Origin: Alcanivorax sp.
GTDB taxonomy: Bacteria > Pseudomonadota > Gammaproteobacteria > Pseudomonadales > Alcanivoracaceae
Assembly: GCA_022449455.1 (NCBI GenBank)
Contig: JAKUPL010000006.1
Location: 1-64,000 of the forward strand
Length of the DNA: 64,000 nt
Direction: 5' to 3'
The notes under the pieces were generated by a model. The model ran no database searches and was not told the origin of the DNA. It was given only the letters and a program-made list of their open reading frames with translations. Positions 1 through 64,000 of the stretch are shown in pieces. The translations under genes were made by a program, and so were the position numbers. Within the stretch, counting starts at the first letter, position 1. The number at the start of each line of letters is the position of its first letter.

Positions 1-1
1 G

Positions 2-409
2 GCGGTGGGCGCCATCACCCATTCCCACGGCGAGGCCGCCGCGCTCACCGGCGATGCCCGCCAGTGGCGCGGCCTGGGTCTGGACCGGGAGCGCTGGCTG
101 GCGCCGGCGCGGGCGGCGCGGCTGCGCGACGAGCTGCTGACCCCGGCGGAGCGCGACACCCTGACCGGCCTGTCCGAGGACGCCCTGGCGCGCCGCGTCA
201 CCCTCACCTTCTCGGTGAAGGAGAGCCTGTTTAAAGCGCTTTACCCACTCACCGGCCGGCGTTTCTATTTTCAGGACGCCGCCCTGGAGGACGACCGCAT
301 CCGGCTGCTCACCGATCTGTCCACGGACTGGCGCGCCGGACACGGCTTGCGGTTCGACGTGGAAGAAGACGCCTCCGGCCTGCTCAGCTGGATCCTGGTC
401 CCGGCCTGA
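2..409 (+). CDS. 4'-phosphopantetheinyl transferase, EntD-like (5' truncated)
   Basis: C-terminal part (about 135 residues) of an EntD/Sfp-superfamily enzyme, cut by the left edge. These enzymes move phosphopantetheine from CoA to a serine of acyl or peptidyl carrier proteins. The visible piece has GAITHS, matching the family's G-x-x-T-H-S segment, and FSVKESLFKALYP, the Mg- and CoA-binding (F/W)-S-x-K-E-S-x-x-K motif that defines the family. It runs in frame to the edge; a GTG at position 5 is internal to the motif and is not a start. It converges with the carboxylesterase gene, leaving 11 bp. The target carrier protein cannot be deduced, because upstream neighbours are outside the window. 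Confidence 0.88.
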   Translation, partial: AVGAITHSHGEAAALTGDARQWRGLGLDRERWLAPARAARLRDELLTPAERDTLTGLSEDALARRVTLTFSVKESLFKALYPLTGRRFYFQDAALEDDRIRLLTDLSTDWRAGHGLRFDVEEDASGLLSWILVPA

Positions 410-420
410 GCCCAACCGTT

Positions 421-2103
421 TCATGGCAGAGCGCAGCCCGGCGTGGCCGGCACCGGGTCGGCGTACAAACCGGCGTTGTAGAACCACTGCTGCCCGGCGG
501 CCCGCCGGCGGCAGACCACTTCCTCCACCAGCTCGAACATGCCCGGCTGCAGGTTGGTATCGGCCTCCGGCCGGTCGGCGAAACGCATGACGTTTTCGTC
601 GGTGCCGTAAGGCCGCCACTGCGCGTGGCCGGCGCTCTCCGGCGTGCCGCTGCGGGCGAAGGACACCCAATAGTCCATCATCGCCGCCGACAGCCGGCGA
701 GACGTCTCGCCTTCCGGCCGGGGCCAATTCGCCGAGAGCGTCGCGTCCGCGCCGACATGGCCGAACACGAACGGCACGTCACTGGCATGGAACGCGCAGA
801 GATCCAGCGCCTGGGCGGCCGGGTAACAGTAATCGAAGCGATACAGATAAGCGGGCACGCCTGCCGCCGTCTGCTTGCGAACCAGGCGCTCCGCGGCCCA
901 CCCATAGAGCGCGTCGCGGGCGGTGGCCATCAGGCTGTACTCCAGGTCCGAGGCGGGATAGACGGTGAGAAAGTCGTCCGCCAGATCCCCGTACAATTCA
1001 CCGATCCGGCTTTCGTAGGCGGCGCCATCCGCTGGCGCCGGGGCGATAAAAACTCGCTGGGAGCGCACCTCGCCCTCGTTGAAGCCCGCCAGCAGCGGCA
1101 CCCGCGCCTGCTCGCCGGCATCGAAGGTGGCCACCAGCTGGTCCGGCAGCGCCCAGCCGTCCACCGTGCCCTCCGGGCGGAAGCCGACCTGCTCGCCAAT
1201 CGCCACCAGTTGTTCCGCGTCCATGGCGCGCAGCGCTTCCGGCCCGGCCGCGCCGGCTTCGTCCATCACCACCGCGCCGAGCTGTTCCGCGGATGGCAGG
1301 CCATTCGCCGCGCTGCTCAGCATGGGCAGGGAGCGGGTATTGGCACTCTGGGCGATGGCTTTGTCGAACAGGTCACGCGCCAGCGGACTGGTCAGCAAAT
1401 AGGTGACGCTGAAGGCACCGGCGGATTCGCCCATGATCGTGACATTCGCGGGGTCACCGCCAAACTGTCCGATGTTGTCGCGCACCCACCGCAGGGCCTG
1501 GATCTGGTCAAGCAGACCATAATTGCCCGACACGCCCTGTTCGGACTCGGCACTCAACCCCGCCAGAGCCAGCCAGCCAAGGACGCCCAGGCGGTAGTTG
1601 AACGACACCACCACGGCGCCTTTGCGCGCCAACCGGGCGCCGTCGAAAATCGGCTGGCTGCTGCCGCCGATGCGCAAGGAACCACCATGCACCCATACCA
1701 TCACCGGCAGACGCCCGGCGTCATCCGGGGCCCAGACATTAAGCGTCAGACAGTCCTCGCTCATCGACGCCGGCGGGTCCCGATAGAGGCTGGTCTCGGC
1801 CACATCCGGCTGCACACAGCTCGGGCCGAAGGCCTCGGCGCGGCGCACGCCTTGCCAATGGGCCGCCGGGCGGGGCGCGCGCCAGCGCCCCTCACCCACC
1901 GGCGGTGCCGCGTAGGGGATGCCCTTGAAGACCGCGAGGCCGGCCTCGTGGACACCGCTCAGCCGCCCCTGCTCCACGCGGACTTCAGGCCGGGCCGTGG
2001 GCGGCGCGGAGTCGGAGGAATCGGAATCCAGGCAGGCGGTCAACGGGCCCATCAGCATCGCCAGCAACAGCGTTCTGGCCAGGGGCGGCGTTTTGAAAAC
2101 CAT
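421..2103 (-). CDS. carboxylesterase type B, lipoprotein
   Basis: 560-residue alpha/beta hydrolase of the carboxylesterase type B family, which hydrolyses carboxylic esters. A lipoprotein signal (hydrophobic LLLAMLMGPLTAC, lipobox LTAC) predicts a membrane-anchored extracytoplasmic enzyme. Family marks are the early FKGIPYAAPPVGEGRWRAP segment, the oxyanion region WVHGGS near residue 140 and the nucleophile elbow GESAGA with Ser227. The catalytic acid and histidine should lie in the C-terminal half, where GFNEGE and FHASDVPFVFGH fit. The ATG start is followed directly by the signal peptide. A terminator for the next gene upstream on this strand lies about 140 bp before the start, so it is probably transcribed alone. 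Substrate unknown. Confidence 0.9.
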   Translation of the reverse strand: MVFKTPPLARTLLLAMLMGPLTACLDSDSSDSAPPTARPEVRVEQGRLSGVHEAGLAVFKGIPYAAPPVGEGRWRAPRPAAHWQGVRRAEAFGPSCVQPDVAETSLYRDPPASMSEDCLTLNVWAPDDAGRLPVMVWVHGGSLRIGGSSQPIFDGARLARKGAVVVSFNYRLGVLGWLALAGLSAESEQGVSGNYGLLDQIQALRWVRDNIGQFGGDPANVTIMGESAGAFSVTYLLTSPLARDLFDKAIAQSANTRSLPMLSSAANGLPSAEQLGAVVMDEAGAAGPEALRAMDAEQLVAIGEQVGFRPEGTVDGWALPDQLVATFDAGEQARVPLLAGFNEGEVRSQRVFIAPAPADGAAYESRIGELYGDLADDFLTVYPASDLEYSLMATARDALYGWAAERLVRKQTAAGVPAYLYRFDYCYPAAQALDLCAFHASDVPFVFGHVGADATLSANWPRPEGETSRRLSAAMMDYWVSFARSGTPESAGHAQWRPYGTDENVMRFADRPEADTNLQPGMFELVEEVVCRRRAAGQQWFYNAGLYADPVPATPGCALP

Positions 2104-2243
2104 AAGTGCTCCGTGAATCTCGGGTTGTTTTATTTATGTGGTCGCCCGGGGTGGCCGACCATTTCATTCACTCACAAGAGAGATAATTAAATCAACAGCC
2201 CCTCCCTGTCCACAGCCACCCGGCGGTAAGCGGCTTTACCGCA

Positions 2244-2276
2244 CAAAAAAAAGCGGCCCGAAGGCCGCGTTTTGTG
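2244..2276 (-). terminator. Rho-independent terminator (bidirectional character)
   Basis: A perfect 6-bp GC stem (GCGGCC/GGCCGC, loop CGAA) is flanked by an A-run on the left and GTTTTG on the right, so the hairpin extends through A-T pairs. On the minus strand it ends in a U-run just after the stop of the lipoprotein gene at 2292. Confidence 0.85.
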
Positions 2277-2291
2277 TTCAGCAGCCGGCGG

Positions 2292-3029
2292 CTAGTCAGC
2301 GCAGAACAGATTGCCCTCGTCCCGGCGGCTGATCCGCACCAGATCCACCGCGCCGGTAAAACCGGCCCCGACCACTGCGCCCAGCGGGCTGCCGCTCAGC
2401 ACCGGTACGCCCGGCGCCACGTCGAACCCTTCCACGGTGTCGCAGTCCACCGCCAGCGTCACCCGTTCGCCGTCGGCGGCGAGCTGGATTTCCCGCCAGC
2501 CGTCGCCCGCGTCCAGAGCGGTGAGCAGCCGGCGGCTCTGCGACGGCAGCTCCACCAGCAGGCGGTCCCGGGCCAGGCTGATGCGCAGCGCGGTGCCGCC
2601 CTCGCCGGCCAGCGCCAGCACCGGTACCGCATCGGCCTGATCGGTGCGGGCGCGCAAGTGCAGGGTGAACCGCTCGCCGATCACGCTGTTGTTCAGCGAG
2701 CCGGTATCGCGGGTGACCAGGCGGTAGTCGTTGGCGAACGCCGCCACGCGCCCCACCTCTCCGCCGTCGGTCAGGGTCGGCGCCGCCGGCTGATCGTCGG
2801 CGTCCAGCCCGTACAGCGGATCACCGTAGGGCGAGTGGTCGTTGATGCAGGGGCCGTCGCAGCCGTCCTGCGTGTCCATTACCCAGAAGCCCAGCACGTA
2901 GCCGTCCACCGGCATGTATTCCACCGGGGTCGGGTCGTCCCGGTCCACGTAGCGGGTCTCGTCGTCGCCACCGCAGGCCGCCAGGGCGGCGGCGAGCAGC
3001 GTGATCGGCAAAGCGTTTCTCAGTTTCAT
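2292..3029 (-). CDS. LamG/concanavalin-fold-like lipoprotein, function unknown
   Basis: 245-residue predicted lipoprotein (signal ending ALAACGG). After the lipobox comes a short acidic linker, CGGDDETRYVDRDDPTP, much like the linker of the giant lipoprotein encoded just upstream (CGGDTDTVYRDQPVDVP). The rest reads like a LamG/laminin-type jelly roll: an early GFWVMDTQDG strand, paired cysteines in DGCDGPC, FTLHLRARTDQADAVPVLAL, and a terminal GFTGAVDLVRISRRDEGNLFC, where LamG domains typically end in a description of the fold boundary. I infer a carbohydrate or surface-ligand binding role. Only 11 bp separate it from the upstream gene, so the two are one operon, closed by the terminator at 2244-2276. 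No catalytic motif seen. Confidence 0.7.
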   Translation of the reverse strand: MKLRNALPITLLAAALAACGGDDETRYVDRDDPTPVEYMPVDGYVLGFWVMDTQDGCDGPCINDHSPYGDPLYGLDADDQPAAPTLTDGGEVGRVAAFANDYRLVTRDTGSLNNSVIGERFTLHLRARTDQADAVPVLALAGEGGTALRISLARDRLLVELPSQSRRLLTALDAGDGWREIQLAADGERVTLAVDCDTVEGFDVAPGVPVLSGSPLGAVVGAGFTGAVDLVRISRRDEGNLFCAD

Positions 3030-3040
3030 CGCGGCTCTCC

Positions 3041-6000
3041 TCAGCGGTCGGTGCGCGGGTGCAGGGTGACGTCGTCCACCACGGTGCCGTCCAGGGTGCG
3101 GGTCAGTACCCGCAGGGCCTCGCCCTGAATGTCCAGGGTGGTGTAGGTGTTGACGTTGTCGTCGAACAGCACGTCGGCGATCAGGGCGATGCCGCCGCCG
3201 TTGTTGTCGTAGTACTTGGCGGAGTCGGAGCCGGCGATCAGATAGGTGGCGCCGCCCGGCGCCGGCTTGCCGGCGGTCAGCGGCAGACTGCGCGAGTACA
3301 TGTGATCGTGGCCGGAGAGCACCAGGTCGATGCCGGTTTCATCCACCACCGGCGGAATATGGGCCTGGGAACGGCCGTTGCCGGAGGCGGCGTTGCCGTT
3401 GTACGGCGGGCGGTGCACCATCAGGATTTTCCAGGTGGCGTCGCTGGCGTTCATATCGCGGCGCAGCCAGTCCATCATCACCGGCCAGTCCGCCTCGCTT
3501 TGCAGCTCCGAGGTGATCACCGCGATGTGCGCCGGTCCGCGATCAAAGCTGTAGACCGCATCGTCGTAGGGCGCCGGCAGGCCGCTGTCGCTGCCGGGCA
3601 GCGGGATCAGATCGGCGAACTTCCGAGCGCCTTCGTTGTAGACCTCATGGTTGCCCTGGGCCGGCACGAACGGATGGGACGCCAGCATGTCGTCGCCTTC
3701 CAGCGCCTCGAAGAACAGCCGCACCAGCCGGTAGTCGGTCAGGTCCTCGGTGAAGTCGCCCACGTGCAGAATCAGATCGCCGTCCGGCAACTGGGCCTGC
3801 ATTTTCCGGTACAGCTCGGTGACCAGGCCACTGCCGTTGAACAGGTTGTCGTTGGACACCGTCTGGGTGTCGCCAAACAGATGGATACGCACGCGGTCGT
3901 CGCCGTCGTCGGTGGCGAACCGGAAGGTGTCACTCATGGCCCCGTCGGCGCCCACCCGATACTGGTAGTCGCTGCCGGCCCGCAAACCCTCCAGGGTGGC
4001 CCGGTGCACGCGCACCACGCCGGCTTCGCTGCCGTAGAAGAACGGCACGATGCGCGATTCGCCGGTGATCTCCCGATCCAGGCCGTCAACGCCGAAGCGC
4101 ACCCGCGAATCGGTCACGGTGCTGGCCGTGAACCAGGCCACGTTCATGGCGGTGGCATCCCGGCCGGGTGTGAGGAACACATAACGCGGCGTCTCGCCGA
4201 GCCGCTCGACCAGCGCCCGCACGTCGGTCATCAGGGAGGAGCCCTGGCCGTCGTAGGCGCGGAACAGCAGCGATTGGGTATCGGTGGCGGCCGGCAGGGT
4301 GACGTTCAGCCGGCCCTCCGCATCGGTGTCGCCGAGCACCGTGACATCGCTGATCTGATCGGTGCCGCTGTTGTAGCGGAAGGTTTCCAGGGTCACGCCG
4401 GGCGCCGGATTGCCGGCCTGATCCACCACCAGCATCCGCGTGCTTTCGCCTTCGATGCCCCAGTCGGTGAGCAGGCGATAGCGGCTGCCCACTTCCTTGC
4501 GCACCACCGGATGGTGGAAGGCGTCACCGTCCAGGGTGCCGTTCACCACCACCGACACGAAGGTGTTCTGAATGTAATCGCGTACCCTCAGGTTCAGGTA
4601 GGCGACCACGCCGGTGGCGTCGCTGAAGCCGGTGAATCGACCCTGCCAGCGGCCGCTGGTCTCGTTGACGCCGGTGGCGGTGAGGTCCCCGTCGTCCACG
4701 GTCATGGTGGCTTTGGTGCTGTCGTAGTCCAGCGTCAAGGACAGATCATTGAACGCGCCGGCGCCCACCGCGCGGATCGGAATGCTGAACGTGCCGCCCG
4801 GGTAGAGCTGAATGTTGTCGCTGTCGATATAGAGACGCGGCGCGCCGGTGACCACATTGAACAGGTAGTTGCCGGCGGTGACGTTGCCGTTGATGTCGAA
4901 CAGACGGTAGTCCACCCGGTGCCAGCCGTCGTCCAGGCCGGCGGCCTGATAGCGGATCCGGTCGCTGCCGTTGTTGGTGAGGTCGGCGGACACGTCACGG
5001 CCGTCCAGGGTCAGCTGGCTGGCCGCGAAGTCCACGCCGGACGCGTCATTCACCTGCAGGGCGATCAGCGGATCGGCGCTGTCCACGGTATCGCCGGACG
5101 CCGGCGTGGCGGTGACGCCCGGGCCGGCCAGGTCGGTGTCGTCGCTGTAGATGGCGGTGAAGTTGTCCAGCACCACCTGGGAATCAATACGCTCGGCGGT
5201 CTTCAGCACCAGGAAGCGGAACGGTTGGTAGAAGGTCAGCGGCTCGCGGTAGCCGCTGCCGATGCTGGCCTTCATGAAGTGCCAGCCGCGCTCCGGCAGT
5301 TGCTCGCCGTCGTTGTTGTAGTTGATGGTGACGGTCTTGCCGTCCGCGTCCTTGAGGCTGCCCCGCACCCACCAGACCTTGCCGGCCAGTTCATCGGGAA
5401 TGTACACGTTCACGCCCAGGTATTTCGGGTAACCCGGCAGTTCGGTGACACCGCCGGGGTCGGTGAGATAGGCACCGAAGGTGCCGGGCTGGTCCGGGTT
5501 GGCCTCCCAGCGCAGCGCCATGGAATGGGTGCCGTCGAACACCTGGTCCTGGACGCGCTCGATCTCCACCCGGCGATGGCGCGCGCCGGCGGCCTGGAAC
5601 ATGCTCACGTCGCCCTCGAAATCGGCGACGATCTCCGGCGCCACGCCGATATTGATGGTGAGCGCGGCGCTCTTGCCGGCGGCGCTGACGGTGACCGTGC
5701 ACTGGCGGCCCTGAACCGGGGCGGTGGTCACCTCGCCGGTGTTGGCGTTCACCTGGCACAGGGCGGCGTCGTCCACCTGATACGCCAGCGCCTCGGCGGA
5801 GAAAGTCACCGCCTCGCCCTGACTGATCAGTTGCGGTTGCAGCGCCACGGTAGCGCCACTGTCCACGGCGATGGCGGCGCTGGCGAAACGGATCTCGTCC
5901 AGTTCCGCGGTGACACGGACCCGGGCCACGCCTTTGCGGTCCCCCACTTTCACCACCACATAGCCTTCCTGATTACCGTCACCGGCCCGGAAGGCGCCGG

Positions 6001-7576
6001 TGCGCGCGTCGATCAGGCCCAGGCCGGCTTCGCTGATGCCGTATTCCGGCACCTCGCCGCCGCGCTCCCAGGACGCGGCGTCATAGCCCACGCCCTTGAA
6101 GCGCCGGTAGGTGGAACCGGTCATCAGGGTAATGGTGCGCGGGTAGACCGCCACCGCGTCGCTGGCCGCGCGGGCCCGCTCGGTGTTGAGCGCCAACCCC
6201 CACTTGGTGGCGGTGACCCGCTCGCCGCCGTCGGACGGGGTATTGAGCAGATAGGTGTAGCGTTCACCGGGCAGGCGCGCCGCCAGCGTGGTGGAGCCGC
6301 CGCCGTCCAGATTGATGGCGCGGTCGGCGCCGTAGGCGATCATCAACTGCCCCAGCTTGGTTTCGGTGATGCCGTCGGTGAGCGAGCCCACCGGCTTGTC
6401 CACCACCAGGAAGAAATAGCTGCCGTCGGCGCGCACGCCGAAGGCGGTGCGGCCGCTGATCGCGTTCTCGTTCTGGTTGTCGCCGAGCTGGCCGTTCTCC
6501 ACCAGCAGGCCCCGACCGAAGCCAGCGCCGAGGGCGCTTTTCACATTGGCCCAGTCCGGGTCGTCGGTTTCATAGCGGATGTCCACCCGGGCGCCGGCGT
6601 TCAGGGCGCCGTCGTCCACCAGCAGGGCATGGCCGGCGGGGATCACATAGCCGTCGCGGTCCTCGACGCGTGCCACCACGGTGCCGCTCAGCGGCGGCAA
6701 CTGGGCACTGATGCCGCCGTGCTCCAGCGTCACCACACTGATGCCGTTGGCTTCCGCCTTCACCAGCGCGGCGGAGCGACCGGTCAGGTCCACGGTGCCC
6801 CGGTAACTTTCCGCCAGGTACAGTTCCACCTCGCCGTTGCCCCGGCTGAAGCCGGTGTTCACCTGGGTGGCGTTGTCGAAGTAGTGCACGGTACCCAGCT
6901 CACCCAGAGCGCTGCCGTCCTGGTAGAGGTTGAGCGTGAAAGTGGGCACCTCCCGCAGGATATCGGCGCGGCCATCCTGGTAGACCACGATCAGGTCTTC
7001 GTTGCGGTCGGAGAAGCCGGTGTAGGTAACGCCATCCTTCTTGATCAGGCCGGTGTTCCAGCCTTGGGTCATGCTGTAGGGATCCGCGTTCACCGCCAGG
7101 ATCAGGTTGTCGCCGTTGTCGATGGCGTGGTTGGCCGAGGTGGTGGTGCGCTCGAAGGAAAACTGCCCCCGCGAGCGGGTCACCGGCACCAGGGACAGGC
7201 TGTCGCCCAGATTGAACTCGGCGCTGATGATGGCTTCGTCGCGGGTGTGGTTGAGCCGCCCCTCGGTGATCGTCAGATCCCGGTTCACGGCATAGCGGTG
7301 GAAGTCGCTGATCTCGGTGGGCACGGTCTCCCGGGCGGTGGTGCCGGACACCGTGGGCGGCGTGGCCGGCGCGAATTGCGCCTCGGCGTCCTCCGGTGGC
7401 GCGATCACGTTGGCGCTGAACGATTCCGCGCCGGACAGATCCTCCACATAGGGCACATCCACCGGCTGGTCGCGGTAGACGGTATCGGTATCACCGCCGC
7501 AGCCGCTCAACGCGGCGACGGCCAACAAGCACAACGGGGCCACGCCTGCGTGGCGCCACCTGGGACGACTGCTCAC
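3041..7576 (-). CDS. giant lipoprotein: phosphodiester glycosidase (NAGPA) plus purple-acid-phosphatase-like domain
   Basis: 1511 residues, GTG start with an upstream GGGAG Shine-Dalgarno. Lipobox LSGC near residue 26 anchors it outside the cytoplasm. An N-terminal phosphodiester glycosidase (NAGPA/DUF2233-type) domain spans roughly residues 130-460, with INLDGGGSTT near 420, the family's signature. The middle holds beta-sandwich modules: a bacterial Ig-like part, a jelly-roll CBM-like part (about 660-800) and a cohesin-like segment near 930-1020. The C-terminal third is a fibronectin-like purple-acid-phosphatase N-domain followed by a calcineurin-like metallophosphatase with GDTQ (about 1231), HVGDF, QGNHE, VHRPP and SGHDHMYSR (about 1422). 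All metal-ligand motifs look intact. Both catalytic parts act on phosphoester-type linkages, so a role in breaking down or remodelling phosphodiester-linked glycopolymers is plausible but inferred. Confidence 0.85.
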   Translation of the reverse strand: MSSRPRWRHAGVAPLCLLAVAALSGCGGDTDTVYRDQPVDVPYVEDLSGAESFSANVIAPPEDAEAQFAPATPPTVSGTTARETVPTEISDFHRYAVNRDLTITEGRLNHTRDEAIISAEFNLGDSLSLVPVTRSRGQFSFERTTTSANHAIDNGDNLILAVNADPYSMTQGWNTGLIKKDGVTYTGFSDRNEDLIVVYQDGRADILREVPTFTLNLYQDGSALGELGTVHYFDNATQVNTGFSRGNGEVELYLAESYRGTVDLTGRSAALVKAEANGISVVTLEHGGISAQLPPLSGTVVARVEDRDGYVIPAGHALLVDDGALNAGARVDIRYETDDPDWANVKSALGAGFGRGLLVENGQLGDNQNENAISGRTAFGVRADGSYFFLVVDKPVGSLTDGITETKLGQLMIAYGADRAINLDGGGSTTLAARLPGERYTYLLNTPSDGGERVTATKWGLALNTERARAASDAVAVYPRTITLMTGSTYRRFKGVGYDAASWERGGEVPEYGISEAGLGLIDARTGAFRAGDGNQEGYVVVKVGDRKGVARVRVTAELDEIRFASAAIAVDSGATVALQPQLISQGEAVTFSAEALAYQVDDAALCQVNANTGEVTTAPVQGRQCTVTVSAAGKSAALTINIGVAPEIVADFEGDVSMFQAAGARHRRVEIERVQDQVFDGTHSMALRWEANPDQPGTFGAYLTDPGGVTELPGYPKYLGVNVYIPDELAGKVWWVRGSLKDADGKTVTINYNNDGEQLPERGWHFMKASIGSGYREPLTFYQPFRFLVLKTAERIDSQVVLDNFTAIYSDDTDLAGPGVTATPASGDTVDSADPLIALQVNDASGVDFAASQLTLDGRDVSADLTNNGSDRIRYQAAGLDDGWHRVDYRLFDINGNVTAGNYLFNVVTGAPRLYIDSDNIQLYPGGTFSIPIRAVGAGAFNDLSLTLDYDSTKATMTVDDGDLTATGVNETSGRWQGRFTGFSDATGVVAYLNLRVRDYIQNTFVSVVVNGTLDGDAFHHPVVRKEVGSRYRLLTDWGIEGESTRMLVVDQAGNPAPGVTLETFRYNSGTDQISDVTVLGDTDAEGRLNVTLPAATDTQSLLFRAYDGQGSSLMTDVRALVERLGETPRYVFLTPGRDATAMNVAWFTASTVTDSRVRFGVDGLDREITGESRIVPFFYGSEAGVVRVHRATLEGLRAGSDYQYRVGADGAMSDTFRFATDDGDDRVRIHLFGDTQTVSNDNLFNGSGLVTELYRKMQAQLPDGDLILHVGDFTEDLTDYRLVRLFFEALEGDDMLASHPFVPAQGNHEVYNEGARKFADLIPLPGSDSGLPAPYDDAVYSFDRGPAHIAVITSELQSEADWPVMMDWLRRDMNASDATWKILMVHRPPYNGNAASGNGRSQAHIPPVVDETGIDLVLSGHDHMYSRSLPLTAGKPAPGGATYLIAGSDSAKYYDNNGGGIALIADVLFDDNVNTYTTLDIQGEALRVLTRTLDGTVVDDVTLHPRTDR

Positions 7577-7712
7577 CGTTTTTTCTCCCGGTCATTATCG
7601 GTAAAGGGACCAAACGAAGCCGGTACGGTAGTGGCCGCCTGTTGCAGAGTGGTGACCCGGGGATGACAGGGTTTATGTCAGTGATTTCGTCCCATGGGGC
7701 GGGATAAAGAAC

Positions 7713-7738
7713 AAAAAAAAGCGGCCCGGAGGCCGCTT
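7713..7738 (-). terminator. Rho-independent terminator after acyl-CoA dehydrogenase
   Basis: Stem GCGGCC/GGCCGC with loop CGGA, preceded on the plus strand by eight A residues, which becomes a U-run on the minus strand. It lies 25 bp beyond the stop of the dehydrogenase gene at 7763. Confidence 0.87.
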
Positions 7739-7762
7739 CTTCAGAGGGTCGGAGTTGTCGGT

Positions 7763-9538
7763 TCAGAACAGGTCCTGGTCCAGGCTCATCAGGGTGGCCG
7801 GGCCGGCCTTGATCTGTTCGGCCAGGGCGCCGGCACGGGGCAACAGACGCTCGAAGTAGAAACGCCCCACAGTGAGCTTGGCGCGGCCGAAGTCGTCGTC
7901 CCGTTGCGCGGCGGTGACCATCATGCGCGCCCACAGCCAGGCGTAGGTGACATAGCCGAACAGGTCCAGATACTCCACCGCGCTGGCGTTGACCATATCC
8001 GGGTCGTCACCGGCCTGGCGCAGCAGTTCGGCGGTGGTGCTTTCCAGCAAATCCACGGCGGCCACCAGCCGTTCTCGGATGCTGTCCAGCCCCTGCTCGT
8101 TGGCGTTGTCATCGATCCAGCCGCGCACGTCGGCCAGAAAGGCGTCCACGTACTTGCCGCCGTTGCGGGTCACCTTGCGGCCCGCCAGATCCAGCGCCTG
8201 AATGCCGTTGGTGCCTTCGTAGATTTGCGAGATGCGGCAATCGCGCACGAACTGTTCCATGCCCCACTCGCGCACGTAACCGTGGCCGCCGAACACCTGC
8301 TGGCCAATCACCGTGGTGTCGAAGCCGCGGTCGGTGAAAAACGCCTTGGCGATGGGGGTGAGCAGCGCCACCCGGTCCTGGGCCGCTTTCTTCTCCGCGT
8401 CGTTCTCGGAGAACTTGGCCTTGTCCAGTTCCATGCCCACGTAGGTGGACAGGGCGCGACCGCCTTCGTTGAGGGCACGCATGGTCAGCAGCATCCGGCG
8501 CACGTCGCCGTGCACGATGATCGGGTCGGCGTTGCCGCCTTCGTTCTGGACCCCGGTGGCGGCGCGGCCCTGCAGGCGCTCGCGGGCGTAATCGGCGGCG
8601 CTCTGATAGCTCACCTCGCCCAGGCCCAGGCCCTGGATGCCGATGGACAGACGCTCATAGTTCATCATGGTGAACATGGCGGCCAGCCCCTGGTTGGCTT
8701 CGCCGATGATCCAGCCCTTGGCGTCGTCGAAGTTCATCACGCAGGTGGCGGAACCCTTGATGCCCATCTTGTGCTCGATGGAACCGGCGGCCACGCCGTT
8801 GCGTTCCCCCGGGTTGCCGTCGGCGTCGGGCAGGAACTTGGGCACCAGGAACAGGGAAATACCCTTGGAACCGGCCGGCGCGTCGGGCAGCTTGGCGAGC
8901 ACCAGGTGGATGATGTTGTCCACCATGTCGTGTTCACCGCCGGTGATGAAGATCTTGGTGCCGGAAATATTGTAGGAGCCGTCGTCATTGGGCACGGCCT
9001 TGGTGCGCATGATGCCCAGGTCGGTGCCGCTGTGCGGTTCGGTGAGGCACATGGTGCCGCTCCACTCGCCGCTGTACAGCTTGGGCAGATAAGCCTGCTT
9101 GAGTTGGTCGCTGGCGTGGGCATCCAGGCACAGGGTGGCGCCGTTGGTCAGCGCCGGGTAAAGGGCGAACGAGGAGTTGGCGCTGTGCATCATTTCCTCG
9201 AACAGCACCGCCAGGGATTTGGGCATGCCCTGGCCGCCGAATTCCGGATTGCCGGAGAACGCGGTCCAGCCGTTTTCGGCGTAGGTTTTAAAGGCGTCCT
9301 TGAAACCTTTCGGCGTGGTGACCTGCCCGTTGTCGAAGTGGCAGCCTTCTTCGTCACCGTCGCGGTTCAGCGGGAAGAGTAGGTTCTCCACCATTTTGCC
9401 CGCTTCATCCAGAATGGCGTCGGACAGATCGCGGGTGACCTCGGCGGTGGCGGGCATGGACGCCCACAAACGGTCAGCCTGAAACACATCGTTCAAAATG
9501 AAACGCATGTCTTCCAACGGCGCTTTGTAGGTAGCCAT
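7763..9538 (-). CDS. acyl-CoA dehydrogenase, long (about 600 residue) type
   Basis: 591 residues, FAD-dependent acyl-CoA dehydrogenase of the long subfamily with a C-terminal extension, first step of beta-oxidation: acyl-CoA to trans-2-enoyl-CoA, electrons to ETF. Visible are the central CLTEPHSGTDLG FAD/substrate segment, TKIFITGGEHD, the helical part with GGHGYVREWGMEQ, and RISQIYEGTNGIQALDLAGRKV, where the Glu of YEGT is the position of the catalytic base in the family. A paralogue lies at 11998-13794 with the same segments in the same order. The chain-length preference cannot be read from sequence. Its own terminator follows; the ybaN gene upstream ends 40 bp before the start. Confidence 0.93.
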   Translation of the reverse strand: MATYKAPLEDMRFILNDVFQADRLWASMPATAEVTRDLSDAILDEAGKMVENLLFPLNRDGDEEGCHFDNGQVTTPKGFKDAFKTYAENGWTAFSGNPEFGGQGMPKSLAVLFEEMMHSANSSFALYPALTNGATLCLDAHASDQLKQAYLPKLYSGEWSGTMCLTEPHSGTDLGIMRTKAVPNDDGSYNISGTKIFITGGEHDMVDNIIHLVLAKLPDAPAGSKGISLFLVPKFLPDADGNPGERNGVAAGSIEHKMGIKGSATCVMNFDDAKGWIIGEANQGLAAMFTMMNYERLSIGIQGLGLGEVSYQSAADYARERLQGRAATGVQNEGGNADPIIVHGDVRRMLLTMRALNEGGRALSTYVGMELDKAKFSENDAEKKAAQDRVALLTPIAKAFFTDRGFDTTVIGQQVFGGHGYVREWGMEQFVRDCRISQIYEGTNGIQALDLAGRKVTRNGGKYVDAFLADVRGWIDDNANEQGLDSIRERLVAAVDLLESTTAELLRQAGDDPDMVNASAVEYLDLFGYVTYAWLWARMMVTAAQRDDDFGRAKLTVGRFYFERLLPRAGALAEQIKAGPATLMSLDQDLF

Positions 9539-9577
9539 GAAAAATCTCCCGAAACGTGGCGGTTGCGGGAGCCTAGT

Positions 9578-9994
9578 TTAGTCGCGGCGAACGGGGCGTA
9601 AACGTTTATTTGTGACCCGCCGTTCATCCTCGGCGGTGGGTTCCGGACGGCGCCACATCCATAGCAGCAGCCCGCACAGAAACAACGGCACGCCGATTTT
9701 TACGCTGCCCGGCGCGCCGGAAAGAGCGATCAGCACCACACTGATCAGCATCACCGTGGAGGCGGCGCATTTGGCGCGGCGCGACATGGCGCCCTGCTCC
9801 CGCCACAGCACGATGGGCGGGCCGAAGCGGGGATGGTTGAGCAGCCAGTGCTCCAGACGCGGCCAGCCCCGGGTGCCCGCCCAGGCGGCGATCAGCATGA
9901 ACACGGTGGTCGGCATACCCGGCACCACCACGCCGATCAGCCCCAGGGCCACGCACAGCAGTGCCAGACTGCGCCAGAGAAAAGTACGCAACAT
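9578..9994 (-). CDS. ybaN: YbaN/DUF454 family inner membrane protein
   Basis: 138 residues from ATG at 9994 (MLRTFLWRSLALL). Longer open reading to 10084 is excluded because that stretch is group II intron domain V-VI. Three hydrophobic segments (about 5-35 with GLIGVVVPGMPTTVF, 80-100, 103-118) and the PGMPTTVF-x-L-x-A-A motif identify the DUF454 family, whose function is unknown. The group II intron ends only 14 nt before the ATG. No Shine-Dalgarno is seen between splice site and start, but TATACT lies there and could be a -10 box of a nearly leaderless transcript. Confidence 0.85.
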   Translation of the reverse strand: MLRTFLWRSLALLCVALGLIGVVVPGMPTTVFMLIAAWAGTRGWPRLEHWLLNHPRFGPPIVLWREQGAMSRRAKCAASTVMLISVVLIALSGAPGSVKIGVPLFLCGLLLWMWRRPEPTAEDERRVTNKRLRPVRRD

Positions 9995-10047
9995 GACCGC
10001 AGTATAAGATCGAGTAGGAGGGGGCGTCACCGCCCCCGTCCTCTCAC

Positions 10048-10080
10048 ACCACCGGGCATACGGTTCCGTACCACGGCGGT
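10048..10080 (-). ncRNA. group II intron domain V
   Basis: On the minus strand the 33 nt directly after the maturase stop fold into a hairpin: outer stem ACCGCCG/CGGTGGT, then TACGGAACCGTA as an upper helix and loop. This is the catalytic core hairpin of the intron. The following GC-rich hairpin (10009-10047) is domain VI, carrying the branch-point region. Confidence 0.82.
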
Positions 10081-11448
10081 TCAAGGTCGGCTCTGAAGCC
10101 TCACGACCGTCTCCACCAACGACACCAGGCCCAACCTCGCGAAGTACCGATTCGGCAAGGCCCCTTTCAGGTGCGAGGCACCGCTATTCCACCACGGCCC
10201 TCGACCATTGCTCGCGCTGTGACACGCTCGCGCTTCCGGTAACCCCAGCCTCATCAACGCTCGCGCCCTCGTCGCCGGTCGCTTCCACTGCCGCCACAGG
10301 ATCCCTCGCAGCTTGCGGCGCAACCAGCCGTCCACCGTCTCCAAGGCACGCTTGGACGCGGTGAGCTGGTAGTACGCCGCCCAGCCCCGCAGGATCGGGG
10401 CCAGTACATTGAGGGTGTGCGACAGGGAGCGACCTCGGCCTCGCCGGAGCACATCGCGCAGTGTCGACCGCAGCCGTTGCACGCTCTCCGGCGACACTCG
10501 CAGCCGCGTCCGACGGTGCCACGTCACGCTGTAGCCCAGGAAGCGACGGCGCCACGGGCGATCCACCGCACTTTTCCGGTGGTTCACCCGCAGCTTTAAA
10601 CGCTCCTCCAGGAACCGCGTGACGCTCGCCATCACCCGTTCTCCCGCTTGCTTACCGCGAACGTAGATATTGCAGTCGTCCGCATAACGGCAGAACCGGT
10701 GACCCCGGCGCTCCAGTTCCCGGTCCAGCTCCGTCAGCAGCAGGTTGGACAGTAACGGCGATAGAGGGCCGCCTTGCGGCGCCCCTTCCCCCCTCGGGCT
10801 GACCAGCCCCCCGTCCATCACCCCTGCTTCCAGGTAAGCTCTGACCAGCTTCAGAACACGCCGGTCGGCAACGTGGCGCGCCAACAGGCCCATCAGCACG
10901 TCGTGGTTCACTCGGTCGAAGAACGCTTCCAGGTCGATGTCCACCACCCACCGGTGGCCTTCCTCGATGTGACCCCGCATCGCGCTCACCGCCTGATGCG
11001 CACTGCGTCCTGGCCGGAACCCGTAACTCGACGCCGAGAACGTCGGCTCCAGCAGCGGGCTCAGTACCTGATGCAGTGCCTGTTGGATCAGGCGATCCTG
11101 GACCGTCGGGATGCCCAGCGACCGCTCGCCGCCTTGCGGCTTCGGGATGCGCACCCGGCGCACCGCGCTCGGTTGGTAGTAACCGGCGTGTATCCGTTCC
11201 CGGATCGCCGGCCAGTGTCGTTGCAGGTGGCCCTTCAGGTCACCCACGGTCATGGCGTCCACGCCCGCAGCTCCCTGGTTACGGACCACCCGTTGATACG
11301 CTCGCATCAGGTTGCCGCGCTCCAGCACGGCCTCCATCAGCGCGCTCGGCTCCGCGTTCGTCCGCGAGCGGGACGCCACCGTCGTCTCGGCACCGGTCGC
11401 ACGCACCCCGGGATACTGTCCCGCTCCTCGTTCGTCCGCTTGAACCAT
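10081..11448 (-). CDS. ltrA: group II intron reverse transcriptase/maturase (class C)
   Basis: 455 residues from ATG 11448, which has AGGAG eight nt upstream; an upstream in-frame TTG at 11469 overlaps that ribosome site and is less likely. Reverse transcriptase blocks are complete: RIPKPQGGERSLGIPTVQDR (RT1-2), SYGFRPGRSAHQA, DIDLEAFFDRVNHD, GAPQGGPLSPLLSN, and CRYADDCNIYV with the YADD active site near residue 246. The maturase/thumb region (HTLNVLAPILRGWAAYYQL) and a C-terminal domain resembling that of GsI-IIC RT follow. No HNH endonuclease is present, as expected for class C. It promotes splicing and reverse-splicing of the intron that carries it. All key residues present. Confidence 0.95.
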   Translation of the reverse strand: MVQADERGAGQYPGVRATGAETTVASRSRTNAEPSALMEAVLERGNLMRAYQRVVRNQGAAGVDAMTVGDLKGHLQRHWPAIRERIHAGYYQPSAVRRVRIPKPQGGERSLGIPTVQDRLIQQALHQVLSPLLEPTFSASSYGFRPGRSAHQAVSAMRGHIEEGHRWVVDIDLEAFFDRVNHDVLMGLLARHVADRRVLKLVRAYLEAGVMDGGLVSPRGEGAPQGGPLSPLLSNLLLTELDRELERRGHRFCRYADDCNIYVRGKQAGERVMASVTRFLEERLKLRVNHRKSAVDRPWRRRFLGYSVTWHRRTRLRVSPESVQRLRSTLRDVLRRGRGRSLSHTLNVLAPILRGWAAYYQLTASKRALETVDGWLRRKLRGILWRQWKRPATRARALMRLGLPEARACHSASNGRGPWWNSGASHLKGALPNRYFARLGLVSLVETVVRLQSRP

Positions 11449-11943
11449 CCGGTTCACTCCTGCCTTCAATAACCTTCGGTGAGTGCCCGCCGCCTACTAA
11501 CGGCAGACCTTGTTCGGCCCTTCAACTGCTGGTCAGGCAGCCTACTACGACCTCTGCTGACTTCTGCCGCCCCATCCCGACCCCTCACGGTGTCGGTAGC
11601 CCAGTGGCAGGACGGCAGACCTCCCAGGGTAAGACGCGCGACCTTCACACTTATGCCCGCCGCCTCTACGTCCACACCTTCCGTGCAAGTACCGGGCTTC
11701 AACGATATGCGCCGTCTTACCCGGTGTGGCCGCCTCGTAGGCGATTTCTGTTCGTCAGGCCAGTGCTTTGCCTTCGGCTTCCTTCAGATTCCACCTCGCG
11801 ATGGACACCCTTGCCGCTCAGCTAGTGGTTCCCCTTGCCGGGCCCACAGAGGACTTGCACCTCCAAGTCGTCCCGGGCGGCCACCACGGCGGGCCGGGAC
11901 AGCACCAATCTATGGCGCTTCGCGCCATGCCTGGCGCACGCAC

Positions 11944-11972
11944 AAAAAAGCCCCGCCGAAGCGGGGCTTTTT
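11944..11972 (-). terminator. Rho-independent terminator used as intron target
   Basis: Stem GCCCCGC/GCGGGGC with loop CGAA, flanked by six A on the left and five T on the right, hence bidirectional in form. It terminates the dehydrogenase gene at 11998 on the minus strand. The intron 5' end begins immediately after its minus-strand U-run. Confidence 0.9.
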
Positions 11973-11997
11973 CAGGGTCATGCCGAAGCAGTCCGGA

Positions 11998-13794
11998 TCA
12001 GAACGCGAAGTGTTCCTGGTCCAGTTCCATCAGGCAGTCGAGACCGCCTTCGATGGCGCCCTTGTGACCCGCCGCGCGCGGCAGGATGCGCTTCATATAG
12101 AAGCGGGCGGTGCTGATCTTGGCCTTGTAGAAGTCCTCGTCGCCGGCACCGGCGGCCAGTTGCTCCTGGGCCTTGGCGGCCATCCGCGCCCACAGGTAGG
12201 CGAGGGTCACATAGCCGGAGTACATCAGGTAGTCCACCGAGGCGGCGCCCACGTAGTCCGGGTTCTGCATGGCCTGCATGGCGATCGCCTGGGTCAGCTC
12301 GCCCCACTCACGGTTGTAGTGGGCCACCGGGTCGATCAATTCCTTGAGCTCACCGTTGTCGGCGTGGGCTTCGCAGAATTTGTGCACGATCTTGGTGAAG
12401 TTCCGCAGCGCCTGGCCCTGGGTCATCATCACCTTGCGGCCCAGCAGATCCAGCGCCTGGATGCCGGTGGTGCCTTCGTACAGGGTGGAGATGCGCGCGT
12501 CACGCACGTTCTGCTCCATGCCCCATTCGCGGATGAAACCGTGGCCGCCGTAGATCTGCACGCCGTGGTTGGCCGCTTCCAGACCGACTTCGGTAACGAA
12601 CGCCTTGGCGATCGGGGTGAGCAGCGCCATCAGGTCGTGGGCCTGTTCACGCTCGGCGTCGTCGCGGGCCAGCTTCACCTGGTCGCCGAGCTGGGCGCAC
12701 AGGTAGACCAGCGCGCGGCCGCCTTCGGCGAACGCCTTGGAGGTGAGCAGCATGCGGCGCACGTCCGGGTGCACGATGATCGGGTCCGCCGGGCCGTCCG
12801 GGTTTTTCGGGCCGGACAGGCTGCGCATGGCGAGCCGTTCCTTGGCGTAGCTCAAACCACCCTGGAAGCCCAGCTCGGCGTGGGCCACACCCTGGATGGC
12901 GGTACCCAGGCGGGCGAAGTTCATAAAGGTGAACATGCAGTTCAGACCTTTATTTTCCGGGCCGATCAGGTAGCCGGTGGCGCCGTCGAAGTTCATCACG
13001 CAGGTGGCGGAGGCCTTGATGCCCATCTTGTGTTCGATGGAGCCGCAGGTCACGCCGTTGCGCTCGCCCACACCGCCGTTTCCGTCGGTGAGGAACTTGG
13101 GCACGATGAACAGGGAAATACCCTTGGTCCCCTTGGGAGCATCGGGCAGACGCGCCAGCACGATGTGCACGATGTTCTCGGCCATGTCGTGTTCGCCGGC
13201 GGAGATGAAGATCTTGGTGCCGGTGATGCTGTAGCTGCCGTCGGCGTTGGGCTCGGCCTTGGTTTTCAGGATGCCCAGGTCGGAGCCGCAGTGCGGCTCG
13301 GTGAGGCACATGGTGCCGGTCCATTCACCACTGGTCAGCTTCGGCAGGTAGCCGTTCTTCTGCTCGTCGGTGCCGTGTTCCTCGATGGTGGCCACGGCGC
13401 CGTGGGACAGGCCCGGATACATGCTCCAGGACCAGTTGGCGGTGCCGGTCATTTCGGAAATGGCGATGCTGGCGGAGCCGGGCAGGCCCTGGCCGCCGAA
13501 TTCCGGATCGCCGTTGATGGCCGGCCAGCCACCTTCCACGTACTTGGCGTAGGCTTCCTTGAAGCCTTTCGGCGTGGTCACCACGCCGTCTTCGAAGTAG
13601 CAGCCTTCCTCGTCGCCGGACCGGTTCAGGGGAGCCAGTTCGTTCTCGGAGAATTTGGCGCCTTCCTCGAGAAAGGCATTGAGCAGCTCGCTGTTCACCT
13701 CTTCCAGACCCAGCTTGGCGTAGTGGCCGTCCAGGTCCAGCACTTCGTTGAGCACGAAGCGCATATCGCGCAGGGGAGCTTTGTACTCGGGCAT
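11998..13794 (-). CDS. acyl-CoA dehydrogenase, long type (paralogue)
   Basis: 598 residues, paralogue of the dehydrogenase at 7763-9538. Conserved segments: [75 protein letters not shown] with the Glu of YEGT as probable catalytic base. It shares the opening residues [16 protein letters not shown] with the other copy (TYKAPLEDMRFILNDV), so the pair arose by duplication, now separated by ybaN and the group II intron. Role: oxidation of an acyl-CoA in beta-oxidation, substrate range unknown. A PsrA-like operator (13950-13965) lies about 155 bp upstream, suggesting fatty-acid-responsive control. ATG start. Confidence 0.93.
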
Positions 13795-13949
13795 GATCAG
13801 GTCTCCCAGGAATGAGTCGTCGTTAAGTGGGAAAACCGGCCCCGGAACGGGCTGTGACAGAGGCAGCGGGCGGGGGCGGGTCCATCGTCAGGGAGGAAAT
13901 GGTAGCCGCGCCCCGGAGCCGCTGCCCACAACTATTTGTGACCCGCAAG

Positions 13950-13965
13950 TCAAACAAGCGTTTGA
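13950..13965. promoter_or_regulatory. PsrA-like operator
   Basis: TCAAAC-AAGC-GTTTGA, a perfect 6-bp inverted repeat with a 4-nt spacer. It fits the published PsrA box of pseudomonads (C/G-AAAC-N2-4-GTTT-G/C). PsrA is a TetR-type repressor released by long-chain fatty acyl ligands and controls beta-oxidation genes. The site lies between the divergently transcribed acyl-CoA dehydrogenase and Trm112-like genes. No psrA gene is in the window. Confidence 0.6.
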
Positions 13966-13987
13966 AATCACTTTTGTCCGACAACAC

Positions 13988-13996
13988 TGGTATAGT
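13988..13996 (+). promoter_or_regulatory. extended -10 promoter element for the Trm112-like gene
   Basis: TGGTATAGT carries the TGn extension and a good -10 hexamer (TATAGT), 50 bp upstream of the ATG at 14047. No well-spaced -35 box was seen, which is tolerable for an extended -10 promoter. Confidence 0.45.
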
Positions 13997-14046
13997 CCGC
14001 CCCCAGAGCCCCGTTATTCTCGGGCTCCCGACAGGAGTACCGCCCC

Positions 14047-14235
14047 ATGATCGACCCCAATCTGCTGGACATTCTGGTCTGTCCGGTGAGCAAGGCGCCG
14101 TTGATCTACGACGAGCAACGCGCCGAATTGAAGTGCAAGGCCAGCGGGCTGGCCTACCCGGTACGCGACGGCATTCCGGTGATGCTGGAGGAAGAAGCGC
14201 GCACCCTGAACGACGACGAACTGCGCGCGCTCTGA
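14047..14235 (+). CDS. Trm112 family protein (YcaR-like)
   Basis: 62 residues. Sequence pattern [20 protein letters not shown], then [25 protein letters not shown], is the bacterial Trm112/UPF0434 family. In eukaryotes and archaea Trm112 is an activating subunit of methyltransferases; in bacteria the partner is generally unknown. The zinc-knuckle is reduced: cysteines are seen in LVCP and LKCK only. Preceded by GGAGTACCGCCCC, a Shine-Dalgarno (GGAG) about 9 nt from the ATG. Followed after 22 nt by pldA, so probably co-transcribed. It is often found near lpxK/kdsB in related bacteria, but not here. Confidence 0.9.
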
Positions 14236-14257
14236 CCCCTTGCCAAGGATTCCTCCT

Positions 14258-15289
14258 ATGCCCCGCCCGCTTCTCGCTTTGCTGTGGTGCCTGGCGGTAC
14301 CGGCCTTCGCCGCCGAGAGCACCGATCCGGCCACCCCGGCGGAGGACCCGGCCACCGCCCGTCTGCAGGAACAGAACGAATGCCTGCTGCGCGCCGCGCG
14401 CACCGTGGGCGACGACGTTACCGCCGAACAACTGCGCGCCTGGTGCCTGGATAACGAGCCCCGGCCCAAGCAACGCTCGCCCCACGAGGACGCTCTGCGC
14501 TCCCGGCTGGCCCTGGAACGCTCCAGCCAGGACAACCCCTTCGTGATCACGCCGCACCGGCGCAATTACCTGCTGCCCTACAGTCATTGGTCCAACCCCA
14601 AGTGGAACGACCCGGACCGTCAGGGCCAGGAGCTGGATTCCAAGGAGGTCAAGTTCCAGATCTCCTTGAAGGCGCCGCTGTACAGCGATTTCTGGGACGG
14701 CAGCACCCTGTACATGGCGTTTACCGGGGTGTTCTTCTGGCAGGCCTACAACAAGAGCGAGTCGAGCCCGTTCCGGGAAATCAATTTCACCCCGGAAATC
14801 TTCCTGGCCAAACCGGTGGACTGGAAACTGGGCCCGGTGCAGAGCGAGCTGCTGGCGTTCGGCTTCCGCCACGATTCCAACGGTGAGGACGAGCCCACCT
14901 CGCGCAGCTGGAACCGGCTTTATCTGCGGCATATCTCCCAGATCGGCCCGTACTATGTGTCGCTGATGCCCTGGTACCGGCTGCCGGAGGACGACAAGGA
15001 CTATCCGCTGGATCCGCGCGGCGACAACAACCCGGACATCGAAAAGTACATGGGACATTTCGAGCTGGAAGTGGCGCGGGCCTTCGGCAACCACGTGGTC
15101 GAGCTGATGGTGCGCAACAACCTGCGCTCGGACAACAAGGGCGCCGGCCGCGTCAATTACTCCTTCCCCATCAACGAGCGCTTCAAGGGGCTGGTGCAGG
15201 TGTTCACCGGCTACGGCGACTCGCTGATCAATTACGACGATTACGAAACCCGCTTCAGTCTGGGCATCCTGCTTACCGACACCCTATAG
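14258..15289 (+). CDS. pldA: outer membrane phospholipase A
   Basis: 343 residues from ATG 14258; the TTG further upstream lacks support. Signal peptide MPRPLLALLWCLAVPAFA, a proline/acid-rich linker, then the OMPLA barrel. The catalytic motif FRHDSNG places His205 and Ser207 as the family's His/Ser pair, and the following EDEPTSRSWNR segment carries the Asn/Arg/Ser calcium-site region. The barrel ends TRFSLGILLTDTL with an aromatic-poor last strand. The enzyme hydrolyses acyl chains of phospholipids mislocalised to the outer leaflet after dimerisation and calcium binding. The gene's last 6 bp overlap the end of the convergent pdeM. Confidence 0.93.
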   Translation: MPRPLLALLWCLAVPAFAAESTDPATPAEDPATARLQEQNECLLRAARTVGDDVTAEQLRAWCLDNEPRPKQRSPHEDALRSRLALERSSQDNPFVITPHRRNYLLPYSHWSNPKWNDPDRQGQELDSKEVKFQISLKAPLYSDFWDGSTLYMAFTGVFFWQAYNKSESSPFREINFTPEIFLAKPVDWKLGPVQSELLAFGFRHDSNGEDEPTSRSWNRLYLRHISQIGPYYVSLMPWYRLPEDDKDYPLDPRGDNNPDIEKYMGHFELEVARAFGNHVVELMVRNNLRSDNKGAGRVNYSFPINERFKGLVQVFTGYGDSLINYDDYETRFSLGILLTDTL

Positions 15290-15940
15290 AGGCACGGCGG
15301 GCAGCGGGTAGAGCCCGCCGTCCAGGGCCAGCACCACCCGTTCGCCACGGCCGGGGCGCACCGCCCAGCCGCCGGTGAGGCCGCCGAACGCGGGCAGCAC
15401 GGTGACCGCCTCGCGCAGCCAGAACACCGGCGCGCGCACCCCGTCGCCGGCGCCGCGCAGCCGGTAGGCCGGGTGCAGGTGGCCGCCCAGCACATGGCGG
15501 CCGGCCACCGGCTCCGGGTCGTGGCGCAATCGGAACGGCCCCAGATCCAGCTCATCGTGCCAGATCATATCCAGGTCCAGGCCCTCCGCGTGCCGGTCAT
15601 GGTTGCCGATCACCACTTCCGGCGTCAGCGACGGGTGCGCCGCCCGCCAGCGCGGCCAGGCCGCCAGAAACGGTTCGCCGGGTCGCGGCCGGTGATGGAA
15701 AAAATCCCCCAGCACGATCAGCCGCTCTGGCCGGAAATGGCCGATCAGAGCGCTCAGCCGGTCCAGGTCGGTGGCGCTGCCGCCGCCGGGCACCGCCAAC
15801 CCCTGGCGGCGCAGAAAGGCGCCCTTGCCGAAATGAATGTCGGCCACCAGCAGCGCCCGCTCGGCCGGATAATAGAGCGCCCGATCGCCGTGCAGCAGCA
15901 CGGTTTCGCCGGCCAGGGGCAGCGTCAAAACGTCGCTCAT
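15284..15940 (-). CDS. pdeM: ligase-associated DNA damage response endonuclease PdeM
   Basis: 218 residues from ATG 15940; longer open reading into the helicase frame is ignored. A calcineurin-like metallophosphoesterase with ADIHFGK, GDFFHHR, GNHDRH and GGHLHP, all metal ligands present. The family (ligase-associated PdeM, TIGR04123 type) is always encoded with the ligase/helicase/exonuclease cassette and is thought to process DNA ends. The start overlaps the helicase stop in an ATGA arrangement, implying translational coupling as the last of four genes. Confidence 0.9.
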   Translation of the reverse strand: MSDVLTLPLAGETVLLHGDRALYYPAERALLVADIHFGKGAFLRRQGLAVPGGGSATDLDRLSALIGHFRPERLIVLGDFFHHRPRPGEPFLAAWPRWRAAHPSLTPEVVIGNHDRHAEGLDLDMIWHDELDLGPFRLRHDPEPVAGRHVLGGHLHPAYRLRGAGDGVRAPVFWLREAVTVLPAFGGLTGGWAVRPGRGERVVLALDGGLYPLPAVPL

Positions 15941-18408
15941 CCGCCCCCCGCGCGCCGGTCGGCGTGTTGCTCCAGGCGCCCGGTCATGCGCGCCACCCGG
16001 TCGCGCCAGCTTTCCGTGCTGAGCCGGTTGCGCAGGCGCTCCACCCACAGTGGAAACGCCAGCGGCGTGAAGCGCTCCGGCTCGGTGAGGCACAGGGTCT
16101 GGTCCGCCACCCGCTCGAGCACGGTGCGCAAGCGGCCGAGCTCCAGCTGGCTTTCCAGCACTTCCCGGCGCGCCTGATCGAGCAGACGGTGGCTCGGGTC
16201 GTAGCGGTCCAGGGTGTCGTAGAGCAGGCCGCTGGAGGCCTGCAGTTGCTTGCCGGTTTTGCCCTTGCCCGGGTAGCCCTGGAACACCAGGCCGCTGATG
16301 CGGGCGATGTCGCGGAACCGGCGCCGGGCCAGTTCGCTGGCGTTGAGCGCGGCGAGCACGTCCTCCGTGAGCCGCTCCGGCGACAGCAGCGCGCGCCAGT
16401 CCGCGTCGGTCAGCGCCGGCAGCGCGCTGGCGGTGAGCAGTTCCAGGCCGTAATCGTTCACCGAGATCGAGAAGGTGGCCGGCAGCCGCTGACCGAGGCG
16501 CCAGGCCAGCAGCGCCGCCAGCCCCTCGTGGGCCAGGCGGCCGGCGAACGGAAACAGAAACAGATGGGTGCCCTCCCGGGAGCGGCTGCGCTCGATCAGC
16601 AACCGATACCGGGACGGCAGCGCCGACTGATCCAGTTGAACTTCCAGGATCGACCGGATCGCCTGCACCTCCGGATCACGATAGTCGCCGCCGGCCACCT
16701 CCTCGAGGATCTCCAGCACGGTGTCCGCCAGTTCCGTGGACAGCGGCAGCCGCCCGCCCTGCCAGCGCGGCACCAGAGAGCGCCGGCCCTTGGCGGCGCG
16801 CACATAGGCGATCATGTCGCGCACCTTCACCAGCTCCAGGGCGCGCCCGGAAAACAGGAAGGTGTCGCCGGGTTTGAGGCGGGCGATAAAGCTTTCCTCG
16901 ATGGTGCCCAGGCCCGGGCCGCGCAGGAATTTCACCCGCATTTGATAGTCGCTGGTGATGGTGCCCACGGACATCCGGTGGCGCCGGGCCAGCCCCTGGT
17001 CGGTGACCCGGTAGCGGCCGCCCTCTTCCACCACCCGCTGGAACTGGGGGTAATGTTCCAGCACCGGCCCGCCCCGGGTGATGAAGTCCAGACACCACTG
17101 GAATTGCTCATCGGTGAGGCCGGCGAAGGCGTGGGTGGCGCGGGCCTCGGCCAGGGCGGCGCCGGGCTCGAAGCCGTCGCCCACCGCCAGGGTCACCAGA
17201 TGCTGCACCAGCACATCCAGACACAGGGTCAGCGGGCGGCGCTCCTCCACCCGGCCGGCGGCCCAGGCGCGGCGGGCGGCGGCGATTTCCACCAGCTCGA
17301 AGGCGTGGCTGGGCACACAAAGGATTTCGCTGTCGGCCCCGGGCCGGTGGCCGGAGCGCCCGGCGCGCTGCATCAGCCGCGCCACGCCCTTGGGGCTGCC
17401 CACCTGCACCACCCGGTCCACCGGCGAGAAATCCACACCCAGATCCAGGCTGGACGTGCACACCACGCAGCGGAAGGCGCCCTCGCGCAGGCCCTGCTCC
17501 AGCTTTTGCCGCAGCGGCCGATCGATGGAGCCATGGTGCAGGCCGATCTCGGTGATCCACTCCAGCTTGTTTTTCGCCAGGGCCTCGAACCACAGCTCCG
17601 CCTGGGAACGAGTGTTGGTGAACAGCAGCGCGCTTTCGCCCTGCTCCAGGTAGTCGATCACCGGCTTGAGCAGCGCGAGCCCCAGGTGGCCGGCCCAGGG
17701 AAAGCGGTCCAGCCGCTCCGGGCACAGGCCGCGCACGGTGAGGGTCTTGGCGCTGTCGCCGGCGATGCGCTCGCCGGCCGGGGCGCCGGGGCCCAGCAAC
17801 ACCGCCATCGCCTCGTCCAGATTGCCGAGCGTCGCGGACAGGCCCCACACCGGCAGGCCGGGCCGGCGCGCGCGCAGCCAGGCCAGGCCCAGCTCCAGTT
17901 GCACGCCGCGCTTGCTGCCCAGCAGCTCGTGCCATTCGTCCACGATCACCGCGTCCAGGTGTTTGAAACGCTCCGCCGCCTGTTTGTAGGAGAGCAACAG
18001 CGACAGGCTTTCCGGGGTGGTGATCAGCGCCTGGGGCAAACGTTTGCGCTGGCGGGCGCGGGCGGCGGCACCGGTGTCGCCGGTGCGGGTTTCCACCCGC
18101 CAGTCCAGGCCCACGCCGTCCAGGGCGGCGCGCAGATTCTCGGCGGTGTCGGCGGCCAGGGCGCGCAGCGGCGTGATCCACAGCACCCGCAGGCCATCGC
18201 CCCTTGAATCGCTCTCCCGATCCAGTGCCTGCGATACCGGCCCGAGCCAGGCGGCCAGGGATTTCCCGGAGCCGGTGGGCGAATGGATCAGCCCGGAGCG
18301 CCCCTCGCGGAACGCCGCCCAGGCGCGGCGCTGGAACGGCGCCGGCGTCCAGCCCTGTTGCGCGAACCAGGCGTCGATGCGGGCCAGGCCGTCAGCTGCC
18401 GAAGGCAT
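15937..18408 (-). CDS. ligase-associated DNA damage response DEXH-box helicase (Lhr-type)
   Basis: 823 residues, superfamily 2 helicase of the Lhr branch. Motif I SPTGSGKS has its lysine at residue 49, motif II VDEWHE lies near residue 155, motif III SATLGN near 195, and motif VI is QRAGRSGHRPG. The C-terminal half (from about 440) is the Lhr winged-helix/beta-barrel core typical of this set (TIGR04121). These helicases translocate 3'-5' on DNA and accompany a dedicated ATP ligase in repair. It overlaps the ligase by 17 bp upstream and pdeM by 4 bp downstream. Confidence 0.93.
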   Translation of the reverse strand: MPSAADGLARIDAWFAQQGWTPAPFQRRAWAAFREGRSGLIHSPTGSGKSLAAWLGPVSQALDRESDSRGDGLRVLWITPLRALAADTAENLRAALDGVGLDWRVETRTGDTGAAARARQRKRLPQALITTPESLSLLLSYKQAAERFKHLDAVIVDEWHELLGSKRGVQLELGLAWLRARRPGLPVWGLSATLGNLDEAMAVLLGPGAPAGERIAGDSAKTLTVRGLCPERLDRFPWAGHLGLALLKPVIDYLEQGESALLFTNTRSQAELWFEALAKNKLEWITEIGLHHGSIDRPLRQKLEQGLREGAFRCVVCTSSLDLGVDFSPVDRVVQVGSPKGVARLMQRAGRSGHRPGADSEILCVPSHAFELVEIAAARRAWAAGRVEERRPLTLCLDVLVQHLVTLAVGDGFEPGAALAEARATHAFAGLTDEQFQWCLDFITRGGPVLEHYPQFQRVVEEGGRYRVTDQGLARRHRMSVGTITSDYQMRVKFLRGPGLGTIEESFIARLKPGDTFLFSGRALELVKVRDMIAYVRAAKGRRSLVPRWQGGRLPLSTELADTVLEILEEVAGGDYRDPEVQAIRSILEVQLDQSALPSRYRLLIERSRSREGTHLFLFPFAGRLAHEGLAALLAWRLGQRLPATFSISVNDYGLELLTASALPALTDADWRALLSPERLTEDVLAALNASELARRRFRDIARISGLVFQGYPGKGKTGKQLQASSGLLYDTLDRYDPSHRLLDQARREVLESQLELGRLRTVLERVADQTLCLTEPERFTPLAFPLWVERLRNRLSTESWRDRVARMTGRLEQHADRRAGGG

Positions 18409-20002
18409 TCAGCAGCTCCTTCACCTGGGTCAGGCTGTCCGCCTGGTCCGGGGTCAGATCCTGGCGCCAGCGGGCGATGCGCGGGAAGCGCAGGGCGATG
18501 CCGGACTTGTGCCGCGACGACGGCTGGATGCCCTCGAAGGCAATCTCAAACACATGGTGCGGGCGCAGGGAGCGCACCGGGCCGAATTTCTCCACCGTGT
18601 TGCGGCGGATCCAGCGGTCCAACTGACCAATTTCCTTATCGGTAAGCCCGGAATACGCCTTGGCGATCGGCACGTAGGTGTCGCCGTCCGGCACCGCCAG
18701 GGTGTAGTCGGTGTACAGGTTGGCGCGGCGGCCGTGGCCGGGCTGGGCGTAGAGCAGCACCGCGTCCAGGGTCAGCGGATCGAGCTTCCACTTCCACCAG
18801 TCGCCGCGCACCCGGCCGCTGCGGTAGGGGCTGTCGGCGCGCTTCAGCATCAGGCCCTCGACGCGGTGTTCGCGGCTGTTCTCGCGCAGCGCCGCCAGCG
18901 CCGGCCAGTCATCCGCCACCACCGTGGGACTGAGCTTGAGGGCCGGCGCGTCGGTGTCGGCGATCAGCGCTTCCAGGGCGACGCGCCGTTCGCTGAGTGG
19001 CCGCGACCGCCAGTCGCGGCCCCGGTACTCGAGCAGATCGTAGGCCAGGAACACCACCGGCACCTCGCGAAGCAGTTTGTCACCGATCTTCTTGCGCTGG
19101 ATGCGTCGCTGCATCTCGGAGAACGGCAGCACGCCGTCCTTCCAGGCCACCAGTTCGCCGTCCAGCACCACCTCCGGCAGTGCCCCGGCGGCGGCCTCCA
19201 CCTCCGGGAAGCGTCCGGCCATGGGTTCCTCGCCCCGCGACCACAGCCACACCTGATTGGGCTCGGCGTCCGCCGGCCGGGCGATCAGCTGGGCACGGAT
19301 GCCGTCCCACTTCCATTCCGCCTGCCAGTCGGTGAGCGGCCCCAGGCCGTGCGGCTCGCTTTCCAGCGGCGAGGCGAGGAAAAACGGATAGGGCTGGCCG
19401 TCGCGCTCCTCGCGCCGTTCCTCGCTGAGCAGATGCCGGTAGAAATCGGCGGACGGTTCGAACTCGCCCATCAGCCGGCGGGCGATCAGCGCCCGGGGCC
19501 GGTCGCTCAGTTCCGCCAGGGCGCGCTCCACCAGGCCGCGTGACACACCCACCCGCAGGCTGCCGGTGAGCAGCTTGTTGTAGAGAAAACAGGCGGACCG
19601 GGGCAGCCGACGCCAATGGCCCAGCACCCGGGCCTTCTGGTCCACCTCGTCCAGGCCGCGCAGGGCCAGCACGCCCTGCTCCACCCACTCCGCCAGTGAG
19701 CCTTCCACCGCCGGGCGGTCCTCGCCGTCGTCCATGAGCAGGCTGACGGTTTCCGCCAGATCGCCCACGTGCTGGTAGGTCTCCTCCACCAGCCAGTCCG
19801 GCAGGCCACTGGCCTCGCCGAGCCAGTCGCGCAGCTTGCGCGCGCCGATCAGGCGCTTCATGCGCCGGCCGGTGAGCACGTACACCGCCCAGGCGCCGTC
19901 CGTGGGCTCGACCTGCTCGAAGTAGTCTTTCATTGCGTCCAGCTTGACGCGGGTGCGGGTGGTGGCGTCCAGCTCGGCGAACAGGGCGGCGAAAGCCTGC
20001 AT
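18392..20002 (-). CDS. ATP-dependent DNA ligase of the ligase-associated repair cassette
   Basis: 536 residues. N-terminal helical domain, then adenylation domain with motif I EWKWDGIR (adenylated Lys near residue 230), motif III LDGELVAW, motif IV EGLMLKR, motif V WWKWKLD, and an OB-fold C-terminus (GHGRR, FGPVRSLRPHHVFEIAFEGI). An ATP ligase in a bacterium supplements the NAD-dependent LigA; this type is associated with an exonuclease, helicase and PdeM. Its ATG overlaps the exonuclease stop (TGATG) and its end overlaps the helicase start. Confidence 0.94.
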   Translation of the reverse strand: MQAFAALFAELDATTRTRVKLDAMKDYFEQVEPTDGAWAVYVLTGRRMKRLIGARKLRDWLGEASGLPDWLVEETYQHVGDLAETVSLLMDDGEDRPAVEGSLAEWVEQGVLALRGLDEVDQKARVLGHWRRLPRSACFLYNKLLTGSLRVGVSRGLVERALAELSDRPRALIARRLMGEFEPSADFYRHLLSEERREERDGQPYPFFLASPLESEPHGLGPLTDWQAEWKWDGIRAQLIARPADAEPNQVWLWSRGEEPMAGRFPEVEAAAGALPEVVLDGELVAWKDGVLPFSEMQRRIQRKKIGDKLLREVPVVFLAYDLLEYRGRDWRSRPLSERRVALEALIADTDAPALKLSPTVVADDWPALAALRENSREHRVEGLMLKRADSPYRSGRVRGDWWKWKLDPLTLDAVLLYAQPGHGRRANLYTDYTLAVPDGDTYVPIAKAYSGLTDKEIGQLDRWIRRNTVEKFGPVRSLRPHHVFEIAFEGIQPSSRHKSGIALRFPRIARWRQDLTPDQADSLTQVKELLNAFGS

Positions 20003-21012
20003 CAGTCGTCCTCCCCGCCGTACAGGGTGCTCAGGGCGCGGGCGTCCACGCCCTCGACTTCATTGAGGTAACGCACCAGTTCGTCGCTGCGACCGTGGGT
20101 GGTGAGCACGGTGCGCGCGCCGCAATCTCGGACGGTCCGTAGCAGCGCCGACCAGTCGGCATGGTCGCTCAGTTCGAAGCCGTAATCGTAGCCGCGCCGG
20201 CGGCGGTTGCCGCGAATCCGCATCCAGCCGGAGGCGAAACCGGTGCTGGCGCTCTTGAAACGTCGCATCCAGGGGCTGCCGGCGGCGGAGGGCGGCGCCA
20301 GGATCAGCGCGCCGCTGAAATCGTGACCGCGCGGCAGCGCGGACACCGGCTCGGTGGGCAGCATGGTCACGCCGGCCCGTCGGTAGAGCTCGGTGAGCGG
20401 CACCATGGCGCCGTGCAGATGCACGGTGCGGTCGGTGTGCGCGGCCAGCGCCGCCAGCACCCGCTGGGCCTTGCCCAGAGCATAGGCGAACAGAATGCAG
20501 GGCCGGTCCGGGTGCCCTGACCACCACTGGTGAATGCGCTCGCCGACCCGCTCCACCGGCGGCCAGCGGTAGCAGGGCAGCGCGAAGGTGGCTTCGGTGA
20601 TGAGGGTGTCGCAGGGCACCACTTCGAAGGGGGCGCAGGTGGGGTCGGCGTCCCGTTTGAAGTCGCCGGTGAACAACCACACCCGGCCGTCGTCGTGCTC
20701 CACCCGCACCTGGGAGGAGCCCAGCACATGGCCGGCGGAATGCAGGCTGACACGCACCGCGCCAAAGCGGCGCCGCTCGCCATAGTCGAGGGGTTCGAAG
20801 TCCTGGTTACCGAGCCGGTGGCGCAGCAAGGGCACGCCGTCGGCCTGGGCGAAGTAGCGCTGGCTGCCGGCGCGCGCGTGGTCGGCGTGGGCGTGGGTGA
20901 GCACCGCCCGGGGCACCGGGCGCCAGGGGTCGATGTGGAAATCGCCGGCGGCGCAGTACAGGCCCTGGTCCGTGGGCACGATCAGCGGCGGCGTGGACTG
21001 GTCCTTCGTCAT
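20002..21012 (-). CDS. ligase-associated DNA damage response exonuclease (MBL fold)
   Basis: 336 residues from ATG 21012; open reading continues upstream but crosses a palindromic repeat and lacks family similarity. Metallo-beta-lactamase/beta-CASP nuclease: HAHADH at residues 40-45 binds metals, SAGHVLGS and FTGDFKRD supply further ligands, and FELSDHADW is the C-terminal histidine motif of the Artemis/SNM1-like group (TIGR04122). It should trim DNA ends for the ligase. First gene of the four-gene repair operon on the minus strand. Confidence 0.92.
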   Translation of the reverse strand: MTKDQSTPPLIVPTDQGLYCAAGDFHIDPWRPVPRAVLTHAHADHARAGSQRYFAQADGVPLLRHRLGNQDFEPLDYGERRRFGAVRVSLHSAGHVLGSSQVRVEHDDGRVWLFTGDFKRDADPTCAPFEVVPCDTLITEATFALPCYRWPPVERVGERIHQWWSGHPDRPCILFAYALGKAQRVLAALAAHTDRTVHLHGAMVPLTELYRRAGVTMLPTEPVSALPRGHDFSGALILAPPSAAGSPWMRRFKSASTGFASGWMRIRGNRRRRGYDYGFELSDHADWSALLRTVRDCGARTVLTTHGRSDELVRYLNEVEGVDARALSTLYGGEDD

Positions 21013-21099
21013 GGAGTCAGTGTGCCCGGAGAATGGTGATTCCGTCGTGAAAAAATTCGGGGTGCTTTGCAAAGAAAGGTTGAACTCTCGGTAGAGGCC

Positions 21100-21208
21100 G
21101 CGTCTCGGCGTGGGCCCCCTTCCGGGAACGCCGCAAGTACGTCCATGTAGGCTCCCTTTCGAACGTCCTGTTCTCAAGGGTCCCGGAAGGGGGCCCACGC
21201 CGAGACGC
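21100..21208. repeat. 28-bp perfect inverted repeat with 53-nt spacer
   Basis: Arms 21100-21127 and 21181-21208 are exact reverse complements over 28 bp, GC-rich, core GTGGGCCCCCTTCCGGGA. The spacer holds CGCAAGTACGTCCATGTAGG. It lies in the 307-bp divergent gap between the exonuclease start and the SDR gene, just outside both. No terminator U-run. It could be a REP/MITE-like element or a bidirectional stem structure; nothing else coding was seen in this gap. Confidence 0.85.
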
Positions 21209-21319
21209 TTCGAGGTAGCGTCCCGCGCGGCTCCGTCGAGTGTGTAGGGCGGGTGTTCACGGGGTTGGGGCGCGGGCGTGGTTAGGCTGGCCGGGTTTCC
21301 ATGGAGCGAGGGAAGCGGT

Positions 21320-22060
21320 ATGGGAAAAGTCCGTTTGATCACCGGTGCCAGCGGCGGCATTGGTGGCGCGCTGACGCGGCGTTGTCTGGAGGCCGGCGAT
21401 ACCGTGTTCGCGGTGAGCCGGCGGCCGGTGTCCGGTGAGGCGCGGGCGGCTTATGAAGAGCAGCGGCTGATCCCGGTGGCGGCGGATCTGACCCGGGAAG
21501 CGGATATCGCCGCGTTGATGGAGCGGGTGGCCGGGGCCGGCGAGGCGCTGGACAGTCTGATTCACTGCGCCGGCGTGCTGCACGACGAGGCCCACGGACT
21601 GGCGCCGGAGAAACGTCTGGAAGACCTGGACGGCGCCGCCCTGGCGCACGCCTTCGCGCTCAACGCCAGCGCGCCCATGCTGTTGGCCAAGCACGGTCTG
21701 CCGCTGCTGCGCCGGCGCCAACGGGCGGTGTTCGCCTCTCTGTCCGCGCGGGTCGGCAGCATCGCCGACAACCGGCTCGGCGGCTGGTACGCCTATCGGG
21801 CCTCCAAGGCGGCCCAGAACCAGTTCATCCGCACCTTCGCGGTGGAAGCGCGGCGCCGGGTACCGGGCCTGGTCGTGCTGGCGTTGCATCCGGGCACCGT
21901 GGACACCGCCCTCTCGCGCCCGTTTCAGCGCAACGTGCCGGAGGGAAAGCTGTTTACTCCGGACTTCGCCGCCGAGCGGCTGCTGGGCCTGATCGACGGC
22001 GCCGGCGAGGCGGACAGCGGCCGCTTCCTGGCCTGGGACGGCAAGGACATTCCCTGGTGA
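21320..22060 (+). CDS. short-chain dehydrogenase/reductase
   Basis: 246 residues from ATG 21320, preceded by GGAGCGAGGGAAG. Classical [12 protein letters not shown] nucleotide-binding motif at the N-terminus, the HCAG version of the NNAG motif (usually N), YRASK as the Y-x3-K catalytic pair, and a serine upstream (LSARVGS). It resembles the C-factor/YciK-like SDRs of gamma-proteobacteria. NAD(P)-dependent oxidoreductase, substrate unknown. Its stop overlaps the DUF2256 start (GTGA), so the two are co-translated. Confidence 0.87.
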
Positions 22061-22194
22061 GCCACCACAAAGCCACCCTGCCCGAGAAAACCTGCCCGGT
22101 GTGCGGCCGGCCGTTCCGCTGGCGGCGCAAGTGGGCCCGCGACTGGGACCGGGTGATCTATTGTTCGCAGCGCTGCCGCCGGAGCCCTCGGTGA
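22057..22194 (+). CDS. DUF2256 mini-protein, zinc-ribbon-like
   Basis: 45 residues: GTG start overlapping the upstream SDR stop. The sequence [20 protein letters not shown] followed by YCSQRCRR is the DUF2256 family, which has four cysteines spaced CPVC...YCSxRC as a probable zinc-binding ribbon. Short and easily missed by automatic calls. Function unknown. It is often linked to a photolyase/cryptochrome-type or other small gene in related bacteria; here it directly follows an SDR. Confidence 0.85.
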
Positions 22195-22201
22195 AGCGCG
22201 C

Positions 22202-23542
22202 TCAGGGCAACCGGTCCAGGGTGCGCTTGCGCAGGTCTTCCAGGGCGTCGCTGAAGCTCACCGGGTAGGGCGCGTCGGCGCGGGCGGTGTCGCGCAGCGC
22301 CGCCGGCAGGGAGGCCAGTTCCCGGCGCAGGCGCTCGCGGGCGGCGTCCGGGTCCGGCGGCGGCACCACCGGCGCGCCGTCCGCCACCACGGTGCGCAGC
22401 AGCGGCTCGCCGTGGCGTTCCTCGTCGGCGGCGGTGATCTCGTCGCCCACCAGCCGGCCCTCGCCGTCGTACTGCCGCCACACCTGCTTGGCGCCGGGGT
22501 AGACCGGCTTGCCCGGCGACGCCTTGAGGCGCGGCCGACCGTCGTATTCGGTCAGCTTGTAGGCAAAATCCAAGGACGGCGCGTCCGCCACCGACCCCAT
22601 CTCGGTGCCCACGCCGAAGCCGTCGATGGGAGCGCCGCCAGCCACCAGATCGGCCACCTTCCACTCGTCCAGGCCGCCGCTGACCACCACGCGGATGCGC
22701 GACAAGCCGGCGCCGTCCAGCTTGTCACGCACCGCCCGGGCCAGCGCCGCCAGATCGCCGGAATCGATGCGCAGCGCGCCCACGTCCAGGCCCTCATCGC
22801 GCACCAGCCCGATCACTTTGTCGGTGGCGGCCAGGGCGTCGTAGGTGTCGATCAGCAGGGTGGTGCCCGGGTAGTCGCGGGCATAGCGGCGGAACGCCTC
22901 GGTCTCGTCGTCGAACGACTGGATGTAGGAATGGGCCATGGTGCCGCGCAGCGGCAGGTCGAAGGTGAGCCCGCCCAGCACATTGCTGGTGGCCTGGATG
23001 CCCGCCACCCGGTAGGCGCGCACGCTGCGCCAGGCGGCCTCCAGGCCGTGCATGCGGCGCATGCCGAAATCCAGCACCGGGGCGTCGCCGGCGGCCAGCA
23101 CCACCCGCGCCGCCTTGGAGGCGAGCAGGGTCTCCAGGTTCACGTAGTTCATCAGCAGGCTTTCCAGCAACTGCCCCTCGGCCACCGGCGCGCGCAGTTC
23201 CAGCAACGGCTCCTGGGGGAACACCAGGGAGCCCTCCGGCAGCGCCCGCACCTCGCCGCTGAAGCGGAAGCCGGCCAGCCAGTCGAGGAATTCATCGCGG
23301 AAGCCCAGCGGCGCCAGGCGGCGTACCTGCTCCTCGGGAAAGCGCAGCTCGCTGATCAGCCGGGCGGCGTGCTCCTGGCCACAGGCCACGGCGAAATTAC
23401 GCTGCCCGGGCAGCACCCGGTAGAACAGGCTGAACACCGCCTTGCCCCGCCGGTGGTCCAGGTGATAGGCCTGGGCCATGTTCAGTTCGTAGAGATCGGT
23501 GAGCAGACCCAGTTCGTCCGCCCGCGGCCAGACTGCGGTCAT
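22202..23542 (-). CDS. pncB: nicotinate phosphoribosyltransferase
   Basis: 446 residues. Converts nicotinate and PRPP to nicotinate mononucleotide, the Preiss-Handler entry to NAD. LLTDLYELNMAQAYH is the start of the PncB2-like branch, with FSLFYRVLPGQRNFAVACG, VLDFGMRRMHG, ATSNVLGGL, GTMAHSYIQSFDDETEAF (catalytic His near residue 210) and LRIDSGDLAALAR following. C-terminal KQVWRQYDGEGRLVGDEI. All segments present. Convergent with the DUF2256 gene at a distance of 7 bp. The macrodomain gene lies downstream of this start on the same strand. Confidence 0.92.
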   Translation of the reverse strand: MTAVWPRADELGLLTDLYELNMAQAYHLDHRRGKAVFSLFYRVLPGQRNFAVACGQEHAARLISELRFPEEQVRRLAPLGFRDEFLDWLAGFRFSGEVRALPEGSLVFPQEPLLELRAPVAEGQLLESLLMNYVNLETLLASKAARVVLAAGDAPVLDFGMRRMHGLEAAWRSVRAYRVAGIQATSNVLGGLTFDLPLRGTMAHSYIQSFDDETEAFRRYARDYPGTTLLIDTYDALAATDKVIGLVRDEGLDVGALRIDSGDLAALARAVRDKLDGAGLSRIRVVVSGGLDEWKVADLVAGGAPIDGFGVGTEMGSVADAPSLDFAYKLTEYDGRPRLKASPGKPVYPGAKQVWRQYDGEGRLVGDEITAADEERHGEPLLRTVVADGAPVVPPPDPDAARERLRRELASLPAALRDTARADAPYPVSFSDALEDLRKRTLDRLP

Positions 23543-23623
23543 CGGCGCTTCCTTCGGCTGGTGGTGTCAAACATCGCTATGGATTGCACTGCGGCGGGCG
23601 CTTTTCAAGGCCCGGGGCGGCAT

Positions 23624-24145
23624 TCAGCGGGTCAGGGCGTCGAGCACGGTGCGATGGGCCGCCAGGGCGGCGGCGTCGAACAGCACGAAACGGATCCGTT
23701 TGAGCCGGGTCAGGGCGGCGCTTTCCGCCACCACCGTGGACACCGCGCAGCGCGCCGCGTCCTCCAGCGGATAACCAAAAGCGCCAGTGGACAAGGCCGG
23801 AAAGGCCAGGCTTTCCAGACCCTCCCGCTCCGCCAGCCGCAGGGCGTTGCGGTAGCAGTCCGCCAGCAATTGATCGGCGGGCTCGTCCCGACCGTACACT
23901 GGCCCCAGGCAGTGGATCACATAACGGTTGGGCAGGCCATGGCCACCGCTGATCACGGCCTGCCCGGGGCGGATCGGCGCCATCGGCGCGCATTCCTTGG
24001 CCAGGCCGGGCCCGGCGGCCCGATGCAGGGCGCCGGCCACGCCGCCGCCGGTACGCAATTGCGCGTTGGCGGCGTTGACCACCGCGTCCATGTCGGTTTG
24101 CGCGGCGATGTCCCCTTGCCGGCATTCAATGCTCACCTGGGCCAT
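23624..24145 (-). CDS. macrodomain protein, O-acetyl-ADP-ribose deacetylase type
   Basis: 173 residues from ATG 24145; the longer frame is antisense to the LEA-type lipoprotein gene. Macro domain core: DMDAVVNAANAQLRTGGGVAGALHRAAGP, the ADP-ribose-binding Asn-Ala-Ala-Asn with the glycine loop, then HCLGPVYG and FPALSTGAFGYPLEDAA. Members hydrolyse O-acetyl-ADP-ribose or ADP-ribosylated residues. It stands 82 bp upstream of pncB on the same strand, so NAD metabolism may link them. The C-terminus after residue 150 is short and ends LTR. Confidence 0.9.
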   Translation of the reverse strand: MAQVSIECRQGDIAAQTDMDAVVNAANAQLRTGGGVAGALHRAAGPGLAKECAPMAPIRPGQAVISGGHGLPNRYVIHCLGPVYGRDEPADQLLADCYRNALRLAEREGLESLAFPALSTGAFGYPLEDAARCAVSTVVAESAALTRLKRIRFVLFDAAALAAHRTVLDALTR

Positions 24146-24230
24146 GACGGGCTTCCTGGCATCGCGGCCCGGCTCGGGTATGATCCGCTGCGGGCCTGTG
24201 TGTTTAAAACAGCGTGAAAGGGAGAACACT

Positions 24231-24701
24231 ATGCGAACTCTGGCGCGAATCGGCGTGCTGGGCCTGCTTGCCCTGCTCGGCGCCTGCCAGACCCTCACCG
24301 GGCTGGAAGCCCCGGAGGTGAACCTGTCCAGTCTCCGCCTGGAACAGGTCAGCGTGTTTGAGCAACAGTGGCAGGTGGTGCTGCGCGCGCGCAACCCCAA
24401 CGACCGCGACCTGACGCTCAAGAGTCTGGATTATGAACTGTTCGTCAACGGCGAGAAGCTGGCCCGGGGCCTGACCGGCGACGACGTGACCCTGCCGGCC
24501 ATGGGCGACGCCCTGGTCAGCACCCGCATCACCACCAGCCTGATGCAGACCCTGGGCAAACTGAAGGCCCTGCAGCAGGAACCCGGCGCGCCGCTGGACT
24601 ACCGCATCAAGGGCACCGCCCGGGTCAAGGGCCTGGCCTTTCCGCTGAACTTCGACCAGCGCGGCGAATTCCGGCTGCCGGATACGGTGCCGCTGCGCTG
24701 A
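24231..24701 (+). CDS. LEA type 2 / LEA14-like lipoprotein
   Basis: 156 residues. Lipobox LLGAC after MRTLARIGVLGLLALLGA, then one WHy-type (water stress/hypersensitive response) beta-sandwich: VNLSSLRLEQVSVFEQQWQVVLRARNPNDRDLTLKSLDYELFVNGEKLARG and a closing strand FPLNFDQRGEFRL. The N-P-N motif is typical. Anchored lipoprotein of unknown function; LEA14 proteins are linked to stress tolerance but this is not established for bacterial lipoprotein forms. A GGGAG site precedes the ATG by 6 nt. Divergent from the macrodomain gene; its end is part of a tandem repeat. Confidence 0.85.
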   Translation: MRTLARIGVLGLLALLGACQTLTGLEAPEVNLSSLRLEQVSVFEQQWQVVLRARNPNDRDLTLKSLDYELFVNGEKLARGLTGDDVTLPAMGDALVSTRITTSLMQTLGKLKALQQEPGAPLDYRIKGTARVKGLAFPLNFDQRGEFRLPDTVPLR

Positions 24702-24746
24702 TAGAGGGCCGCTGCGCTGATATAGAGCCGCTGCGCTGATCTAGAG
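24690..24746. repeat. three tandem copies of a 17-19 bp unit spanning the stop codon
   Basis: Units CCGCTGCGCTGATAGAG (24690), CCGCTGCGCTGATATAGAG (24709) and CCGCTGCGCTGATCTAGAG (24728). The first copy contains the last codons and TGA of the lipoprotein gene; the other two are downstream and do not extend the protein. Confidence 0.9.
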
Positions 24747-24881
24747 CCGCCACGCCAAGGCCAAACGCCCCGACCTGACCCGGGCGGCCGGCGCGCCGAG
24801 CGTTCCGGTCATCCCCCGGCGCCGGCGGGCGGGCTACAGTGGGGTTTCTCAGCAGCCTGTTATCTGGCAGGGACCCTTTTT

Positions 24882-26336
24882 ATGCAACCGGACTTCCAGG
24901 TGGCCATCATCGGCGCCGGCTTTGGCGGGCTGGGCATGGCCATCGAATTGAAAAAACGCGGCCGCCACTCCCTGGTGATTCTCGAAAAAGCCGACGGCGT
25001 GGGCGGCGCCTGGCGGGACAACACCTACCCCGGCGCCGCCTGCGACGTGCCCTCGCACCTGTATTCCTTCTCGTTCTCCCGCAAGTTCGACTGGTCGCGG
25101 CGTTTCGCGCCCCAGGCGGAAATCCTCGACTACGTTGAGCAATGCGTACGCGACCATGACCTGACGCCACATCTGCGTTTTCGCTGTGAAGTGCGCGGCG
25201 CCCGCTTCGACGAAAGCGACAATCTCTGGCACATCGACACCGGCGACGGCGCGCTCACCGCCCGCGCCCTGATCACCGCCACCGGCCAGTTGAACCGGCC
25301 CGCCTGGCCGCGGCTGCCCGGCCTGGATCGTTTTCAGGGCGCCGCCTTCCACAGCGCCCGCTGGGACCACGACGTGGACCTGGCCGGCAAGACCGTGGCG
25401 GTGGTGGGCACCGGGGCCAGCGCCATCCAGTTCGTGCCGGAGGTGGCACGGGTGGCGGCCCGGGTGAAGCTGTTCCAGCGTTCCGCCGCCTATGTGATTC
25501 CCAAGCCGGACCGACCCTATTCCGCCCTGGAGCACACCCTGATGCGGCGCTTTCCGGTGCTACAGCGTCTCGACCGAGCGCGTATCTACGCGCAGAACGA
25601 GAGCCGGGTACTGGGCTTCACCGCCCTGCAGGGCGTGATGCGGGTCTACGAGTGGCTGTTCCGGCGTTATCTGCGACGCACCGTCAGCGACCCGGCCCTG
25701 CGCGACACCCTGACGCCGGACTACCCCGTGGGCTGCAAACGCATCCTGATCTCCAATGATTATTTCCAGGCCATCGAGCACTACGGTATCGAGGTGTACG
25801 ACGGCGGCGTGACGGCGGTGGACGAAACCGGCGTGGTGGACGCCGGCGGCCGGCATCACGACGCCCAGGTGCTGATCCTGGGCACCGGCTTCCAGGCCAC
25901 CGACTTTCTGGCGCCCATGGCCATCACCGGCCGCCAGGGGCGCGACCTCAACCAGGCCTGGCGGGACGGCGCCGAGGCCTACCTGGGGATCAGCGTAAGC
26001 GGCTTTCCCAATCTGTTCATGCTGTACGGCCCCAACACCAACCTGGGGCACAACTCCATCGTTTACATGCTGGAATCGCAGATCGCCTATGTGCTGAGCG
26101 CCCTGGAGACCCTGGAACGGCCCGGCGTCGAGCGGCTGGAGGTGGCCGCCTCGGTGCAGGACTGCTTCAACCGGGAGCTGCAGCGGCGGCTGCGCGACAC
26201 CGTCTGGGAGCGCGGCTGCGAGAGCTGGTACAAGACCGCCAGCGGCAAGAACACCAACAACTGGCCCGGTTTTACCTTCCAGTACCGGCGCCGCACCCGA
26301 CGATTGGATCCCCGCGATTATGAGTTGTACCCGTGA
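24882..26336 (+). CDS. flavin-containing monooxygenase, Baeyer-Villiger type
   Basis: 484 residues. FAD dinucleotide-binding motif IIGAGFGGLG at residues 10-16, NADPH motif VVGTGASAIQ near residue 173, and FQGAAFHSARWD near residues 148-159, which fits the Baeyer-Villiger fingerprint F-x-G-x3-H-x3-W. This class inserts oxygen into ketones or oxidises soft nucleophiles. First gene of a three-gene unit with an HSL-type esterase (overlap 17 bp) and an SDR: an SDR could supply or reduce a ketone, a monooxygenase form an ester and an esterase cleave it. The order resembles the monooxygenase-LipR-SDR order of the mycobacterial mymA locus. Confidence 0.87.
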   Translation: MQPDFQVAIIGAGFGGLGMAIELKKRGRHSLVILEKADGVGGAWRDNTYPGAACDVPSHLYSFSFSRKFDWSRRFAPQAEILDYVEQCVRDHDLTPHLRFRCEVRGARFDESDNLWHIDTGDGALTARALITATGQLNRPAWPRLPGLDRFQGAAFHSARWDHDVDLAGKTVAVVGTGASAIQFVPEVARVAARVKLFQRSAAYVIPKPDRPYSALEHTLMRRFPVLQRLDRARIYAQNESRVLGFTALQGVMRVYEWLFRRYLRRTVSDPALRDTLTPDYPVGCKRILISNDYFQAIEHYGIEVYDGGVTAVDETGVVDAGGRHHDAQVLILGTGFQATDFLAPMAITGRQGRDLNQAWRDGAEAYLGISVSGFPNLFMLYGPNTNLGHNSIVYMLESQIAYVLSALETLERPGVERLEVAASVQDCFNRELQRRLRDTVWERGCESWYKTASGKNTNNWPGFTFQYRRRTRRLDPRDYELYP

Positions 26337-27261
26337 AACCGGCGGCGAGGCCCCGGGCCCGTCGCAACGCCTGATCGCCGCCACCCTGCGCGGCGCCCTG
26401 AAAAGCCTGCTGAGCCCCGCCTTCCAGGCGCGGGCGCCGGTATCGCTGCAGCGACGCTGGCTGGCCACCGTGGCGCGGGCCACCCTGCCCGCCCGGGGCG
26501 TGCCCCGGCACCCGACCCGGTTCGCCGGGGTGCCGGTGGAGGTGGTGGGCCAGGGCCGCGCCGGCACCGTGCTGTACCTGCACGGCGGCGGCTACATCGC
26601 CGGCGGCCCGGCCACCCACCGGGCCCTCACCACCCGGCTGGCGAAGGCGCTGGACGCCACCGTGATGGTGGTGGACTATCGGCTGGCGCCGGAACACCCG
26701 AGCCCGGCGGCCCTGGACGACACCCTGGCGGTGTACCGGGCACTGCTGGATCAGGGCCACCCGCCGGAACGGCTGGCGGTGGCCGGCGACTCCGCCGGCG
26801 GCGGCCTGAGCCTGGCGTTCCTGCAGCACCTCCGCGACGGCGGCACCCTGCCATTGCCGGCGGCCGGCGTGCTGCTCTCGCCCTGGCTGGATCTGACCCT
26901 GGCGCACACGCCGGAGCAGGTGGCCGGCGAGGCCATGCTCAGCCGCGCCTGGCTGGATTTCGCCGCCCGGGCCTACGCCGGCGAGCGCCGGGACCGGCCG
27001 GAGGTATCACCGCTGCTGGGCGATCTGAACGGCCTGCCGCCGCTGCTGATCCAGTGCGGCGGCGACGAGATTCTCGGCGCCGACAGCGAGCGGCTGGCCG
27101 ACGCCCTGGACCGGGCGGACACCCAGGGCCGCTACCAGCGGTTCGCGGATCGCTGGCACGTGTTCCAGCTGCACGCCGGGGTGCTGACCGACGCGGACCG
27201 GGCGCTGGCCTCGATCCGCGATTTTCTGGCCGACCGTTTCCACGGGGAGGCACGCCCATGA
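26320..27261 (+). CDS. alpha/beta hydrolase, hormone-sensitive lipase family
   Basis: 313 residues. HGGGY at about residues 88-92 gives the HSL oxyanion loop and GDSAGGG, with Ser158, the nucleophile. DYRLAPEHPSPAAL is the diagnostic HSL segment. Catalytic acid/His candidates are GGDEILG near 250 and FADRWHVFQ near 280. Acts on short to medium esters. Starts 17 bp before the monooxygenase stop, and its own stop overlaps the SDR start (ATGA), so translation of all three genes is coupled. No signal peptide; cytoplasmic. Confidence 0.9.
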   Translation: MSCTRETGGEAPGPSQRLIAATLRGALKSLLSPAFQARAPVSLQRRWLATVARATLPARGVPRHPTRFAGVPVEVVGQGRAGTVLYLHGGGYIAGGPATHRALTTRLAKALDATVMVVDYRLAPEHPSPAALDDTLAVYRALLDQGHPPERLAVAGDSAGGGLSLAFLQHLRDGGTLPLPAAGVLLSPWLDLTLAHTPEQVAGEAMLSRAWLDFAARAYAGERRDRPEVSPLLGDLNGLPPLLIQCGGDEILGADSERLADALDRADTQGRYQRFADRWHVFQLHAGVLTDADRALASIRDFLADRFHGEARP

Positions 27262-28016
27262 ACCGCATTCTGATCACCGGCGCCGCCAGCGGCATCGGCC
27301 TGGCCACCGCCCGGCGCTTCCACGCCCGGGGCTGGCGGGTGGGGCTGGTGGATGTGAACGACAACGCCCTGCGCTCGGTGCACGCGGAGCTGGGCGCCGA
27401 TACCTGGTTCCAGGCGGTGGACGTGACCGATCCGGCCGCCTGCCGGGCCGCCGCCGACGCCTTCGCCGCCCGGGCCGGCGGCCTGGACGTGCTGTTCAAC
27501 AGCGCCGGGCTGCTGCACATGGGGCCGGTGGAAGAGGTCCCTCTGCTGAACCACCACCGCACCCTGGACATCAATGTGAAAGGGGTGCTGCACATGAGCC
27601 TGGCGTCCTTGCCCCACCTCAAGCGATCCGCCCGGCCCCGGGTGCTGAACATGAGCTCCGCCTCGGCCCTGTACGGCGTGCCGGACCTGGCGGTGTATTC
27701 CGCCTCCAAGTTCGCGGTGCGCGGTCTCACCGAGGCCCTTAACCTGGAATGGCAGCGGCACGGCATCGTGGTGCAGGATCTGATGCCACCGTTCGTGAAC
27801 ACACCGATGGTCACCGGCCAGCGCTATCGGGCGGCGGTGGTGGACCGCATGGGAGTAAAACTGAGCGCCGACGACATTGCCCGGGCGGCGGAGCAGGCGC
27901 TGGAGAGCGGGCGGGTGCACACCCCGGTGGGGCTGCCGTTCCGGGTCACGGTGTTACTGGAAAAACTGGCGCCCCGCTGGGTGACCCGGGAGCTGATGCG
28001 CCGGCTGAGCCGCTGA
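27258..28016 (+). CDS. short-chain dehydrogenase/reductase
   Basis: 252 residues from ATG 27258. TGAASGIGLATAR cofactor motif, NSAG (NNAG variant), serine in NMSSASALYG and YSASKFAVRGLTE with the Y-x3-K pair. NAD(P)-dependent oxidoreductase of the classical SDR type, similar in look to mycobacterial acyl/alcohol SDRs. Third gene of the coupled monooxygenase-esterase-SDR unit. The C-terminus is hydrophobic near GLPFRVTVLLEKLAP and may associate with membranes; ends LSR 9 bp from the convergent 3D-domain gene. Confidence 0.9.
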   Translation: MNRILITGAASGIGLATARRFHARGWRVGLVDVNDNALRSVHAELGADTWFQAVDVTDPAACRAAADAFAARAGGLDVLFNSAGLLHMGPVEEVPLLNHHRTLDINVKGVLHMSLASLPHLKRSARPRVLNMSSASALYGVPDLAVYSASKFAVRGLTEALNLEWQRHGIVVQDLMPPFVNTPMVTGQRYRAAVVDRMGVKLSADDIARAAEQALESGRVHTPVGLPFRVTVLLEKLAPRWVTRELMRRLSR

Positions 28017-28025
28017 CCGGCGCCG

Positions 28026-28493
28026 CTACTCCTCGCCCCAGTGGATCACCACCCGGCGGCGGCCCCAGTCGCGGGCCGCGTCCAGGTCCTCGCCCATATA
28101 GATGTCGATCTTGTTCTGCCAGCGGCTGTGCATCTTGTCGCGCACATACCAGACCCCGTCCAGGCCCTCGATGCGCACCGGGGTGCCGTAATCCAGGCCG
28201 GCGCCGATCAGGTCCCGGGACACGGCGATGGCCTTCATGCCGGGCACCAGGGTATCGCCCCAGGCGGCCACGCTGTGGTCGTTGCCGGCGCCCTGGCCCT
28301 CCAGGGAATTGTAGGCGGTGGCGGTGACCGTGGTGGTCTCCTTGAACGCTTCGGCGGGGGGATGCTGCGCCATCGCCGGCCACGGCGCCGCCGCCAGCAC
28401 GGCCAGCAGCATGGCCGCCGCCCGGAGCCGGCACGCCGGTTGGGTTCTGAACCCGCTCTTCACCTCGATGTCGGCATAGTTTGTCGATGTCAT
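28026..28493 (-). CDS. 3D-domain (MltA-related) exported protein
   Basis: 155 residues from ATG 28493, chosen because AGGA lies 6-7 nt upstream. A later ATG (28412, MLLAVLAAAPWPAMAQ) would give a neater signal peptide, so the start is uncertain. The mature part is a 3D domain: VTATAYNS, DTLVPGMKAIAVSRDLIGAGLDYGTPVRIEGLDGVWYVRDKMHSR and WGRRRVVIHW, with the three conserved Asp residues found in MltA-like double-psi barrels. Probably acts on or binds cell-wall glycan, but no lytic activity is proved. With the chosen start it overlaps the divergent lipoprotein gene by 7 bp. Confidence 0.78.
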   Translation of the reverse strand: MTSTNYADIEVKSGFRTQPACRLRAAAMLLAVLAAAPWPAMAQHPPAEAFKETTTVTATAYNSLEGQGAGNDHSVAAWGDTLVPGMKAIAVSRDLIGAGLDYGTPVRIEGLDGVWYVRDKMHSRWQNKIDIYMGEDLDAARDWGRRRVVIHWGEE

Positions 28494-29356
28494 CGCGATT
28501 CCTGGTTTGCCTGTTGATGCTGTTCGCCCTTTCCGCCTGCGCCACCGTCCCCGCGCCGCCTCCGCCGGAACCCCGGGTCTGGTCCGCCGAGGGCCCGCCA
28601 CGGGCGGTGCTGGTGGCCCTGCACAGTTTCGGCGACCACGACGACGCCTTCAATCTGGCGGCGCCGGCGCTGGCGGAGGCCGGCTACACCGTCTACGCCT
28701 TCGACCAGGCCGGCTTCGGCGACCGCACCCTCAAGGGCGGCCGCTGGGCCGGCGAGGAGCGGCTGGTGGCGGACGCCGCCGATTTGGTCCGTCAGGCGGC
28801 CCGCCAGCACCCGGACCGGCCGCTTTACCTGCTCGGCGAAAGCCTGGGCGGCGCCGTGGCGATACTGGTGGCGGCGCGCCACCCGGAGCTGCCGGTGGAC
28901 GGTCTGATCCTGGCCGCCCCGGCGGTGCGCGAAGGCATTCGACTGCGCTACGGCTGGAACGTTCTGATCGCCGGCGCCGCCACCCTGGCGCCGGGCTACA
29001 AACTGAACGTCTCGCGCCCACCGGACGACCCCCGGCTGGCGCCCGCCGCCGCCCGGCGCCTGGCGGACGACCCCCAGGTGATGCGCCGGGTGCGCCTGGA
29101 CGCCTACTGGGGGCTGATCAAGCTGGCGGACAGCGCCAGCGACGCGGCGCCGGAGCTGACCCGCCCCACCCTGGTGCTGTACGGCGGCGAGGACACCTCG
29201 GTGCCGGCCATCAGCATCCGGCGGCTGAACCAGCACCTGGGCGAACGGGGCGATTATCGATACTTCGCCGACGGCCCGCACCTGCTTTTGCAGGGCCGCC
29301 ATTGGCCGGCGGTGGTGGACGCCATCGAGCAGTGGCTGGCCACCTTGCCCCACTGA
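28487..29356 (+). CDS. alpha/beta hydrolase lipoprotein, monoacylglycerol-lipase-like
   Basis: 289 residues from ATG 28487 (a TTG 6 nt upstream is possible). Lipobox LSAC after MSSRFLVCLLMLFALSA. Serine hydrolase with HSFGDH near residue 43, the nucleophile elbow GESLGG (Ser about 119), LYGGEDTSVP carrying the acid, and a final GPHLLLQG histidine. The lysophospholipase/monoacylglycerol-lipase group is the nearest look-alike. A membrane-anchored lipase/esterase is inferred. Its 5' end overlaps the divergent 3D-domain gene, so at least one promoter must lie inside the opposite coding sequence. Confidence 0.85.
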   Translation: MSSRFLVCLLMLFALSACATVPAPPPPEPRVWSAEGPPRAVLVALHSFGDHDDAFNLAAPALAEAGYTVYAFDQAGFGDRTLKGGRWAGEERLVADAADLVRQAARQHPDRPLYLLGESLGGAVAILVAARHPELPVDGLILAAPAVREGIRLRYGWNVLIAGAATLAPGYKLNVSRPPDDPRLAPAAARRLADDPQVMRRVRLDAYWGLIKLADSASDAAPELTRPTLVLYGGEDTSVPAISIRRLNQHLGERGDYRYFADGPHLLLQGRHWPAVVDAIEQWLATLPH

Positions 29357-29450
29357 CAGCATGCCAACGGCGTTCAAGCCCCGGCGACCATCGCGAATTT
29401 GCTAGGCTATTGCGCATCGAACATCCCTCTTTCCAGGAGACAGCCGCACC

Positions 29451-30284
29451 ATGAGCAAACGGGTTCTGATCACCGGTGGCAATTCCGGTATTGGTTTGTG
29501 CACCGCCGAGCAACTGGCGGCCCGCGGCGCGGACGTGATTCTCGCCTGCCGCGACCAGGCCAAGGGTCAGGCGGCCCTGGCGCGCATCAAGCACAACAGC
29601 CCGGACGCCCGGGTGCGAGTGGTGAGCCTGGATCTGGCGGACCTGAACCGGGTGCGCGGCGTGGCCGGCCAGCTCAACGACGAGCTGGACGGGCTGGACG
29701 TGCTGATCAACAACGCCGGCGTGGTGCCGCGCCGCCAGCAGTTCACCGCCGACGGCTTCGAGATGCAGTTCGGGGTGAATTATCTGGCACCGGTGCTGCT
29801 CACCCACCTGCTGCTGCCGCTGCTGCAGCAGCGTCCCGGCGCGCGGGTGGTGCATGTGGCTTCGGTGGCCCACTGGCTGGGACGCATCAACCCGGGCACC
29901 TGGCGCGGACGCCGGCCCTATCTGATGCTGGACGCCTACGGGCAATCCAAGCTCGCCAATATTCTGTTCAGCGACGTGCTGGCGCAACGGCTGGCCGCCC
30001 AGGACATCACCAGCAATGCGCTGCACCCGGGCGGCGTCGACACCCCGATCTTCCGGTATACGCCGGAACTGCTGATGAAAGCCATCCGCCCCACCCTGAC
30101 CACCCCGGAAAACGCCGCCCGCCTGCCGGTGAGCCTGGCCCTGGACGACCGCTACAACGGCGTCACCGGCGGCTATTTCGACGCCAAGGGCGCGGCCACC
30201 CGGTCACCGCGGGCACGCAACAAGGCCAGCGGCGAAAAACTCTATCGGGAAAGCATGAAGCTGCTGGGCATCAATCCGCTGTAA
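29451..30284 (+). CDS. short-chain dehydrogenase, retinol-dehydrogenase-like
   Basis: 277 residues. TGGNSGIGLCTAEQLAARGADVILACRD, LINNAGV and YGQSKLANILFS (Y-x3-K) are the pattern of the retinol dehydrogenase/WW-oxidoreductase-like SDR group, which acts on lipophilic alcohols with NADP. ASVAHWLG carries the serine. A clear GGAG-type ribosome site (CCAGGAGACAGCCGCACC) precedes the ATG. Its 3' end overlaps the acpH stop by 14 bp on the opposite strand. Confidence 0.9.
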   Translation: MSKRVLITGGNSGIGLCTAEQLAARGADVILACRDQAKGQAALARIKHNSPDARVRVVSLDLADLNRVRGVAGQLNDELDGLDVLINNAGVVPRRQQFTADGFEMQFGVNYLAPVLLTHLLLPLLQQRPGARVVHVASVAHWLGRINPGTWRGRRPYLMLDAYGQSKLANILFSDVLAQRLAAQDITSNALHPGGVDTPIFRYTPELLMKAIRPTLTTPENAARLPVSLALDDRYNGVTGGYFDAKGAATRSPRARNKASGEKLYRESMKLLGINPL

Positions 30285-30873
30285 AGGGCGCCCGCTCCAG
30301 GGCTTGCTCGGCCACGGTGCGCTGCAGGCCGGGGTAGAGGTCGAGAAACACCGCCTCCAGGCGCTCATAATGGCATTCGATGTCCGCCTGGCAGCCCTGG
30401 AATCGGTTGGCGAAGCGCACCCGGGCGGCGATGCGGTCCAGCGCCCGCCCGACGGTGTCCAGTTCAGCGTAATGGCGCACCCAGTCCTGGGCCACCATAC
30501 GCTCCACCACCGCCCGCATGGGCACCGGCATCAGCGCCCGACCCTCGCCCAGCAAGCGGTAATCCCGGTCGATGGCCCGGTGCAGGGGCTCATCGTGGAA
30601 ACGGTCCCAGTGGCGCACCAGAAAATGATCGAACAGCACGTCCAGGGCGACCCCGGCGAAGCGCCGCCGGGGCGCGGCGAACAACCGCCGGCTGTGGCGC
30701 ACCGGCGGGTGATCGTCGGTGACCCGGTCCACCAGCCGGTGATTGAGCAGGCCGCGCCGCACCGGGTCGGGCAATTCCTCTTCGCGCACGCCGCGCATGA
30801 AATCGCCGAGCAGGTTGCCCACCTTGGATTCGGCGGTGGGCTGGGCCAGGGCCAGATGAGCGAAATAGTTCAC
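30271..30873 (-). CDS. acpH: ACP phosphodiesterase
   Basis: 200 residues from GTG 30873, giving VNYFAHLALA, the family's usual MN-(F/Y)-LAHL start. AcpH removes the phosphopantetheine arm from holo-acyl carrier protein. Signature segments NLLGDFMRG, HRLVDRVTDDHPPVR and ALDVLFDHFLVRHWDRF with conserved Asp/His of the HD-like metal site are seen. The start overlaps the GNAT stop as GTGA. Convergent overlap with the SDR gene. A holo-ACP hydrolase fits the presence of a phosphopantetheinyl transferase elsewhere in the window, but no link is shown. Confidence 0.9.
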   Translation of the reverse strand: MNYFAHLALAQPTAESKVGNLLGDFMRGVREEELPDPVRRGLLNHRLVDRVTDDHPPVRHSRRLFAAPRRRFAGVALDVLFDHFLVRHWDRFHDEPLHRAIDRDYRLLGEGRALMPVPMRAVVERMVAQDWVRHYAELDTVGRALDRIAARVRFANRFQGCQADIECHYERLEAVFLDLYPGLQRTVAEQALERAPFTAD

Positions 30874-31466
30874 GGCCCGCCCCGCGCCATCAGAAAGCGC
30901 AGATTCTGGCGTACCGCCGGCCATTCCTGATTGATGATCGAGAACACCACCGTGTCCCGGTAGACGCCATCGTCGCTTACCGTGTGGTTGCGCAGCACGC
31001 CGTCCTGTTTGGCGCCGAGCCGGGCGATGGCCGCCCGGGAGGCGCGGTTGTGCCAGTGAGTACGAAACTCCACCGCGATGGCGTCCAGGGTTTCAAAGGC
31101 GTGGCGCAGCAGCAGCCATTTGCACTCGGTGTTGACGCCGGTGCGCTGGTGGGCGCCGGCGTACCAGGTGTGCCCCAACTCCAGGCGGCGATTGCCCTCG
31201 TCGACGCGAAAAAAGCGGGTGCTGCCGATCACCCGGCCGCTCGCCTTGTGGCGCACCGCGAACGGCAGATCGCCCTGGTCACGACCGGCCAGGGCGGCAT
31301 CGATATAGGCCGCCACCCGCTCCGGTGACGGCGCGAAGGTAAACCAGAGTTTCCAGAGTTCGCCATCCTGGCAGGCGTCGATCAGGTCGTCGGCGTGGGC
31401 CGCCGTCAGCGGCTCCAGCGTGACCCGATCACCTTCCAGAATGACCGGTTCGATCCAACGGGCCAT
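30870..31466 (-). CDS. GNAT acetyltransferase, RimJ/RimL-like
   Basis: 198 residues. LEGDRVTLEPLTAAHADDL at the N-terminus, RVIGSTRFFRVDEGNRRLELGHTWYAGAHQRTGVNTECKWLLLRHAFETL (motif A region) and FRTHWHNRASRAAIARLGAKQDGVLRNH, the RimL-type acetyl-CoA pattern. Probably acetylates an amino group of a protein or small molecule. It is translationally coupled to acpH. Promoter probably just upstream, between 31466 and the hairpin at 31507-31540. Confidence 0.88.
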   Translation of the reverse strand: MARWIEPVILEGDRVTLEPLTAAHADDLIDACQDGELWKLWFTFAPSPERVAAYIDAALAGRDQGDLPFAVRHKASGRVIGSTRFFRVDEGNRRLELGHTWYAGAHQRTGVNTECKWLLLRHAFETLDAIAVEFRTHWHNRASRAAIARLGAKQDGVLRNHTVSDDGVYRDTVVFSIINQEWPAVRQNLRFLMARGGP

Positions 31467-31506
31467 GGTGGCTCCCGGCGTGATGGCAGAAGCTTGAGCA
31501 TAACGG

Positions 31507-31540
31507 AAGGCGCCGCGCGACGCAGGCCGCGCGGCGCCTT
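31507..31540 (-). terminator. GC hairpin after small exported protein
   Basis: Perfect 12-bp stem (AAGGCGCCGCGC with its reverse complement GCGCGGCGCCTT) around a 10-nt loop. The minus strand 3' flank is only CCTTCCG, so the U-run is poor; termination is likely but may be partial. Confidence 0.55.
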
Positions 31541-31541
31541 T

Positions 31542-31573
31542 CGTGAATTACTCCGGCCGTGAATTACTCCGGC
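31542..31573. repeat. 16-bp perfect tandem duplication spanning a stop codon
   Basis: CGTGAATTACTCCGGC occurs twice head to tail (31542-31557 and 31558-31573). On the minus strand the right copy contains the TAA stop of the gene at 31564; the left copy is downstream of it. Confidence 0.92.
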
Positions 31574-31977
31574 TTGGCGGCGTCCGGCTTGGCGGCGGGG
31601 GTTTCCATCTGCTGGCGGGTGCGGGCCAGGGCCGGGGCCACCGCGTCGCACTGGTCGGCGCCCTGGTCACAGGCCACGCAACCGGCGGCGGCGCTGGCCG
31701 CCATGGTCAGATTGACCCGGTAGGCCAGCTGCGGCAGCTTGGCGGCGCGGTCGCGCAGGGCCACCGCCTGCTCGTGGAGCGCGCCGTGCTCGGCGCGGCA
31801 GGTTTTCAGCGCACTCTCGTCGGCCGGGTCGTAGCCCTTCTTGAGGGCCTGGCCGCTGGCGTGCAGGGACTCCAGTTCGGCGATCATGCCGTTGATCCGT
31901 TCCGGGTTTTCCGGCGCCACGGCCAGGGCCGGGCCGGTCAGACACAGGGCCAGGGCGGAAATCAGCAGGCGTTTCAT
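31564..31977 (-). CDS. small exported protein of unknown function, three cysteines
   Basis: 137 residues. Signal peptide MKRLLISALALCLTGPALA, then a mature domain predicted to be helical: ERINGMIAELESLHASGQALKKG, a cysteine in KTCRAEHG, helices to RVNLTMAASAAAGCVACDQGADQC with three cysteines, and a low-complexity PAAKPDAAKPE tail. I do not recognise the family. Cysteines in CVAC suggest disulfide or metal binding. GGAG precedes the ATG. The gene ends in a tandem duplication of its own stop region and is followed by the hairpin at 31507. Confidence 0.75.
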   Translation of the reverse strand: MKRLLISALALCLTGPALAVAPENPERINGMIAELESLHASGQALKKGYDPADESALKTCRAEHGALHEQAVALRDRAAKLPQLAYRVNLTMAASAAAGCVACDQGADQCDAVAPALARTRQQMETPAAKPDAAKPE

Positions 31978-32074
31978 GGGTACACTCCTTTTTTATTGTT
32001 CGGGATGTTCGTCCTTCGGGCCCGGGGCGGGACGACCCGGGCCGTGCTCTGAGACCCGTCGACGCTTCGGGAGT

Positions 32075-32488
<414 letters not shown>

Positions 32489-32598
32489 TCACACCACGGC
32501 CATGCGGGAACGGCAATTTACAAAACCCGGGGTGAGACCCGGGCGCCGCTGCGACTATAATGGCCGCCCTGCTTGCAACCCCTTTCAATGAAGAGCTT

Positions 32599-33510
32599 AT
32601 GGCCACCCTGTTCGTCGAAAACCTGACCGTGGTGGACTTTTCCTATCTGCACGCCAAGCGCGGCATGGTGGGGGAGTCCTGGATCGTCGACCTGGAACTG
32701 TCCGGCGATCTGGATGCCCAGGGCATGGTGTTCGACTTCGGACGCATCAAGAAAACCGTCAAACACACCGTGGACGAACGCGTTGACCACCGGCTGCTGG
32801 TGCCCGCGGACAACGACCAGCTCGACCTTCACGCCCGGGACGATGGCCATCTGGCCCTGACCTGGCGGTATCTGGCCGGGGAAATCCGCATGGTGACCCC
32901 CGCCGGGGGCGTGCTGGAACTGCCCGGCGTGGAAATCAGCAAGGCCGGCGTCACCCTCTACCTGATGGAACTGATCCGCGACGCGGTGCCGGACAACGTC
33001 AGCGAGATCCACGTGATCCTGCGCGAGCAGGACACCGGCACCGCGCCCTTCTACCACTATTCCCACGGCCTCAAGAAGCACGACGGCAACTGCCAGCGCA
33101 TCGCCCATGGCCACCGTTCCGGCATCGAGATTTTCGAGAACGGCCGCCGCAGCCGCTATTGGGAAAAACTCTGGGCGGACCGCTGGGAAGACATCTACAT
33201 CGGCACCCGTGAAGACCTGGAAGGCACCTATTACGTGGAGGAAACGCCCCATCACCGGTTCCGCTACGACGCTCCCCAGGGTCACTTCGAGCTGGTGATC
33301 CCGGAGGACCACTGCTATCTGGTGGACTGCGATTCCACGGTGGAAAACCTGGCCGGGCACATCGCCGCGGAACTGGCCCGCGAGGCACCGGGCAAGCGTT
33401 TCCGGGTGCGCGCCTTCGAGGGCGTCGGCAAGGGCGCCATCGCCGAGGCCGGCGAGGACAACCCGCGCCTGGCCAAGGGCGGCTGGCTCACCGGCTCGTC
33501 GGTCTTTTAA
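32599..33510 (+). CDS. tandem PTPS-fold (6-pyruvoyl/6-carboxytetrahydropterin synthase-like) protein
   Basis: 303 residues from ATG 32599 (AAGAG just before it). Two PTPS-like units seem to be in one chain: the first 1-115, with ENLTVVDFSYLHAKRG and FGRIKKTVKHTVDERVDHRLL (like FGxLK...LDH), the second from about 150, with FYHYSHG...CQRIAHGHRSGIEI, a near match to the C-x3-HGH zinc/catalytic block of QueD with one extra residue. Family reaction: dihydroneopterin triphosphate to a pterin in queuosine or pterin biosynthesis. Whether this form is active or a metal-binding relative is uncertain. Confidence 0.72.
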   Translation: MATLFVENLTVVDFSYLHAKRGMVGESWIVDLELSGDLDAQGMVFDFGRIKKTVKHTVDERVDHRLLVPADNDQLDLHARDDGHLALTWRYLAGEIRMVTPAGGVLELPGVEISKAGVTLYLMELIRDAVPDNVSEIHVILREQDTGTAPFYHYSHGLKKHDGNCQRIAHGHRSGIEIFENGRRSRYWEKLWADRWEDIYIGTREDLEGTYYVEETPHHRFRYDAPQGHFELVIPEDHCYLVDCDSTVENLAGHIAAELAREAPGKRFRVRAFEGVGKGAIAEAGEDNPRLAKGGWLTGSSVF

Positions 33511-33525
33511 AAAGCCGACGGGCCG

Positions 33526-34476
33526 TCACGGGTCTTCCGCCAGAATCCGTTCCGCTTCTTCCTGAATCAGGCGGCGCAGCCAGCGGTGGGCGGCGTTGTG
33601 GTGCAGCAGTGGCGACCAGGCCATTTTCAGCTCGAACTCGGGGATATCGAACGGCGGCGGTTTGATGATCAACTGCGAGTTCTGCGCCTGCATGCGCGCC
33701 ACCCGGCTGGGTAGCGTGGCCACCAGATCGTTGTTCATGGCCAGCAGACCCGGCATCTGGTAGTGGCGGGTAAAGATGGTGATCTTGCGGCTGCGACCCA
33801 GCCGCTGCAGGGCGTGGTCAATCCAGCCCAGCCCGCCGAGCTTCTCCGGGTTCATGCCGAAGCCCACCCCGAAACCGGTCTTGGACACCCAGATGTGCTG
33901 CGCGGACAGGTAGCTGTCCAGGTCGAAATGGCGGGCGATGGGGTTGTCCCGGTTGAGCAGGCAGGAGAAAGCGTCCCGCCACAGCGTTACCTGGTGGAAG
34001 GAACCGGGGATCTCGTTGAAGCGGTTGATGGCCATGTCCACCCGCCCCTGCTCCATGTCCGGGTAGCTCACGTCCGACGGCGTGACGAAATCCAGCACCA
34101 CCTCCGGCGCCTCCTCGCGCAACCGGCGCACGATGTGCGGCACCAGCGTGCCCTCGGCGTAATCGCTGGTCATGATGCGGAATACCCGGCGGCTTTCCGC
34201 CGGCCTGAAGCCGTCTTCGGGGGTGAACAGGGACTCCGCCTGGGCGATCAGCTGACGCACCAGCGGCTGCAGCTCCTGGGCCCGGTCGGTGGCGGTCATG
34301 CCTTCGCTGGTGCGAATCAGCAACGGGTCGCCGAACATCAACCGCAGCCGCTTGAGGCTGTTGCTCATGGCCGGCTGGGTGATGCCCAATTGCTCGGCGG
34401 CGCGGGTCACGTTCTTTTCGCGCAGGAGCACATCCAGGTACTTGAGCAAATTGAGATCGGCGCTGGCGACGTTCAT
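33526..34476 (-). CDS. LysR family transcriptional regulator
   Basis: 316 residues from ATG 34476. N-terminal HTH: LNLLKYLDVLLREKNVTRAAEQLGITQPAMSNSLKRLRLMFGDPLLIRTSEGM, the typical LysR arrangement but of the NodD/PA-like subgroup starting with a short DLNLL helix. C-terminal periplasmic-binding-like ligand domain with SDYAEGTLVPHIV and FRIMTSDYAEG near residue 100. The ligand is unknown. Divergent from the Arc-type gene (156 bp gap), a normal place for a LysR regulator, though no LysR T-N11-A box was checked in detail. Confidence 0.88.
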   Translation of the reverse strand: MNVASADLNLLKYLDVLLREKNVTRAAEQLGITQPAMSNSLKRLRLMFGDPLLIRTSEGMTATDRAQELQPLVRQLIAQAESLFTPEDGFRPAESRRVFRIMTSDYAEGTLVPHIVRRLREEAPEVVLDFVTPSDVSYPDMEQGRVDMAINRFNEIPGSFHQVTLWRDAFSCLLNRDNPIARHFDLDSYLSAQHIWVSKTGFGVGFGMNPEKLGGLGWIDHALQRLGRSRKITIFTRHYQMPGLLAMNNDLVATLPSRVARMQAQNSQLIIKPPPFDIPEFELKMAWSPLLHHNAAHRWLRRLIQEEAERILAEDP

Positions 34477-34631
34477 GAAGGAGCTCGACGAAAACCGGAA
34501 AACCGGAGGAGTATAGCACCGCGCCCTGTTAACTCCGTCACTGTCCCGACAGATCATGGCGCTTTGCCACTCGCCCGCTTGAAAAAAAGTGCGTATCTTG
34601 ATCCCTTCGTTTTTTCAGGCCGGTAGGGATT

Positions 34632-34904
34632 ATGAAGCAGGACGCAATCAGGCAGGCGGAGAAATTCGTGGTGCGGTTTCCGTCGGGCATGCGCGGACGC
34701 ATCACCGAGATCGCGGCGCGCAACCACCGCAGCATGAACGCGGAAATCGTTGCCCGCATGCAGCACAGTCTCGCCAACTGGCCCACCGTCGAGGCCACGG
34801 ACCAGCACGCCATTCCGGTGGGCCGCGAGGAACAGGTGCTTCTGCAACGCTTCCGGCGGCTCACTCCGGCGCGCCAGCGCGCCCTGTTGGGTCTGCTCGA
34901 CTGA
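34632..34904 (+). CDS. Arc-type ribbon-helix-helix DNA-binding protein
   Basis: 90 residues. N-terminal ribbon-helix-helix: EKFVVRFPSGMRGRITEIAARNHRSMNAEIVARMQHSL, with FVVRFP as the DNA-contacting strand and the helices following, as in Arc/MetJ-like repressors. The C-terminal LTPARQRALLGLLD may be an oligomerisation helix. Targets unknown; could regulate itself or the neighbouring diguanylate cyclase. GTAGGGATTATG start context, weak ribosome site. Confidence 0.85.
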   Translation: MKQDAIRQAEKFVVRFPSGMRGRITEIAARNHRSMNAEIVARMQHSLANWPTVEATDQHAIPVGREEQVLLQRFRRLTPARQRALLGLLD

Positions 34905-35021
34905 TTCCCGGTCCCGGTCCATGGGCCGCTTCAGGGGAGCATTCAGAGCCCCTTTGCTGTTACTCTATTTCCGTCTTTTTTACCCGCTTGTCGCGACGGG
35001 CCGCATGGCCGCGTCGGGGGG

Positions 35022-36257
35022 ATGGAACACACCTTGAAGGACGAATCGCAACGGATCAGCGTTTTGCCCAGCGGCAGCGATCTGCGTCTGCCCTGGCATC
35101 TGCGCCTGCCTGGTCCACTGGAGCGGGATTTCGCCGAGTTCTTCCGCAATAGCGTCGCCACCGTGGCGCCCTGGGCGGCGCTCAATGTGATCCTGCTGCT
35201 GGTGCTGGCCCTGGCTCTGGAGTTCTATATCTCGCCGGAGGTGGCGGCGCGCACCTGGCGGCCGCGACTGCTGTGCGCGATGCTGGCGGTGGCCACCATC
35301 CTGGTGGCGCGCCGGGGCGAATGGCGTCGCTGGCTGCACACCGTGAGCCTGGCCCTGGCCTTCGCGGTGGCCCTCACCGGCGACTGGATGGGCGTGGCGG
35401 TGAACCACCCTCTCGGATTCAGCCTGTTCCTGCAGACCCCGCTGGCGATCCTGTTGATGTCGGTGCTGCTGCGGGTGCCGTTCTACTGGGCGGTGGCCGG
35501 CAGCGTGGCGCTGATCGGGGCGCTGGCCGCCAGCCTGCGCACCAGCCATCATATCGGCCTGGAACTGTCGCTGGTGTTGCTGCTGCTGTCCCTGGCCAGC
35601 GCCAGCATGAGCCTGTTCGGGCAGTACATTTACGAGCGCCTGCTGCGGCAGCACTTTCTGTCCGAGAACGTGCTGTTCCAGCACCGTGACGAACTGCACT
35701 CCGCCAACCGGGTGCTGGAGAGCCAGGCCACCGTGGACGGCCTCACCGGCTGCCTCAATCGGCGCGGCATGGAGGGCCGGCTGGACGAACTGCTGCACGG
35801 CTTCGGCCGTGGCGGGGCCGGCGAGCGCGCCTCGGTGCTGCTGTTCGATATTGATTTTTTCAAGCAGTACAACGACACCTACGGGCACCAGGCCGGCGAC
35901 GAATGCCTGAAGACGGTGGCCTCGATTCCGCGCGCCCTGACCCAGGGCGACAAGGACTTCGTGGCCCGCTACGGCGGGGAGGAATTCATGGTGGTGCTGG
36001 CCAACACCAGCTTGAAGGATGCCCTGGTGTTCGCCGAGCGCATGCGCACCCGCATCGAGCAGCTGGGGCTGCCGCACAGTGGCTCGCGGGTCAGCCAGGT
36101 GGTCACCATCAGCGTCGGGGTGGTGTGCGCCGGTGAGCGCGCCGCCGACGCCACCACCCTGATCAAGTGCGCCGACGAGGCGCTTTATCAGGCCAAGGGC
36201 GCCGGCCGCAACCGGGTCGCCTATATGAGCGACCAGGGCCGGGTGGCGACGCTCTAG
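35022..36257 (+). CDS. membrane diguanylate cyclase (GGDEF)
   Basis: 411 residues. N-terminal membrane region (residues about 45-205, five to six hydrophobic helices: VAPWAALNVILLLVLALAL, LLCAMLAVATILVAR, SLALAFAVALTGDW and more), a short coiled link, then a GGDEF domain with DGLTGCLNRRGME, LLFDIDFFKQYNDTYGHQAGDECL and the active motif ARYGGEEF near residue 318. The position of the inhibitory RxxD site five residues before the motif reads GDKD, so product inhibition is probably missing. Makes c-di-GMP. Its stop overlaps the MFS gene end by 4 bp on the other strand. Confidence 0.92.
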   Translation: MEHTLKDESQRISVLPSGSDLRLPWHLRLPGPLERDFAEFFRNSVATVAPWAALNVILLLVLALALEFYISPEVAARTWRPRLLCAMLAVATILVARRGEWRRWLHTVSLALAFAVALTGDWMGVAVNHPLGFSLFLQTPLAILLMSVLLRVPFYWAVAGSVALIGALAASLRTSHHIGLELSLVLLLLSLASASMSLFGQYIYERLLRQHFLSENVLFQHRDELHSANRVLESQATVDGLTGCLNRRGMEGRLDELLHGFGRGGAGERASVLLFDIDFFKQYNDTYGHQAGDECLKTVASIPRALTQGDKDFVARYGGEEFMVVLANTSLKDALVFAERMRTRIEQLGLPHSGSRVSQVVTISVGVVCAGERAADATTLIKCADEALYQAKGAGRNRVAYMSDQGRVATL

Positions 36258-37498
36258 CGGCCGGCCCCGGCCTCCGCGTCACCGCCTTGCATCCATAGCG
36301 GCTCGGGCACGCCGAACGCCAGTTCGGTCAGGAAGTACAGCAACGCCAGCAGCGGCAGGGCGACGCCGATCCAGCCGGTCAGATTCCAGCCGCCGTGGGC
36401 CTGGGACCAGCCGCCCAGGGCCGAACCGATCGCCCCGCCGGTAAAGAAGGTGGCCATGTACAGGCCGTTGAGCCGGCCCCGGTAGTTGTCGCCCAGGCTG
36501 TAGATGGCGCGCTGCCCCAGCACCACGTTGGCGGACACGCCGAAATCGAGCACCACCGCCGCCACCACCAGCAGCGCCACCGCCAGCGCCGTGCCCGGCT
36601 CCGCGAGCAGGGTGAGCAGGAAGGCGCCGCTGGAAATCAGCATCGCCATCACCGTGGCGGGGCGGGTCAGCCCGCGGTCGGCGAGCCGGCCGGCAATGGG
36701 CGCGGCCACCGCCCCGGCCACGCCGGCCAGGCCGAACAGGGCGATGCCGCCCTGGGAAAATCCGTACACCGGGCTGGCCAGCAGCAGCGGTACCGCCGTC
36801 CAGAAGACGCTGAAGGCGCCGAACAGAAAGGCCTGGTAGAGGGCCCGCCGGCGCAGGATCGGCGTGGTCCGGACCAGCCGCCCCATGGACAACAGCAAAC
36901 CACCGTAGCCCAGCGTCGCCGTCGGACGCCGTTGCGGCATCACCCGCGCCAGCACCAGGCTCAGCACCACCATCAGCAGCGAGGACAGCACGAACACCGC
37001 CTGCCAGCCGAACGCTTCGGTGAGCGCGCTGGCCACCGGTCGCGCCAGCATGATGCCGAGCATCAGACCGCTCATCACCGTGCCCACCACCTGCCCCCGG
37101 CGCGCCGGCGGGGCCAGGTGGGCGGCATAGGGCAACAGAATCTGCACCGCCACCGAGCCAAAGCCGACAAACAGGGCGGCGGTCAGGAATTCGGCGCCCT
37201 GGCGGGCGAACAGGGCGGCCACCAGCGCCACGGCGGCAAGCAGGATCACCGAGATCACCAGGCGGCGGTTCTCGATCAGATCCCCCAGCGGCACGATCAG
37301 CAGCAGGCCCACGCCATAGCCCACCTGGGTCATGGTCACGATCAGGCCGGCGGCGCCCGGCGACAGGGACAGGGATTCAGCGATCGGGCCCACCAGGGGC
37401 TGGGTGTAATAAATATTGGCGACGATCAGACCACAGGCGGTGGCCAGCATCCATACCAGCCACGCCGGCATGGTCGCCGTTTCAGCGTTTGATGACAT
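36254..37498 (-). CDS. MFS transporter, drug/solute efflux type
   Basis: 414 residues, about 12 transmembrane helices. Early NIYYTQPLVGPIAESLSLSPGAAGLIVTMTQVGYGVGLLLIVPLGDLIENRRLV contains the MFS motif A-like GDLIENRR, and the second half has GIALFGLAGVAGAVAAPIAGRLADRGLTR. It looks like the proton-driven YbcL/YgaY or multidrug type. Substrate unknown. It lies between the diguanylate cyclase (convergent) and the HD-GYP gene (same strand, 15 bp apart); the latter's stop at 37514 is upstream of this start, so the two may be co-transcribed. Confidence 0.87.
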   Translation of the reverse strand: MSSNAETATMPAWLVWMLATACGLIVANIYYTQPLVGPIAESLSLSPGAAGLIVTMTQVGYGVGLLLIVPLGDLIENRRLVISVILLAAVALVAALFARQGAEFLTAALFVGFGSVAVQILLPYAAHLAPPARRGQVVGTVMSGLMLGIMLARPVASALTEAFGWQAVFVLSSLLMVVLSLVLARVMPQRRPTATLGYGGLLLSMGRLVRTTPILRRRALYQAFLFGAFSVFWTAVPLLLASPVYGFSQGGIALFGLAGVAGAVAAPIAGRLADRGLTRPATVMAMLISSGAFLLTLLAEPGTALAVALLVVAAVVLDFGVSANVVLGQRAIYSLGDNYRGRLNGLYMATFFTGGAIGSALGGWSQAHGGWNLTGWIGVALPLLALLYFLTELAFGVPEPLWMQGGDAEAGAGR

Positions 37499-37513
37499 TA
37501 CTGTTCGGATCCG

Positions 37514-39082
37514 TTAACGGAAAGGCGCGGGATCGACCACGTCCAGTTGTTCCGGGTCCAGGGCGACGCGGGCGTAGTCACGCCACACCCCGGCGTCAAG
37601 AAACAGCCGGTAGAGGTCGGGATCGAGGTGCCGATTGTCGCGCATGCGCTGCATGATGCCCAGCGCCTCGGAAATTTTCAGGGGAATTTTGTAGGGACGT
37701 TCACGGGCGGTGAGGGCCTCGAACACATCGGCGATGGCCATGATGCGCGCCGGGATCGACATCTGCTCGCGGGTCAGGCCGCGGGGAAAACCGCTGCCGT
37801 CCATGCGTTCGTGATGGCCGCCGGCGTACTCCGGCACCCGCCGCAGATTGCGCGGGAACGGCAGCGACTCCAGCATCTCCAGGGTCACGTCCATGTGCCC
37901 GTTGATGATCTCCCGCTCCCGCTCGGTGAGGGTGCCCCGGGTGATGCACAGGTTGGCCACTTCGTCCTCGGTCAGCAGCGGCCGCACCTGGCCGTGGGCA
38001 TCGGTCCAGGGCCTTTCGGCGATGCGTCGCACCCGCGCCTTGTCGTCGGCGGCCATGGCCTCGCCACCTTTGTTGATGCGCTCCAGAAACGCCAGATCGG
38101 ACTCCAGCCCGGCGATGTCCGCCTCCAGGCGGCGCCGGTGCTCCGGCTCCCGGGCCGGGTCGCTGAGCGATTCCCGCTCATAGCAACGCTCGATGTCGGC
38201 GCGCAGCGCCGAGAAACGCGCCGCCACCAGCTCGATGCGGTCGTGCAGGCCGTGCAGCTTGGTGGCCTTGTCGAGCACCGAGTCGGGGATCGCCAGCTTG
38301 CCGCAATCGTGCAGCCAGGCCGCCACCCGCAGCTCGTACCACTCGTCCTCGTCGAGCTGAAAATCCGCGAAGGTGCCGCCGTCGTCGCAGGCGGCACGGG
38401 CCAGCAATTCGGTCAGAAGTGGCACCCGCTCGCAGTGCGCGCTGGTGTGCGAGCTTTTGGCGTCGATGGCGCGGGCGAACACCCGCACGAAGGCGTCCAG
38501 CAGGTCCTTCAGTTCCTGTACCAGCAACAGATTATTGAGGGCGATGCCGGCGTAGCCACCGAGCGCCCCCAGCAGCGTGCGAGTGCGCTCCGGAAACGGC
38601 CCCGGCCCGCTTTCGCCCCGAGCGTTGACCAGCTGCAGCACCCCCACCACCCGGCCTTCGTGGTTGGTCAGCGGCACCAGCAACAGGGACACCACCCGGG
38701 TCACCAGACCGGGCACCAGCCGCGCCCGGTCGTCGTCGGACAAGCCCGCCGGGTCGGTCAGGTGCAGCATTTCGCCGCCGTGCACCACCCGCGCCGCCGG
38801 GTGGCGCCGGTGGGCCTCGTCCAACGGCAGGCGCGGCTGGTCCGGGCCGGGCCCGACGCTGCCGGTCTCGCCGGCGGTGGCCTGGCGGGTGCACTCCAAC
38901 CACTCTTCCCGGTTGTCGTCCCGCCGCAGCCAGAGCACCCCGGCCTCGGCGCGGGCCAGCTCCAGAGCCTCTTCCAGAACGGTACGGGTGAGCGGCGCCA
39001 GATCGCTCTGCGCGTTGATCTGACGGGCCACCCGCAGCAGTGGCGGCAACTGGGTGCCGGGCACCCGTTCCAGCTTGCTCAT
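37514..39082 (-). CDS. GAF and HD-GYP domain protein, probable c-di-GMP phosphodiesterase
   Basis: 522 residues from ATG 39082, supported by AAGGA about 8 nt upstream. N-terminal GAF sensor domain (about 15-195). HD-GYP follows: HDCGKLAIPDS, with the HD pair near 257, then a charged insertion of about 110 residues (EPEHRRRLEADIAGLESDLAFLERINKGG) before INGHMDVTLEMLESLPFP and GGHHERMDGSGFPRGL near 423. The GYP tripeptide is GFP. Likely hydrolyses c-di-GMP, opposite to the nearby diguanylate cyclase. The insertion is much longer than in the usual domain. Confidence 0.88.
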   Translation of the reverse strand: MSKLERVPGTQLPPLLRVARQINAQSDLAPLTRTVLEEALELARAEAGVLWLRRDDNREEWLECTRQATAGETGSVGPGPDQPRLPLDEAHRRHPAARVVHGGEMLHLTDPAGLSDDDRARLVPGLVTRVVSLLLVPLTNHEGRVVGVLQLVNARGESGPGPFPERTRTLLGALGGYAGIALNNLLLVQELKDLLDAFVRVFARAIDAKSSHTSAHCERVPLLTELLARAACDDGGTFADFQLDEDEWYELRVAAWLHDCGKLAIPDSVLDKATKLHGLHDRIELVAARFSALRADIERCYERESLSDPAREPEHRRRLEADIAGLESDLAFLERINKGGEAMAADDKARVRRIAERPWTDAHGQVRPLLTEDEVANLCITRGTLTEREREIINGHMDVTLEMLESLPFPRNLRRVPEYAGGHHERMDGSGFPRGLTREQMSIPARIMAIADVFEALTARERPYKIPLKISEALGIMQRMRDNRHLDPDLYRLFLDAGVWRDYARVALDPEQLDVVDPAPFR

Positions 39083-39221
39083 CGCGTCGATTCCTTGGAC
39101 GTTGGCACCAAGCATAGGCACAGGCTGTCGTAACGGTAAAGCGCGCTCGCTTGAACGGCGGGGGGCGATTGCCTACCATTCTCCGGTTCTGCAACCCTCA
39201 GCCTCGGATCCCATTTCATTC

Positions 39222-41138
39222 ATGAGCGCGCAATATCGACTGCCCGACGGGGCAACCCTGGAGTTTGATCAGCCGGCCTCCGCCCTGGAGATCGCCGAGC
39301 GGATCAGCAAGAAACTCGCCAAGCAGGCGCTGGCCGTGAAGGCCGACGGGCGCCTCACCGACGTCTATGTGCCGCTCACCGACGGGACCGAAGTGGAAAT
39401 CATCACCCGGGACCACGAGGATGCCCTGGAGCTGATTCGCCACGATGCCGCCCACGTGATGGCGGAGGCGGTCCAGGAGCTGTTCCCGGACACCCAGGTG
39501 ACCATCGGCCCGACCATCGAGAACGGCTTTTATTACGACTTCCACCGGGAAGCCCCGTTCACGCCGGAAGACCTGCAGGCCATCGAGAAGCGCATGCAGG
39601 AGATCGTCCGCCGCAACGAGGACATCCGCCGGGAGGTCTGGGACCGGGACGAGGCGGTTCGTTTCTTCCTGGATAAAGGCGAGGACTTCAAGGCGGAGAT
39701 CATCCGCGAGCTGCCCGCCGACCAGGAGGTCTCCCTGTACCGCCAGGGCGAGTTCATCGACCTGTGCCGGGGCCCGCACCTGCCCTCCACCAGCAAGCTC
39801 GGCGACGGCTTCAAGCTGATGAAGGTGGCCGGCGCCTACTGGCGCGGCAACGCCGACAACGCCCAGCTGCAGCGTGTCTACGGCACCGCCTGGCGGGACA
39901 AGAAGGAACTCAACGTCTACCTCAAGCAGCTTGAGGAAGCGGAAAAGCGCGACCACCGCAAACTGGCCCGGGAGATGGACCTGTTCCATATCCAGCAGGA
40001 AGCGGTGGGCAGCATGTTCTGGCACCCCAAGGGCTGGCGGCTGCGCAAGAACCTGGAAAACTACATCCGCGACAAGATGGTCAAATACGGCTACGAGGAA
40101 GTGTCCACGCCGCAGATGATGGACCGCATCCTGTGGGAGAAGTCCGGCCACTGGGACAAATACGGCGATGACATGTTCACCGTCTGCACCCACGACCACC
40201 GGGAAATGGCCATCAAGCCGATGAACTGCCCCGGCCACGTGCAGATCTTCAACCAGGGCATCAAAAGCTACCGGGACCTGCCGATCCGCCTGGGCGAGTT
40301 CACCGCCCTGTTCCGCAACGAGGCCCACGGCGCCCTGCACGGGTTGATGCGGGCGCGTTCGTTCAGCCAGGACGACGCCCACATCTTCTGCACCGAAGCC
40401 CAGGTCAATCCGGAAACCGCCACCTTTATCCAGATGCTGCGCGAGGTCTACGCGGACTTCGGCTTCCAGGAATTCCGCATCAAGTTCTCCGACCGTCCGG
40501 AGAAGCGGGCCGGTTCCGACGAGACCTGGGACAAGGCCGAGGCGGCGCTGCGCGACGCGGTGGAATCCCTGGGCCTGGAATGCGAACTGAACCCGGGCGA
40601 AGGCGCCTTCTACGGGCCCAAACTGGAGTTCGTGCTGCGCGATGCCATCGGCCGGGACTGGCAGTGCGGCACCCTGCAGGTGGACTTCGTGCTGCCCGAG
40701 CGCCTGGACGCGGAATACGTGGCCGAGGACGGCTCCCGCCAGCGTCCGGTGATGCTGCACCGGGCGGTGCTGGGCTCCCTGGAGCGCTTCCTGGGCATTC
40801 TGATCGAATCCACCGCCGGCCATCTGCCGCTGTGGATGGCGCCCACTCCGGTGGCGGTGTGCACCATCACCAACGCGGTGGACGATTACGCCGCCGAGGC
40901 GGTGGCGCTGCTCAAGGCCAAGGGCATTCCGGCGGAGCTGGATACCCGCAACGAGAAAATCGGCTTCAAGGTGCGCGAGCATTCCCGCACCAAGACGCCG
41001 CGCATCTGGGTGGTCGGCGAGAAGGAAGCCGAGGAGCGCAAGGTGGCGATTCGCAGCCTGGGCTCCAAGGATACCGAGGAGCTGGGCCTGGAAGAGGCGG
41101 TGGAACAGCTGGCCCAGGCCACCCGCGCGCCGATTTGA
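39222..41138 (+). CDS. thrS: threonine-tRNA ligase
   Basis: 638 residues, near the normal 642. Start at ATG 39222 (MSAQYRLPDGATLEF), the TGS domain; no Shine-Dalgarno visible. Editing domain with HDAAHVMAEAVQELFPDTQV and the C-x-GPH piece RGPHLPSTSK, catalytic core with MKPMNCPGH (zinc Cys), FRNEAHGALHGLMRARSFSQDDAH, GAFYGPKLEFVLRDAIGRDWQCGTLQVDF, and C-terminal anticodon domain. Charges tRNA-Thr. In many bacteria thrS is followed by infC, rpmI and rplT; here the following gene is hisI, so the order is rearranged. Confidence 0.96.
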   Translation: MSAQYRLPDGATLEFDQPASALEIAERISKKLAKQALAVKADGRLTDVYVPLTDGTEVEIITRDHEDALELIRHDAAHVMAEAVQELFPDTQVTIGPTIENGFYYDFHREAPFTPEDLQAIEKRMQEIVRRNEDIRREVWDRDEAVRFFLDKGEDFKAEIIRELPADQEVSLYRQGEFIDLCRGPHLPSTSKLGDGFKLMKVAGAYWRGNADNAQLQRVYGTAWRDKKELNVYLKQLEEAEKRDHRKLAREMDLFHIQQEAVGSMFWHPKGWRLRKNLENYIRDKMVKYGYEEVSTPQMMDRILWEKSGHWDKYGDDMFTVCTHDHREMAIKPMNCPGHVQIFNQGIKSYRDLPIRLGEFTALFRNEAHGALHGLMRARSFSQDDAHIFCTEAQVNPETATFIQMLREVYADFGFQEFRIKFSDRPEKRAGSDETWDKAEAALRDAVESLGLECELNPGEGAFYGPKLEFVLRDAIGRDWQCGTLQVDFVLPERLDAEYVAEDGSRQRPVMLHRAVLGSLERFLGILIESTAGHLPLWMAPTPVAVCTITNAVDDYAAEAVALLKAKGIPAELDTRNEKIGFKVREHSRTKTPRIWVVGEKEAEERKVAIRSLGSKDTEELGLEEAVEQLAQATRAPI

Positions 41139-41144
41139 AACATC

Positions 41145-41225
41145 GATACAGGATGAAGGATTCAGGATGCAGAGTGACCATCGCATCTCCGCCTCCCTTC
41201 ATCCTGTATCCTGAATCCTGAATCG
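41145..41225. repeat. dispersed palindromic repeat, copy 1
   Basis: Left arm GATACAGGATGAAGG (41145-41159) is a perfect reverse complement of CCTTCATCCTGTATC (41196-41210). The element continues on each side with ATTCAGGAT and CCTGAATCCTGAATC, so the whole is a nested imperfect palindrome of about 80 bp between thrS and hisI. A related element is at 47841-47915. Confidence 0.88.
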
Positions 41226-41240
41226 CCCCCGGGGCACATC

Positions 41241-41669
41241 ATGTTCAAAGAGAACGAGCAGCAGGCGGAAGGGTTCAGCGTATCGCTGGGCGAGGCGCTG
41301 GACGATCTGGCGTTCAACGACGCCGGCCTGATTCCGGTGATCGCCCAGCAACACGACACCGGCGAGGTGCTGATGTTCGCCTGGATGAACCGGGAGGCCA
41401 TCGAGGAAACCCTGCGTACCGGCCGGGTCTGTTATTACTCGCGCTCGCGGGGCACGCTGTGGCGCAAGGGGGAATCCTCCGGCCAGGTACAGACCCTGCG
41501 CGAACTGCGCGCGGACTGCGACGGCGACGTGCTGTTGGCGCGGGTGGAGCAAACCGGCCCGGCCTGCCACACCGGGCGCCGTGATTGCTTCTACTGGAAG
41601 CTCGACGGCGACCGCGCCACCATCGACAAAACGCCGCTGATCGACCCGGCGGACCTTTATAAAAACTGA
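41241..41669 (+). CDS. hisI: phosphoribosyl-AMP cyclohydrolase
   Basis: 142 residues, the separate (non-fused) cyclohydrolase of histidine biosynthesis, opening the adenine ring of phosphoribosyl-AMP. Metal and zinc ligands: [31 protein letters not shown], with three Cys (the conserved CDxD and C-H-T-G-x4-C). [37 protein letters not shown] is complete. It has no HisE domain. Located among aminoacyl-tRNA synthetases rather than in the his operon. Confidence 0.95.
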
Positions 41670-41691
41670 CCACGGACGAAGTGCCTGTTCC

Positions 41692-43077
<1,386 letters not shown>

Positions 43078-43168
43078 CCGGGACCGACCGCCGGAAGCGT
43101 GGTGGTTTTTGTCATATTGTTCGTTTTATGATGCGCCGTTGAGTTCATTTTCTGCCTCGGATGCCGTT

Positions 43169-43399
43169 TTGAAACCCGTCCTGCTTGCCGGTCTGCGGTT
43201 CTACCAACTGGTGCTCAGCCCCTGGGTGGGCAACCAGTGCCGCTTCTATCCGACCTGTTCGGAGTACGCCCGGCAGGCGGTGGAGACCCATGGCAGCCTG
43301 CGCGGCAGCGCGCTGGCGGCAAAGCGGCTGTGCAAATGCCACCCCTGGCACCCCGGTGGCTTCGACCCGGTACCCGGCCGTGAGACCGACCATGACTGA
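43169..43399 (+). CDS. yidD: membrane protein insertion efficiency factor YidD
   Basis: 76 residues from TTG 43169 ([19 protein letters not shown]). Earlier codons give a non-conserved N-terminus. Characteristic [19 protein letters not shown], then [24 protein letters not shown], with all cysteines. YidD assists YidC-dependent membrane insertion. It is normally beside rnpA/yidC, so this is an isolated extra or relocated copy. The 3' end overlaps the next gene by 8 bp. Confidence 0.9.
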
Positions 43400-43682
43400 G
43401 CGCCGCCTGCGTCGTCATCTGCTGCTCGCCGCCCTTTTGCTGGTGGCGCAGACGGTACTTGCCTGGCACGCCCCCAGCCATATTTTCGACGGCCACCGGG
43501 ACGCGGTGGCCCAACACGATTGCGAGGCGCTGCACGGCCACGGCATGGCCACGCCGCCCACCCTTTTCATCGCCCCCCCTGTCCCCTGCCCGCTGGTGAC
43601 CGGAGCCGGCCGGACCGTCGCTGCCCCCGACGTGGCCCTGCCCCGGATTCACCCTGCCCGCGCCCCACCCGTCTTCTCCTGA
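43392..43682 (+). CDS. small exported histidine/cysteine-containing protein
   Basis: 96 residues from ATG 43392. Signal-like [27 protein letters not shown], then short hydrophilic stretch with His and Cys: [23 protein letters not shown], and a proline-rich tail. Two Cys and seven His suggest metal binding. I do not assign a family; it resembles small proteins found upstream of zinc-linked TonB receptors. Overlaps yidD by 8 bp and sits 80 bp before the TonB receptor gene, suggesting a shared transcript. Confidence moderate because of low information content. Confidence 0.62.
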
Positions 43683-43762
43683 TACCGACTTTTCAATCGT
43701 TGTTCCCATGACCCGTTCCGGCGTGACGCCGCGATCGGTCGTGTCCGTATCCAGGAGATACC

Positions 43763-45835
43763 ATGAAACGCGTAATTTTCCCCGTGGCGGCCGCCACCCT
43801 GGCCGCCATGGGCGGGTCCGTGGCGTTCGCCCAACCCGCTGATTCCAATGAAAACCGCCTCGACGCGGTGGAAGTATCCGCCCTGCCCCTGGGCAGCGAC
43901 GCCACTCTGACCCCGGCGTCCTACGACCTGCTGGAAGACGAGCTGCTGTTCCAGCAAAGCGAAGCGACCCTGGGCGACACCCTCAACGGCCTCCCCGGCG
44001 TGCATTCCGACACCTTTGGCGGCGGCAGCAGCCGGCCGGTGATTCGTGGCCAGAGCGCGCCCCGGGTGAGTGTGCTGTCCGACGGCGCGCAATTGTTCGA
44101 CATGTCCGCCATCTCGCCGGACCACGCCACCACCGTGGAGCCCATGCTCAGCCGCAAGGTGGAAGTGCTGCGCGGCCCGTCCACCCTGCTGTATGGCGGC
44201 GGCGCCATCGGCGGCGTGGTCAACGTGCTCGACAACAAGATTCCCACCCGCATGCCGGACGGACCGGTGGAAGGGTTCTTCGAGGGCCGTGGCAACACCG
44301 TGGCCGATGAGGGCGCCGCCGCCTTTGGGCTCACCACCCGCGCCGGCGACAACCTGGCCCTGCACGTGGAAGGCGCCCGCCGCGACGCGGACGACTACGA
44401 GGTCAACGGCTTCACCGATAAGACCATCGACGGCACCTGGGCGGAAAGCAACAACGGCAGCGTCGGCCTGTCCTGGATCGGCGACCGGGGCTACCTGGGC
44501 CTGGCGTATTCCTATCGGGGGGACGAGTACGGCCTGCCCGGCCACAGCCACGAGTTCGAGGGCTGCACCGCCAATGGCTCCAGCCTGGAGTGCGCCGAGG
44601 AAGAGCACGACCACGAGCATGGCGAGCATGAAGCCCCGTTCGTGGACCTGGACAGCCGCCGAGTGGATCTACGCGGCGAATACCGGCAACCGGTGGCCGG
44701 CATCGAGGCGGTACGCCTGCGCGCCAGCCACACGGATTATCGCCACCACGAGATCGAGGAAGGCGCGATCGGCACCACCTTCCGCCACCGTGGCGTGGAC
44801 GCCCGGGTGGAAGCGGAGCACGCGTCGATCCTCGGCTGGCGCGGTACCTTCGGCACCCAGGTCACCGACGGCCAGATCGAAACCAGCGGTGAGGAAGCGG
44901 TGGTTCCGAAAACCGACACCCGCACCGCGGCGGTGTTCGCCGTGGAACGCTATCGTTTCAACGAACGCTGGCAACTGGAAGCCGGCGCCCGCTTTGAGCA
45001 CCAGAAGCTGGACCCGGACGACGCCGACCGGCCGCTGCCCTCCTACAGCGAATCCGCCACCTCCCTGTCCACGGCACTGACCTGGGCATTCCGCCCGGAC
45101 TACAACGTATCGGTATCGCTGGCCCGCTCCGAGCGGCTGCCCCAGGCCCAGGAGGTCTACGCCCAGGGCGTGCATCTGGCCACCAACACCTACGAGTGCG
45201 GCCTGCTGGCGGACACTTTCACCTGCGGCGGCGCCGGCAACGACGCCGGCCTGGAAACCGAGACGTCCTATAACGCCGGCATCAATCTGCGCAAGGTGAG
45301 CGGCGACCTGACCTTCGACCTGGGCCTGTTCCACAACCGCGTGAACGATTACGTCTATGCCCGCACCCTGGATCAGATCGAGGAATTCCGACTGATCAAG
45401 TACAGCCAGGCGGACGTGGAATTCACCGGCGCCGAGGCCGAGGCCACCTACCAGTGGACCGAGCGTTTCTCCACCACCCTGTTCGGCGACACGGTACGCG
45501 GGGAGTTCAAGGACGGCGGCGACAGCCTGCCGCGCATCCCCGCCCACCGACTGGGCGCGCGGGTGAACACCTTCTGGCGGGCTTTCGACGGCGAGCTGGA
45601 GTTCTACCGGGTGTTCGCCCAGGACGACATCGCCGCTTTCGAAACCCGCACCCCGGGCCACGACATGCTCAATGCCACGGTGAGCTACACCTTCACCGGC
45701 AAACCCCAATACAACGTCTTCCTGCGGGCCAGCAATCTGCTCGGCGAGGAAGTGTGGAACCACGCGTCCTTCCTGGCGCGCACCGTCCCGGAACCTGGTC
45801 GCAACCTGACCGCCGGCGTGCGCATGACCTTTTGA
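43763..45835 (+). CDS. TonB-dependent receptor, ZnuD-like (probable zinc)
   Basis: 690 residues. Signal peptide MKRVIFPVAAATLAAMGGSVAFA, plug domain with TLGDTLNGLPGVHSDTFGGGSSRPVIRGQSAPRVSVLSDG and VEVLRGPSTLLYGGGAIGGVVNV (TonB box area and plug signature), then a 22-strand barrel ending AGVRMTF. A histidine-rich extracellular loop, EEEHDHEHGEHE (about residues 277-288), is typical of ZnuD zinc receptors. Followed by a histidine-rich lipoprotein. Outer-membrane zinc uptake is likely, inferred from the loop and neighbours. Confidence 0.87.
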   Translation: MKRVIFPVAAATLAAMGGSVAFAQPADSNENRLDAVEVSALPLGSDATLTPASYDLLEDELLFQQSEATLGDTLNGLPGVHSDTFGGGSSRPVIRGQSAPRVSVLSDGAQLFDMSAISPDHATTVEPMLSRKVEVLRGPSTLLYGGGAIGGVVNVLDNKIPTRMPDGPVEGFFEGRGNTVADEGAAAFGLTTRAGDNLALHVEGARRDADDYEVNGFTDKTIDGTWAESNNGSVGLSWIGDRGYLGLAYSYRGDEYGLPGHSHEFEGCTANGSSLECAEEEHDHEHGEHEAPFVDLDSRRVDLRGEYRQPVAGIEAVRLRASHTDYRHHEIEEGAIGTTFRHRGVDARVEAEHASILGWRGTFGTQVTDGQIETSGEEAVVPKTDTRTAAVFAVERYRFNERWQLEAGARFEHQKLDPDDADRPLPSYSESATSLSTALTWAFRPDYNVSVSLARSERLPQAQEVYAQGVHLATNTYECGLLADTFTCGGAGNDAGLETETSYNAGINLRKVSGDLTFDLGLFHNRVNDYVYARTLDQIEEFRLIKYSQADVEFTGAEAEATYQWTERFSTTLFGDTVRGEFKDGGDSLPRIPAHRLGARVNTFWRAFDGELEFYRVFAQDDIAAFETRTPGHDMLNATVSYTFTGKPQYNVFLRASNLLGEEVWNHASFLARTVPEPGRNLTAGVRMTF

Positions 45836-45869
45836 CGCGATCCACTGAAAAACAAATTCGGAGACCACG

Positions 45870-47177
45870 ATGAAACGCTATTTTTCTCCCACCGGCGCCG
45901 CGCTGCTGGCGGCATCGGTACTGCTTGCCGCCTGTAACAACGACACCGGCAGCACCGAGCTGCCCGGCGACGACCATGACCACGAGCATGAACACGGCGA
46001 AGCCGCCGGCCGGCTGGTGTTCACCCACGCCGACGGCGCCAATTCCCGGGTCTATGTGCACGACCTGGAAAGCGGCGAAACGATCAACGATTTCGCCCTG
46101 GTGCATCCGGCCACCGGCGTCTACACCAGCCCGGAAGGCCGCTACGCGGTGATCGTGCAGCGCGACAATGACCAGGTGGAGTTCCTCGACAGCGGCATCC
46201 ATCTGCACGACGACCATGTGCACGAAGACGCGCCCTCCATGCTCGGCTTCACCCTGAACGGCGTGGCGCCGACCCATTACCGCGCCAACGGTGAACACGC
46301 CACGGTTTTCTTCGACGGCGACAACGGCGCCGGTCAGATGAGCAGCTTCCAGCTGTTCAGCGACGAGAGCCTCACCGACGGTGGCGTGCTGGCGTCACAG
46401 ACCCTGGACACCGCCCACCACGGCGTGGCCGAGCCTCTGGACGTTCTGGTACTCGCCAGCCACGCCCCCACCAGCGGCGACCCGGCGGACGGCGTCACGG
46501 TGTTGGAGCCGCACAACGACCATTTCCATGATGAAGGCGAGCTGGCCACCGCCTGCCCGGGCCTGCACGGCGCCGCCACCCACGGCGTCTACAGTGTGTT
46601 CGGTTGCCAGGACGGCGTGCTGGTGGCGGAGCTGCACGGCGACCATTTCCACGACGCCAAGGTCGCCGTTCCGGAGCGGATCGCCACGGTGCTGGGCCAC
46701 CCGGACGTGGAGACATTGATCGGCGTGTCCTACCCGGGCGGCAACCTGTACGCCATCGACCCGGAGGCGGGCACCGCCACCGAGGTGGACTGGCGGGACG
46801 GCGCCGTGGACGATGGCGGCGACCCGGTAGCACCGGCGGCCCAGACGTTCGACGCCCATGGTGAGCATCTGCTGGTGCTGGACAGCGAGGGCGACCTGCA
46901 CGTACTGGAGACCGCCGACTGGTCCCATCGCGCCGCCCTGGCCTTGCTCGACACGGTTCCCAGCGCCGGCCCGTCGCCGACGCTGGCGGTGAGCGGCAGC
47001 GGTGACCAGGCGTTCGTCAGCGACCCGGCGGCACAGGCCCTGCACATCGTCGATCTGGAAGCGCTGTCGGTGGAAACCGTGGAGCTGGACTTCGCCCCCA
47101 CCGGGCTGGCCTGGACCGGCACCGTGGCGGCCCACGATCACGGCGACGAAGAAGACGACCACGATCACGAGCATTGA
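45870..47177 (+). CDS. AztD-like zinc metallochaperone lipoprotein (beta-propeller)
   Basis: 435 residues. Lipobox LLAAC, then a histidine/aspartate-rich linker DDHDHEHEHGE, then repeated short beta-blades (FTHADGANSRVYVHDLESGE, YTSPEGRYAVIVQRDNDQVEFLDSG) with extra His motifs (HLHDDHVHED, HNDHFHDEG, HGDHFHD) and a terminal HDHGDEEDDHDHEH. AztD proteins are periplasmic beta-propeller zinc chaperones with a His-rich tail; the fit is good though this is lipid-anchored. It follows the TonB receptor by 34 bp. No aztABC transporter genes are in the window. Confidence 0.78.
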   Translation: MKRYFSPTGAALLAASVLLAACNNDTGSTELPGDDHDHEHEHGEAAGRLVFTHADGANSRVYVHDLESGETINDFALVHPATGVYTSPEGRYAVIVQRDNDQVEFLDSGIHLHDDHVHEDAPSMLGFTLNGVAPTHYRANGEHATVFFDGDNGAGQMSSFQLFSDESLTDGGVLASQTLDTAHHGVAEPLDVLVLASHAPTSGDPADGVTVLEPHNDHFHDEGELATACPGLHGAATHGVYSVFGCQDGVLVAELHGDHFHDAKVAVPERIATVLGHPDVETLIGVSYPGGNLYAIDPEAGTATEVDWRDGAVDDGGDPVAPAAQTFDAHGEHLLVLDSEGDLHVLETADWSHRAALALLDTVPSAGPSPTLAVSGSGDQAFVSDPAAQALHIVDLEALSVETVELDFAPTGLAWTGTVAAHDHGDEEDDHDHEH

Positions 47178-47294
47178 GGTCCGCCCCGGCCGTCGGCCGG
47201 GGCATCCCGCTCCCGCTGCCCGCCACGTCGCCATGGGCACGGCTTTTCACTACAATGAGGTTCGTCCTCAAAGCAGTGGAACTCGGAGTCTCCC

Positions 47295-47825
47295 ATGAAA
47301 CGATGGCTGTTGGCCGCTGGCCTTGCCCTGCCCTTTTCCGTTCTCTCCGCGCCGGCCCTGGCCGCGGGTTACGCCGGCCTGGATTACGTCAGCGCGGACA
47401 TCAATCCCGATCACGGCGGCAGCGCCGATCCTTCCGCTCTGCAATTCAAGTTCGGCAGCTGGATCAATCGCAACGAAACCCTGGGCGGCGAGCTGCGCCT
47501 GGGCCTGGGCATCGGCGACGACAGTCTGGGCGGCGGCGCCGACGTGGAAATCGACCGCTACTACGGCGCCTATTTCCGTGGCCAATTCCCCAACACCCTG
47601 CCGGTGCGTCCCTATGGCCTGATCGGCCTGACCCGCATGGAAACCACCGTTGACTACCCCGACGGCGGCTCCAGCGGCGACAACTACAGCGGCCTGTCCC
47701 TGGGCCTGGGCGCCGACATCAGCCTCACGGAGGTGGTGTTTCTGAGCGTGGAATACCTGCGCGCGGTGGACAGCGGCGGTGATGAGGTCAACAACATCGG
47801 GGTGGGCCTGAACGGCAGGTTCTAG
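47295..47825 (+). CDS. outer membrane beta-barrel protein (small porin-like)
   Basis: 176 residues. Signal peptide MKRWLLAAGLALPFSVLSAPALA, then an eight-strand beta-barrel pattern with alternating residues: YAGLDYVSADINPD, LQFKFGSWINRNETLGGELRLGLGIG, YYGAYFRGQFPN, PYGLIGLTRMETTVDY, LSLGLGADISLTEVVFLSVEYLRAV and final VGLNGRF (aromatic C-terminal residue, as required for outer membrane assembly). Similar to OmpW/OmpA-barrel proteins of unknown role. Preceded by GGAG. Confidence 0.85.
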   Translation: MKRWLLAAGLALPFSVLSAPALAAGYAGLDYVSADINPDHGGSADPSALQFKFGSWINRNETLGGELRLGLGIGDDSLGGGADVEIDRYYGAYFRGQFPNTLPVRPYGLIGLTRMETTVDYPDGGSSGDNYSGLSLGLGADISLTEVVFLSVEYLRAVDSGGDEVNNIGVGLNGRF

Positions 47826-47840
47826 CGACCGGCAGGTCGC

Positions 47841-47915
47841 GATACAGGATGCAGGATACAGGTTGAAGGACTGGCGCCGTGCCAACCCCTGTATCCTGAG
47901 CCCTGTATCCTGAAT
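47841..47915. repeat. dispersed palindromic repeat, copy 2
   Basis: GATACAGGATGCAGGATACAGG on the left and CCTGTATCCTGAGCCCTGTATC on the right form an imperfect inverted repeat, followed by CTGAATCG as in copy 1 (41145-41225). Lies between a plus-strand gene end and the minus-strand folE2 end. Confidence 0.85.
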
Positions 47916-47933
47916 CGAGGCCGAAGGCCGTAA

Positions 47934-48896
47934 TCAAGGAATCGGCAGGTAGCCGCCGTCCACCTGTTTGGTGACGATCGCCACCGCGTTGTGGGCGTGC
48001 AGGCTTTCCAGATGGTTCACGCGCAGCCAGAAATCCTGATAGCACGGCTGCGGGTCCAGGGCCTGCTTGAGGCGCCGGGCGGCGTCCTCGCAGAACATCA
48101 GGTTCTGACCGTTGAGCTTGGCGAACTCCTGCTCGTCCACCCGCTTCACGGCGGTCTGCACCGGCGTCTTCAGGGCGCCCTCGATGGTGTCGATCAGGGC
48201 GGTGATCGGGAATGCCTCGTCACAGCCGGCGTCCAGCAGCACCCGCACCTGGGCCACGGAGCGCTGACTGTGCGGCGTGGCCATGATGCCTTCCTCGGTG
48301 CCCAGCCATTCGAACACCTTGTCCACGTCCACCTGGCTGTCCTTGCCGAAGTCCTCGCGGAACTGTTCCTGAATCAACTGCCGGGCCAGGGCCGCGGAGC
48401 ACGGACAGGTGGAGGAATACGGCACTTCCACGGCCAGCTCGATGCGCAGGCCGTCCGGCGCCTTGGTGGCCTTGATGGTCACCGGGTAGCTTTTCCAGCC
48501 GGCGTAGCTGCTCTTCAGCGCCGGGCGGCGCATGGAGTACTCGAAGTCGAACTGCACGAAGGCCTTGTCGCTGAGGCCGTCGTGGGTGTCCAGGAAGTTA
48601 TCCAGCAGCGTCTCGATGGAATGAGCGCTCACCGAGTGGTCCCCGAACGTCTCCTCCAGCATCAGGTACAGCCGGGACATGTGGATGCCCTTGGCGTCCG
48701 GATTGGACAGGCTCACGTAGGCCTGGATGGAGGTGCTCACCGGCCGTTCACCGGCCAGGGTGTCGCTGATCCGGGCGGGCAGATGTATCTCGCTCATGCC
48801 GACCCAGTCCAGGGTGCTGTGAAGATGGTCCACCATGGAATTGGTCGCCACATCGGGCATGGATTTGGTGGTATCTGCACCACTATCGCGCTTCAT
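47934..48896 (-). CDS. folE2: GTP cyclohydrolase FolE2 (GCYH-IB)
   Basis: 320 residues, metal-flexible GTP cyclohydrolase making dihydroneopterin triphosphate for folate and queuosine. ST-CPCSAAL holds the catalytic Cys, with [15 protein letters not shown] and [11 protein letters not shown]. In many bacteria folE2 is Zur-controlled and replaces zinc-dependent FolE in low zinc, fitting the neighbouring zinc genes. The first Met is at 48896; a second (MPDVATNS, codon 13) is an alternative start. A 19-bp near-palindrome is upstream. Confidence 0.94.
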
Positions 48897-48951
48897 GGGA
48901 ATCTCCGTAGGGACGACGGCGGCGCATCATGACGCCGATCAGGTGAATGAA

Positions 48952-48970
48952 ATGGCAACCTGATTGTCAT
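48952..48970. promoter_or_regulatory. near-palindromic candidate operator upstream of folE2
   Basis: ATGGCAACCTGATTGTCAT: outer halves ATGGCAA and TTGTCAT match as an inverted repeat with one mismatch, 56 bp upstream of the folE2 ATG. Its length suits a Fur/Zur-type dimer site, but it does not match the E. coli-type Zur consensus. Confidence 0.35.
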
Positions 48971-49116
48971 CGCCCGATCACACAGGGACGCGAAGTGTAG
49001 CAGAATCACCCACACAAATAGACCTTCCGGCGGGGTGGCTTTGGCAATGGCGGCGACAGGCCCGATCTATCAAGCCGGGCCCGCTCATAGCAAGGTAAAC
49101 AGGGCGTTCCCGGCCT

Positions 49117-50019
49117 TTACAGCAACGACTCCGGGTCGTCCTCGGGGCGGCCCACCACCTCCTGGAAGCGCTCCTGCTCGCGCAGCGGCACGAACATCTC
49201 CTCCGCCCGGGCATGACGCCGCAGGGCCTCGGAAATGCTCACCGCCTGCTCCAGATCACGCAGGGCGTTGTCGTTCTCGCCCAGGCCGGCCCAGGCACAT
49301 GCCCGTTGATAGAGGGCGTGGGCGTTGTCCTCGTCCACCTCCAGCACCCGGTCGCACAGGCTCAGGGCCCAGCGCTGCTCGCCCAGCTCCAGGGCGGCAT
49401 CGGCTTTCCAGGCCAGCGCCTCCGGGTCGTCCGGGCGCAACTCCAGGATGCGGTCGTAGAGCTCGATCTTCTCCTTGTAGCTGGTCTCCTTGGAGGCCTT
49501 CAGCCACAAACTGTGAATCTCGTTGGTGCGCTCGATCTCTTCCTGGTTCTCGGCGATGGTGCGGGACTTCTGGCGCAGCTCCTGCTCCAGGTCCGCCAGC
49601 CGCGATTCGTACTCCACCGTCAGGCGGGACATTTCCTTCTCGGCGTACACCCGGATGTTGTCCTTCAGATCGCGGATCGTGGACCAGCCCACCAGCGCCA
49701 GGATCGAGGCGGCGCCGGCGATCAGATAGAAGAAGTAGGTCACCGTGTTGGTGGCGTAACCCATGGCCTTGTCCGCCACCTCCAGCTCGCGGTCGGTGAC
49801 GATGCGGTTCATGTCGTTGCGGTACTCCATCATGTCCTGACGGATGGAGCGCAGCTCACCCAGAATCCAGTTCTCCCGGAACTGCGAGATCACCGGGCCC
49901 TTTTCGATCTCGCTCTCCGATTCCGGCCGGGGGTCGGCGGGCTCCGACTGGGCCCCCGCCATGGCGCTCATGGTCAGCAACAGCACCCAGATTCCCGCCT
50001 TCAGGCAACGCTTGAACAA
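49117..50019 (-). CDS. membrane-anchored TPR protein
   Basis: 300 residues from TTG 50019, with GAGGAAG upstream. Signal peptide MFKRCLKAGIWVLLLTMSAMAGAQ, then a helical stretch, one transmembrane segment (about 93-114, TVTYFFYLIAGAASILALVGW), a coiled-coil with LEQELRQKSRTIAENQEEIERTNEIHSLW, and tetratricopeptide repeats near residues 183-285 (YDRILELRPDDPEALAWKADAALELGEQRWALSLCDRVLEVDEDNAHALYQRACAWAGLGENDNALRDLEQAV). Function unknown; a protein-binding scaffold in the envelope is likely. Confidence 0.83.
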   Translation of the reverse strand: MFKRCLKAGIWVLLLTMSAMAGAQSEPADPRPESESEIEKGPVISQFRENWILGELRSIRQDMMEYRNDMNRIVTDRELEVADKAMGYATNTVTYFFYLIAGAASILALVGWSTIRDLKDNIRVYAEKEMSRLTVEYESRLADLEQELRQKSRTIAENQEEIERTNEIHSLWLKASKETSYKEKIELYDRILELRPDDPEALAWKADAALELGEQRWALSLCDRVLEVDEDNAHALYQRACAWAGLGENDNALRDLEQAVSISEALRRHARAEEMFVPLREQERFQEVVGRPEDDPESLL

Positions 50020-50232
50020 GACCGCTTCCTCTTTCTCTCAGATCTTCAATTCGGATTCTTCAGGGGTGGCCGGCGCGCGGGCGGCGCCACCGGCCGACGC
50101 CGGGAGTATGGTGGCATTAAGACCCGCCCTCCGCCAGCCTGAAGCGGGCAAAAGCGAACCGGAGCGCGCTTGACAGGCTTACCGCGATGCCATGTAGTGA
50201 GTTGATCCCGCATGCCAACACCAAGGAGTTTC

Positions 50233-51255
50233 ATGAGAATCCCACGACTCATGGGCGCCGCCGCGGCGCTCTTGCTGATGGCGTTCAGCACCGGCGCCAC
50301 GGCGGAAACCTGGCGCCTCGGCCTGGAAGAGATCGAAGGCAGCGTCCAGCACCGCTACGCGGAGCGCTTCAAGGAACTGATCGAGAAACGCAGCGACGGC
50401 GACATCACCGTGCAACTGCTGCCCTACGGCACCTGGGGCTCCACCTACACCGCCCTCTACGACGCGGTGCAGAACGGCGCCATCCAGATGGGGTTCGGCT
50501 CCGGCGCCCTGGGCGGCACGGTGCCGGAAAGTCAGCTGCTCAACCTGAACTTCGTGATGCCCGCCGATGAGTGGCGCACCGCCCGGGTGCTGAACTCCGA
50601 CGCCTTCCTGAAAAGCGACGCCTGGCAGCAATCGTTCCGCCAGCGTGACCTGGTACCGCTGGCCGAGCTGCCGGAGGGCTACCAAGTGTGGACCGCCAAC
50701 CGGGCCATTCGCCAGCCGTCGGACATGAAGGGTCTGAAAATCCGCGTCATGGACAACAGCCTGCTGCGCGCCACCTATCAGGCCTACGGCGCGGCGCCCA
50801 CCACCATCGCCTACGGCGAGCTGTACAGCGCCCTGCAGCAGGGCCAGGCGGAGGCCAATATCCAGCCGGTGTTCGCCCACCAGGAGATGGGGTTCTACGA
50901 GGTGCAGCGGTACATGATCTTCGCCCGCCAGTCGCAGTTCGTGGCCACCCTGATGGGCAACGAACAATGGTACGACGGCCTCTCCGAGGAGCGCCGGGCC
51001 ATGGTCGACAAGGTGGTCGGTAAACTGGTGCGCGAAGGCCATGAGATGCAGACCGGCTTCAACAAGAAACGGCTCAAGGCGATCAGAAAGGACAGCGACA
51101 TCGAGATCATCGAGCTGAGCGATGCCCAGCGCGAAGCGTTCCGCGAACAGGCGCGGCCGGTGCGCCAGACCTACATCGACGAGGTGGGCGAGCGCGGCCA
51201 GCGGGCCCTCGACACCCTGCTCAAGGCCTTCGATCAGGCCGGCGACAAGCCCTGA
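50233..51255 (+). CDS. TRAP transporter solute-binding protein (DctP family)
   Basis: 340 residues from ATG 50233, right after AAGGAG; the upstream ATG at 50212 is in frame but less likely. Signal peptide MRIPRLMGAAAALLLMAFSTGATA. Mature sequence TWRLGLEEIEGSVQHRYAERFKELIEKRSDGDI and YGTWGS, then the DctP core RQPSDMKGLKIRVMDNSLLRATYQAYGAAPTTIAYGELYSALQQGQ with the ligand-coordinating Arg. N-terminus resembles the ectoine-binding TeaA (NWRYAHEEYEGDVQ), so an ectoine-type ligand is plausible in view of ectABC, but not shown. Convergent with the permease genes. Confidence 0.85.
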   Translation: MRIPRLMGAAAALLLMAFSTGATAETWRLGLEEIEGSVQHRYAERFKELIEKRSDGDITVQLLPYGTWGSTYTALYDAVQNGAIQMGFGSGALGGTVPESQLLNLNFVMPADEWRTARVLNSDAFLKSDAWQQSFRQRDLVPLAELPEGYQVWTANRAIRQPSDMKGLKIRVMDNSLLRATYQAYGAAPTTIAYGELYSALQQGQAEANIQPVFAHQEMGFYEVQRYMIFARQSQFVATLMGNEQWYDGLSEERRAMVDKVVGKLVREGHEMQTGFNKKRLKAIRKDSDIEIIELSDAQREAFREQARPVRQTYIDEVGERGQRALDTLLKAFDQAGDKP

Positions 51256-51278
51256 TTCTCCGGCCCGACCGTTCCATC

Positions 51279-51308
51279 AAAAAGCCCGGCCTGGCGCCGG
51301 GCTTTTTG
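51279..51308. terminator. bidirectional Rho-independent terminator
   Basis: AAAAAGCCCGGC-CTGGC-GCCGGGCTTTTT: 7-bp GC stem plus A/T tracts on both sides. It separates the convergent solute-binding protein and large permease genes. Confidence 0.92.
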
Positions 51309-51319
51309 ATGCACCGCCC

Positions 51320-52603
51320 TCACAGGCTGCCCAGGGAGGGCAGCCACAGGGAAATCTGCGGGTAGGCGATCAGGATCACCGTGGCCAGCATCAGAATCAG
51401 GATGAACGGCGGCGTGCCACGGATCACCTCCAGATACGGCCGGCGGAACACCGCGATGGCGGTGAAGATGTCGCAGCCGAACGGCGGCGTGGCCGAGCCG
51501 ATGGCCGCCTGCAGGGTCACGATCACCCCCACGTGGACCGGGTCCAGGCCGGCGGACTGCACCAGCGGTTTGAAGATCGGTACCAGAATCAGGATCACCA
51601 CGATCGGATCCACGAACATGCAGCCGATAAAGAACGCCACCGCGATCAGCGCCAGGGCGGCGGTCTTGTTATCGCCGATCGCCTCGATGGCGGGACCAAG
51701 CACCTGTTCCGGAATCCCGGCGGTACCCAGGGTGTGCGAGAAAGCGGCGCCGATGGCCACCAGAATGAACACCACCGCGGTGATCATCCCCGAGGACAAC
51801 GCCAAACCACCCAGATCACGGATACTGACCTTGCGGTAGATCACCACCTCCAGCACCAGGGCGTAGGCCACCGCCACGGCGGACGCCTCCACGGCACTGA
51901 AAAAGCCCAGATAGATACCGCCCACCACCAGCACCGGGAAACCCAGCGGCAGGATGGCCCCGCGCAGGGCCTTGAAGCGCTCCGCCCAGCTGGCGCGGGG
52001 CTCAGGGTCGATGCCCTGGACACGGGCGCCGACCCAGCAGTAGGCGGCGAACATCAGCAGAATCAGAATGCCCGGCAGGATACCGGCCAGAAACAGATCG
52101 CCGATGGAAGTACCCATCACCACACCGTAGACGATGAAACCGATGCTGGGCGGAATCAGCAGGGCGATGTCGCTGGCATTGATGATCAGCGCCAGCGCGA
52201 AGCTGTCCGAATAGCCCTTGGCCAGCAGGCGCGGCCGCATCGGGCCACCCATGGCCACCACGGTGGCCTGGGTGGAGCCGGACACCGCGCCGAACACGGC
52301 GCAACCCGCCGCCGTGGTGATCGGCAGCCCGCCGCGCCAATGGCGGCTGAACGAGTCCACCAGGTCCAGCAGGCGATTGGCGGTGTGCCCCTTGGTGAGA
52401 ATGTCGGCGGCGAAGATGAACATGGGCACCGCCGCCAGCACCCAGCTACCCACGCCGGTGATCATCCAGGTCACCGCCTGATCGGGGCCGAAGAAGGTCA
52501 GGCCGGAAAACATCATGAACAGGGTGCCCACCGCCAGCGGCACCATCATCGGGTAACCCAGCAGCAGCAGGACCAGCATGATCAGCGCCAGGACGATCAG
52601 CAT
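51320..52603 (-). CDS. TRAP transporter large permease (DctM)
   Basis: 427 residues, 12 or so membrane segments, the ion-coupled transport subunit. DctM signature: AADILTKGHTANRLLDLVDSFSRHWRGGLPITTAAGCAVFGAVSGSTQATVVAMGGPMRPRLLAKGYSDSFALALIINASDIALLIPPSIGFIVYG. The C-terminus has PPFGCDIFTAIAVFRRP and ILIAYPQISLWLP. Encoded 27 bp after dctQ on the same strand. The binding protein lies beyond the terminator on the opposite strand. Confidence 0.92.
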   Translation of the reverse strand: MLIVLALIMLVLLLLGYPMMVPLAVGTLFMMFSGLTFFGPDQAVTWMITGVGSWVLAAVPMFIFAADILTKGHTANRLLDLVDSFSRHWRGGLPITTAAGCAVFGAVSGSTQATVVAMGGPMRPRLLAKGYSDSFALALIINASDIALLIPPSIGFIVYGVVMGTSIGDLFLAGILPGILILLMFAAYCWVGARVQGIDPEPRASWAERFKALRGAILPLGFPVLVVGGIYLGFFSAVEASAVAVAYALVLEVVIYRKVSIRDLGGLALSSGMITAVVFILVAIGAAFSHTLGTAGIPEQVLGPAIEAIGDNKTAALALIAVAFFIGCMFVDPIVVILILVPIFKPLVQSAGLDPVHVGVIVTLQAAIGSATPPFGCDIFTAIAVFRRPYLEVIRGTPPFILILMLATVILIAYPQISLWLPSLGSL

Positions 52604-52630
52604 GACGGGACCCTCCGGCGCGCTTTCGGT

Positions 52631-53224
52631 TCAGACGCGGTCATCGCCGGTCCCTCCCATTTCCCCGCCGTGCACCGGCGCGTCCGAATAGGTTTCCCGC
52701 TCATTGAACGAGCGCCACAGGCCCGGCGACAGAGCGTTGCGGGCCAGGGTCAGCAGGTACTGGATGCCAGCCAGCCCGAACCCGGCGGGCAGCGCCAGAT
52801 AGACGATCCACATGGGCAGCCCCAGGGACGAGCTGACCCGGCCCCGATCGTGGATGGCGACCACGTACTGGCCGGACTTCCAGGCGAAATAGAACATCAG
52901 CGCCGCGGTGCCGAGGCAGATCAGCATCAGCAGCCCCTTGCGGGCACGGCCCCGCAACTGTTCGTAAAGCGCGGACATACGAATATGACGGGCGTGGCGG
53001 GCGGCGTAGCTGACCCCCACGAAGGTCATCACCACGATCAGCATTTCGGTGACTTCGTAGGTGCCGGGAATGCCCCGGTCGAACACCAGTTGCCCCACCA
53101 CATGGACACTCATCAGCAGCGCCATCAATAACACGGTGCCACCGATGATCAGCCGCTCAATCACGCCGATGACGCGATCAAACGCGGCCAACGCGGTCAG
53201 CAGCCCCTTGAAGGCGTTATTCAT
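52631..53224 (-). CDS. TRAP transporter small permease (DctQ)
   Basis: 197 residues from ATG 53224 (a TTG precedes it). Four transmembrane helices: VIGVIERLIIGGTVLLMALLMSVHVVGQLV, YEVTEMLIVVMTFVGVSYAARH, GLLMLICLGTAALMFYFAWKSGQY and WIVYLALPAGFGLAGIQYLLTLARN. The helix motifs and the DctQ-type EVTEMLIV pattern identify it. Divergent from ectR across about 200 bp of AT-rich regulatory DNA that probably serves both units. Confidence 0.88.
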   Translation of the reverse strand: MNNAFKGLLTALAAFDRVIGVIERLIIGGTVLLMALLMSVHVVGQLVFDRGIPGTYEVTEMLIVVMTFVGVSYAARHARHIRMSALYEQLRGRARKGLLMLICLGTAALMFYFAWKSGQYVVAIHDRGRVSSSLGLPMWIVYLALPAGFGLAGIQYLLTLARNALSPGLWRSFNERETYSDAPVHGGEMGGTGDDRV

Positions 53225-53255
53225 CAATCTCTACTGCCCCAGCGGATAAAGTACT

Positions 53256-53284
53256 TTGACATCTAAATATTATATCTCTAAACT
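53256..53284 (+). promoter_or_regulatory. sigma-70 promoter for ectR-ectABC
   Basis: A perfect -35 TTGACA (53256-53261), a 17-nt spacer, and TAAACT as -10 (53279-53284), reading toward ectR. On the opposite strand the same stretch holds TATAAT, so a dctQM promoter may overlap. Confidence 0.6.
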
Positions 53285-53345
53285 AGCCTACCATTATTTG
53301 CCAGGAATCGCTCGGCCATGCCGTTGGTCTCCAGCCGAAACTTAA

Positions 53346-53366
53346 ATGTAAAACGTGTTTTTACAT
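53346..53366. promoter_or_regulatory. inverted repeat, candidate EctR/MarR operator
   Basis: ATGTAAAA-CGTGT-TTTTACAT, a perfect 8-bp inverted repeat with a 5-nt spacer, in the AT-rich ectR upstream region about 60 bp before the start codon. Its form suits a dimeric winged-helix MarR-type repressor. Confidence 0.5.
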
Positions 53367-53424
53367 CAAAATGACGCTGACGCGACACGGTCATATTAGT
53401 TTGTTATCCAGAGAATTAACGACC

Positions 53425-53961
53425 ATGGCCCGACACGACGAAGTGCTGATTGCTCTACGCCAAATCATCCGCGCCACCGACCTTTACTCGCGCAAGCTGA
53501 GCAAGGTCGCCGGCCTCACGGCGCCCCAGCTGCTGATCCTGCAGGCGATTGCCTCGCGGGGCGAGATGACCATGGGCGACATCGCCACCGAGGTGTCGGT
53601 CAGCCAGGCCACCGTAACCACCATCCTGGATCGTCTCGAGAAACGTGGTCTGATCGAGCGCAAAAGGGGTGAACGGGACAAACGGCGGGTCTATGCTTAT
53701 CTGACCCCGGCCGGCCGCGACATCATGGAGCGGGCCCCGACCCCTCTTCAGGACGAGTTCATGGCCCGCTTCGAGCGGCTCGAGGACTGGGAGCAGTCGT
53801 TGATTCTCAGCTCGCTGCAGCGCGTCGCGGCGATGATGAACGCCGGCGACATCGACGCCTCGCCGGTGCTGGACCTGGGCGCCATCGACCGCATCCAGCC
53901 CAACGGCGACGGCCAGCGCCGGCGCCGTGACCCCTCATCCATTCAACCTGACCGGAAGTGA
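53425..53961 (+). CDS. ectR: MarR family regulator, EctR-type
   Basis: 178 residues from ATG 53425 (another in-frame ATG at 53371 has poor context). MarR winged-helix: LTAPQLLILQAIASRGEMTMGDIATEVSVSQATVTTILDRLEKRGLIERKRGERDKRRVYAYLTPAGRD. EctR repressors of halophilic methylotrophs and halomonads control ectABC. Here the gene is in the same direction and 5 bp before ectA, so it is in the operon, whereas ectR is often divergent. C-terminal tail is charged and variable. Confidence 0.85.
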   Translation: MARHDEVLIALRQIIRATDLYSRKLSKVAGLTAPQLLILQAIASRGEMTMGDIATEVSVSQATVTTILDRLEKRGLIERKRGERDKRRVYAYLTPAGRDIMERAPTPLQDEFMARFERLEDWEQSLILSSLQRVAAMMNAGDIDASPVLDLGAIDRIQPNGDGQRRRRDPSSIQPDRK

Positions 53962-53966
53962 ACCGA

Positions 53967-55882
<1,916 letters not shown>

Positions 55883-55897
55883 TTCAAAACGCCGACA

Positions 55898-55925
55898 CCG
55901 GCCGCCGCCCCGGCGGCCGGTTTTT
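55898..55925 (+). terminator. terminator/attenuator between ectB and ectC
   Basis: Perfect 10-bp stem CCGGCCGCCG/CGGCGGCCGG with a CCC loop followed by TTTTT. It starts 16 nt after the ectB stop and ends 36 nt before the ectC ATG, where there is no room for a promoter. It should lower ectC transcription relative to ectAB. Confidence 0.85.
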
Positions 55926-55960
55926 CCCCTTTCTCTTATTCCAATCCTTTGGAGGTCCAG

Positions 55961-56359
55961 ATGATTGTTCGTACCCTGGCGGAAGCTGAAAAAACGGAAC
56001 GTCGCGTGGTCGCCGAGAACGGCAACTGGCAGTCCGTGCGCCTGTCCCTGAAGGAAGATGGCATGGGCCACTCCTTCAACATCACCACCATCTTCAAGGG
56101 CACCAAAACCCACATCAAATACGCCAATCATTTCGAGTCCGTGTACGTGATTTCCGGCAAGGGCAAAATCGAGATGATCGAGAGCGGCGATGTGCACGAA
56201 CTCACTCCCGGCACCATCTACCTGCTCGACCAGCACGACGAGCACTACCTGTATGGTGGCGAGAACGAAGACATGGTGGTGGCCTGCGCCTTCACCCCGC
56301 CGCTGAGCGGCAAGGAAGTGCACGACGAAAACGGTGTCTACCCCGCCGACCTGGACTGA
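55961..56359 (+). CDS. ectC: ectoine synthase
   Basis: 132 residues from ATG 55961 with GGAGG 9 nt upstream (an upstream ATG would add four residues). Cupin-fold enzyme that cyclises N-gamma-acetyl-diaminobutyrate to ectoine, the final step. MIVRTLAEAEKTERRVVAENGNWQSVRLSLKEDGMGHSFNITTIFKGTKTHIKYANHFESVYVISGKGKIE is the usual start, with TPGTIYLLDQHDEHYL forming the metal/substrate site. The ectoine hydroxylase gene ectD is not in the window. Confidence 0.96.
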   Translation: MIVRTLAEAEKTERRVVAENGNWQSVRLSLKEDGMGHSFNITTIFKGTKTHIKYANHFESVYVISGKGKIEMIESGDVHELTPGTIYLLDQHDEHYLYGGENEDMVVACAFTPPLSGKEVHDENGVYPADLD

Positions 56360-56387
56360 CCCTCCGGTTCGCCCGGTGCGAACACCC

Positions 56388-56417
56388 AAAGCGGAGCCCC
56401 CGGGCTCCGCTTTTTTT
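56388..56417 (+). terminator. Rho-independent terminator of the ectoine operon
   Basis: Stem GCGGAGCCC/GGGCTCCGC (effective loop four nt) followed by seven T residues, 28 nt after the ectC stop. Confidence 0.92.
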
Positions 56418-56439
56418 ATGGCGCCCGCGGGCGTCGACC

Positions 56440-56604
56440 AAGGTCTAATTCAGGCGTCCCTGGATTTTAGCGATAGTACAACCACTTCGCGGCGGTCCGG
56501 GAAACCGCCACGCGCCGGTGAGTCCTGCCTTGCACCGACAGTTTTAACGGCTCTGGAGAGTTTCCACGGTGCCCCTCCCACGGGAGGGGCCCTCCTCTTT
56601 TTTT
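56440..56604 (+). ncRNA. candidate small RNA ending in a strong terminator
   Basis: The 351-bp gap between ectC and crbR has a second terminator (GCCCCTCCC/GGGAGGGGC, 56571-56590, with a seven-T run at 56598-56604) behind no coding frame. Upstream of it lie hairpin GGCGGT-CCGGGAA-ACCGCC and a smaller CGGTG/CACCG stem. No convincing promoter was found. This could be an sRNA or a leader; three GGA motifs (one in a hairpin loop) make a Csr/Rsm-type role conceivable but unproved. Confidence 0.33.
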
Positions 56605-56675
56605 GAACCGTTTTTGCCCGGCCCCGGCCCATTCCGGGCGCCGACCGGGGGCACGGCAACCGGGTCCTGGCCGTG

Positions 56676-56681
56676 TATACT
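56676..56681 (+). promoter_or_regulatory. -10 box of the crbR promoter
   Basis: TATACT, a good -10 hexamer, 30 bp upstream of the crbR ATG. The -35 at the expected distance is weak (GGCAAC-like), consistent with an activated or low-level promoter. Confidence 0.4.
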
Positions 56682-56710
56682 GGCGGGATAACGAGTCACA
56701 GGCCCCAATA

Positions 56711-57358
56711 ATGAAAATACTGATCGCCGACGACCATCCCCTGTTTCGAGCCGCTCTGCGCCAGGCCGTGGAAGTCAGTTTCGCGCGCGCCGATATCGTC
56801 GAAGCGGACTCCCTGGCCGCCCTGGAAAAACTGGGCGAGGACCAGGTGCCCTTCGACCTGATCCTGCTGGACCTGCACATGCCCGGCACCCACGGCTTTT
56901 CCGGCCTGATCTACCTGCGTGAACTGTATCGCAAGGTGCCGCTGGTGGTGATCTCCGCCAACGAAGCGGTGGAAGTGGTGCAGCGCTCGCTGCAGTTCGG
57001 CGCCGACGGCTTCATTCCCAAATCCGCCTCGGTGGACGCCATGACCCGCGCGCTGTCGCGGATTATCGGCGGCGAACGCTGGGTGCCGGACTACGCCCGC
57101 CGCCATGCACCGCCGGACCCGGGAGAGTTCGCCGGCATGCGCGAGCGCATCACCCAGCTCACACCGCAACAGTTCCGCGTCATGGGCATGCTGATGGAAG
57201 GCATGCAGAACAAGGTGATCGCCTACGAACTGGAGGTCTCCGAAGCCACCGTCAAGGCGCACATGACCGCTATCTTCCGCAAGCTGGGCGTGCGCAACCG
57301 CACCCAGGCGGTGCTGGCGCTCAAGGACCTGGCCATCGAACCCCCGGGCCTGGACTAA
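56711..57358 (+). CDS. crbR: LuxR-type response regulator, CrbR/ErdR-like
   Basis: 215 residues from ATG 56711. Receiver domain MKILIADDHPLFRAALRQAV with Asp54 in LLDLHMPG as phosphoacceptor and Lys in PKSAS; C-terminal LuxR HTH (LTPQQFRVMGMLMEGMQNKVIAYELEVSEATVKAHMTAIFRKLGVRNRTQAV). Placement opposite the SLC5-linked hybrid kinase (ends 24 bp apart, convergent) identifies the pair as CrbS/R (MxtR/ErdR), the acetate-switch regulators of acs and actP. No acs gene is visible here. Its stop is repeated in a tandem duplication. Confidence 0.85.
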   Translation: MKILIADDHPLFRAALRQAVEVSFARADIVEADSLAALEKLGEDQVPFDLILLDLHMPGTHGFSGLIYLRELYRKVPLVVISANEAVEVVQRSLQFGADGFIPKSASVDAMTRALSRIIGGERWVPDYARRHAPPDPGEFAGMRERITQLTPQQFRVMGMLMEGMQNKVIAYELEVSEATVKAHMTAIFRKLGVRNRTQAVLALKDLAIEPPGLD

Positions 57359-57375
57359 CAGGGCCTGGAGTAACC
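57346..57375. repeat. 15-bp tandem duplication of the stop region
   Basis: GGGCCTGGACTAACA followed by GGGCCTGGAGTAACC. The first copy contains the TAA of crbR, the second is outside. 13 of 15 positions agree. Confidence 0.85.
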
Positions 57376-57381
57376 GGCGGC

Positions 57382-60300
57382 CTATAGCCCCCGCAGCACG
57401 CGCAGAATGGCCTCCTCGCTGACCGGCTTCTGCAGAAAACCGACCCCCCGCTCCTCGGCCTCGGCACGGATCTCCGCGCGCCGGTCGGCGGTGATCAGCA
57501 CCGCCGGCACCACCTCTTCCCAGTAACCGTCCAGCGCCTCGATCACCTGGAAACCGTTCTCGCCGTCATCCAGCTGATAATCCACCAGCAGCAGATCCGG
57601 CTCCGGCGCGCCGGCGGCCTGGCGCAGGGCCTCGTCCCGGGAGCGGGCAGTGACCGGGTCGCAGCCCAGGGCACGCAGCAGCGCCTCCAGGCTGGCCAGC
57701 AACCCCGGGTCGTTGTCCACGCAGAACACCCGGGTGCCGGCCAGATCGCGGCGGTCTTCCACCGCCGCCGGGGCCGGCGCCGGGGTGGCCGGCGGCGCTT
57801 CCGCCCCGGCCAGCGGCACATAAACGGAAAACACCGTGCCGCGGCCGGGCCAGGAATCCACGGTGATGCGATGCCCGAGCAGGCGGCAGATGCGGTCGGC
57901 GATGGCCAGCCCCAGACCCAGCCCCTTGACCTGCCGGCGCCCCTGCTGGGGCAGCCGCATGAACTCATGAAACACCCGGGTGTGCTGATCCTCGGGGATG
58001 CCCGGGCCGGTGTCCCAGATTTCAATGCGCAGGGTATCGCCGCGCCGCCGGCAGCCGAACAGCACCCGGCCCCGCTCGGTGTAGCGCACCGCGTTGGAGA
58101 GCAGATTCTGCAGCACCCGCCGCAGCAACGCCTCGTCGGTACATACCCGCAGGTCGCTGAACACGGTGTGCAGGTCCAGCCCCTCGGCGCGGGCCAGCAC
58201 GCTGAATTCCTCGCCAAGCTGCTGCATCAGTGGCCGCACCGCCACCACCGAGGGGTGCGCCTGCATGGTGCCGGTGTCCAGGCGGCTGATTTCCAGCAGC
58301 GCCGAGATGATCTGCTCGGCGGCGCGCAGGGAGCTGTCGATATGCCCCAGCACCTGCCGCTCGTAACCGAATTCGTCGCCGCGCTGACCGAGCCGCTGGG
58401 CCAGCGAGGAGGCGAACAGCTGGGCGGCGTTGAGCGGCTGCATCAGGTCGTGGCCGGCGGCGGCCAGAAAGCGGGTCTTGCCCTCGTTGGCCTGCTCCAG
58501 CTGGCTGTTCACCTCGGACAGGCGCCGGGTGCGCTCGGAAACCATCTGCTCCAGGTTCTCGTTGATCTGGCGCAGGGCGATCTCGTCGCGCTTGCGCTCG
58601 GTGATGTCCATATAGGTACTGACGAAACCACCGCCTTCCATGGGGTTGCCACGTACCTCGACGATCACCCCGTTGGGCAGCTCCCGCTCGAAACGGTGGG
58701 CGCTGCCCTCGCGCAGCAGCTGCACGCGCTTGCGCACGTCTTCATCCAGATCCCGACCGTCGTAGAAGCCCCGCTCCGCGTTGTGCCGGTAGACCTCCTC
58801 GATGGGCCGGCCCAGCCGGATAAAGCCTTCCGGATAGCCGAACAGGGCCACATAGGCCTGGTTCCAGGCGACGATGTTCAGGTCCCGGTCCACCACGCAG
58901 ATACCCTGGCTGATGGTCTCGATGGTGGTGCGCAACAGCTGATGGTTGAACTGAATCAGCTGGGACGCTTCGTCCATGATCCGCACCATGTCGTCGCGGC
59001 GCACACTCTGCTTGCTGAGCAGCGAGCCCATCACGATACGCGCGGTGGAGGCGCCCATGGCGCCGGCCAGCAGGCGCTCCACATAGCGCACCAAATGCAG
59101 GGGCGCGGGCAGCGACGGGTCCTCGGAGATCTGACGCCGGTGCAGATAATCGAAAAACAGTGGCCGGGCCCGGGGATGGCCCAACCCCCGCTCGCACACT
59201 TGCAGCAGCTCGCCGGTGGTGATCAGCGGATGGCCCATGCCCTCCCGCCACCAGTCGGTGGGGGTATCGACGAAGCGGGTGGCCTGGGTTTCGTCCAGCG
59301 GGCTGTGCCGGGCCCGGCGAGAGAACGACACATAGGCCAGCAGGTTCAGACTCAGGCTCCAGAATACCCCGTGGGTCAGGGGCTCCAGCCCCTCGATGCC
59401 GAACAGGGCGTAGGGTCGCAGAATACCCAGGCCCAGCAGCCCGCTCTGGTTGAGATACTCCACCCAGCTCATCGGCAGTACCAGAGGCAGCAGCAGACAA
59501 TAGAACCAGACCAGGAAGCCCAGGATCAGGCCAACGAAGGCGCCGCTCTGATGGCCGCGCCGCCAGTACAGACCGCCCAGCAGCGCCGGCGCCAGCTGCG
59601 CCACCGCCGCGAACGACAACAAACCGATGCGTGCCAGACCCTCGAAGCGGTCGATCAGAATATGGAACAGGAAGGCCAGCGCCAGCAGCACCACGATGCT
59701 CAGCCGCCGCAGCAGACGCACCTGATTGCTCAGGTCGGACAGTTCCTCGTCGCCCTGGATCCGATACTGCACCCAGGCCGGCATCAGTACCTCGTTGGTC
59801 AGCATGATGGCCAGGGCCATGGTCGACATGATCACCATGCCGGTGGCGGCGGCGATGCCGCCGATAAAGGCCAGCAGCATCATGCCGTTATTGCCCATGG
59901 CCATCGGCAGCGACAGCATGAACATGTCCGCCGGCCCGCCGTGGGACTGGGTCAGCAGGCCGGCGGCCACGATCGGCAGTACGAACAGAGCGAACAAACC
60001 CAGATAGAGCGGCATCAGCCAGCGCGCCTTGCGCAGATGCTGCAGGTCGTTGTTCTCCACCACGCCGGCGTGGAACTGGCGCGGCAGGCAGAGAATGGCC
60101 AGCATCGACAGCAGCAGGGCGGTGACGAAGTTCTGCGAGAACAGCGCCGGCTCGAAGGTGCTGCGGATGCGTGGCGAGGCCATCATATTGCGCCACAGAT
60201 CCAGGGGGCCGTTGAACACCACGAACAGACAGAACAGGCCGATGATCACGAACGCCACCAGCTTGATAAAGGACTCGAAACTGACCGCCAGCATCAATCC

Positions 60301-60852
60301 GGACTGGTGCTCGGTGGCGTCGATATGGCGGGTGCCGAACAGCAGGGTGAACACCGCCATCAGAGCGGACACCGCCAGGGCGATGTCCAGCGGCGGCGTG
60401 GCGTTGATGCCCACCACATGTTCGAAGGACAGAGTCACCGCCTTGAGCTGCAGAGCGATGTAGGGCAGCACGCCGACGATGGCCACCACCGTGACCAGCA
60501 CCGCCAGCTGCCGGGATTTGCCGTAGCGTGCCGCCAGAAAGTCGGCGATGGAGGTGATGTGATGCTGCTTGCCCACCGACACCAATTTGTAGATCAGCTC
60601 CCCACCCAGCAGCATGGTGAGAATCGGGCCGAGATAAATCGGCAGGTAGGTCCAGCCGCTGTGGGCCGCCTCACCCACCGCCCCATAGAAGGTCCAGGAG
60701 GTGCAGTACACCCCCAGCCCCAGGCTGTAGGTCCAGGCGTTGTTGACCACCGGCAGGCCGCGCCGCTCGGCACGGTCGCCCCACCAGGCGATCACGAACA
60801 ACACCATCACATACAACAGGGCCAGCAGGCCAAGCTGCCATAGACTCAGCAA
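57382..60852 (-). CDS. crbS: hybrid histidine kinase with SLC5 symporter domain, CrbS-like
   Basis: 1156 residues, TTG start 4 nt after the preceding gene's stop. Order: SLC5 (sodium:solute symporter) membrane domain, about 1-500; STAC domain near 520-625 (LLQVCERGLGHPRARPLFFDYL); PAS near 640-760 (VVDRDLNIVAWNQAYVALFGYP); HisKA with the H-box AGHDLMQPLN (His about 800); HATPase with NLLSNAVRYTERG (N-box about 919) and DTGPGIPE; receiver with Asp about 1091 in LLLVDYQLDDG. This is the CrbS/MxtR layout sensing acetate and signalling to the LuxR-type CrbR encoded convergently. Full-length, no visible defect. Confidence 0.92.
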   Translation of the reverse strand: MLSLWQLGLLALLYVMVLFVIAWWGDRAERRGLPVVNNAWTYSLGLGVYCTSWTFYGAVGEAAHSGWTYLPIYLGPILTMLLGGELIYKLVSVGKQHHITSIADFLAARYGKSRQLAVLVTVVAIVGVLPYIALQLKAVTLSFEHVVGINATPPLDIALAVSALMAVFTLLFGTRHIDATEHQSGLMLAVSFESFIKLVAFVIIGLFCLFVVFNGPLDLWRNMMASPRIRSTFEPALFSQNFVTALLLSMLAILCLPRQFHAGVVENNDLQHLRKARWLMPLYLGLFALFVLPIVAAGLLTQSHGGPADMFMLSLPMAMGNNGMMLLAFIGGIAAATGMVIMSTMALAIMLTNEVLMPAWVQYRIQGDEELSDLSNQVRLLRRLSIVVLLALAFLFHILIDRFEGLARIGLLSFAAVAQLAPALLGGLYWRRGHQSGAFVGLILGFLVWFYCLLLPLVLPMSWVEYLNQSGLLGLGILRPYALFGIEGLEPLTHGVFWSLSLNLLAYVSFSRRARHSPLDETQATRFVDTPTDWWREGMGHPLITTGELLQVCERGLGHPRARPLFFDYLHRRQISEDPSLPAPLHLVRYVERLLAGAMGASTARIVMGSLLSKQSVRRDDMVRIMDEASQLIQFNHQLLRTTIETISQGICVVDRDLNIVAWNQAYVALFGYPEGFIRLGRPIEEVYRHNAERGFYDGRDLDEDVRKRVQLLREGSAHRFERELPNGVIVEVRGNPMEGGGFVSTYMDITERKRDEIALRQINENLEQMVSERTRRLSEVNSQLEQANEGKTRFLAAAGHDLMQPLNAAQLFASSLAQRLGQRGDEFGYERQVLGHIDSSLRAAEQIISALLEISRLDTGTMQAHPSVVAVRPLMQQLGEEFSVLARAEGLDLHTVFSDLRVCTDEALLRRVLQNLLSNAVRYTERGRVLFGCRRRGDTLRIEIWDTGPGIPEDQHTRVFHEFMRLPQQGRRQVKGLGLGLAIADRICRLLGHRITVDSWPGRGTVFSVYVPLAGAEAPPATPAPAPAAVEDRRDLAGTRVFCVDNDPGLLASLEALLRALGCDPVTARSRDEALRQAAGAPEPDLLLVDYQLDDGENGFQVIEALDGYWEEVVPAVLITADRRAEIRAEAEERGVGFLQKPVSEEAILRVLRGL

Positions 60853-60856
60853 GGGA

Positions 60857-61078
60857 TCACCACTGAAACAGAACCTGACAGAACCGTACCACCACCGCCA
60901 GGATCAGCACCAACAGGCCGGCGCGCTGAATCTTGAATTCCACCACCGAGAGCGTCATGCCGCGGGTCCAAAAACGCAACACGCCGCCCCAGTCGCCGGT
61001 GCGATGAATGTAATGAGCGTAGGCGAACAGGACCAGCGTCACGCCCAGCAGCAACAGCACGCCCTGCAGGTATGCCAT
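60857..61078 (-). CDS. small membrane protein of the crbS/actP cluster
   Basis: 73 residues from ATG 61078, with AAGGAG at good distance. N-terminal membrane segment MAYLQGVLLLLGVTLVLFAYAHYIH, central RTGDWGGVLRFWTRGMTLSVVEFKIQRAG and a second hydrophobic stretch LLVLILAVVVRFCQVLFQW, so two transmembrane helices. Found between the exonuclease and crbS genes, on the same strand and almost touching both, so co-expressed. Function unknown. Confidence 0.75.
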   Translation of the reverse strand: MAYLQGVLLLLGVTLVLFAYAHYIHRTGDWGGVLRFWTRGMTLSVVEFKIQRAGLLVLILAVVVRFCQVLFQW

Positions 61079-61089
61079 GATTATTCTCC

Positions 61090-61695
61090 TTATTGGTCGA
61101 CGACCGAGGGATTCAGTTTCAGGTACATCAGCGCCGCCGTGGTGGCGTCGCCGCGGGCGGTGTGCCGGCCGATCACCGGCACCCCCAGTTTGCCGGCCAC
61201 GCGCTCGAAGCGCAGGTCCGGCAGCGCGTCCGGGCTGCGGTAGCGCTCGCGCTTGCGGTACAGATCGGACAGCTCCACCACCGGATTGGGCAGATCGAAG
61301 CCCAAAGCCGGTCGCAGGTAACGATTGATCACCGCCAGGTCGAAGTCCAGGCACCAGCCCACCAGCGGCCGGTTGCCGATGAACGCCAGCAATTGTTCCA
61401 GGGCCTGGTGCACGTCCAGGCCCTGGGCCAGGTCCACGCCACGCAGACGGTGGATGCGGATCGACTCGCCGCTGAGGCTGGCCGGCGGCGCCAGGTGCAG
61501 CTCCAGGGCGGCGCCGGCGCGCACCCGGCCTTCGCGAATCGGCACCGCCGCCACCGACACCAGCTCCGCCCGGCGCGGATCCAGCCCGGTGGTCTCGCAG
61601 TCCAGGGCCATCAGCTCCTGGCCATCCGGCGTCTGAAACAGATGACCGTAGGGCCCGCTGCGATGGCGCCGTTTCTGTACCAGCCTTTTCAGCAC
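61090..61695 (-). CDS. 3'-5' exonuclease, DnaQ/DEDDh family
   Basis: 201 residues. DEDDh motifs: ALDCETTGLDPRRAELVSVAAVPI (Exo I, D-x-E), LVGWCLDFDLAVINRYL (Exo II, D), and HTARGDATTAALMYL (Exo III, H-x4-D). Related to the PolC/DnaQ proofreading fold but a stand-alone nuclease. It is regularly encoded beside crbS and the DUF294 protein in acetate clusters. 12 bp upstream of the small membrane protein, 19 bp after the DUF294 gene: one operon. Confidence 0.9.
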   Translation of the reverse strand: MLKRLVQKRRHRSGPYGHLFQTPDGQELMALDCETTGLDPRRAELVSVAAVPIREGRVRAGAALELHLAPPASLSGESIRIHRLRGVDLAQGLDVHQALEQLLAFIGNRPLVGWCLDFDLAVINRYLRPALGFDLPNPVVELSDLYRKRERYRSPDALPDLRFERVAGKLGVPVIGRHTARGDATTAALMYLKLNPSVVDQ

Positions 61696-61713
61696 ATCGA
61701 TACTCCGGATCGT

Positions 61714-63540
61714 TCAATACTCAAGGTGAAAGCGCCGGGACAAACGCTTCTTGAATTCGTTGACCACCTGCAGGGATTCTCGCAGCAGATCCCGCTCCAG
61801 GGCGGAAAGCCGGTCCACCAGCAGTTGATTGCCGGGCAAACCCGCCGGATCCTGGCCGCCCTCGCCTTCCAGGCGGGCCAGTTGCTGGCGCAGACGCAGT
61901 TCCGCGAACAGGGCCATGGCCTCGCCCAGTTCCTCGGCGAAGCCCGCGTCCATCTGGCCCGCGTCCACCAGCCGGTTGAGCCGCGCCAGGGTGCCGGTGT
62001 CCCGCACCCGATGCTCCAGGCTCATGGCCCGTACCCCGTGCACCACCGGAAACAGGCCGCCCTTTTTGATGTCGATGCCCTGGTCCGGCTTTTTCAGGGC
62101 GCCGAACCAGTTCAGGGGGGTGGCGAACTTCAGTGACGGCCGGGCGAACCGGGACAGCAGGATCTGGTCGCCGCTGCAGCGCTGGAACAGGGTCTCGCGC
62201 AACGCCTCCACCAGTTCCGCCCGGCCGGCCACCGGATGAGCGTCGATCAGAATCGCCAGGTTCATCATCGCCGCGTCATCGCCCTGGCCGGCCCAGCGCG
62301 ACACTTTCTCGCGCCAGTCCGACAGCGACCCCACCCATTCCGGGTTCGACACCATGATGTTGCCGGGGCAGCGCGGGTAGCCCAGGGTCAGCAGGGTTTC
62401 CGTGAAACGACGCATGTGTTCGTCGCGCTCCGGCCAGTGCGCGGCGTCATCGAGGATCAGGGCGTTGTCCTGGTCGGTCTTGAGAATCTGCTCGCCGCGC
62501 CCTTCGCTGCCCAGCACCAGCAGGCAACCGTGTTCCTGATGCGCCTCCGGCACCACGAATTGAAAGGCCTTGCTGATGATGCGGCCGTTGAGCGCGGCCA
62601 GCAGATCCATGGCGAAACGCATCTTCACGCCCTGGGCCATCAGCGCCCGCACCAGTTCCGGCAGCCGCGCGCTGGCCAGCGACAGCGCCTGCAGGTTGTC
62701 GGCACGCTCCACCTCCAGCCCCACCACGTAGGAGCGGCTGGAGAAAAAGCTGAGCACATCGGTGAGCTCCACCACCCCGACCGGCTTGCGCCCTTCCATG
62801 ACCACCACCCGCTCCACCTCATGGCGGGTCATGCTGACCAGCGCGGCGAACAGGTATTCGTCCGGCGGCACCTTGACCAGCCGGAAGGTGGCCAGGGACA
62901 GGGCCGGCGAGGCCGGCGTCAGCCCCTCGTCCACCAGCCCCCGCAGCAGATCGGTTTTGGTGATCACGCCGACATGGCCGTCCCGTTCCACCAGCAGGCT
63001 GTCCGCCTGCCGTTCGTTGAGCGCCGCCACCGCCTGCTGCACGGTGCCTCCGGAGGGCAGCACCAGCGGCTCGCGCATGCACTGGTGCACCTTGGCGAGC
63101 ATGAAACCGGCCATGGTGACGCCGCCCTCGCGGCGCTCGGCGAGCAGTCGGTTCTTGCTGGCCAGGCGCTGACGAAAATAGTCGGCGAACGCCGGCTGTT
63201 CATCACAAAGCGTTTTGAACAGAGCGGCGGGAATCAGATAGCAGAGGGTTTCTTCCTCGGTGACGAACCGGTACCGGCTGCGGCCGTTCAGCACGCTGAG
63301 CGCGCCAAACACATCGCCGGCGGTGTAGACCCCGAGGCGACCGGCGTCCGCCGGCAGGGTGGGGTCCAGCTCCAGCACCGCGCCTTTGTGCACCACGTAC
63401 ACGTAGTCGGCGGGCCGGCGTGCTTCCAGCAACACCTGCCCGGCCTCGAAGAAGGCCATTTCCATGGCCGCCTTGAGACGCTCGCGGCGGTCCTCCTCCA
63501 ACAGGGAGAACGGCAGTTGCTCGAAATCCACGTCGATCAT
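61714..63540 (-). CDS. cNMP-binding/CBS/DUF294 nucleotidyltransferase-like protein
   Basis: 608 residues. N-terminal cyclic nucleotide-binding fold (LLEARRPADYVYVVHKGAVLELDPT, near 30-130), CBS pair (about 160-290, with ALNERQADSLLVERDGHVGVITKTDLLRGL and VVVMEGRKPVGVVELTDVL), then a DUF294 nucleotidyltransferase-like domain (LVLGSEGRGEQILKTDQDNALI, G-S-x-x-R-x-E and D-x-D near 344-358) and DUF294_C. A regulatory protein, perhaps modifying an acetate-linked target, always found with actP and the DnaQ-like nuclease. ATG start. Confidence 0.92.
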   Translation of the reverse strand: MIDVDFEQLPFSLLEEDRRERLKAAMEMAFFEAGQVLLEARRPADYVYVVHKGAVLELDPTLPADAGRLGVYTAGDVFGALSVLNGRSRYRFVTEEETLCYLIPAALFKTLCDEQPAFADYFRQRLASKNRLLAERREGGVTMAGFMLAKVHQCMREPLVLPSGGTVQQAVAALNERQADSLLVERDGHVGVITKTDLLRGLVDEGLTPASPALSLATFRLVKVPPDEYLFAALVSMTRHEVERVVVMEGRKPVGVVELTDVLSFFSSRSYVVGLEVERADNLQALSLASARLPELVRALMAQGVKMRFAMDLLAALNGRIISKAFQFVVPEAHQEHGCLLVLGSEGRGEQILKTDQDNALILDDAAHWPERDEHMRRFTETLLTLGYPRCPGNIMVSNPEWVGSLSDWREKVSRWAGQGDDAAMMNLAILIDAHPVAGRAELVEALRETLFQRCSGDQILLSRFARPSLKFATPLNWFGALKKPDQGIDIKKGGLFPVVHGVRAMSLEHRVRDTGTLARLNRLVDAGQMDAGFAEELGEAMALFAELRLRQQLARLEGEGGQDPAGLPGNQLLVDRLSALERDLLRESLQVVNEFKKRLSRRFHLEY

Positions 63541-63625
63541 GGCGATGCACCGGTGTCATAACGGCAATCGGGGCGGCGCCACGCGCCACCCCGATTTCAG
63601 TTTACTCCGTTTACCGTGGCGGGCG

Positions 63626-64000
63626 TCAGTGGGCCTGGGCCGCTCCGGCGCCACGCGGTACGCGGATGTCCTCGACGATATGCTGGATGTGCTCCGGCGG
63701 CGGCGCGGTCACGCGGGACACCACCAGGGCAACGATAAAGTTGAGGACCATGCCGACGGTGCCGATGCCCTCCGGCGACACACCGAACAGCCAGTTGTCC
63801 GCGGTGTTCAGCTCCGGCGACACGAACTTGAAGTAAACGATGTAGCAGAAGGTGAACGCCAGCCCCACGGCCATGCCGGCGATCGCCCCTTCCTTGTTCA
63901 TGCGCTTGTAGAAGATGCCCATGAGAATCACCGGGAAGAAGCTGGCCGCCGCCAGACCGAACGCGAAGGCGACCACCTGCGCCACGAAGCCCGGTGGATT
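63626..64000 (-). CDS. actP: cation/acetate symporter ActP (3' part)
   Basis: C-terminal 124 residues of a sodium:solute symporter, cut by the right window edge on the 5' side. NPPGFVAQVVAFAFGLAAASFFPVILMGIFYKRMNKEGAIAGMAVGLAFTF is the ActP pattern; it ends with a hydrophilic tail. ActP imports acetate and other short acids. Within the CrbS/CrbR cluster, it is a likely regulatory target. The remainder and yjcH, which often precedes actP, are outside. Confidence 0.9.
   Translation of the reverse strand, partial: NPPGFVAQVVAFAFGLAAASFFPVILMGIFYKRMNKEGAIAGMAVGLAFTFCYIVYFKFVSPELNTADNWLFGVSPEGIGTVGMVLNFIVALVVSRVTAPPPEHIQHIVEDIRVPRGAGAAQAH

What the first reader, a model, noticed from the sequence alone, without database searches (positions are those of the whole stretch)
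2292..7576. Operon pairing a giant two-enzyme lipoprotein (phosphodiester glycosidase plus purple-acid-phosphatase-like) with a LamG-like lipoprotein
One 1511-residue chain carries an intact NAGPA-type signature (INLDGGGSTT) and, about 800 residues later, a complete calcineurin-like metallophosphatase set (GDTQ, GNHE, GHDHMYSR), with Ig/CBM/cohesin-like modules between. Its 11-bp neighbour is a lipoprotein whose post-lipobox linker (CGGDDETRYVDRDD) mirrors the giant's (CGGDTDTVYRDQ). The shared linker suggests one localisation signal and a joint role, perhaps cutting a phosphodiester-linked polymer and then removing the phosphate. I know of no described system of this kind.
Basis: partly seen in the sequence, partly recalled or inferred. 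Interest (0 to 1): 0.72.

Follow-up and report, generated by a model that had tools for sequence, protein, structure and literature searches.

The report
Surface two-enzyme lipoprotein with lectin-like partner
A marine bacterium has a two-gene unit for a very large lipid-anchored protein carrying two phosphate-cutting enzyme domains and a small sugar-binding-like partner; the big protein belongs to a widespread, barely studied family, and I found no description of the paired Gram-negative form.

Summary
On the minus strand, 3041-7576 encodes a 1511-residue lipoprotein with NAGPA (97 bits), Pur_ac_phosph_N and Metallophos domains, all above Pfam cut-offs. 2292-3029 encodes a 245-residue lipoprotein 11 bp downstream with a predicted ConA/LamG-like jelly roll. 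Nearest named relatives are Alloalcanivorax. The pair is adjacent in 13 of 13 giant-bearing genomes among 57 searched, own included, and in Marinobacter daepoensis and two Solimonas, with differing flanks. "No described system" is only partly right: NAGPA-calcineurin fusion is in print (PMC11488536) and occurs in 60 of 76 fetched loci; the partner was found in 12 of 12 proteobacterial and 0 of 48 other fused loci. Best reading: a surface enzyme that removes a sugar from a sugar-1-phosphodiester and then the exposed phosphate, with the jelly-roll lipoprotein as glycan-binding partner. A conserved TGTCA-repeat promoter element hints at phosphate control but is off the canonical Pho-box spacing. 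It is not a true purple acid phosphatase: the tyrosine ligand is absent. Substrate and activity are untested. New variant of a known kind.

The parts
7715..7742 (-). terminator-like hairpin after the upstream acyl-CoA dehydrogenase gene; upstream boundary of the two-gene unit
   Evidence: 12 pairs, T tail; pattern match only, 7 such sites found in 1900-8000 against 2.8 expected
7652..7681 (-). conserved TGTCA-repeat promoter element: CTGACAT-N5-CTGTCAT-N4-GGGTCAC; Pho-box-like, but the best pair of units is 12 bp apart instead of 11
   Evidence: function inferred, not shown
3041..7576 (-). giant lipoprotein gene, 1511 aa, GTG start, lipobox LSGC with Cys26, acidic tether
   Evidence: lipobox by eye
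7028..7099 (-). N-terminal half of the NAGPA domain (residues 160-183, VNADPYSM...GLIKKDG), conserved to two Bacillota proteins
6545..6958 (-). insertion inside the NAGPA domain: 140 residues across columns 206-345 in 8 of 8 aligned proteobacterial proteins, 14 and 11 in two Bacillota proteins
6197..6679 (-). NAGPA phosphodiester glycosidase domain (residues 300-460) with INLDGGGSTT
5132..5629 (-). conserved beta-rich module (residues 650-815) between the enzymes, also in the Bacillota fusions; carbohydrate-binding role inferred
4853..5116 (-). Ig-like module (residues 821-908; CopC/Big_13-like, below cut-off)
4547..4819 (-). cohesin-like module (approx. residues 920-1010), seen below cut-off in the Marinobacter orthologue only
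4289..4438 (-). Big_1-like module (residues 1047-1096, below cut-off)
3911..4189 (-). Pur_ac_phosph_N (FN3-like) domain, residues 1130-1222
3296..3889 (-). calcineurin-like metallophosphoesterase domain, residues 1230-1427, five motifs (D1236, D1274, N1309-H1310-E1311, H1388, H1423/H1425)
2292..3029 (-). small lipoprotein gene, 245 aa, lipobox Cys19, starts 11 bp after the giant's stop
   Evidence: lipobox by eye
2322..2678 (-). ConA/LamG-like jelly-roll domain of the small lipoprotein (residues 118-236)
2253..2268 (-). terminator-like hairpin closing the two-gene unit
   Evidence: pattern match only

Best explanation
It is a two-gene transcription unit for two cell-envelope lipoproteins. The giant is the Gram-negative, lipid-anchored form of a widespread surface-enzyme family: NAGPA phosphodiester glycosidase, a chain of beta/Ig modules, then a calcineurin-like phosphoesterase. 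Most likely the NAGPA domain removes a sugar from a sugar-1-phosphodiester in an extracellular glycan and leaves a phosphomonoester. The calcineurin-like domain on the same chain then releases that phosphate. The small ConA-like lipoprotein, made from the same message, binds the glycan or positions the giant. The gain would be phosphate and sugar from phosphodiester-linked glycans, perhaps under phosphate limitation. Shown here: domains, catalytic motifs, lipoboxes (by eye), gene pairing and its conservation, terminator-like ends, conserved promoter element. Inferred: outer-membrane or surface location, catalytic activity, order of the two steps, substrate, the partner's role, and phosphate control.
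For: Both enzyme domains exceed Pfam cut-offs. All five calcineurin motifs are kept in the 10 aligned proteins, including two Bacillota proteins at 24-25% identity. The NAGPA signature aligns with PDB chains 3ohg and 6pky. The pair is adjacent in 13 of 13 giant-bearing genomes, own included (gaps 7-11 bp), and in three further proteobacteria (gap 10 in Marinobacter, gap 14 in Solimonas flava, 4-bp overlap in Solimonas variicoloris), although flanking genes differ; conserved pairing in changing surroundings supports a joint role. The partner profile matched nothing in the 48 non-proteobacterial fused loci. The partner's predicted fold is a ConA-like jelly roll, block pLDDT 81-96 over residues 121-230. 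Chemistry (described for human NAGPA, PMC12024695 abstract and passages): removing GlcNAc from GlcNAc-P-mannose exposes mannose-6-phosphate, a phosphomonoester. For the B. subtilis calcineurin-like surface protein ShfP, changing residues of its five motifs impairs function and it generates extracellular glycerol (PMC11488536, passages). Of 10 hand-picked flanking proteins of relatives, 5 have phosphate-related domains: PBP_like_2 (PstS-type) upstream in G005 and G008, PAP2 upstream in G014, Metallophos genes on both sides in Marinobacter. TGTCA-repeat element in the promoters.
Against: I saw no reported activity for any NAGPA-calcineurin fusion. The calcineurin-like domain could equally be a phosphodiesterase, so a sequential reaction is not required. 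The promoter element is off register: in this genome the 4 TGTCATN{5,6}TGTCA sites all have 11-bp spacing, whereas the giant's strongest pair has 12 bp; the 11-bp alternative scores only 12 of 14, and both Solimonas have neither. PBP_like_2 and PAP2 neighbours are clade-specific and may be coincidental. The AlphaFold2 model of residues 455-1511 was poor (mean pLDDT 58.9), so no structural support for the second catalytic domain was obtained. Surface exposure rests on lipoboxes read by eye.
Confidence: 0.42

Rival explanations
1. The two enzyme domains act on different bonds or substrates: the calcineurin-like domain is a phosphodiesterase on glycerol-phosphate-type polymers or lipid head groups (as proposed for ShfP and reported for PhoD), and NAGPA trims glycosyl-phosphate groups. 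There is no obligatory two-step relay.
For: ShfP, a surface calcineurin-like protein, generates extracellular glycerol, and PhoD, another calcineurin-like enzyme, is reported to degrade teichoic acids (PMC11488536 passages). 15 of 76 loci encode the phosphoesterase domain without NAGPA in the same frame (14 with no NAGPA found, three of these cut by a contig end; 1 with NAGPA in a neighbouring frame), so it can probably work alone.
Against: The full order NAGPA - beta module - phosphoesterase is kept in 60 of 76 loci across phyla, which favours coupling; the 76 are a capped, best-scoring set.
Confidence: 0.28
2. The pair edits or turns over the cell's own phosphoglycan (capsule or LPS) and has nothing to do with scavenging.
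For: Lipid-anchored envelope proteins; a CDP-glycerol-phosphotransferase-type gene (PF04464) exists in 3 of 13 genus genomes.
Against: PF04464 does not track the giant: of the three genomes holding it (G003, G004, G012) only G004 has the giant, and the own genome has none. Stealth_CR2 was found in 0 of 13, but the control rang nowhere, so that result is uninformative.
Confidence: 0.15
3. Mainly an adhesion or biofilm scaffold; the enzyme domains are secondary.
For: Several Ig-like modules (mostly below cut-off) and a lectin-like partner.
Against: The catalytic motifs are kept in 10 of 10 aligned proteins from two phyla.
Confidence: 0.08
4. The neighbouring genes are co-transcribed but functionally unrelated.
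For: The small gene diverges faster than the giant (37-96% against 63-99.5% identity to the window proteins).
Against: Adjacent in 16 of 16 proteobacterial genomes with changing flanks; in 57 genomes neither a full-length giant nor a strong match to the small protein was found without the other.
Confidence: 0.07

Closest known systems
ShfP (YvnB)-type extracellular calcineurin-like phosphoesterases, B. subtilis (Updegrove et al. 2024, PMC11488536)
   Same: Large secreted multi-Ig protein with a calcineurin-like domain described as having five conserved motifs; the paper lists NAGPA among the fused catalytic domains and laminin G among fused binding domains (passages).
   Different: ShfP itself is described with a lamin-tail domain and seven Ig domains, 1289 aa, with no NAGPA among its nine domains. 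The window protein has no lamin-tail hit, has a lipobox and has a separate jelly-roll partner gene. No sequence comparison with ShfP was made.
Bacillota and Micromonospora 'phosphodiester glycosidase family protein' fusions (e.g. Metabacillus WP_243551320.1)
   Same: Collinear from NAGPA to phosphoesterase, about 25% identity over roughly 1160 residues.
   Different: No lipobox in the six N-termini looked at by eye, no partner gene found, no 126-residue insertion in NAGPA in the two aligned; one carries cell-wall-binding repeats and one choline-binding repeats.
NAGPA/DUF2233 (human-type mannose-6-phosphate uncovering enzyme; PDB 3ohg, 6pky)
   Same: Pfam family above cut-off; DGGGS signature aligned.
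   Different: The solved relatives match over the NAGPA part only; the window's domain carries a large insertion and a second enzyme on the same chain.
Purple acid phosphatases (PDB 1kbp)
   Same: Same two-domain layout, Pur_ac_phosph_N plus Metallophos.
   Different: The tyrosine metal ligand (recalled) is not present: VGDFTED against VGDLSYAD.
NAGPA-TelC two-enzyme surface proteins of Bacillota (PMC12419801)
   Same: Two enzymes, one of them NAGPA, combined with surface-binding modules.
   Different: Second enzyme is a prok-TelC lipocone domain, and the proposed role is conflict (passage read).

Membership tests
NAGPA / DUF2233 (PF09992) | Score above curated cut-off | tested here: met
   97.4 bits against 25
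NAGPA / DUF2233 (PF09992) | DGGGS signature and N-terminal half (N-x-D ... G-x5-G) | tested here: met
   DGGGS invariant in 10 of 10 aligned proteins; N-terminal half aligned to Bacillota. That these define the family is recalled.
NAGPA / DUF2233 (PF09992) | Hydrolysis of a sugar-1-phosphodiester | not testable with these tools
   needs assay
Calcineurin-like phosphoesterases (PF00149) | Five metal-binding motifs | tested here: met
   D1236, D1274, N1309-H1310-E1311, H1388, H1423/H1425 conserved in 10 of 10 aligned proteins
Purple acid phosphatase | Pur_ac_phosph_N domain before the catalytic domain | tested here: met
   57.4 bits against 30
Purple acid phosphatase | Tyr metal ligand after the GD of motif II (recalled as the source of the purple colour) | tested here: not met
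   VGDFTED in the window, VGDLSYAD in PDB 1kbp; no Tyr three residues after that Asp in any of 10 aligned proteins
ShfP-like surface phosphoesterases | Secreted calcineurin-like domain with Ig-type modules | tested here: met
   (Ig-type modules below cut-off); signal peptide by eye
ShfP-like surface phosphoesterases | Lamin-tail domain as in ShfP itself | tested here: not met
   no lamin-tail family listed for the protein at E<=1
ShfP-like surface phosphoesterases | Groups with the ShfP catalytic domain in a tree | not tested
   ShfP sequence not obtained
Laminin G / ConA-like (small protein) | Pfam cut-off | tested here: not met
   12.4 bits against 27.6; weak hits in 8 of 13 members
Laminin G / ConA-like (small protein) | Jelly-roll fold (predicted) | tested here: met
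   AlphaFold2 model; 521 PDB matches at E<=1e-3; among the 50 listed: GH43 arabinanase domain 4 (5hon), thrombospondin-1 N-terminus (1z78), PL7 alginate lyases, and mostly lectin-like modules of clostridial toxin complexes
PhoB (Pho-box) regulon | CTGTCAT repeats 11 bp apart in the promoter | tested here: inconclusive
   12 of 14 at 11-bp spacing, 13 of 14 at 12-bp spacing in the own promoter

The most novel reading that the evidence does not exclude
A phosphate-starvation-induced, two-lipoprotein surface machine of marine Gram-negative bacteria that binds phosphodiester-linked glycans (for example teichoic-acid-like or GlcNAc-1-phosphate polymers from other organisms), strips the sugar with one active site and hands the exposed phosphate to a second site on the same chain, as an undescribed route to phosphorus.
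Probability: 0.25. Interest if true: 0.62.

Novelty: new variant of a known kind. Interest (0 to 1): 0.38.

Why it matters
The searches made here showed no demonstrated activity for any NAGPA-calcineurin fusion (openly licensed papers only), although such fusions were found here in many Bacillota, one Micromonospora and some Gammaproteobacteria. The Alloalcanivorax form has a short operon, a single NAGPA match in the own genome and a separate binding-type partner, so it could be a clean genetic system for asking what this family does and whether surface glycans serve as a phosphorus source.

Tried and rejected
AlphaFold2 on residues 455-1511 (12-sequence alignment) gave mean pLDDT 58.9 and pTM 0.37. 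Its Foldseek hits were long multi-domain proteins with TM-scores up to about 0.2, so I used neither for domain calls.

PhoB control: a 17-bp inverted repeat TGACA-N7-TGTCA was first considered. Four such places exist in the own genome, one of them this promoter, and I saw no common theme among the neighbours of the other three by eye. The alternative, a Pho box, was calibrated with TGTCATN{5,6}TGTCA: 4 places in the own genome, all N5. By eye three of them have a ppk-like, a pstS-like and a phoB-like ORF beside them; the pstS-like one scores 151 bits for TIGR02136, below its cut-off of 206.6. In 13 genus genomes there are 69 places against 7 for the reversed control; 15 of the 69 have N6 spacing, and 4 of those 15 are the giant's promoters in G005-G008. 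The giant's promoter does not fit the commoner N5 spacing. Left as a lead.

Own-glycan synthesis: Stealth_CR2 in 0 of 13 with no positive control, so uninformative; PF04464 in 3 of 13, not tracking the giant.

The idea that the small protein's weak matches in the genus are phosphoesterases was dropped: L042-L047 are longer ORFs not resembling phosphoesterases by eye (not family-tested). Marinobacter does carry a LamG+Metallophos lipoprotein-like gene next door.

Plasmid records: 27 hold partial matches, none covering 80% of the giant. Class-wide sampling: 369 genomes, only the own genome matched either protein at the thresholds used (E 1e-30 for the giant, 1e-8 for the small), so the pair is rare and patchy.

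Full report
What is there. The window begins at base 1 of contig C56 of a 4.22-Mb genome. The closest named relatives by this protein are Alloalcanivorax profundimaris (99%) and A. marinus (98%). The minus-strand ORF 3041-7576 (GTG, 1511 aa) and the ORF 2292-3029 (ATG, 245 aa) are separated by 11 bp. Terminator-like hairpins lie just upstream (7742-7715) and just downstream (2268-2253), among 7 such sites in 1900-8000 against 2.8 expected, so a two-gene unit is likely. Both proteins begin with a signal peptide and lipobox (Cys26; Cys19), read by eye.

Domains of the giant. Pfam gives NAGPA at 300-460 (97.4 bits), Pur_ac_phosph_N at 1130-1222 (57.4) and Metallophos at 1230-1427 (57.5), all above cut-off; Big_1 and CopC are below cut-off. 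PDB sequence matches are purple acid phosphatases for the C-terminal part (E 4e-9) and the DUF2233 protein 3ohg for the NAGPA part (E 6e-9). The own genome has one NAGPA match. In an alignment of 10 proteins (8 proteobacterial, 2 Bacillota) all five phosphoesterase motifs and DGGGS are kept. In the proteobacterial proteins the NAGPA domain carries an insertion: 140 residues across columns 206-345, against 14 and 11 in the two Bacillota proteins. The tyrosine that ligates iron in purple acid phosphatases (recalled) is missing: VGDFTED against VGDLSYAD in 1kbp. The catalytic domain is therefore calcineurin-like, not a true purple acid phosphatase. A structure prediction of residues 455-1511 failed to give a usable model, so the second catalytic domain rests on sequence evidence.

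The small protein. Pfam LamG is below cut-off for the window protein (12.4 vs 27.6 bits) and weak in 8 of 13 members. The 13-sequence AlphaFold2 model (mean pLDDT 70.7) has a confident beta sandwich from about residue 120 on. Foldseek finds 521 PDB matches at E<=1e-3. Most of the 50 rows shown are lectin-like modules of clostridial toxin complexes; the list also holds the GH43 arabinanase domain 4 (5hon), the thrombospondin-1 N-terminus and PL7 alginate lyases, all at 7-17% identity. This is a fold class, not a function. A profile search agrees weakly (thrombospondin-1, E 0.0017).

Conservation of the pair. Of 57 genomes searched (own included), 17 match the giant at E<=0.001: 13 hold it at full length, and the other four have phosphoesterase-domain matches only. 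The small protein is found in the same 13 at E 6e-43 or better; seven weaker rows (E 1.6e-5 to 5.5e-4) are in other ORFs. In all 13 the two genes are adjacent, 7-11 bp apart. Ten of 13 genus genomes have the pair. A scan of genome contigs kept the best 80 of 207 confirmed stretches, in 76 loci: by record title 12 proteobacterial and 64 others. Nine of the 12 appear to be organisms already counted (judged from contig lengths); the new ones are Marinobacter daepoensis, Solimonas variicoloris and S. flava, all with the partner next door, in S. variicoloris overlapping by 4 bp. With profiles built here, 60 of 76 loci encode NAGPA and phosphoesterase in one frame; the small protein is found in 12 of the 12 proteobacterial loci and in 0 of the other 48 fused loci. 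Of the 16 not fused, 14 have the phosphoesterase with no NAGPA found (three of them cut by a contig end), one has the two in separate frames, and one has NAGPA only. In an even sample of 369 genomes of the class only the own genome matched at the thresholds used. The patchy spread, the 62-69% identity to Marinobacter and Solimonas proteins (other families; taxonomy recalled) and the changing neighbours suggest horizontal spread of a two-gene cassette (inference). The neighbours seen are acyl-CoA dehydrogenase in the window genome and, by eye, in L051 and L052; PAP2/VTT in G014; LuxR-type and PBP_like_2 genes in G005; and flagellar-like genes in Solimonas (by eye).

The tether. CGGDx(1-2)Tx[YF]xD occurs twice in the own genome, once in each gene of the pair. 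In 13 genus genomes there are 8 places, in 5 genomes, all in the pair, with one place for the reversed control; the pair in the other five pair-bearing genus genomes has variants that this pattern misses. The profile of the small protein also matches the N-terminus of 4 of 12 proteobacterial giants. A looser version (CGGDNDRTVFVDRPVEVPVD) occurs in L048, an ORF with only a sub-cut-off Cytochrom_C hit. The resemblance is real, but it is not proof of a private localisation signal.

Promoter. Between the upstream terminator and the giant lies CTGACATAAACCCTGTCATCCCCGGGTCAC. The ten genus orthologues keep [CT]TG[AT]CATAA-N3-[CA]TGTCAY. Ten upstream regions (7 of the 13, plus Marinobacter and two Solimonas) were scored against YTGTCAY repeats in 150 bp with Markov-resampled controls (one strand, 2000 each). 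At 12-bp spacing the score is 13 of 14 (G000, 0 of 2000), 13 (G010, 0), 14 (G005, 0) and 13 (G008, P 0.0015), but only 10-11 in G014, G025, G028 and Marinobacter and 8 in both Solimonas. At the canonical 11-bp spacing it is 12 of 14 in G000, G010, G005, G028 and Marinobacter (P 0.002-0.0125), 11 in G008, G014 and G025 (P 0.05-0.08), and 9 in both Solimonas. The clades are related and two spacings were tried, so these P values are not independent evidence. In the own genome the 4 perfect-repeat sites all have 11-bp spacing, as have 54 of 69 in the genus. Phosphate control is a reasonable lead, not a result.

Literature. Updegrove et al. 2024 (PMC11488536; outline, abstract and 12 passages read) describe a vast radiation of bacterial surface calcineurin-like phosphoesterases, list fusions to laminin G, Ig, S-layer and other modules, and name NAGPA as a fused catalytic domain. 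For ShfP they report that residues of the five motifs are needed for function and that it generates extracellular glycerol; they suggest lipoteichoic acid as the likely substrate. The eLife 2025 paper (PMC12419801; two passages) describes NAGPA combined with prok-TelC. Eight paper searches were run; 'phosphodiester glycosidase' with 'metallophosphoesterase' returned none. In their listings I saw no paper on the Gram-negative pair, within a library of openly licensed papers only.

Mechanism and verdict. Human NAGPA removes GlcNAc from GlcNAc-P-mannose and exposes mannose-6-phosphate (PMC12024695, abstract and passages), a phosphomonoester such as a phosphomonoesterase would use. The simplest joint reading of the fusion is 'uncover, then dephosphorylate' on an extracellular glycan, with the jelly-roll lipoprotein as binding partner. 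The rival that the calcineurin-like domain is itself a diesterase, as reported for PhoD, is also plausible. The finding is a real and well-delimited variant of a known but functionally open family.

Noticed in passing
window 10009-11805 (-): A group II intron: Rfam D1-D4 matches at 11633-11805 (145 bits) and 11517-11599 (64 bits), a maturase/reverse-transcriptase ORF at 10081-11469 (RVT_1 135 bits, GIIM 70 bits), and a 3'-end match at 10009-10081 just below its gathering score (34 vs 40). The ORF was not seen at this place in the gene lists of L051 and L052.
   Followed up: partly
L108:12410-14260 and L108:6081-6854: In Marinobacter daepoensis the pair is flanked by a Metallophos gene on one side and, convergent on the other, a lipoprotein-like gene that fuses Metallophos with LamG (51 bits): two functions of the pair in one chain.
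   Followed up: partly
L058:5174-6469 and L059:4170-5447: A PBP_like_2 (PstS-type) gene lies upstream of the giant in two Alloalcanivorax relatives; in L058 two LuxR-type autoinducer-binding regulators lie there as well.
   Followed up: partly
window 6545-6958 (-): About 126 extra residues inside the NAGPA domain in the 8 aligned proteobacterial proteins compared with two Bacillota proteins; role unknown.
   Followed up: no
L109 and L110, 3673-6752 upstream, and from 16910 (L109) or 17841 (L110) downstream: In both Solimonas species genes that look by eye like flagellar hook-associated genes lie just upstream of the pair, and a flagellin-like gene lies several kb downstream.
   Followed up: no
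window 2-409 (+) and 421-2103 (-): A 4'-phosphopantetheinyl transferase gene (cut by the contig start) and a COesterase-family gene (lipobox-like by eye) lie next to the pair. The transferase is also beside the pair in L051, where the esterase was not seen in the gene list.
   Followed up: partly
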